Of a stretch of DNA of 33,071 bases, positions 1 to 33,071 are shown one piece after another. Origin of the DNA: Armatimonadota bacterium (GTDB taxonomy: Bacteria; Armatimonadota; DTGP01; JAKQQT01); assembly GCA_029564025.1 (NCBI GenBank), contig JAKQQT010000680.1, forward strand, positions 1-33,071, in the 5' to 3' direction. The notes below the pieces were generated by a model. That model was not told the DNA's origin. It did not search any database and saw only the letters and a list, made by a program, of their open reading frames with translations. The position numbers and the translations under genes are program-made. How positions within the stretch are numbered: position 1 is the stretch's first letter; every line of letters begins with the position of its first letter.

Positions 1-706
<706 letters not shown>

Positions 707-708
707 TC

Positions 709-717
709 AGTATAGCA
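709..717 (-). promoter_or_regulatory. Possible extended -10 (TGCTATACT) upstream of ahcY
   Basis: Minus strand reads TGCTATACT about 93 nt upstream of the ahcY start; no good -35 at standard spacing. Confidence 0.35.
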
Positions 718-739
718 CGGGGTGGAAGACGCGGTCCGC

Positions 740-3160
740 TCAACCACCTCCCTTCAGCGCGTTGTACCGCGCCGTCACGTCCGCGGCGAAGATGTCTTTT
801 CGTTCCGGCGCCCATACCATCGGGAAGTGGATTTTCGTCCTCTTGAACGACGCGGCGTAGATGCGGTTTTCAGGGCGTTTCGGATCGGCCTTGCGCGCCG
901 CGTCCCGAAACCATGTCTGATCCAACTCCCCGGCTTCCGAAGCACCGATGAAGTGCCAGCCGTTGTCCCACACCTCCACCCACGTGTGGTTTCCCGTTCC
1001 GTCGGTCCATTTTGGAGTGCCGACAACCCGCGCGGGAATGCCGACGGCGCGGCAGGCGTCCACCAGCAATATGGACAATCCCGTGCAGGACGCGTAACCG
1101 GCCTTGACGGATTCGGATGGGCTCTGGTCCGGCTTGGGGCGCTTCGTCGGGTGGTAATGCACACCCAGTTCATCAAAGATTGTCTTGTTCAGTTGGACCG
1201 CGGCTTTTCCCGGCGTATCGAACCTCCGGGCAGACGCGATGAAGCGTTCGTGCAGTTCCGTCCTCCAGTCCTCCACCCTTTCGGAAAGGTTGAAGTACGG
1301 CAGGACATACTCCAGAAAGATACCTTCGGGTAACTTCGCGCCCCAGGGTACCTCCCGCCGGGCCTGGTACGCCAACGCCGCATTCCCTGTCAACAGACCG
1401 CCGTGTAATGCTCGCAAGTGGCGGTCCGGCATATTGGCGATCAGGAACGCGACCGCCTGCCTGTGAGCCTTCGGCGCTGACCTCAGCGCCGATTGCAATT
1501 GCGACCGGTTGGGTCCGGCCTTGCTCAGCGCGCGCGCAACCTCCGGAAGACTCTCTTCCGGAACCGGCTTTCCTACAGCCCGCACTGAGACCGGTTGCGA
1601 TTTGGAAGTTCTGACGGGGCTCGGAGTATCCATCCGTTCCGCGGAAAACCTGATGGTGTACGCCTTCCCCTTCTCGAACTTCGCCACTCCGGTCAGCAGG
1701 AGAAAGTTGTCCGTGATAACCGGCTTCCATTCTGTCCCCTCCAGCACCTTAATGTTTTTCACCCGTTTCGGCAGGAACACGGCCGGGGGACGGCCCGTGT
1801 CCGCATCTCGCATAGCGCGGAATGTCACCGTGTACACGTCCCCTTTCACGTCCAGCGTCTGGCTCCACGACAGGGAACGCAACAGATCGGCTCGGTTTGG
1901 GGACGAAGGCCTTGCCAGTCGCGCGTCCCACGCCGGATCGCCGTAAAATGCCACGGTGTCGCGGTCCCAGAGAAGACCGATCAGGTCCCGGTTCTTCTCG
2001 TCGTTTCCGTCCACGTTGAGTTGCTGAACGAGTGCATCGAGCGCCTGGTTCGCGTGGCCCCATTCGTTGAATTCGAAGTCCGCCTTATCGGGGAAGCGCG
2101 ACTGCAACTGGTGCACAAGAGCCTGGTTGTTGAGGTAGAAGGCCTCCGCGAGGGAATACCGCCCCGGTTGGTCCAGGAAGTAGTTGTTGACGCCCCAACC
2201 GCCGTAGCCGAACCACGTTTCGACCGTGTAGCCGACCATTTGCGTCACGCCACCCGAGCCCATGTATGCCAGCGCCATCGCCTGCGTGTCCGGGATATGC
2301 CCCACCAGGCAGTTTCCCACGGCGATGTTCACCTTGGGATTGGGTGAGTTGATGGGTATCCACTTCTTCTGCCTGTCGACGCCGTACAGCACCCCGTCCC
2401 TGCACCGGAACTGGCCGTTCGGGAAGGAATAGCCAATCTGCCAGTCGCGTTCCGTGGCGTGACCCGAGGTGACGAAAAGATCCGGCTTGTAGATATTGAA
2501 AACGTCGACCAGCGCCTGCGTGGTGTCGTCCGGGCATTCCTTGTCGACGGGGACTCCACCCGGTTTCTTCTCAACCATATGGTTTTTCCTGCCCTCGTCG
2601 TACCAGACGCCCTCATCGAAGACCTCCAAAGGAATGGGCGTCCCTCCCGCGCCCTTGCGCACAACCAGAGGCTCGGTGGTCGCGACGATGCGGGCCGCCG
2701 AGGTTGCGTCGTAACCCGTCAGGATTCCCCAGATCACATCCGTGTAGGGATCGCTGTCCAGTTTGCGCGTCAGGCGGTGGACATCGACCACGTACTTCCG
2801 GCCGGCTTCTTCGGGTTGCGCCACAAAACACACATATCCCGGTATGCGTTCGGCCAAAGCCGGTATGACGTCCTTCACATCCTCCTTGTAGACCAAAGCC
2901 TCCGCTGTGTGCTTGACCGCCAAGCCCCGGACGACCTCGCGCCACCCGGGATCGTTCCACGTCTTTCCTGATACGACAATCCGGTAGCCCCTCGAGGTTG
3001 TCGTCGCCGATACCTTTACTCCTTTGTCCGAAACCTTCATCACGTAGGAGGCAATTGTCGGTGGCGGGATCACCGTTACGGGCGCGGCAAATGCCGTCGC
3101 GGCCAGTAAAACCTGAATCAAAAGCGTCAACCTACGGCAGAACATCGTCATTGCATACAC
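740..3160 (-). CDS. Secreted protein with gingipain (C25)-like His/Cys motifs and C-terminal transglutaminase-like domain
   Basis: Hydrophobic N-terminal signal (LTLLIQVLLAATAFAAP); VTSGHATERDW and NIAVGNCLVGH motifs resembling gingipain GHG...GNC catalytic regions; C-terminal ASCTGLSILLVDACRAVGIPARVV...GNHTWVEVWDNGWHFIG typical of transglutaminase-like domains. Confidence 0.75.
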   Translation of the reverse strand: MYAMTMFCRRLTLLIQVLLAATAFAAPVTVIPPPTIASYVMKVSDKGVKVSATTTSRGYRIVVSGKTWNDPGWREVVRGLAVKHTAEALVYKEDVKDVIPALAERIPGYVCFVAQPEEAGRKYVVDVHRLTRKLDSDPYTDVIWGILTGYDATSAARIVATTEPLVVRKGAGGTPIPLEVFDEGVWYDEGRKNHMVEKKPGGVPVDKECPDDTTQALVDVFNIYKPDLFVTSGHATERDWQIGYSFPNGQFRCRDGVLYGVDRQKKWIPINSPNPKVNIAVGNCLVGHIPDTQAMALAYMGSGGVTQMVGYTVETWFGYGGWGVNNYFLDQPGRYSLAEAFYLNNQALVHQLQSRFPDKADFEFNEWGHANQALDALVQQLNVDGNDEKNRDLIGLLWDRDTVAFYGDPAWDARLARPSSPNRADLLRSLSWSQTLDVKGDVYTVTFRAMRDADTGRPPAVFLPKRVKNIKVLEGTEWKPVITDNFLLLTGVAKFEKGKAYTIRFSAERMDTPSPVRTSKSQPVSVRAVGKPVPEESLPEVARALSKAGPNRSQLQSALRSAPKAHRQAVAFLIANMPDRHLRALHGGLLTGNAALAYQARREVPWGAKLPEGIFLEYVLPYFNLSERVEDWRTELHERFIASARRFDTPGKAAVQLNKTIFDELGVHYHPTKRPKPDQSPSESVKAGYASCTGLSILLVDACRAVGIPARVVGTPKWTDGTGNHTWVEVWDNGWHFIGASEAGELDQTWFRDAARKADPKRPENRIYAASFKRTKIHFPMVWAPERKDIFAADVTARYNALKGGG

Positions 3161-3296
3161 CTCTCATGCTCAGAATACCGCACGTCGGCGGTTCGAGCAC
3201 ACGCCCGTTTTGTACCGTGCATTTTGCCTGCCGACGGTCCGGCGGACAACATGACGTTGTCAACCCCTTTTTTCGTCTTCCAGGAAAAATCAAACC

Positions 3297-4025
3297 ATGA
3301 ACGCATCATCACTACTGATCGCAGTCGCCGGAATCGCCCTGTTCGTTGGAACCTCTCCCGCCTCCGGAGCAAACGGCTACACTCCCGCCCCCGAAAAGAC
3401 CGAAGACTGGCCCGGCAAAGGCGTCGTGTGGAACGGCGACCACTGGAACAAACGCCGCGGCGAGTTCTGGGCCAACCGCGAAAAGGACAAGGGCGCCGTG
3501 GTATTCTTCGGCGATTCCATTACCGAAGGATGGTACACCCTTTCAAAGGACTTTCCGAAATGGAAGTGCGCCAATCGCGGTATCAGTGGAGACCCCAGCA
3601 GAAGCCTTGTTTTCCGCCTGAAGGAGGACGTGCTGGACCTAGAGCCGCGCGCCGTGGTGATCCTCATCGGCGTAAACGATATTGCCTCGGGCGGCCTTCC
3701 CGAAGACATCGCGTGGAACATACGCTACTGCGTCACGGCAATCCAGCGCTGGAGATCCGGCACACCGGTGGTTATCAACAAGGTGATGCCCTGGGGCAAC
3801 GCCCAGCCGCACCACCGACAGCGCATTGCGCTCCTGAACCGCATGATTGAGGCGATTCCCATCGGACGGGTCAATGTGCGCGTATGCGACACGTGGTCAA
3901 TCTTCGCCGATGAAAACGGTAATCCCGCCAAGGATGAATTCCCCGATTTGTTACACCCGAACGCATCGGCCCGAGTGAAGTGGCACAAAGCGCTGAATCC
4001 GATCCTGGAAGAGGTCGTCAAGTGA
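3297..4025 (+). CDS. SGNH/GDSL-type hydrolase (platelet-activating-factor acetylhydrolase-like), secreted
   Basis: Signal-like N-terminus; VVFFGDSITEGW (block I), NRGISGD (block II), ILIGVNDI (block III), DLLHPNASA (block V). Confidence 0.9.
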   Translation: MNASSLLIAVAGIALFVGTSPASGANGYTPAPEKTEDWPGKGVVWNGDHWNKRRGEFWANREKDKGAVVFFGDSITEGWYTLSKDFPKWKCANRGISGDPSRSLVFRLKEDVLDLEPRAVVILIGVNDIASGGLPEDIAWNIRYCVTAIQRWRSGTPVVINKVMPWGNAQPHHRQRIALLNRMIEAIPIGRVNVRVCDTWSIFADENGNPAKDEFPDLLHPNASARVKWHKALNPILEEVVK

Positions 4026-4684
4026 GTCTTGTCTACGAGAACAGCCTTGGCGCGACGCTGGACGCCGTGAACGATGCGCTGTTTCACAAGCGAACCATCA
4101 AGCAGGCAGACGCGGTGGAAGCCGCTCGCTGGATCGCCTCCCGCCAGGGCCTGCCCGGCTCGTACCGGGGTATGTTCGCTCCGACGGATTCGGACTTCGA
4201 GAAGGGTGTCCGGGTTTACACGGGTGAACGCACGCGGTCGGGGGCCAGCACCTCGCACATCTTGAGTGAAGAAGCATGCCGAACCCTCTGCCTGCTGAAG
4301 CCAAGGGATGTGTCTGCGCGAACCGCCTTGAAACGCGCCCAAGCCGTGGTCGCTTCCTTCATGGACGGCACCGGTACATACTGTTGCGGCATCTGTAGCA
4401 CCTCTCTGTGGCGGCATCTCAGCGCCGGTGGATACGAAGGCGCGGAATGTTTGCTGGAAAGCGGTCTGCGGGCGCTCAAATCGCACAGGGATGGAGAAGG
4501 CTGGAGACCGTACCCGTTCTGGTACACTGTCCTCACTCTGCTTGAAATCGACACCGATCAGGCGCGGGAAGAACTGCGCTACGCTGAAGCGTTCATCCGA
4601 CGGTACGAAAGGAACGCCCGTCCGAGAGACTACTACGCCGAGCGCCGGGTGGAAGTCGCCCGCCGCGTTATCGCCAGGCTCTAG
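4022..4684 (+). CDS. Conserved-looking protein of unknown function
   Basis: In-frame GTG at 4022 overlaps the TGA stop of the upstream hydrolase (GTGA); the track start at 3980 lies inside the upstream gene. Contains a Cys-rich GTYCCGICSTSLW motif. Confidence 0.7.
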   Translation: MSLVYENSLGATLDAVNDALFHKRTIKQADAVEAARWIASRQGLPGSYRGMFAPTDSDFEKGVRVYTGERTRSGASTSHILSEEACRTLCLLKPRDVSARTALKRAQAVVASFMDGTGTYCCGICSTSLWRHLSAGGYEGAECLLESGLRALKSHRDGEGWRPYPFWYTVLTLLEIDTDQAREELRYAEAFIRRYERNARPRDYYAERRVEVARRVIARL

Positions 4685-4695
4685 GAAGGCGTACT

Positions 4696-5907
4696 GTGTT
4701 TACCGATCGCAATCGGGTGCTCGTGTTCACCGCCCGTGGGCTCCGAACGTTCGGCTTCGGCCTGCTTTCGATCGTCCTTCCCCTGTACTTGAAGGAATTG
4801 GGTCTTCCAGCGACGTTGATCGGCCTCGTTTTCTCGCTGACCCTGGTTGAGGACGCTCTCGCGACTACAGCTATCACCGTATTCGCGGACCGGTTCGGCC
4901 GCAGGCTTGTGCTCACCCTCGCGCCTCTGCTGGTGGTCCTGGCCGGCGTCGGTTTTGCCACGGCGCAGGTTCCCTGGCTCATCATCCTTGTTGCCGTTGT
5001 CGGCACCATCAGTCCGGGCGGCGTGGAAGCGGGACCGTTCCTCGCCGTGGAACAGGCCGTGCTGTCGGAGCGCGCCTCCGGACACAAGCGCACCGGTCTG
5101 CTGGCGTGGTACAACGTCGTCGGTTCGCTGTTCGCGGCTTTGGGAGCGGGCGCGGCGGGCCTGATTCCCCACCTGTTGCGACATCAAGGTGTCACCCAAC
5201 TCGAATCGATGCGGTTGGTGTTCTGGTTGTACGCGGCCATCGGGATCGCTTTAATGTTCGTCGCGGCGGGAATGAACCGCGAAGTCGAGGCGGCGAAACC
5301 GGCGGAAGTTCGTGAGAAGGTCGTGATGGGCCTGCACCGGTCGAAGGGAATCGTCGCGAAACTGTGCCTGTTGTTCGGCGTTGATGCCCTGGCTGGGGGC
5401 TTCATCGTACAGCAACTGCTGGTCTACTGGTTCAGCGTTCGCTTCAACGTCGGCGCCGGTGTGCTCGGACCGGTGTTCCTCGGCACCAACCTGCTGTCGG
5501 CTGTTTCTTTCCTCGCCGCCGCGCCGCTGGCGAAACGCATCGGACTGCTGAACACAATGGTGTTCACGCATCTGCCGTCGAATATCCTGTTGTGTTTCGT
5601 GCCGTTGATGCCGACCTTCCATCTTGCCGTGGCGATGCTGATGTTGCGGCATCTGCTGTCCCAGATGGACGTCCCGACCCGCCAGGCGTATACCATGGCT
5701 TTGGTAGCGCCGGATGAGCGGTCCGCCGCCGCTGGGATAACGGCCAGTGTCCGCAGTGTCGCACAGGCTGTCAGCCCGGCGATGAGCGGCGCCGTGATGG
5801 CTCTGGCGGTGTTCGGCTGGCACTTCATCATCGCCGGAACGCTGAAAAGCGTCTACGATGTCGCCATCTGGCTTGTGTTTCGCAAAGTGGAAATCAACGA
5901 CGGATAA
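4696..5907 (+). CDS. Major facilitator superfamily (MFS) transporter
   Basis: 403 aa, multiple hydrophobic helices, DRFGRR-type cytoplasmic loop motif; GTG start. Confidence 0.85.
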   Translation: MFTDRNRVLVFTARGLRTFGFGLLSIVLPLYLKELGLPATLIGLVFSLTLVEDALATTAITVFADRFGRRLVLTLAPLLVVLAGVGFATAQVPWLIILVAVVGTISPGGVEAGPFLAVEQAVLSERASGHKRTGLLAWYNVVGSLFAALGAGAAGLIPHLLRHQGVTQLESMRLVFWLYAAIGIALMFVAAGMNREVEAAKPAEVREKVVMGLHRSKGIVAKLCLLFGVDALAGGFIVQQLLVYWFSVRFNVGAGVLGPVFLGTNLLSAVSFLAAAPLAKRIGLLNTMVFTHLPSNILLCFVPLMPTFHLAVAMLMLRHLLSQMDVPTRQAYTMALVAPDERSAAAGITASVRSVAQAVSPAMSGAVMALAVFGWHFIIAGTLKSVYDVAIWLVFRKVEINDG

Positions 5908-5939
5908 CAGGACCGTCTTTCGTTTGGAAAGGTAATTCC

Positions 5940-6392
5940 GTGCCCCAGATCAAAACCACCGTGCTCGTTGACGCCCCGATCGATGTCGTGATGCGCGTCG
6001 CGAGGGATTACGCCGCCTATCCGTCCTTCATGAAGGACGTCAAGTCCGTGGATGTGCTGGAAGACGACGGCTCGCGCATCGTCGCCAAGTGGATTGCGCG
6101 CGTCGAGGAAGTCAAGATGGAGATCAAGTGGACGCAGGAGGACGTTTGGGATTTTGCCAACCGAACCTCCCGCTTCCGTCAAACCAGCGGCGACTATGAC
6201 CGCATGGAAGGCGACTGGTACTTCGCCGAGGAAAACGGCGGCACCCGATTCGACAGCGTGGTGGACGCCGAGTTCACCATCCCCCTGGTCGGCGCCCTGT
6301 TGAAGAACCTGATCGCCAGGAAGGTTCAGGAAAACCTTCAAGCCATGCAGGACGCCATCAAGGCGCAGGCCGAAAAGGTTGCCCGGAACTGA
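5940..6392 (+). CDS. SRPBCC-family (polyketide cyclase/coenzyme Q-binding-like) protein
   Basis: VDAPIDVVMRVARDYAAYPSFMKDVKSVDVLEDDGSRIVAKW is the typical SRPBCC/COQ10-like N-terminal pattern; GTG start. Confidence 0.8.
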   Translation: MPQIKTTVLVDAPIDVVMRVARDYAAYPSFMKDVKSVDVLEDDGSRIVAKWIARVEEVKMEIKWTQEDVWDFANRTSRFRQTSGDYDRMEGDWYFAEENGGTRFDSVVDAEFTIPLVGALLKNLIARKVQENLQAMQDAIKAQAEKVARN

Positions 6393-6398
6393 CGCCGC

Positions 6399-7793
6399 TC
6401 AGGGCACGACGCTGATATCATACGTTCCCGCCGGCAGTCGGAACACCACTTGGCCGTTCTCGTCGGTAATACCCGAAGCCGAGAACGAATAGACTCCGGA
6501 AGTCGGTAAGGTCGTTATGCGCGAAATAGCGGTAACGGCGGCGGCGGGAAGGACACCCCCGGTGGGTCTCCGCACTGTCAGTGTTACGAGCGCAAAGGAC
6601 GGCAGTGAAGGTAATGTAACGTTCTTCGTCGTTCCGCCCGATGACAGCGTCACTGGAACCAGGTAATCCACACCGGTGCCGGTCCAGGTTCCGTGGTTGG
6701 CCGCGATGCTGAGCGTTAGTTTACCCGGCGGACCTGCCACGAGAAAACCTCCTTCCAGCGTGATATCCGGCGTCCATGCCGACCACGCGCCCAGCGTTGA
6801 TGCGCCATATGCGGTGACACCTGTCAACGTCAGCGCGGACGGAGCGGTGATGGTGCCGCCCAACTCCGCCACGGTCGGGATGGCCAGGGATTTTGACGTG
6901 GTTCCGCTCACCGTGATGGTGGTGTCGTATTCCATCGAAAAGGATTCGGTGAGACTGGTGCTGAGCCCCAAATCGCCATTTGCGGTCACCCTGTACGTCG
7001 TCTTCGGGACGGCGGTTTGTACCGGAGTGGTCGATACCTCGCGGTTCACCCAGGTGCGGCCCATAACCGTTGATTCACGCATCATCACCGATCTCGGAAG
7101 GAAGAAAACGGTGGGCGGAACCGAGAAGTCCAGTGTCAGACTGGCGGTTGCCGGCAATCTGACCTGTGTGACTTTCAGCCCGGTGACATCGGAATAGACA
7201 GCGAAAGGTGTTCCCAGTTGCGTGTTGTAACCGATGTCGATGTTCTCAAAGTACGGAGACTGCGATGAAACTACGGTTTCCGATATCAACTGGTAACTGC
7301 CAGCCGGACCGGCCGCGCTGAAGGCGCCCGCCGACGAAACAGGCGTCCATGCGACGAATTCATTCGTTGTCTTGTTGTATAGGCGCATGTAGTTCGGCAT
7401 GATTGCCTCGCCGGTGGCTGACACTGTACCCGCCACAACATAACCACCCGCCAATGCCAGAGCCTGGCTGAACGAGGAACCTGAAACGGTTACCGTGAAG
7501 ACACCGGGAATGGGAGCCACTCCGCGCTGTTGGTCCAGTCCGGTCAGAACCCTTGCCAGTCGGACGGCATCCCGGATGGTGACGCGTCCGTCCAGGCTAT
7601 CCGGTTCCACGTCCATCGCGTTGATGTCGGTGGCAGTGGCCTTCAGCAAACCGCCGGAGATACGCAGGGCTCTGGCCAAATCCGCATAATCGAACGTTCC
7701 GTTGCCGTCACCATCACCCCACACCGCCGTCGCGGGCAGACAGGCGCCGATCATAAAAATAAAACCCAACAGCACGCCCTTCTTGTTCATCAC
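6399..7793 (-). CDS. Secreted protein with N-terminal dockerin-like repeats and beta-rich/carboxypeptidase-regulatory-like region
   Basis: Signal peptide then GDGDGNGTFDYADLARALRISGGL and DVEPDSLDGRVTIRDAVRLARVLTGL (dockerin type I-like duplicated Ca-binding repeats); C-terminus ITDENGQVVFRLPAGTYDISVVP. Confidence 0.75.
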   Translation of the reverse strand: MMNKKGVLLGFIFMIGACLPATAVWGDGDGNGTFDYADLARALRISGGLLKATATDINAMDVEPDSLDGRVTIRDAVRLARVLTGLDQQRGVAPIPGVFTVTVSGSSFSQALALAGGYVVAGTVSATGEAIMPNYMRLYNKTTNEFVAWTPVSSAGAFSAAGPAGSYQLISETVVSSQSPYFENIDIGYNTQLGTPFAVYSDVTGLKVTQVRLPATASLTLDFSVPPTVFFLPRSVMMRESTVMGRTWVNREVSTTPVQTAVPKTTYRVTANGDLGLSTSLTESFSMEYDTTITVSGTTSKSLAIPTVAELGGTITAPSALTLTGVTAYGASTLGAWSAWTPDITLEGGFLVAGPPGKLTLSIAANHGTWTGTGVDYLVPVTLSSGGTTKNVTLPSLPSFALVTLTVRRPTGGVLPAAAVTAISRITTLPTSGVYSFSASGITDENGQVVFRLPAGTYDISVVP

Positions 7794-7905
7794 TCAATTC
7801 CTCCCGACACGAGAGAATGGACAATGTCCGCTCACGCTACAATGATATCAGAACACACCGGTCACCCGTTTCGGTCGACACGCATCATCACGGAGGAGAG
7901 CCCCC

Positions 7906-9294
7906 ATGGAATACCGCATAGAAAGAGACTCGCTCGGGGAGAAACAGGTCCCTGCGGACGCCTATTACGGAATACAGACTCAGCGCGCGCTTGAGAATTT
8001 CCCGATTACGGGCTTGAAACCGTTTCCGGTGCTTGTGGAAGCAACCGTCCTCATCAAGAAGGCCGCCGCGGAAACCAATCGCGACCTCGGGCGGTTGAAG
8101 CCCGAAATCGCCGAGAAGATCATCGCCGCGGCTGATGAGGTTTTGTCCGGGAAATTGCGCGACCAGTTCGTGGTGGACCCGATCCAGGCCGGCGCCGGTA
8201 CTTCCCACAATATGAACACGAACGAGGTGCTGGCAAATCGCGCGGCCGAAATGCTGGGCGAACCGCTGGGCGAATACCGCACGGTGCACCCGAACGATCA
8301 CGTCAATATGGCGCAAAGCACCAACGACGTCTTCCCCACCGCCATGCGCCTCGCCGCCTGCCTTCAGTTGCGCCGCCTCTACCCCGTGCTCGACGCGATG
8401 ATGGAAGCCCTGAGCGCCAAGGCCAAGGAATTCGACGACATCGTCAAGTCCGGCAGAACGCACCTGCAGGACGCCGTTCCCATACGGCTCGGACAGGAAT
8501 TTGAGGCCTACTCCCTGGCAGTCGCCTGGGCCAAGGAAGGCATCGAGGACGCCGCCAAGCGTGTCCGCATCCTGGGAATCGGCGGAACCGCCGTGGGCAC
8601 CGGGCTGAACGCGGGTCCCGAGTATCCACTGAAAGTCGTCAAGTACCTGAAGGAATACACCGGCCTGGACCTGTTCAGCAACCTGAACCTCGTGCATGCG
8701 ATGCAGGACCAGACCCCGATCCTGGACCTCTCCGCCGCGATGCGCACCCTGGCCGTTACGTGTTGCCGGATAGCCAACGACTTCCGGTTGATGTCCTCGG
8801 GACCGATGACGGGTCTGGACGAAATCCGCATGCCGCCGGTCCAGCCGGGTTCATCGATCATGCCGGGAAAGATCAACCCAAGCATGGCAGAGATGCTGAA
8901 CATGGCGTGCTTCCAGGTGATGGGAAATGACCTTAACGTGATGATGGGCGCCCAGGCCGGACAGCTCGACCTGAATGTGATGATGCCGGGAATGGCCAAT
9001 GCGGTGCTACAGAGCATCCAGGTCATCAAGAACGCCATCCGCGTGTTCACCAAGTTCTGCATCGTCGGCATCACCGCCAACGAGGCCCGATGCACGGAGT
9101 ACGCGCACAAGTCCGCCACGGTGGCAACGGCGCTGAATCCGTACATCGGCTATGCAAAAGCGGCGGAACTGGTGAAGGAAGCCCTTGTCACCGGCAAGAC
9201 AATCATCCAGTTGGCCGAGGAAAAGGGCTACATGACTCGCGAGGAACTGGAGAAGGTGCTGGACCTGCGGAAACTGACGGAGTCTCGCGCCTGA
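7906..9294 (+). CDS. aspA: Aspartate ammonia-lyase / class II fumarase family enzyme
   Basis: MEYRIERDSLGEKQVPADAYYGIQTQRALENF, AGTSHNMNTNEVLANRA, GSSIMPGKINP signature of the fumarase/aspartase superfamily; N-terminus is more aspartase-like. Confidence 0.85.
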   Translation: MEYRIERDSLGEKQVPADAYYGIQTQRALENFPITGLKPFPVLVEATVLIKKAAAETNRDLGRLKPEIAEKIIAAADEVLSGKLRDQFVVDPIQAGAGTSHNMNTNEVLANRAAEMLGEPLGEYRTVHPNDHVNMAQSTNDVFPTAMRLAACLQLRRLYPVLDAMMEALSAKAKEFDDIVKSGRTHLQDAVPIRLGQEFEAYSLAVAWAKEGIEDAAKRVRILGIGGTAVGTGLNAGPEYPLKVVKYLKEYTGLDLFSNLNLVHAMQDQTPILDLSAAMRTLAVTCCRIANDFRLMSSGPMTGLDEIRMPPVQPGSSIMPGKINPSMAEMLNMACFQVMGNDLNVMMGAQAGQLDLNVMMPGMANAVLQSIQVIKNAIRVFTKFCIVGITANEARCTEYAHKSATVATALNPYIGYAKAAELVKEALVTGKTIIQLAEEKGYMTREELEKVLDLRKLTESRA

Positions 9295-9314
9295 CCGACG
9301 GGTGGTCTTGGTAG

Positions 9315-9333
9315 GGGCACGTTGCCCGTGCCC
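9315..9333. repeat. Inverted repeat GGGCACG-TTGCC-CGTGCCC
   Basis: Perfect 7-bp arms 9315-9321 and 9327-9333. Confidence 0.8.
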
Positions 9334-9366
9334 ATGAACCCATCCCGACGGGTCGTTCGAGAACCA

Positions 9367-9392
9367 CAGGGGCGATTCACGAATCGCCCCTG
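9367..9392. repeat. Inverted repeat CAGGGGCGATTC-AC-GAATCGCCCCTG (between convergent aspA and argJ)
   Basis: Perfect 12-bp arms 9367-9378 and 9381-9392; no clear T-tract, so a terminator role is not assured. Confidence 0.9.
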
Positions 9393-9396
9393 ATTC

Positions 9397-10602
9397 CTAC
9401 GTGTGGTACTCTGCGTTTATACGCACGTAATCGTAACTGAAATCGCACGTGTACACGGTTGCGGAACCGGGGCCGGTTCCCACCGTCAACCGGACATCCA
9501 CCTCGCGGCCCGATACCGAGGCGCGCGCCGGGGCTGCCTCCACCGGCACCGGAGCCCCGTTCCGGACGATCACGAGGTCCCCTATGGTCAGCGTGGTTTC
9601 CTCGGGCCGGAATCTCACACCGCACCGGCCGGCGGCCGCCAGTATGCGTCCCCAGTTCGGATCGCACCCGAAGAGAGCCGTCTTGGTCAGCGGCGATTCC
9701 GCGATGGTGCGGGCAATCCGGTTCGCGTCTTCCGTGCTCGACGCCCCGTCAACGCGAATCGTAACGAGTTTCGTGGCGCCTTCACCGTCCGCGGCTATCT
9801 GCACTGCCAGCGAACGGCAGACATCGGTAAGCGCTGATTCAAAATCCCCGGCGGCTTGGGTGCCTTCGCGCGCAGTGACGCCGGAAAGTCCGGACGCCAG
9901 CAGGCAAACCATGTCGTTTGTGCTTGTATCGCCGTCCACGGTAACGGCATTGAAGGTTCCTGAAACCGCCTGGCTCAGGCACCTTTGAAGCGTAGCCCGG
10001 TCGATGTCGGCGTCGGTGGTGATGAACGCCAGCATCGTGGCCATATTCGGGGCAATCATGCCGCTCCCCTTGCAGATGCCGCCGATCCGGACTTCCACCC
10101 CATCAACCTCAAATGAAGCCACGGCGGTTTTCGGGCGGGTGTCGGTGGTCATGATGGCCTTGGCCGCGTCCGCATCGTCCTCGAGGGAAAGAGCCTCAGC
10201 GGCGGCCGATACACCGGCGGATATCCTGTCCATCGGCAAACGATGGCCGATGACACCGGTCGATGCCACGACGACTTCACAAGGGTCACAACCCACCGCT
10301 TCGGCCGCAATTTCAGCCATCCGCCGCGCGTCCTCCAGGCCCTCGTCCCCCGTTACCGCATTGGCGCAACCCGCGTTGACCACCACGGCGCGGATAGGGC
10401 CCCGGTGGATGTGTTCGCGGCTGACAATGACGGGAGCGGCGCAGAAGACGTTTGTGGTGAACACCGCCGCCGGCGTGCAGGCGACGTCGGCGACAATCAA
10501 TGCGACGTCCGGCCCCGATGTCTTGAGTCCGCCTCGTGCTCCGGCGGAGCGAAATCCTTTCGGGTATGTAACGGCTTGAGGGTGAAAATCAAAGGCAGGC
10601 AT
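9397..10602 (-). CDS. argJ: Bifunctional glutamate N-acetyltransferase/amino-acid acetyltransferase
   Basis: KGSGMIAPNMATMLAFITTDA (autocleavage/nucleophile region), TTNVFCAAPVIVSREH, GCDPNWGRILAAAGR; start taken at MPAFDFHPQAV (10602) because the longer track ORF overlaps argC. Confidence 0.95.
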   Translation of the reverse strand: MPAFDFHPQAVTYPKGFRSAGARGGLKTSGPDVALIVADVACTPAAVFTTNVFCAAPVIVSREHIHRGPIRAVVVNAGCANAVTGDEGLEDARRMAEIAAEAVGCDPCEVVVASTGVIGHRLPMDRISAGVSAAAEALSLEDDADAAKAIMTTDTRPKTAVASFEVDGVEVRIGGICKGSGMIAPNMATMLAFITTDADIDRATLQRCLSQAVSGTFNAVTVDGDTSTNDMVCLLASGLSGVTAREGTQAAGDFESALTDVCRSLAVQIAADGEGATKLVTIRVDGASSTEDANRIARTIAESPLTKTALFGCDPNWGRILAAAGRCGVRFRPEETTLTIGDLVIVRNGAPVPVEAAPARASVSGREVDVRLTVGTGPGSATVYTCDFSYDYVRINAEYHT

Positions 10603-10628
10603 GTTGCGGATTCTCTTCTCTGCGGCGA

Positions 10629-11690
10629 TCAGGGATAAAGGGCGGTTCGCGGAAGGTTGGTCGTCTCCGGCATACCGATCATCAGGTTCAGGTTCTGCAC
10701 CGCCTGGCCCGCGGCGCCCTTGATGAGGTTGTCGGTGGCGGATACGACAATCAGCCGGTTCGTGTGGTGGTCCACGGTCAATCCGATGATGCACATATTC
10801 GTGCCCCTTACTTCCTGTATGCTGGGAAAGCGGCTCGGAGGACAAACGCGCACGAAAGGCGCGTTGGCGTAAAATGACTCATAATGAGCCGTGATATCTT
10901 GGGGCGTGACCGGAGTTTTCAGAGACGCGTAGCTCGTCGCCAGGATACCGCGCGTCATTGGAATCAGGTGCGGGGTGAACGTCAGTGTCACCTGTTCGCC
11001 GGCCGCGGTTGTCAGTTCCTGTTCAATTTCCGGGGAGTGCCGGTGGTTCGGGACTCCGTAGGCTTTGGCGTTGTCGTTCAGTTCGGAATACAGGTAGGCA
11101 ACCTGGGTTTTCGACCTCCCTGCCCCGCTGACTCCGCTTAGCGCGTCCACGATGATCCCCTTCGATTCCACGAAACCACCATTCAGGGCCGGAGCCAAGG
11201 CGAGGATGGCGGTCGTGGTGTAACACCCCGGATTCGCTACCAGGTCCGCGCCCGGAATCTCCTCTCCGTAAATCTCGGGCAGTCCGTAAACGGCGCGTTT
11301 CAGCAGTTCGGGAACCGCGTGCTTGAAGTGGTACCACGTATCATAGTTGTCGGGATTCTTCAGGCGGAAATCGGCGGACAGGTCAATGATGCGGCGTCCG
11401 CGCTCCAGCAGTGCCGGGGCAATGCGCTGAGCCTGGCCGTTGTCCATGGCCATAAAGAAGATATCCGCGACATCGGCGTGCTCATCAACCGAGAACCTTT
11501 GCAGACGCAGGGCCGAGGTTTCTGCGTCGAAGTGGTGAAAGACGTCTCCAAGCGCATGGCCGTCCTGGGATGCTGAGCCGAGGAATGTGATCCGGACAGC
11601 GGGATGGTCGTGCAGTAGACGAATCAGTTCCGTGCCTGCGTATCCAGTCGCGCCAACGATGGCGACGCGTGTTTGATTGCCTGCAGTCAT
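10629..11690 (-). CDS. argC: N-acetyl-gamma-glutamyl-phosphate reductase
   Basis: VAIVGATGYAGTELIRLL, VANPGCYTTTAILALAP, SGVSGAGR; ATG at 11690 preceded by GGGAGGAT. Confidence 0.95.
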   Translation of the reverse strand: MTAGNQTRVAIVGATGYAGTELIRLLHDHPAVRITFLGSASQDGHALGDVFHHFDAETSALRLQRFSVDEHADVADIFFMAMDNGQAQRIAPALLERGRRIIDLSADFRLKNPDNYDTWYHFKHAVPELLKRAVYGLPEIYGEEIPGADLVANPGCYTTTAILALAPALNGGFVESKGIIVDALSGVSGAGRSKTQVAYLYSELNDNAKAYGVPNHRHSPEIEQELTTAAGEQVTLTFTPHLIPMTRGILATSYASLKTPVTPQDITAHYESFYANAPFVRVCPPSRFPSIQEVRGTNMCIIGLTVDHHTNRLIVVSATDNLIKGAAGQAVQNLNLMIGMPETTNLPRTALYP

Positions 11691-11721
11691 GCGGTATCCT
11701 CCCGGGAGTTCGGGCGTGCCG

Positions 11722-12615
11722 TCAGGAACGACGCGCGACAACGAGCGAGGAGCGGTAGGTTGTGCTCAACGGAAGGTAATCCACACCCACGCCGCGTCCT
11801 CCGCTACTGTGGATAAAATACCCTCTGCCTATGTAGATTCCCGTATGGTCGATGTAATTGTGCGTGGCCTGGAAGTACAGGCGGTCGCCGGGTTGCAGGT
11901 TGTCCAGCGATTCCGGAACACCCGGAACCTTGTATCCCACTTTCGCTTGATCGCGGGCCACGCGCGGCAACGTCATACCGTGCCTTTTGAAAACGGACTG
12001 AACGAATCCGGAGCAATCGATGCCAGAACGGGAAGTACCTCCCCAGCGGTACGGGATGCCCATATACTCGAAGGCCGTTTCGATGAGGGGGACAGTGCTG
12101 AACTGCGGCACAGTCGGCGCGGTGGTCTCCTTCGGGCGGATTCCGTCCAGCGCCACATCGTACGCCATCAACTGAACGTACTCGCGACGGACATAACCTT
12201 CGCGCCCGTCGGCCATCAGCACTCCAAAGTACTGGCTGTTGAATCCGGTGATGACAACCGTGACGCCAACCGCGGGGGTCGCGTACAGAACCTTCGCCAT
12301 CGGGCCGTCGTATATCTTCGCGCCGGGATAAACCACCGTGCCGAGGCGCCCGGTGATGCGAACGCGCGAGGATTTTGCCTTGTTGACAGTCGCCGAAACG
12401 GCGTGTTGCGGGGCGAGTGCGCCGGACACCAATAGTGTCAGCACGGCGCACGCGACTGCCAGGCGGTGGAAAGTTGCGGAGCTCCACCGCGTGGGGAAGG
12501 CGGAAAGCCTCCGCCTGTCCCCGTATACGATGCCGTGATTAGCGCTTGCTGAACTGGAATCCACGCCGTGCCCGTTTGCGTCCGACTTTTTTCCGTTCTT
12601 TGACCCGCGGATCAC
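11722..12615 (-). CDS. Secreted SH3-like/NlpC-P60 family cell-wall endopeptidase; exact start uncertain
   Basis: [38 protein letters not shown]...[10 protein letters not shown]...[16 protein letters not shown] is the NlpC/P60 Cys-His core; hydrophobic signal [18 protein letters not shown]. Track start lies inside rpsI. Confidence 0.85.
12493..12522. repeat. Inverted repeat GGGGA-AGGCGGA-AAGCC-TCCGCCT-g-TCCCC
   Basis: 12 paired positions with a single bulged G, 5-nt loop. Confidence 0.85.
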
Positions 12616-12934
12616 GCGTCAGGAAACCGGCGCGTTTCAGGTCCGAGCGCAGTTCCGGGTCCGTCACAATCAGGGCCCGGGAGATACCGTGGCGCATGGC
12701 GCCGGCCTGGCCCGAGATGCCGCCTCCGGTCGCGGTGACAATTACGTCAAACTGGCCCGCCATGTTGACGAGTTCCAGCGGCTGACGAACGATCATCTCC
12801 AAGGTGCGGCGGCCAACATAGTCCGCGAGCGTCTTTTTGTTGACGGTTACGTTTCCCTCGCCCGGGACCAGCCATACCTTGGCGGTGGCGTTCTTGCGTC
12901 GCCCCGTGGCGTAATATTTTGTAGCTTCAGGCAA
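12539..12934 (-). CDS. rpsI: 30S ribosomal protein S9
   Basis: [21 protein letters not shown]...[21 protein letters not shown] start at 12934 with AGGAG 6 nt upstream preferred over the longer ATG. Confidence 0.95.
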
Positions 12935-12988
12935 TGCGATCTCCTGTCTCACTCAATGCCTCGATCGGCGTAATCCGCCGAATCCGGC

Positions 12989-13417
12989 TCAGAACGTATG
13001 CAGTTCCGGCTCCTGGGCCGTATGCGGATGCTCCGCGTCTTCGTAGACACGCAGTTTCAGGAACATCTGCCGTCCCAACGTGTTGTGCGGCAACATCCCC
13101 TTCACCACGCGCTCCAGGTACTTGATGGGGCGCTTTGCCAGCAAGTCGCCGCGGGTAACCATCTTGATGCCGCCCGGATATCCGGAGTGGCGGTAGATGC
13201 CCTCGTTCGGCTTGGCGGCGCCGGTCAGAACGGCCTTGCCGGCGTTGATGATGATCACATAGTCACCCGCATCGATGCTGGGTGAAAACATCGGCTTGTG
13301 TTTTCCACGCAGAAGGCGCGCCGCTTCGGCGGCGATGCGTCCCGCCGGGCGGCCGGCCGCGTCGATCACCAGCCACTTTCGCTGTATATCTTTCGGCTTT
13401 GTTACGAATGTCTTCAC
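12989..13417 (-). CDS. rplM: 50S ribosomal protein L13
   Basis: MKTFVTKPKDIQRKWLVIDAAGRPAGRIAAEAARLLRGKHKP...GMLPHNTLGRQMFLKLRVY. Confidence 0.97.
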   Translation of the reverse strand: MKTFVTKPKDIQRKWLVIDAAGRPAGRIAAEAARLLRGKHKPMFSPSIDAGDYVIIINAGKAVLTGAAKPNEGIYRHSGYPGGIKMVTRGDLLAKRPIKYLERVVKGMLPHNTLGRQMFLKLRVYEDAEHPHTAQEPELHTF

Positions 13418-13433
13418 GTCTCTCTCCGATTCC

Positions 13434-14198
13434 CTATATCAAGCCGTTGCCGGCCTCGTCGGTTGCTGGGTACCGCACCGATGCTAGAAACAACCCGTTC
13501 GGTGGCGCCGGCGGTCCGACTTCACCTGGGTCCAGCGCCTTCCGGCGTTCCAGCAACGCTTCCGGCTCTATGTGACCCAATCCCGCGCGCACCAGTTCTC
13601 CAACCATTCGGCGCGCCATTCCCCGTAAAAACGCGTTGGACGTGATGCCAACAACCAACCATCGATCCCTTTGCGCAATCCTGATCCGGCTGACGTGCCG
13701 GATCGTGCCGCCCTCTCCGGTCGCCTGGCCGAACGCCCGGAAGTCGTGCACTCCAATCAGGTGCCTTGCGGCGTTTCGCATCCGATCCGGACTCAGCACC
13801 CCGGTTATCCGAAGGCTGTACCGGTCCAGAAAAACGTTCCGTTCCCGGTCTTGCCTTATCAGGTAGCGATACCGTCTGCCAATGGCGCTGAACCTGGCAT
13901 GGAATCCGTCTTCCGCTATCCGGCACCGCCGGATGGAAACAGACTCCGGCAGGGTCCCGTTCAACGCCTCCCGTATCCTTTCCACCGGGATCCGGGATTC
14001 CGAGCGGAAACTGACCACCTGTCCCAGGGCATGCACGCCGGCGTCGGTTCTTCCCGCTCCGTTGACTCGAACCGACTCCCCGGTCACTCGTCTCCAGGCG
14101 TCTTCCAGTTCTCCCTGAATGGTTCTGCCGGACGACTGCCATTGAAACCCGGCGTAGTCGGTTCCGTCATAAGCGGTTACCAGTGCGATGGTCCGCAT
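13434..14198 (-). CDS. truA: tRNA pseudouridine synthase A
   Basis: MRTIALVTAYDGTDYAGFQWQ, GAGRTDAGVHALGQVVSF (catalytic Asp motif), RRYRYLI. Confidence 0.95.
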   Translation of the reverse strand: MRTIALVTAYDGTDYAGFQWQSSGRTIQGELEDAWRRVTGESVRVNGAGRTDAGVHALGQVVSFRSESRIPVERIREALNGTLPESVSIRRCRIAEDGFHARFSAIGRRYRYLIRQDRERNVFLDRYSLRITGVLSPDRMRNAARHLIGVHDFRAFGQATGEGGTIRHVSRIRIAQRDRWLVVGITSNAFLRGMARRMVGELVRAGLGHIEPEALLERRKALDPGEVGPPAPPNGLFLASVRYPATDEAGNGLI

Positions 14199-14220
14199 GG
14201 ACGCCCTGACCGGCGAAAGG

Positions 14221-14577
14221 TCACTCCTCCGCGTACTCAATCTTGGCGAGCGTTACGGCGTCTCCGCGCCGCACGCCCGTCCGGGTGATGCGGGTGTAAC
14301 CGGACCGCTTGTCTGGAAACTTGGCCTTGATGTCGGTGAACAACTGGCGCACCAGCGTTTCGTCCTGCAATGTTCGGAAGGCCATTCTTCTGGAGTGAAG
14401 TGTATCCGTCTTCGTCAGTGTTATCAGTTTTTCGATCAGAGGTTGCGCTTCCTTGGCGCGGGTGACAGTGGTTTCCACCGAACCCACGGAAATCATGGAC
14501 CGAACCAGACCTCGCAAGAGAGCCAGGCGCTGTTCGGTGCGCAATCCCAGTTTGCGTTTTGATACTCTATGGCGCAT
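14221..14577 (-). CDS. rplQ: 50S ribosomal protein L17
   Basis: MRHRVSKRKLGLRTEQRLALLRGLVRSMI...GYTRITRTGVRRGDAVTLAKIEY. Confidence 0.97.
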   Translation of the reverse strand: MRHRVSKRKLGLRTEQRLALLRGLVRSMISVGSVETTVTRAKEAQPLIEKLITLTKTDTLHSRRMAFRTLQDETLVRQLFTDIKAKFPDKRSGYTRITRTGVRRGDAVTLAKIEYAEE

Positions 14578-14580
14578 GGC

Positions 14581-15618
14581 CTATTCCTCCTCGGTCATTT
14601 CGTCGTCAGCGGGCGCTTCGTGCGCCGGTCGGGCCTCTCCGTCCTTGGACGGCAACAATGAGCAACCCTCTTCCGCCAGTCTTTCCTTGATTTCGTCCAG
14701 CGATACGCGCCCGAGATTCCGGATATTCAACAGTTGCTGTTCCGTGGTCTTCACCAGGTCCGCAATGGTCTCGATACCGGCCTTCTTGAGGCAGTTGTAG
14801 GTGCGAACGCTGAACTCCAGTTCCTCTATCTTCTTGTCCGGCGCCTTGAGCGCGGAATCACCACCGCCGACCGGAGCCAGGCGATAAGGAGAACCGTGCC
14901 CTTCCTTGATGAAGAGGCTGACGTTGGCAATCAGGATTTCGGCGGCCTGGCTGAGCGCGGCTTCCGCCGAAATCGTGCCGTTGGTCCAAATCTCCAGAAC
15001 CAGACGCTCAAAATCCGTCCGGTTTCCGACACGCGTCGGTTCCGTCGAGTAGTTCACCTTACGGACCGGTGTGAACACGGAGCCAACCGGAATGGTGCCG
15101 ATGATGTTCTTGTACTTTTCCTGGGCTTCCGGCAGTACGTAGCCCTTGCCGATGGTAACTGTCAATTCCATCGAAAGGCTGGCATCCTCATCGCTGATCG
15201 TGGCGATGTAAGCTTCGGGATTCACGATTTCCATGTCTTCAGGACACTGCACGTCGGCGCCGGTTACTTCGCCCTTGCCTTTGACGGCAATCTTCAGTTC
15301 ACGCTCTTCACCCGCGGTCATCGTGCCCATGAACCGGATGTTCAGTTCCTTCAGGTTCAGAAGCAGTTCCGTCGTGTCTTCCCGCACACCGGGAATGTTC
15401 GAGAACTCATGCAGAACGCGATCGATTTTGACCGATGTGATAGCGGCTCCAGGCACGGATGACAGCAGAACCCGGCGCAAAGCATTGCCGACCGTCGTTC
15501 CGAAACCAGACTCCAGAGGAGAGACTTCGAACTTGCCGTAATATTCGGAATCCACATCTACCAGCCGCTTCACCTGCGGCTCGCTCGGTTCGCGCGGTTC
15601 GCGCGCTTCGAATTCCAT
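14581..15618 (-). CDS. rpoA: DNA-directed RNA polymerase subunit alpha
   Basis: GFGTTVGNALRRVLLSSVPGAAITSVKIDRVLHEF; alpha-CTD RTYNCLKKAGIETIADLVKTTEQQLLNIRNLGRVSLDEI. Confidence 0.98.
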   Translation of the reverse strand: MEFEAREPREPSEPQVKRLVDVDSEYYGKFEVSPLESGFGTTVGNALRRVLLSSVPGAAITSVKIDRVLHEFSNIPGVREDTTELLLNLKELNIRFMGTMTAGEERELKIAVKGKGEVTGADVQCPEDMEIVNPEAYIATISDEDASLSMELTVTIGKGYVLPEAQEKYKNIIGTIPVGSVFTPVRKVNYSTEPTRVGNRTDFERLVLEIWTNGTISAEAALSQAAEILIANVSLFIKEGHGSPYRLAPVGGGDSALKAPDKKIEELEFSVRTYNCLKKAGIETIADLVKTTEQQLLNIRNLGRVSLDEIKERLAEEGCSLLPSKDGEARPAHEAPADDEMTEEE

Positions 15619-15695
15619 TCATAACTCCTTGTTTGTGTACTGCCAAACCCCGAATCCGGCGTTTCGCGGAATCGTGGAAACGCTTCGACCGGAGG

Positions 15696-16313
15696 TTAGC
15701 GGGAGTAAAACTCGACGACAAGTTGCTCCTCAACGGGCGTATCAATCTGCGTCCGTGTCGGAATCTGTTTCAACTGACCGCGCATCCCCTGGGCATCGAC
15801 CTCCACCCATTCAGGACGGCGGCGACCGCCACTGACCGCCTCGATGATGAGGGGCAGGTTTCTGCTCTTCTCGCGCACCTCAACCACGTCGCCGGGGCGC
15901 AGGCCGTAAGAGGCGATGTTCACCGGGCGGCCGTTCACGAGGAAGTGGCGATGGCTCACCAACTGGCGGGCCTGGTTCCGGCTTTCCGCGAATCCCATGC
16001 GGTAAACCATGTTGTCGAGGCGTGTTTCGAGCAGTGTAAGCAGAATCTCGCCGGTAACGCCGCTACGTCGCACGGCTTCTTCGTAATAATTGCGGAATTG
16101 GGTTTCGCAAACGCGGTAAATGCGCTTGATCTTCTGCTTTTCGCGCAACTGCAGGCCGTATTCCCCAAGTTTGCGGGGGCGCTGGCCGTGCTGTCCCGGC
16201 GGGTACTTGCGCTTGTCGACCGGGCAATGAGCGCCGAAGCACTTGTCGCCCTTCAAAAACAATTTCATTGTTTCCCGGCGGCACTGTCGGCACCGGGGTC
16301 CGTGTTGAACCAT
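15696..16313 (-). CDS. rpsD: 30S ribosomal protein S4 (zinc-binding, four-Cys form)
   Basis: [37 protein letters not shown]4 domain [36 protein letters not shown]. Confidence 0.96.
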
Positions 16314-16437
16314 CTTCTTCCTCTCTGGTAGAGCGCGTCACATCCCGGAATCTTTCGTCCGAATGGATGATGACGCCGGAGTTTACGATAGCGCGGCCGC
16401 AAAATGGTCGGTCGCACTGCCGTTCAACATCAGTTGA

Positions 16438-16842
16438 TTATACCCGTCTGCGCTTGGGCGGACGGCAACCGTTATGCGGCAAAGGCGTCACGTCACGAAT
16501 ACTGGTCACCTGAAGTCCGACGACCTGAAGGGAACGCACCGCGGTTTCACGACCACTGCCCGGTCCCTTGACGAGCACGTCGATGGTGCGGACGCCGTGT
16601 TCCATGGCGCGGCGGGCGCACGTTTCAGCGGCCATTCCGGCCGCGAACGGCGTGCCCTTCTTCGTCCCCTTGAAACCAACGGTTCCACTGCTGGCCCACG
16701 ATATCACGTCACCTTTCGGGTCCGTAATGGACACGATTGTGTTGTTGAACGTGGACTGAATGTGAGCAACACCCACGGGGATGTTCTTCGAAGCCTTCGA
16801 ACGACCACCGCGCGTCGATGCCTGTACGGGTTTTCTTCCCAT
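16438..16842 (-). CDS. rpsK: 30S ribosomal protein S11
   Basis: [45 protein letters not shown]...[13 protein letters not shown]. Confidence 0.97.
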
Positions 16843-16924
16843 CCTGTCTCCTCAATGAATCCGTCCAACGCCCGGGGACCGGCAATCACGCTGATTCCCC
16901 GAACAAACAAGACGGCAGAACTGA

Positions 16925-17302
16925 TTACTTCTTCAGTTTCTTCTTGCCAGCAACCGCGCGGCGCGGACCTTTCCGCGTGCGAGCGTTGGTCTTGCTTCTC
17001 TGTCCGCGAACCGGCAGGTTGCGGCGATGGCGGATGCCGCGATAGCAACCGATTTCCTGCAGTCGCCGGATCGATGCGGTCACCTGGCGTCGCAGATCAC
17101 CTTCCACGCGGTAATCACGCTCCACCACTTCGCGCAAACGTACGATTTCACCTTCCGTCAGGTCGCGAACACGGGTATCCGGATTCACTCCGGACGCCTC
17201 AATGATCTTCTTCGCGCTTGTATGACCGATGCCGTAGATGTACGTCAACGCGATCTCAACACGCTTATCCCGCGGCAGGTCCACACCCGCTAAACGAGCC
17301 AT
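16925..17302 (-). CDS. rpsM: 30S ribosomal protein S13
   Basis: [33 protein letters not shown]...[25 protein letters not shown]. Confidence 0.97.
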
Positions 17303-17332
17303 AAACCTCTCCTGAAATTATCTCTTCACCGA

Positions 17333-17356
17333 GCCGGCCGACAGATTCCGGCCGGC
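17333..17356. repeat. Inverted repeat GCCGGCC-(10 nt)-GGCCGGC in rpmJ-rpsM gap
   Basis: Perfect 7-bp arms 17333-17339 and 17350-17356. Confidence 0.75.
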
Positions 17357-17366
17357 GCCTTCACAA

Positions 17367-17483
17367 TCATCCCTGGCGCTGTTTGTGCTTCGGGTTCTTC
17401 GGGCAGATGACGCGCAGAACGCCTTCCCGCCGAATGACCTTGCACTTCTCGCACATTTTCTTTACACTCGCTCGTACTTTCAT
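17367..17483 (-). CDS. rpmJ: 50S ribosomal protein L36 (four-ligand C+ form)
   Basis: Manual translation [38 protein letters not shown]; below the ORF-track length cut-off. Confidence 0.96.
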
Positions 17484-17507
17484 ATCGATACTTCCCGCTT
17501 CCTGTTT

Positions 17508-17837
17508 TTACTTGTACCGCCAGGTGATTCTTCCCCGTGTCAGATCGTACGGCGACAACTCCATCTTCACCCGGTCGCCCGGCAGTATGCGCACCCAGTT
17601 CATCCGGATCTTGCCGGATACGTGCGCCAGAACCTCGATGCCCGACTCCAGTTCCACGCGAAACATCGCATTGGGAAGCGTCTCCTGAACCACACCCTCA
17701 ACCTCGATCGCTTCCTCTTTACCGGAGGTATCCGGCTGTTGCTCACGAGGACCCGTGGAGCCGTGCCCGCGCTTGCGACCGCCCGGTCCTCCATGTGATC
17801 GCCTAGGCCCTCCACCCCTTTGCGGAATGCGTCCCAT
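17508..17837 (-). CDS. infA: Translation initiation factor IF-1 with N-terminal Gly/Arg-rich extension
   Basis: [66 protein letters not shown] is canonical IF-1; preceded by [41 protein letters not shown] with no in-frame alternative ATG/GTG/TTG. Confidence 0.93.
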
Positions 17838-17863
17838 AGACCTCCCTTACCCGCCGGCAAACC

Positions 17864-18658
17864 TTACTGCCGTGCGGTGTCGTCCTGTTCCGGACTCTCT
17901 CGTAACGTCAATACGCGAACCCCGTTGTCGGTCACCGCCACTGTGTGCTCGAAGTGAGCGGACAACCGGCCGTCCTGCGTCAGTATCGTCCAACCGTCGG
18001 GCAACGTATAGATATCCGGTTCGCCGGCGTTGACCATCGGTTCGATACAAATGGTCATCCCCTTGCGCAGGCGAACGCCATTTTTCGGTTTCCCGTAGTT
18101 CGGTACCTCCGGGCTCTCGTGCAGATCGCGGCCGATGCCGTGTCCCACCATCTCGCGAACAACCGAATATCCGGCGCTTTCGCAGTGCGCCTGAACGGCG
18201 TGGCCGATATCGCCGATCGTCGCTCCCGGTTGCACCATATTGATTCCGCGCCAAAGCGCCTCCTCCGTGGTACGAAGAAGACGCCGGGCGTTTTCGTCTA
18301 TGTTTCCAACCGGAACCGTTAGCGCGGAATCCGCGTGAAACCCGTCCAGACAGGCGCCGAAATCAATCCCTACGATGTCGCCTTCCTTCAGCGGGATACG
18401 ATTCGGAATCCCGTGGATTACCTGATCGTTTACCGACGCGCAGATGGCCGCTGGATACCCACGATAACCCAGGAACGACGGAACGGCCCCCATCTCCGCG
18501 GTGACGGCCTGGGCCAAACCTTCCAGGTCCAAGGTCGTCACCCCCGGCTCAACAGCCTTTTCCAAGCGCGAAAGAACGGTAGCAACAACCCGCCCGGCCC
18601 GGGCGATCTTCTCAATTTCGTCACCGGACTTCAGGCGGATTTCATACTTTCGGCTCAA
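17864..18658 (-). CDS. map: Type I methionine aminopeptidase
   Basis: SVNDQVIHGIP, GDIVGIDFGACLDGFHADSALTVPVG, GHGIGRDLHESPEVPNYG, TICIEPMV; TTG start overlapping adk stop (TTGA). Confidence 0.96.
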   Translation of the reverse strand: MSRKYEIRLKSGDEIEKIARAGRVVATVLSRLEKAVEPGVTTLDLEGLAQAVTAEMGAVPSFLGYRGYPAAICASVNDQVIHGIPNRIPLKEGDIVGIDFGACLDGFHADSALTVPVGNIDENARRLLRTTEEALWRGINMVQPGATIGDIGHAVQAHCESAGYSVVREMVGHGIGRDLHESPEVPNYGKPKNGVRLRKGMTICIEPMVNAGEPDIYTLPDGWTILTQDGRLSAHFEHTVAVTDNGVRVLTLRESPEQDDTARQ

Positions 18659-19305
18659 ACCGCGCCTTCCAGGGCCGCCAGTATTCCGGCCGCTGTTGTG
18701 TCAATCCCTTCGGCCGCGTCGAACGTCAGCATATGACCTCGGTCGGCGTAATACTTCAGCAACGGCGCCGTCTGATCCGTGTACACTTTCTGCCGCGTGC
18801 GAATCGTCTCTTCCTGGTCGTCGTCTCTCTGATACAATTCCCCGGAACACGTATCGCACACACCAGGTTTTGCCGGCGCCTGTGACACGAGGTGGTAAAT
18901 CTGACCGCAATTACGGCAGACCCGCCGACCACCCAGTCGAACCACCAGGGCTTCCGGGTCAATCTCCAGGTTGATCACATAGTCTATTGGCCGGTTCTTC
19001 GATTCCAGCAGAGCGTCCAAAGCCTGAGCCTGGTTAAGCGTGCGCGGATACCCGTCGAATATCACGCCTTTCGCCGCCGCCGGAGCATCTATCTCCGCCT
19101 CGACCATACTGTTTATCAGGTCGTCCGGAACATATTTGCCGGCGTTCATGAACGGTACAGCCAAGGCACCCAGTTCTGTGTTTTCGGCAACGTTCCGGCG
19201 AAGCACATCACCCGTGGAAAGGTGAAGCAGGCCCAGTTTTGCGGCCAGAATCTTCGCTTGTGTTCCCTTACCCGAACCGGGCGCTCCCAGCAGTACTACG
19301 ATCAC
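18655..19305 (-). CDS. adk: Adenylate kinase with four-Cys (zinc) LID domain
   Basis: MIVVLLGAPGSGKGTQAKILA, FDGYPRTLNQAQALD, CRNCGQIYHL...CDTCSGELYQRDDD. Confidence 0.97.
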   Translation of the reverse strand: MIVVLLGAPGSGKGTQAKILAAKLGLLHLSTGDVLRRNVAENTELGALAVPFMNAGKYVPDDLINSMVEAEIDAPAAAKGVIFDGYPRTLNQAQALDALLESKNRPIDYVINLEIDPEALVVRLGGRRVCRNCGQIYHLVSQAPAKPGVCDTCSGELYQRDDDQEETIRTRQKVYTDQTAPLLKYYADRGHMLTFDAAEGIDTTAAGILAALEGAV

Positions 19306-19345
19306 GTTATGCTTTCCAATTCTGTTTGACTGGCAGTTGCGACTG

Positions 19346-20668
19346 CTACTTGATGAAGCCTTCGTAATGGCGCATCATCAACTGGGCTTCAATAGCCTTC
19401 ATTGTCTCCAATGCAACACCGACAACGATCAGCAGTGATGTTCCGCCATACAGGGGGAACACATTGCCGCTGATACCCAGCAAGGCCGGCATCAGGAACT
19501 GCGCCAGCGCGATGACCGCCAGGAAAATCGCGCCTGCAAACGTAACCCTCGAGATCACTCGATCCAGGTACGACGTTGTCTCCTTGCCCGGGCGGATACC
19601 CGGCACGAAGGCGTTCCACTTCTTCAGGTTTTCGCTCATCTGCGGGATGTCCATAACGACAACCGTGTAGAAAAACGTGAAGAACACGATGACCACGGTG
19701 TAAATCAGGCTGGCCGTCATACCGCCCAGCGTGAAACTCGGGGTCAGGAACGTCGATATACCGCGTGAAATGTTGCCAAGCCACGTGTTGCCCGCGAATC
19801 CGCCGATGGTGTTCGGAATGGCCAAAGCCGCCATCGCGAAGATAATGGGCATAACACCGGCCGAGTTGACCTTGATCGGCAAGTAGGTGGAACCGCCCGC
19901 GGTGACCTTGCCGCCGCCGACAACCCTTCTCGCATGCTGAACCGGAATCTTGCGCTCCGCCTGCACCATCGCCGTAACACCTGCGACCGTCAGGATGAAC
20001 GCCGCGACCATCATAATGACCTGAAAGACCGAAATCGATCCGCTTCGGGTCAGTTCATAGATACCCGCGAAGGAGTGCGGCAGGCTGATCATGATGTTGC
20101 CGAAGATGATCAGCGAGATGCCGTTTCCGATTCCCTTTTCGGTGATTCGGTCACCCAGCCAGACCAGGAACATAGTTCCGGCAGTCAGCGATACCATCGT
20201 CTGAATCCGGCCGAGAACGGTCAGCCCAAGGCCGGCTTCCGCCTGCAAAGTGGTGACCAGCAGAAACGCCTGAAACAGCGACAGCGCCAATGTAAGATAA
20301 CGCGTATACTTGTTGATCTCGCGCCGTCCGCTCTCGCCGCCTTCCTTGATTTTCTTTTCAAGTTCCGGTATGGCCACGCCCAGCAACTGCATGATAATCG
20401 ATGCGTTGATGTAGGGCAGAATCCCCATCGCGACGATACTGAAGCTCTTCAGGGCGCCTCCGCTGAAAAGGTCGATCAGGCCGAGCGCACCGCCGAATGG
20501 CGAACTGAACAACCGCTCCATCGCGCTTCCGTCAATCCCCGGCACGGGGACGTGGATGGCGAACACCTGAGTCGCGAAGGCGAACAAGACGAACTTGATT
20601 CGCGCCTGCAACGCCGGGATCGACCATGCAGTCTTCAGTGAATCAACGAACGACTTGAGGGGTTGCAC
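19346..20668 (-). CDS. secY: Preprotein translocase subunit SecY
   Basis: LGILPYINASIIMQLL, GIGNGISLIIFGNI, PGIRPGKETTSYLDRVISRVTFAGAIFLAVIA. Confidence 0.97.
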   Translation of the reverse strand: MQPLKSFVDSLKTAWSIPALQARIKFVLFAFATQVFAIHVPVPGIDGSAMERLFSSPFGGALGLIDLFSGGALKSFSIVAMGILPYINASIIMQLLGVAIPELEKKIKEGGESGRREINKYTRYLTLALSLFQAFLLVTTLQAEAGLGLTVLGRIQTMVSLTAGTMFLVWLGDRITEKGIGNGISLIIFGNIMISLPHSFAGIYELTRSGSISVFQVIMMVAAFILTVAGVTAMVQAERKIPVQHARRVVGGGKVTAGGSTYLPIKVNSAGVMPIIFAMAALAIPNTIGGFAGNTWLGNISRGISTFLTPSFTLGGMTASLIYTVVIVFFTFFYTVVVMDIPQMSENLKKWNAFVPGIRPGKETTSYLDRVISRVTFAGAIFLAVIALAQFLMPALLGISGNVFPLYGGTSLLIVVGVALETMKAIEAQLMMRHYEGFIK

Positions 20669-20669
20669 G

Positions 20670-21107
20670 TTAGAGAACCTCCACCGAACCGCCCGCCGCC
20701 TCTATTTTGGCCTTCGCGGACTCGCTGAACGCATGCGCCGAAACTTTAAGCGACTTGCCGATCTCACCCGTTCCGAGAATCTTGACCAGCATGCCCTCGC
20801 GAACGCATCCTGCCTCCACCAGAATGTCCGGTGTGACTTCCGCGCCCGCTTCAAACAGCTTGTCCAACCCGGAAACGTTCACCACCGCGTACTCCACGCG
20901 GAATTTGTTGGTGAAACCCCGGCGCTTCGGCAAGCGGCGGTGCAACGGAGTCTGGCCGCCCTCAAAGAAGGGAGGCACGTTTGTCCGGTGCTTCTGGCCC
21001 TTGGTTCCGCGCGCGCACGTCCGGCCTTTGCCACTGCTGGTGCCCCGGCCGAGGCGTACCTTGTCCTTATGTGAGCCCGGTGCGGGCGATAATTCATGCA
21101 GGTTCAT
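20670..21107 (-). CDS. rplO: 50S ribosomal protein L15
   Basis: [41 protein letters not shown]...[15 protein letters not shown]-like. Confidence 0.96.
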
Positions 21108-21111
21108 AGAT

Positions 21112-21300
21112 TTACTCTTCGACTTCTTCCACCTTCACCAGGTGCCGAATTTTGCGCAGTGATCCGCGCAGTGACGGGCTGTCCGGCAGAACGTTACTGC
21201 TTTGTAGTTTGCGCAGTCCCAGCGCTTCAGCCGTTGCCCGTTGACTCGATTCGAAACCGATCGGGCTCTTGATCAGGGTCAACTTAAGCCTCGCCATCAT
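21112..21300 (-). CDS. rpmD: 50S ribosomal protein L30
   Basis: [56 protein letters not shown]; overlaps rpsE end by 17 nt. Confidence 0.95.
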
Positions 21301-21847
21301 TGACCTCGCTTTCCGCCGCCTCGCGAACTTCCGGACGCAGGCTCATCCGGTCCAGGCCAACCCCGCGCGTCCGGGAAACCTGCGCGGCCGTGCGCAGTTC
21401 GCCCAGGGCTTTCATTGTTGCCCAGGCGTTGTTGACGGCATTGTTGCTACCAAGGGACTTGGCAAGCACGTCCTTCACGCCGGCCAGTTCCAGAATGGCG
21501 CGAACCGCTCCACCGGCAACGACGCCGGCGCCCGGCGCCGCCGGTTTCAGCAACACACGCGACGCTCCAAAATCCACCAGAATATCGTGGGGAATTGTGC
21601 CGCCAACCATCGGAACTTTCAGCATGTTCTTCTTGGCCGCTTCCGTGCCTTTGCGGATCGCGTCCGGAATGGAGAGAGCCTTGCCGAGGCCGGCTCCCAC
21701 ATTGCCGTTTCGATCGCCCACGGCAACAAGGACGCTCCACGAGAGGGTTCTACCGCCCTTGTGGGTTTTCTGCACCTTGTTTGTTCGGATGATTCGTTCT
21801 TCGAATCCTTCGGCCAGTGCCGGCCTCTGTGACGTGTTCGGTCTCAT
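21284..21847 (-). CDS. rpsE: 30S ribosomal protein S5
   Basis: FEERIIRTNKVQKTHKGGRTLSWSVLVAVGDRNGNVGAGLGKA. Confidence 0.97.
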   Translation of the reverse strand: MRPNTSQRPALAEGFEERIIRTNKVQKTHKGGRTLSWSVLVAVGDRNGNVGAGLGKALSIPDAIRKGTEAAKKNMLKVPMVGGTIPHDILVDFGASRVLLKPAAPGAGVVAGGAVRAILELAGVKDVLAKSLGSNNAVNNAWATMKALGELRTAAQVSRTRGVGLDRMSLRPEVREAAESEVNDGEA

Positions 21848-21897
21848 TTTTCTTATTTACGCCTTCGCCTGATGTTTCGTAATTGCTTCCATGCCGG

Positions 21898-21916
21898 AAT
21901 CGCGGAACTCGCGATT
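21898..21916. repeat. Inverted repeat AATCGCG-GAACT-CGCGATT just downstream of rplR
   Basis: Perfect 7-bp arms. Confidence 0.8.
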
Positions 21917-21919
21917 GCG

Positions 21920-22288
21920 CTAGAACTGGAGTCCGGCTTCCCGGGCCGCCGTGGCCAGAGCCGCTACCCGACCGTGATACAGGTAACCGGCTCGGTCAAA
22001 CACAACCGACGCGATTCCCATTTTGAGAGCCCGCTCCGCAACCGCTGTTCCCACAAGCTTCGCCGCGGTGATATTGCCGCCGGGTCCCTCGAGCTTCGCC
22101 TTGATGTCCGGCTCCACGGTGCCGGCTTGAACCATCGTGTGCCCCTTGGTATCGTCGATAATCTGGGCATAGATGTGGTTGTTGCTCCGGAAAACGCACA
22201 GGCGGGGCCGTGAGGGTTTTCCGTAAACCTTTTTTCGTACGCGAAGATGCCGTTGCACTCGCGCATCACCTCTTGTTTTGACGGACAT
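21920..22288 (-). CDS. rplR: 50S ribosomal protein L18
   Basis: [31 protein letters not shown]...[26 protein letters not shown]; start chosen at MSVKTRG. Confidence 0.96.
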
Positions 22289-22289
22289 C

Positions 22290-22862
22290 CTAGGCACCGC
22301 CCTTTCCACCGGCCTTGCCGGCCTTTCCTGCCTTGCGCCGAATCACTTCGCCGCGATACCTGATGCCTTTACCCTTGTACGGTTCCGGCTTCTTCAAAGC
22401 GCGAATCTCCGCCGCAGTCTGGCCTACCACCTGCTTGTCGATACCGCTGATCTTGATGAACGGAGACCGGGTGTTGGTGTCCGTGCCCACCTCGAAGGAG
22501 ATGCCGTCTCGCGGCTTCACTTCCACGGGGTGCGAAAAGCCCAACGCCAGGGTAAGATCGTTTCCGTTCAGTGTTGCGCGGTATCCAACGCCGCTGATAT
22601 CAAGGAATCTCGTGTATCCCTCCGAGACGCCGGTCACCATATTGGCGATCAGCGTTCGGATCAGGCCGTGCTGGGCACGGGCGGTGCGGGATTCATCCTT
22701 GCGCGTGATGACTACCTTACCGTCTTCCGCGCAAACTTGCACCGAAGGCGGGATCGGCTGAAACAGGGTGCCCAGCTTACCGCTGACGGCAATCTGCTCG
22801 TCATCTATCTTGACATCCACACCGGATGGAATCGGTATCGGTAATTTTCCAATTCGAGACAT
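22290..22862 (-). CDS. rplF: 50S ribosomal protein L6
   Basis: [19 protein letters not shown]...[25 protein letters not shown]. Confidence 0.97.
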
Positions 22863-22916
22863 GTTTCACTCCTGGCGGCAACCTGTCCACCAGGCTCCTG
22901 CTCCAGACGTCGAATG

Positions 22917-22946
22917 CTCCGACGTCGGAAGGCGTCGGAGCCTTCC
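22917..22946. repeat. Overlapping inverted repeats CTCCGACG/CGTCGGAG and GGAAGGC/GCCTTCC in rpsH-rplF gap
   Basis: Arms 22917-22924 with 22933-22940, and 22927-22933 with 22940-22946; the two pairings are mutually exclusive. Confidence 0.8.
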
Positions 22947-22947
22947 T

Positions 22948-22977
22948 AGTATATCACAAACTACGCCCTCGCGTCGA
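22948..22977 (-). promoter_or_regulatory. Candidate internal promoter upstream of rplF
   Basis: Minus strand TCGACG-18 nt-TATACT with TGA immediately before (extended -10 TGnTATACT). Confidence 0.45.
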
Positions 22978-23000
22978 GCGCCCGGGGCGCTCCGGCGATA

Positions 23001-23399
23001 TCAGGCGATTGTGCACAGCACTTCCCCACCGATACCGAGCATGCGAGCCCGTCGGTCCGTCATCACGCCCTGCGACGTCGTGAGAATGGCTATCCCCATT
23101 CCGCCCTGCACCCTCGGCACGTCCACAGCGCCTCGGTAAACGCGAAGTCCGGGCTTACTGACGCGCTTGATATGTTGAATCACGCGCGTGCGCTTGGGAC
23201 CATACTTCAGGGCAACCTTTATGACGGGATGGCCGCCGGATGTCACCAACTCGTAGGAGCGGATGTAGCCCTCTTCCTGCAGGATCTTGACAATCTCTAC
23301 CTTGATCTTGGAGACCGGAATCTCAACGGTGTCTTTATTGGCGTGTATCGCGTTGCGGATGCGTGTCAGCATATCCGCGATGGGATCGGTCAAATTCAT
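23001..23399 (-). CDS. rpsH: 30S ribosomal protein S8
   Basis: MNLTDPIADMLTRIRNAIHANKDTVEIPVSKIKVEIVKILQEEGYI...GMGIAILTTSQGVMTDRRARMLGIGGEVLCTIA. Confidence 0.97.
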   Translation of the reverse strand: MNLTDPIADMLTRIRNAIHANKDTVEIPVSKIKVEIVKILQEEGYIRSYELVTSGGHPVIKVALKYGPKRTRVIQHIKRVSKPGLRVYRGAVDVPRVQGGMGIAILTTSQGVMTDRRARMLGIGGEVLCTIA

Positions 23400-23486
23400 C
23401 TTTCGTTCGTTTCTTTCGGCTGTGTCGGCTGTGCCGTCACCAACCATTTCACTGGCCGCAGTGTTCAACCTCGGTTTTCGCAAAAT

Positions 23487-23500
23487 CCGGTTTTCACCGG
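23487..23500. repeat. Small hairpin; minus strand CCGGT-GAAA-ACCGG followed by ATTTT
   Basis: 5-bp stem with GNRA-type tetraloop on the minus (mRNA) strand. Confidence 0.5.
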
Positions 23501-23575
23501 TTGTCTTGCCGAATCCGTCCCGTTGTTATCGGGGATGCGTAGAATTTACGGCCGTTGACGTCAGGACTTTCTAAC

Positions 23576-23761
23576 CTACCAACTGCTCATTACGATGCCG
23601 GGCAACTGGCCCGTCTGCGCAAGTTCCCGGAAGCAAATCCGGCATACGCCGAACTTGCGGAGAACGCCCCTGGGACGTCCGCAACGCCGACAACGGGTGT
23701 AGGCGCGCACCTTGAACTTAGGCGTCTTCTTCTGCTTTTCAATCAATGCTTGTTTAGGCAT
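23576..23761 (-). CDS. rpsZ: 30S ribosomal protein S14 type Z (zinc-binding)
   Basis: [61 protein letters not shown]. Confidence 0.97.
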
Positions 23762-25838
23762 TGGCGGCTTCCTTCTCCTTCTTGCGCTCTTCCACGATAT
23801 GCGGAACGAGATGGGCCGGAACTTCCTCGTAGTGTGAGAACCTCATCTGGAATCGTCCCCGGCCCCGCGTAATACTTCTCAGGTCCACGGCGTAGCGGGT
23901 CATTTCCGCCTGCGGCGCTTCCGCCCGAATCACCTGCATCCCCTCGCCGATCGGTTCCATTCCCTGAACGCGTCCGCGTTTGCCGTTGAGGTCCGAGATG
24001 ATGTCGCCGGTCTGGCTTTCGGGAACGATGATATCCACGGCCATAATCGGCTCCAGCAGAACGGGTTGGGCTTCGGGAATGCCGGCCCTGAACGCCAGCG
24101 AACCGGCGATCTTGAAGGCGATTTCCGACGAGTCGACCGCGTGGAAACTGCCGTCATAAACGGTGGCCCGGATGTCAACAGTCGGATAACCGGCCACAAC
24201 ACCTTCCGCAAGCGCTTCCTCCAGGCCTTTCTGAACGGCCGGAATGAAGTTGCGCGGAATGGCGCCGCCGACGATCTTGTCGACGAACTCAAAACCGCCG
24301 CCGCGCGGCAAAGGCTCAAACTCCACATGGCAATCGCCGAACTGACCGCGTCCGCCGGATTGCTTCTTGTGACGTCCCTGGGCCTTCGACTTTCCCTTGA
24401 TCGTTTCCCGGTACGGAATCCGCGCCGATTTGACCAGAACGCTGACGCCAAACTTGCGCTTCAACCGCTCCACCACGATATCGACATGCGTTTCACCCAG
24501 GCCGGCCAGCAGTGTTTCAGCCGTATCCGGATCGCGCCGCACGGAGATTGTCGGGTCTTCTTCGGCCACTCTCTGAAGAGCCGGACCCATCTTGTCTTCG
24601 TCCGCCTTGGTTGCGGCGGTAACGGCCACTTCGTAAACCGGGTGCGGGAAGTCGATACCTGGCAGAACAATCTTCTTCGCCGAGTCGCAAAGGGTGTCAC
24701 CGGTTGAAGTGCTCTGCAACTTGGCGACGACGCCGATATCGCCGGCAACCACTTCGGAAGTCGTTTCCTGCTGTTTGCCGCGAAGGAAGAACAGGCCGCC
24801 GATGCGCTCGTCCGAACCCTTCACGCTGTTCCACAAGTGAGAGTCGCCCTTCACGGTACCGCTGACAACCTTGAAGTAGGTCATCTTGCCGACGTACGGG
24901 TCGGCCGCGGTTTTCCAGACGATTGCCGAGGTTGCCGTATCCGAGATGGAGCGGGTTTCTTCGGCATCGGTGTCCGGATTCCTGCCTGTTTCCGTCGGTT
25001 TATCAGCCGGCGACGGAGCGAAGTTCACCACGCCGTCCATCACGGTGGCAACGCCGATGCCCCTGGTGGCGGAGCCAACAAAGACGGGAACAACATGCCC
25101 GGTCTTCACACCGATGCTCAAGCCTCTGTGTATCTCTTCCTCGGTTAACGCTTCGCCTTCGAGGTACTTGGTGATGAGTTCGTCATCGCTTTCGGCGGCG
25201 GCCTCAACAAGGGCTTCGCGGTAGGTTGAGCAGATGTCTGCCAGTTCCGCCGGAATGTCGGTGGTATCAAACGACTTGCCGTTCCAAACCGACGCTTTCT
25301 GGTTGATCAGGTCCACCGTTCCCGCGAAGGACTCCTGCGAACCAATGGGAACGGCCACGGGCACAACGTTCTTGCCGAATCGTCCGCGCAGTTCCTCGAC
25401 CACGCGTCGGAAGTCCGCATTTTCGCGGTCCATACGGTTGACGAAGATCATCCGGGCAACGTTGCTGTTGCGGGCGATATCCCAGGCTAGTTCGGCTCCG
25501 ACTTCCAGTCCGGCATTCGCGCTGACGATAATCAGGGCGGCGTCCGCAACCCGCATGGCGCCGTTCACTTCACCCACAAAGTCCAGGTAGCCGGGAGCAT
25601 CGATGGCATTCACCTTGCAACCGCCCCACTCAAAGGGAGCGACGGCCGTGGTAATGCTCATCTGCCGCTTGACTTCATCCGGGTCAAAATCGGTTGTAGC
25701 GCTTCCATCCTCCACCTTGCCCATGCGGTCCTTGGCTCCGGCCGCGACCAGCATCGCTTCCGCGAGCGTGGTCTTGCCGGCGTGCCCGTGTCCCACAAGG
25801 GCGATATTACGGATATGGTTTGCGTCGTATTGTTTCAT
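23754..25838 (-). CDS. Elongation factor G-like translational GTPase (EF-G-2/FusA2-type paralog)
   Basis: Five-domain EF-G length (694 aa); P-loop [16 protein letters not shown]3 DAPGYLDF, G4 NRMD; C-terminal [54 protein letters not shown]. Ends in an 8-nt overlap (ATGCCTAA) with rpsZ. Confidence 0.95.
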
Positions 25839-25890
25839 CTATATCTCCGGTGAACACCCGCGCGGGGTATCAACCGCTCTTCAAGTCGAA

Positions 25891-26442
25891 TTACGCCTTT
25901 TTCCTCAACGGCATGCCCATCTTCTCCAGCATGCTCCGCGCTTCTTCGTCGGTACGCGCCGTGGTGTGGATAATGATGTCCATACCGCGTATCTGATCCG
26001 GATCGTAGTTGATCTCCGGGAAGATCGTCTGCTCCTTCAGGCCGAAGGAGAAGTTACCCCGTCCGTCGAAGGAGTTCGGATTGAGCCCCTGGAAGTCGCG
26101 AACGCGCGGCAAAGCGATGTTGAACAGGCGGTCCAGGAATTCGTAAGCGCGTTCCGCGCGCAGGGTAACCACACACCCTACCTTGGCGCCTTCGCGGATT
26201 TTAAACGCGGCGACGGATTTCTTGGCCTTGGTGACCACGGGCTTCTGGCCCGCGATCAGGGTCAGGTCCTTCAACGCGCCGTCGAGCAACTTGGGGTCGC
26301 CGCCGGTCTGGCCGGCGCGTCCAACGCCCATATTGATGACAACCTTGACGAGTTTCGGCGCCTGCATGACGCTGGAAAAACCGAACTCCTTCATCAAGGC
26401 CGGCACGATCTCGTTCAGATACTTGTCTTTTAACCGAGCCAT
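25891..26442 (-). CDS. rplE: 50S ribosomal protein L5
   Basis: [40 protein letters not shown]...[29 protein letters not shown]. Confidence 0.97.
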
Positions 26443-26500
26443 CTTGTCTCCTTGCCGATTTCCGACCGGCAGTTGTCAGTTCCTTATGCTGAACGCCGGT

Positions 26501-26884
26501 CTACTCGGCGGCGTCCGGAATCGTCTCACCCGATTTTCGGGCCGTGCGTACGGATTTTCCGTCCACGACCTTGTGCGATATCTTGGTCGGTTCACCGGTA
26601 CCGGGATTGATCAGCATCACATTGGAACGATCGAGAGCGGCGGGCGTCTGGAAACGACCTTCACGATGCTCGCCGACCTTCACGTTCCTCTGCTTCTGGT
26701 GTTTGGTCACCATATTCACGTTCTCGACAATCACGCGGTTTTCCCGCGGGATCACTTCAAGAACCTTGCCTTCTTTCCCCTTGTCCTTGCCGGCGATTAC
26801 CTTGACCATGTCACCCTTGCGGATGTCCATCTTCCGTTGCGCCGTGAAGTTGTCCGGGAACACGATATTTTTCTTCTTGGACAT
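26501..26884 (-). CDS. rplX: 50S ribosomal protein L24
   Basis: MDIRKGDMVKVIAGKDKGKEGKVLEVIPRENRVIVENVNMVTKHQK. Confidence 0.96.
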   Translation of the reverse strand: MSKKKNIVFPDNFTAQRKMDIRKGDMVKVIAGKDKGKEGKVLEVIPRENRVIVENVNMVTKHQKQRNVKVGEHREGRFQTPAALDRSNVMLINPGTGEPTKISHKVVDGKSVRTARKSGETIPDAAE

Positions 26885-26931
26885 ATGTCATTCTCTCCAG
26901 ACCGAGTCGATCGCGTCAGGGCCGCCGTTGG

Positions 26932-27300
26932 CTAAAGAACCTCCGGGGCCAGCGATATGATCTTCATGAACTGCTTCTCCCGCAGTTCGCGCGCCACGGG
27001 GCCGAATACGCGGGTACCCCGCGGCTCGTTTTGCGGGTTGATCAACACCGCCGCGTTGTCGTCGAACCGGACGTACGAGCCGTCGGGACGCCGAATCGAC
27101 CGCTGGGTGCGAACCACAACGGCGCGCACGATGTCGCCCTTCTTGACAGCCGCGCCCGGACTGGCGGACTTGACGGCGGCCACGATCACATCGCCCACAT
27201 TCGCGTAGCGGGCGTTACTGCCCTTCAATACGCGAATGCAGAGTATGGTGCGTGCGCCGGAATTATCGGCAACCGTCAATCGTGTGTAGTTCTGTACCAT
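26932..27300 (-). CDS. rplN: 50S ribosomal protein L14
   Basis: [28 protein letters not shown]...[26 protein letters not shown]. Confidence 0.97.
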
Positions 27301-27369
27301 CTATAGTTCTCCAAATCCGGGATGTATCTTCATCCGATCACAAACCCGAAGGCGCCCGGATAGCCGGAC

Positions 27370-27666
27370 TTACTTCGCGCGTTCAACGATTCGAACTACC
27401 GTCCAACGCTTTTCACGGCTAATCGGCCTGGTTTCCATAATCTCAACGGTGTCGCCTTCGCGAGCCTCGAACCGGTCGTCGTGCGCCTTGAATTTTGTGG
27501 TGCGGCGAACGATCTTGCCGTAAAGCCGATGCCGGACAAGACTGCCGACCGCGACAACAACCGTCTTTTCCATCTTGTCGCTGACAACCTTGCCGGTCAG
27601 ACGCTTGCGATGACCGCGTTCCGTTGCGGCTGTCTGCTCGACAGCGGTTTCTGTGTCTTTCTTCAT
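27370..27666 (-). CDS. rpsQ: 30S ribosomal protein S17
   Basis: [44 protein letters not shown]. Confidence 0.96.
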
Positions 27667-27869
27667 TTAGTCACTCCCGCGCCGCGCTCTTTTTCCGTGA
27701 TCAGGGTCAGACATCGGGCGATATCCTTGCGGTATTGACGCACCAGATTCGGATTCGGAAGGCTTCCGACCACGGCCTTGGACCTGAGTTCGAAGAGATC
27801 CTTCTGCTTCTGCGCTATGTATGCGTGCAACTCGTCTACGCTGAGTTGTCTCAGTTCAATCGCTTTCAC
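27663..27869 (-). CDS. rpmC: 50S ribosomal protein L29
   Basis: [61 protein letters not shown]. Confidence 0.96.
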
Positions 27870-28290
27870 CGGTCATCTCCTCTTTTGCGCGAACCAGGAA
27901 CCGCGTGCGGATGGGAAGCTTGTGGCTGGCGAGCCGCATCGCTTCCTTCGCCATTTCCTCGGAAACACCGGCCATCTCGAACATCACGCGGCCTGGTTTG
28001 ACCACCGCAACCCACCCCTCCGGGGCGCCCTTGCCGGATCCCATGCGTGTTTCGGCCGGCTTCTTGGTATACGGTTTGTCCGGGAATATGCGGATCCATA
28101 TCTTACCACCGCGCTTGACGTGGCGTGTCATCGCAATACGGGCGGCTTCGATCTGGTTGTTCGTCACCCACGCCGGCTCCAATGCCTGCAGTCCGAACTC
28201 GCCGAACGAGATGTCACTGCCGCCCTTGGCGGGACCGCGCATGCGGCCGCGATGCTGTTTCCGGAACTTAACTCTCTTGGGTAGTAACAA
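27856..28290 (-). CDS. rplP: 50S ribosomal protein L16
   Basis: [76 protein letters not shown] start, overlaps rpsC by 23 nt and rpmC by 14 nt. Confidence 0.96.
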
Positions 28291-29020
28291 CTTTCACCCT
28301 CCTGCGTCCTGTCCGCTCGTCGCGGCGATCGCCTCGTGGACTGCGGTCCTGGTGGAACTCGGCAGTCGGTGCAGTACCTTTAGGCTTCTCCAGGATGTCG
28401 CCCCTGTAGATCCACACTTTGATACCGATGTGACCGTAAGTGGTCAGCGCTTCGGCAAAGCCGTAGTCGATATCGGCGCGCAGTGTGTGCAGAGGAATCT
28501 TGCCGTCCTTGTTGGCTTCCACACGAGCCATTTCCGAACCGGCAAGCCGTCCGGAGCACTTCAGTTTGATGCCCTTGGCGCCGGCTTTCATGCTTCGCTG
28601 AAGAGCCTGCCGCATGGCGCGCTTGTACGCGATTCGCTTCTCGATCTGCTGGGCGATGGATTCCGCCACCAGTTGCGCCTCGACTTCCGGATTGCGAATT
28701 TCCTGTATGTTCAGGTTCACCATTCCCGGCTTGTCGATGAACTGCTCGACCTCCATCTTCAACTGGTCGATACCCTGACCGCCGCGCTTGATTACGAGAC
28801 CCGGCTTGGCGGCATGGATGGTCACCTTCACCTTGCCCGCAAAGCGCTCGATCTCGATGCGTGTCACACCCGCCTGGTACAGCTTCTTCTTCAGGTAGCG
28901 GCGTAGTTTGAGATCCTCTTCAAGCAGGCCGGCGTAGTTCCTTTTGTTGGCGTACCACTTGCTGAGATGCTCTTTATTGATGCCCAATCGGAACCCGATC
29001 GGATGTACTTTCTGACCCAT
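28268..29020 (-). CDS. rpsC: 30S ribosomal protein S3
   Basis: [59 protein letters not shown]. Confidence 0.97.
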
Positions 29021-29023
29021 GCG

Positions 29024-29623
29024 TTACCTCCCGGCCTGTCGTACGATGACGGTGATGTGGCTGAGCAGTTTCTGAATCGGCCTTGCCCTGCCCATCGGTC
29101 CCGGCCGATACCGTTTCATCCGCACGGCCTGGTCGGCAAAACACTCATGGATCACGAGTTCCTCGGGATCGGCGCCCCAGCCGTCCTGGGCATTCGCCGC
29201 GGCGGACTTGACAACCTTGTAAACGTCCTTGGCCGCGAAGTTCGGCGTGAACTCCAGGATGGCGAGCGCCTTGTCCACCGGCTTGCCGCGTACCAGCGAA
29301 AGCACGTGCCGTACTTTCAGCGGTGTGCGCCGAATGGTTTTCGCCTGGGCCAGCGCTTCCGGCATCAGAACGAGTTCGACTTCCTTGCCCAGCGCCTCGG
29401 ACAGAGCCGAGGTAATCGCGCCCTTCACTTCGTCCGAAAACGAGGTCGGCTTGACGGTAAACAATGTGACCGTACGGGTCTTTCCGGCGCCGGATACTTC
29501 ATGACGCCGAACCGGTAGTCTGCGAAAAGCCGAAGTGTGCAAAACACGCCGCACCTGCGCCTTTTCCCACTGGGGATTGCGTCCGACCGGCCGAACGGCT
29601 CCCGTTGATTCTGTTTCTGCCAT
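29024..29623 (-). CDS. rplV: 50S ribosomal protein L22 with long N-terminal extension
   Basis: Core EALAQAKTIRRTPLKVRHVLSLVRGKPVDKALAILEFTPNFAAKDVYKVVKSAAANAQ...; ~88 extra residues precede it; start ATG at 29623 has GGAG 7 nt upstream. Confidence 0.93.
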   Translation of the reverse strand: MAETESTGAVRPVGRNPQWEKAQVRRVLHTSAFRRLPVRRHEVSGAGKTRTVTLFTVKPTSFSDEVKGAITSALSEALGKEVELVLMPEALAQAKTIRRTPLKVRHVLSLVRGKPVDKALAILEFTPNFAAKDVYKVVKSAAANAQDGWGADPEELVIHECFADQAVRMKRYRPGPMGRARPIQKLLSHITVIVRQAGR

Positions 29624-29640
29624 ATCAGATCTCCAACCGT

Positions 29641-29922
29641 TCAGCGAACCTTGCTCGACTTATCGCTTCCGGCGTGTCCCTTGAAGGTCCGCGTCAGAGC
29701 AAATTCACCCAGTTTGTGCCCGACCATGTTCTCGGTTACGAAAACCGGTACGTGTTTGCGGCCATCGTATACAGCAATCGTGTGGCCGATCATATCAGGG
29801 AATATCGTGGAACGCCGCGACCACGTCTTGATGACGCGCTTCTCGTTCCTGCTATTCATAGCCCGAACACGCTCGAGCAACCGCTCCTCCGCATACGGAC
29901 CCTTTTTGATGCTTCTTGGCAT
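29641..29922 (-). CDS. rpsS: 30S ribosomal protein S19
   Basis: [23 protein letters not shown]...[53 protein letters not shown]. Confidence 0.97.
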
Positions 29923-29993
29923 TACTATCTCCAGACCACCCCGCACTCAACCGGCCTGCCGTTTCCGAAGGCCGCGCCCGGGGCATCGTCCTA

Positions 29994-30821
29994 TTACTTC
30001 GTTCGCCGCTTGATGATGTACTTGCTGGTCGACTTGTTGTGGCGTGTCTTCACGCCGCCAACCTTCTTGCCCCACTTGGACATGGGCGTCTTCCGGCCAA
30101 CCTGCGCCTTGCCCTCGCCGCCGCCGTGGGGATGGTCTCTCGGATTCATCACGACGCCGCGCACCGTCGGGCGGCGCCCCATATTGCGCACACGTCCTGC
30201 CTTGCCCTGGCTGATGTTCTCGTGTTCCTGATTGCCAACGGTCCCAATAGTCGCGACACATTTGGCAAGAACCATACGCATCTCGCCGGAGGGCAGTCTC
30301 AACGTCGCGTAGTTGTTCTCTTTCGCGATCAACTGAACGCTCGTGCCGGCGCTTCGCGCCAGTGCCGCGCCCTTGCCCGGAGTCAACTCAATGCAGTGAA
30401 CCGTCGTTCCCAGCGGGATGTTCTTCAACGGCAGTGAATTGCCAACCTTGATGTCGCTGTTCTCGCCGGACTCAACAAAGTCGCCGACCTTGAGGCCGTT
30501 CGGAGCGACGATGTAGCGCTTCTCTCCATCGACGTAGTTCAGCAACGCGATAAACGCGGAGCGGTTCGGGTCGTACTCGATGGTTGCAACGCGGGCGGGC
30601 ACGCCGAACTTGTCGCGCCGGAAGTCGATCACCCGGTAGCGCCGCTTGTTGCCGCCGCCACGATGACGGGTGGTCAGTTTGCCCTGATTGTTTCGGCCGC
30701 CGCTCTTCTTCAGAGGCCGCGTAAGGGACTTCTCTGGCTTCGAGGCCGTCAGTTCGCTGTAATCGGGAAGAACGGCGAATCGGCGCCCCGGAGATGTCGG
30801 TTTTTTCTGCTGAAGAGGCAT
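29994..30821 (-). CDS. rplB: 50S ribosomal protein L2
   Basis: [33 protein letters not shown]...[33 protein letters not shown]. Confidence 0.98.
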
Positions 30822-30823
30822 TG

Positions 30824-31114
30824 TCAGACTCCTTCCAGGACTTCGATGCGCGTGCCCGGCGCCAGTGTGACGATGGCTTTTTTCCAGCCCGGCTTGCGTC
30901 CCGCGCGACCGCGGCCAACGCGGCGGACCTTGCCCCGTACGTTCATCGTGTTGACATCTTTCACGACGACTTGGTAGATGGCTTCCACCGCCTCGCGAAT
31001 CTCGATTTTGTTGGCGTCCCGTTGAACGCGGAAAGTGTACTTTCCTTGCTTCTGCAAATCAACGGCTTTTTCCGAGATGATCGGTTGCTCGATGATGGTG
31101 TAGGGATTCTTCAT
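30824..31114 (-). CDS. rplW: 50S ribosomal protein L23
   Basis: [58 protein letters not shown]. Confidence 0.97.
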
Positions 31115-31737
31115 TACGAGTACACCTCCCCTATGGCGTCCACCGCTTCGCGGGTCACCAGTACGGTTTTGGCCCGCAGGATGTCGTAAACGCTCAGGTC
31201 ATACGGATGGGTGACGTCGATGATCGATTGCAGATTGCGCAACGATAGAAACGTCTTCTCGTCCACTTCGTGCGTAATCACCAGAATCTTCTCGCCGGCG
31301 TTGACGGCGGAAAGCAGGGCGACCATATCGCGGGTCTTGCCGCTTTCCACGCGCAACGCGTCGAGAACCGTCAGTCCGTTTTCCACCCGGGACGACAGGG
31401 CACTGCACAGTGCGCCAATGAACATCTTGTGGTTCAGTTTGAGCGAGTGATCACGCGGAACGGGACCGTGCACCACACCGCCGTGCCGCCAATGCGGAGC
31501 GCGGGTACTGCCCTGCCGGGCTCGACCGGTGCCCTTCTGGCGCCAAGGTTTGCGACCGCCGCCGCGAACTTCGGCGCGTGTTTTCGTTTTGTGCGTTCCC
31601 TGCCGCATTGCGGCCAGTTCGCAAACCACAGCCTGGTGAACCAGTGACGGGCGCGCCTTTGCCTCGAAAACCGCGGCGGGAAGATCCACCGTCCCGACTT
31701 CCTGTCCCTGTCCGTTCAGCACTTTAACGCTTGCCAT
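31114..31737 (-). CDS. rplD: 50S ribosomal protein L4
   Basis: [61 protein letters not shown]. Confidence 0.97.
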
Positions 31738-31738
31738 G

Positions 31739-32356
31739 TTATTTCGCCTCCCGGATGGTTACCAATCCACCGCGCGGGCCGGGTACGGCGCCCTTGATCA
31801 ACAGCAGGCCGCGCTCTTCGTCCACGCGGACGACGGTGAGGCGCTGTGCCGTCACGGTTTCGTTACCCATATGTCCCGGTTTACCCTGGTTCTTGAAAAT
31901 ATGAGCCGCATCCGTCGCGCCGGATGACTGCGGCTTGCGATGAATCATCGAGCCGTGTGTCATGTCGCCGCCGTGCCAGTGATAACGCTTCACGACGCCC
32001 GCGAATCCCTTGCCCTTGCTCACTCCCGTCACGTCCACCTTGTCGCCGTTGGCGAAGATGCTGACCGGAATCGGATCGCCGACGTTCAGGTCGGTAACCC
32101 CCTTCTGTTCCTTCAAGTGACGGAACGCGGGGAGGTTCTTCGACGCCAGATGTTCGCGTTCCGGCTTGGAAAGACGGCTGGAGCGAACTTCCTCATATCC
32201 GACCTGGTAGGCATCGTATTTGTCACTACCGTCCGCGGATTTTTTCATCGTTACTCGGTTGCCCCCGGCTTCGAGAACGGTAACGGGAACAACGGTCCCG
32301 TCATCGCCGATCACCTGGGTCATACCGATCTTCTTACCCAATAACATTCGGGGCAT
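31739..32356 (-). CDS. rplC: 50S ribosomal protein L3
   Basis: MLLGKKIGMTQVIGDDGTVVPVTVLEAGGNRV...GVSKGKGFAGVVKRYHWHGGDMTHGSMIHRKPQSSGATDAAHIFKNQGKPGHMGNETVTAQ; start chosen at MPRM with AAAGGA upstream. Confidence 0.96.
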   Translation of the reverse strand: MPRMLLGKKIGMTQVIGDDGTVVPVTVLEAGGNRVTMKKSADGSDKYDAYQVGYEEVRSSRLSKPEREHLASKNLPAFRHLKEQKGVTDLNVGDPIPVSIFANGDKVDVTGVSKGKGFAGVVKRYHWHGGDMTHGSMIHRKPQSSGATDAAHIFKNQGKPGHMGNETVTAQRLTVVRVDEERGLLLIKGAVPGPRGGLVTIREAK

Positions 32357-32384
32357 TGGAAGATGTCCTTTCAATAGTCATCGC

Positions 32385-32450
32385 CATCGTGGCGCCATCG
32401 CTGTTACCACGATGACATTCACAGCGCGTTGTGCTGTGCCGGATGGCGCC
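32385..32450. repeat. Overlapping inverted repeats in rpsJ-rplC gap
   Basis: CATCGTGG (32385-32392)/CCACGATG (32407-32414) and GGCGCCATC (32391-32399)/GATGGCGCC (32442-32450). Confidence 0.7.
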
Positions 32451-32758
32451 TAGAGTTTGATCTCGATATCCACGCCGCTCGGAAGATCAAGGCGCATCAA
32501 CGCGTCAATCGTCTTCGGGCTGGGTTCGAGGATGTCAATCAGCCGTTTGTGCGTCCGAAGCTCGTAGTGCTCCATGGACTCCTTGTCGACCGTGGTACAC
32601 CTCTGAACGCAGTAGATATTCTTTTCCACCGGCAACGGAACGGGACCGGAGAAACGCGCGCCTGTGCGGCGGGCGGTTTCCACAATGCGTTCCGCGGACT
32701 GGTCCAACACACGGTGATCAAACGCTTTGAGCCGAATTCTTACTTTGCTACTCGCCAT
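32450..32758 (-). CDS. rpsJ: 30S ribosomal protein S10
   Basis: [49 protein letters not shown]...[39 protein letters not shown]. Confidence 0.98.
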
Positions 32759-32793
32759 ATATATGCCTGTTGGATACGGGGCCCGCTTGGGAT

Positions 32794-32820
32794 GATTCGC
32801 CAGAGGCGGACCCGTGAATC
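32794..32820. repeat. Inverted repeat GATTCGCC...GGCG...GAATC in tuf-rpsJ gap
   Basis: Outer GATTC/GAATC and inner CGCC/GGCG arms. Confidence 0.5.
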
Positions 32821-32824
32821 CCTG

Positions 32825-33071
<247 letters not shown>

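Follow-up and report, generated by a model that had tools for sequence, protein, structure and literature searches.

Introduction

Peptidases of family C25 (PF01364), represented by the gingipains Kgp and RgpB, are secreted clan CD enzymes with the gingipain (caspase-hemoglobinase) fold. Their catalytic His and then their catalytic Cys follow successive central β-strands within GH(G/A) and (N)C motifs, a GDP motif lies near the end of the catalytic domain, and an Ig-like domain stands behind it. Gingipain endopeptidase activity is specific for Arg and Lys. According to PMC6752024, C25 accounts for 41–45% of signal-peptide-bearing peptidase genes in estuarine sediments and is the dominant secreted class there. 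The Transglut_core superfamily (PF01841; solved structures 3isr and TgpA, 6g49) is characterized by a Cys/His core with an Asp at the canonical third position. The papain-like/transglutaminase (TG) superfamily includes peptidases and amidases (PMC10318531). Among titles and abstracts outside subscription journals, we found no account of an architecture fusing C25-like and TG modules or of gingipain-like proteins in the phyla considered here.

Here we describe a gene in a 33,071-nucleotide stretch of DNA from an uncultured Armatimonadota bacterium (the window, meaning the whole stretch that was analysed). Its product joins an N-terminal C25-like module (N module) to a C-terminal transglutaminase-like module (TG module). 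From conservation, profile comparison and structure prediction, we propose that it is probably a secreted two-module cysteine enzyme that breaks down extracellular protein.

Results

The gene occupies the frame given by the original prediction and runs on the minus strand, which had been left unstated (Table 1). The signal peptide and every motif named in that prediction are present in the translation: VTSGHATERDW with H234, NIAVGNCLVGH with C284, ASCTGLS (within YASCTGLS, C692) and GNHTWVEVW with H725. The frame starts with a GTG at 3160, and ATG codons stand at positions 4 and 6, just upstream of the signal peptide; the ATG at codon 4 (3149–3151) seems the likelier start and gives a better signal peptide. 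Hydrophobic N-terminal leaders also occur in relatives (e.g. L003, L014 and L017).

Table 1. Coordinates of the gene and its predicted modules and residues in the window.
Feature	Position	Strand	Evidence
Whole gene, 806 aa	740..3160	minus	ORF listing, translation, coordinate check; full-length homologues L002–L009
Sec-type signal peptide, MTMFCRRLTLLIQVLLAATAFA/APV	3086..3151	minus	direct sequence reading
C25-like (gingipain-like, clan CD) predicted catalytic domain, residues ~58–415, ending in a YGDPAWDAR motif	1916..2989	minus	AlphaFold2 model, Foldseek, hhalign
Candidate catalytic His234 (TSGHAT)	2459..2461	minus	conservation, strand position in model, alignment to the C25 GHG His
Candidate catalytic Cys284 (GNCL)	2309..2311	minus	conservation, strand position in model, alignment to the C25 Cys
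Predicted Ig-like β domain, residues ~416–511	1628..1915	minus	seven model strands; Foldseek match to the catalytic + IgSF chain 4rbm
Flexible linker between modules, residues 512–525	1586..1627	minus	pLDDT <50 in N-module and full-length models
Transglutaminase-like module, residues ~526–802 (helical lead-in + Transglut_core)	755..1585	minus	PF01841 match; Foldseek 3isr, TgpA, TG3
Predicted TG nucleophile Cys692	1085..1087	minus	49/49 conserved
TG His725	986..988	minus	49/49 conserved
Region of the TG third residue: Gly739 where Asp is canonical, Glu742 three residues on	935..946	minus	49-relative comparison

The gene is present once in its assembly. Its contig also encodes adenosylhomocysteinase, a fumarase-type lyase, ArgJ, RpoA, SecY and ribosomal proteins, which indicates an ordinary chromosome and no mobile element. 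The flanking genes, for the adenosylhomocysteinase (2–664, minus) and a GDSL hydrolase (3297–4025, plus), were dropped as candidate functional partners because this synteny is absent in the closest relative, L100. Closely related strains aside, no neighbour family recurred widely around the relatives, so the genomic context names no function. In two related genomes the N-module gene adjoins a gene whose ~779 aa product matches nothing in Pfam (L103:46-2382 and L104:6241-8568), and the fused locus L005 holds a related open reading frame. Viral contigs and a viral fold library yielded no relative; among plasmid records, the N half was found in none and a TG-half match in only five.

We scanned bacterial and archaeal genomes and obtained 51 related loci, which module mapping resolved into three architectures: fused, N module alone, and TG module alone or with other domains. 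Besides the window, nine fetched loci are fused (L002–L009, and L011, which is cut at a contig end); the carriers amount to about ten planctomycete-type loci. Alone, the N module forms a ~460–560 aa protein, mostly in Verrucomicrobiota and Planctomycetota, plus an Armatimonadetes bin. The TG module, also found in Calditrichota and Bacteroidota, stands alone or is joined to CBM9, SnoaL-like or dienelactone-hydrolase-like domains, and the fusions to CBM9 and hydrolase domains are in keeping with secreted degradative enzymes. Two large planctomycete proteins (L031:1724-5542 and L035:4789-8202) carry the same TG module with CBM9, and L031 also has a dienelactone-hydrolase-like domain. Like the window protein they are multi-domain with hydrolase-type partners, but there the partner is an α/β hydrolase plus a carbohydrate-binding domain, not a C25-like peptidase.

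Within a phylum sample of 291 genomes, the N module was strong in ten and present only in a distant form in two, and the TG module occurred in 33. The two overlapped only in two fused genomes, and the eight genomes with the N module alone all lacked a TG module elsewhere; we therefore rejected a functional coupling of the halves in trans. The fused label needs four changes on the N-module tree and four on the TG-module tree, and on both trees none of 500 shuffles clusters it as tightly. Well-supported branches force a minimum of two changes (N tree) and one (TG tree), so that a single ancient fusion followed by losses is possible.

A Foldseek search with the full-length model (pLDDT 92.2, pTM 0.66) ranked gingipain K ahead of TG folds (3isr, TgpA and TG3). 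Because the linker is disordered in this model and in that of the N module, the models do not fix how the two modules lie relative to each other. With such a linker, which together with the residues that follow holds several Arg and Lys (VRTSKSQPVSVRAVGK), the protein might be a self-activating cross-linker: the C25-like module would cleave its own chain or a partner precursor, freeing or activating the TG module to cross-link surface or matrix proteins. Most fused relatives keep both sites, and activation by a protease is known for microbial transglutaminases. We nevertheless consider this unlikely. TG modules occur with no protease half attached, and in most genomes the N module comes without TG; mutual activation can therefore not be what the modules do in general. 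Bacterial TG-fold proteins are often hydrolases. Self-processing and cross-linking, both raised in the original prediction, are speculative and no more likely than plain protein degradation.

The N half (residues ~58–511) matched nothing in Pfam or NCBIfam; searching PDB sequences with it was of no use either, and PADLOC likewise returned no match. We modelled the N module with AlphaFold2 from 36 window-family sequences (mean pLDDT 90.7, pTM 0.92). The distant relatives L064 and L065 were kept out of this alignment because MAFFT misaligned their catalytic region, and hhalign was used for them instead. The model places a four-stranded α/β subdomain (residues 59–160) before a second subdomain with H234 and C284. 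In DSSP, a strand at 228–231 precedes H234 and one at 276–280 precedes C284, reproducing the C25 order of His then Cys, each after a central strand; seven β-strands at residues 432–509 then supply the predicted Ig-like domain behind the catalytic domain. Against 350,542 PDB chains, Foldseek returned gingipain K alone at E ≤ 1e-3 (6i9a, 2.9e-7; 4rbm, 7.4e-7; probability 1.00), and the matched chains span the catalytic plus Ig-like domain. The modelled N catalytic domain thus has the gingipain fold of C25, as the original prediction had anticipated for a structure-based check. TM-scores of 0.36–0.44, at 9% identity, mark the relationship as distant.

Profile comparison points the same way. Aligned by hhalign to 19 bona fide C25 catalytic domains of the same phylum, the N family scored a probability of 65–76% (E about 2–6e-5); H234 falls on the catalytic His of C25 and C284 on its catalytic Cys, and the helix after the Cys agrees as well. 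This matches the resemblance to C25 catalytic regions first noticed from the sequence alone. A TG alignment reached 0.4% probability and a reversed C25 alignment 0.1%, and the score of 47.3 compares with 23.3 for the best of 100 column shuffles. PF01364 did not match the window protein and weakly matched 3/36 relatives (best E 9.6e-4). L064 and L065 share an N-terminal subdomain with the N-module family (E 2.5e-9) and bear GGHG and SGACSTG motifs aligning to C25 (E 2.2e-6), L065 serving as a bridge linked to both. Taken together, the profile link with its controls, the weak PF01364 matches and this bridge assign the N module to clan CD, beside C25, and the best reading is that it represents a new C25-like family of that clan. 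Since the window protein escapes PF01364 and separates His from Cys by 50 residues, where the C25 alignment has 34 in its reference row (about 33–34 in C25 proper), we describe it as C25-like and leave it outside C25 itself. The earlier clan CD/C25 assignment accordingly holds for the clan, by profile and fold, and is softened for the family, which lies below Pfam detection of C25.

Loose fold similarity (TM-score about 0.4) at so low an identity, the lack of a Pfam match and the middling hhalign probability would also suit a different domain, a hydrolase or binding module of clan CD-like or Rossmann-like type, whose gingipain likeness is one of general topology only. This is quite unlikely, as gingipain K was the only molecule to pass the Foldseek threshold, Ig-like domain included, the His, Cys and post-Cys helix are in register with C25, none of the shuffles came near the real score, and PF01364 does touch a few relatives. 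Two observations stand apart from this comparison. L064:1366-2379 and L065:1360-2868 are unlabelled lipoprotein-like proteins encoded directly behind a response-regulator/histidine-kinase gene, and genome G000 encodes two true members of Peptidase_C25, with open frames 1298 and 2817 aa long (L076 on contig C56, and contig C214).

Conservation of the C25-like site was followed across 29 N-module sequences, the relatives being 41–59% identical to the window protein. The original prediction had staked its dyad on conservation in homologues, and C284 is present in 29/29 and H234 in 28/29. Both sit within conserved TSGHAT and GNCL blocks, S232, G233, G282 and N283 are each retained in 29/29, and YGDPAW is almost invariant. 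The sole H234 exception is the fused relative L009, with Arg at this position. The prediction thus withstands both of the conditions that it had set for its own refutation, one on the fold and one on conservation.

The C half clearly belongs to the PF01841 superfamily, by profile and by predicted fold. Transglut_core, the only Pfam match of the protein, covers residues 648–735 (E 4.8e-15, 56.2 bits against a cut-off of 23), and C692 and H725 are invariant in 32/32 TG sequences and throughout the larger set. The transglutaminase-like Cys/His core proposed earlier is therefore sound, except that the usual Asp is replaced by Gly739; this module further differs from the superfamily in the conserved helical segment, about 120 residues long, that leads into it. 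Exactly one acid stands at 739 or 742 in 49/49 TG relatives: 46 have Gly739/Glu742, and three (L009, L032 and L034) have Glu739 without Glu742 (E/T or E/G). In L009 the W735–W750 segment is as long as in the window protein, so the swap is no alignment shift. We infer that Glu742 (Glu739 in those three) acts as the third catalytic residue, the exclusive pattern suggesting that this residue has migrated. Active-site shifts are documented in the papain-like superfamily (PMC10318531), and superfamily membership by profile thus stands despite Gly739. L009 (L009:5995-8223), a marine Phycisphaerales fused protein, combines Arg at 234 with the rare Glu739 form, and its N site is possibly decaying while its TG site is kept.

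The H234R change in L009, the missing canonical TG Asp and the loose fold match to Kgp could point to one or both modules being pseudo-enzymes for binding or scaffolding, an improbable reading given that C284, C692 and H725, their flanking motifs and the single acid at 739/742 are conserved in a way that looks like selection for catalysis.

Discussion

We favour a secreted enzyme that degrades extracellular protein. The signal peptide would direct export of a chain whose two modules are joined by a flexible linker. The N module would act as an endopeptidase, cutting extracellular proteins through the C284 thiolate activated by H234. The C module, relying on C692, H725 and probably Glu742 as its third residue, would attack amide bonds in those same proteins as a thiol hydrolase or a transamidase, hydrolysis being more probable than cross-linking. 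A single chain would thereby bring two complementary amide-attacking sites to the scavenging of protein. Since relatives carry either half on its own, the fusion is probably a matter of convenience rather than an obligate two-step machine. Scavenging is the simplest reading because of the C25 share in estuarine sediments (PMC6752024) and the joining of TG modules to hydrolase-type domains.

Beside C25 proper, the protein shares the secreted, predicted catalytic plus Ig-like architecture and the dyad and GDP motifs; it differs in carrying no recognised adhesin repeats or long propeptide region and in its fusion to a TG module. A bolder version is a long shot: the N module would found a clan CD peptidase family distinct from C25 across Planctomycetota, Verrucomicrobiota and Armatimonadota, and the fused forms would be cut-and-rejoin or cut-and-deamidate enzymes, supplying the TG module with freshly cut ends or exposed glutamines.

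A natural chain with two unrelated predicted cysteine active sites offers a tractable test of TG modules as hydrolases versus cross-linkers. On sequence and model evidence, the N module appears to be a distant, hitherto unlabelled relative of the gingipain proteases, with a transglutaminase-type fusion partner. Pfam and NCBIfam searches miss this branch, though PMC6752024 reports C25-type genes as the most abundant secreted peptidase class of an estuarine sediment. As the N-module family is unlabelled in these libraries, including it would raise the counted protein-degrading capacity of Planctomycetota and Verrucomicrobiota.
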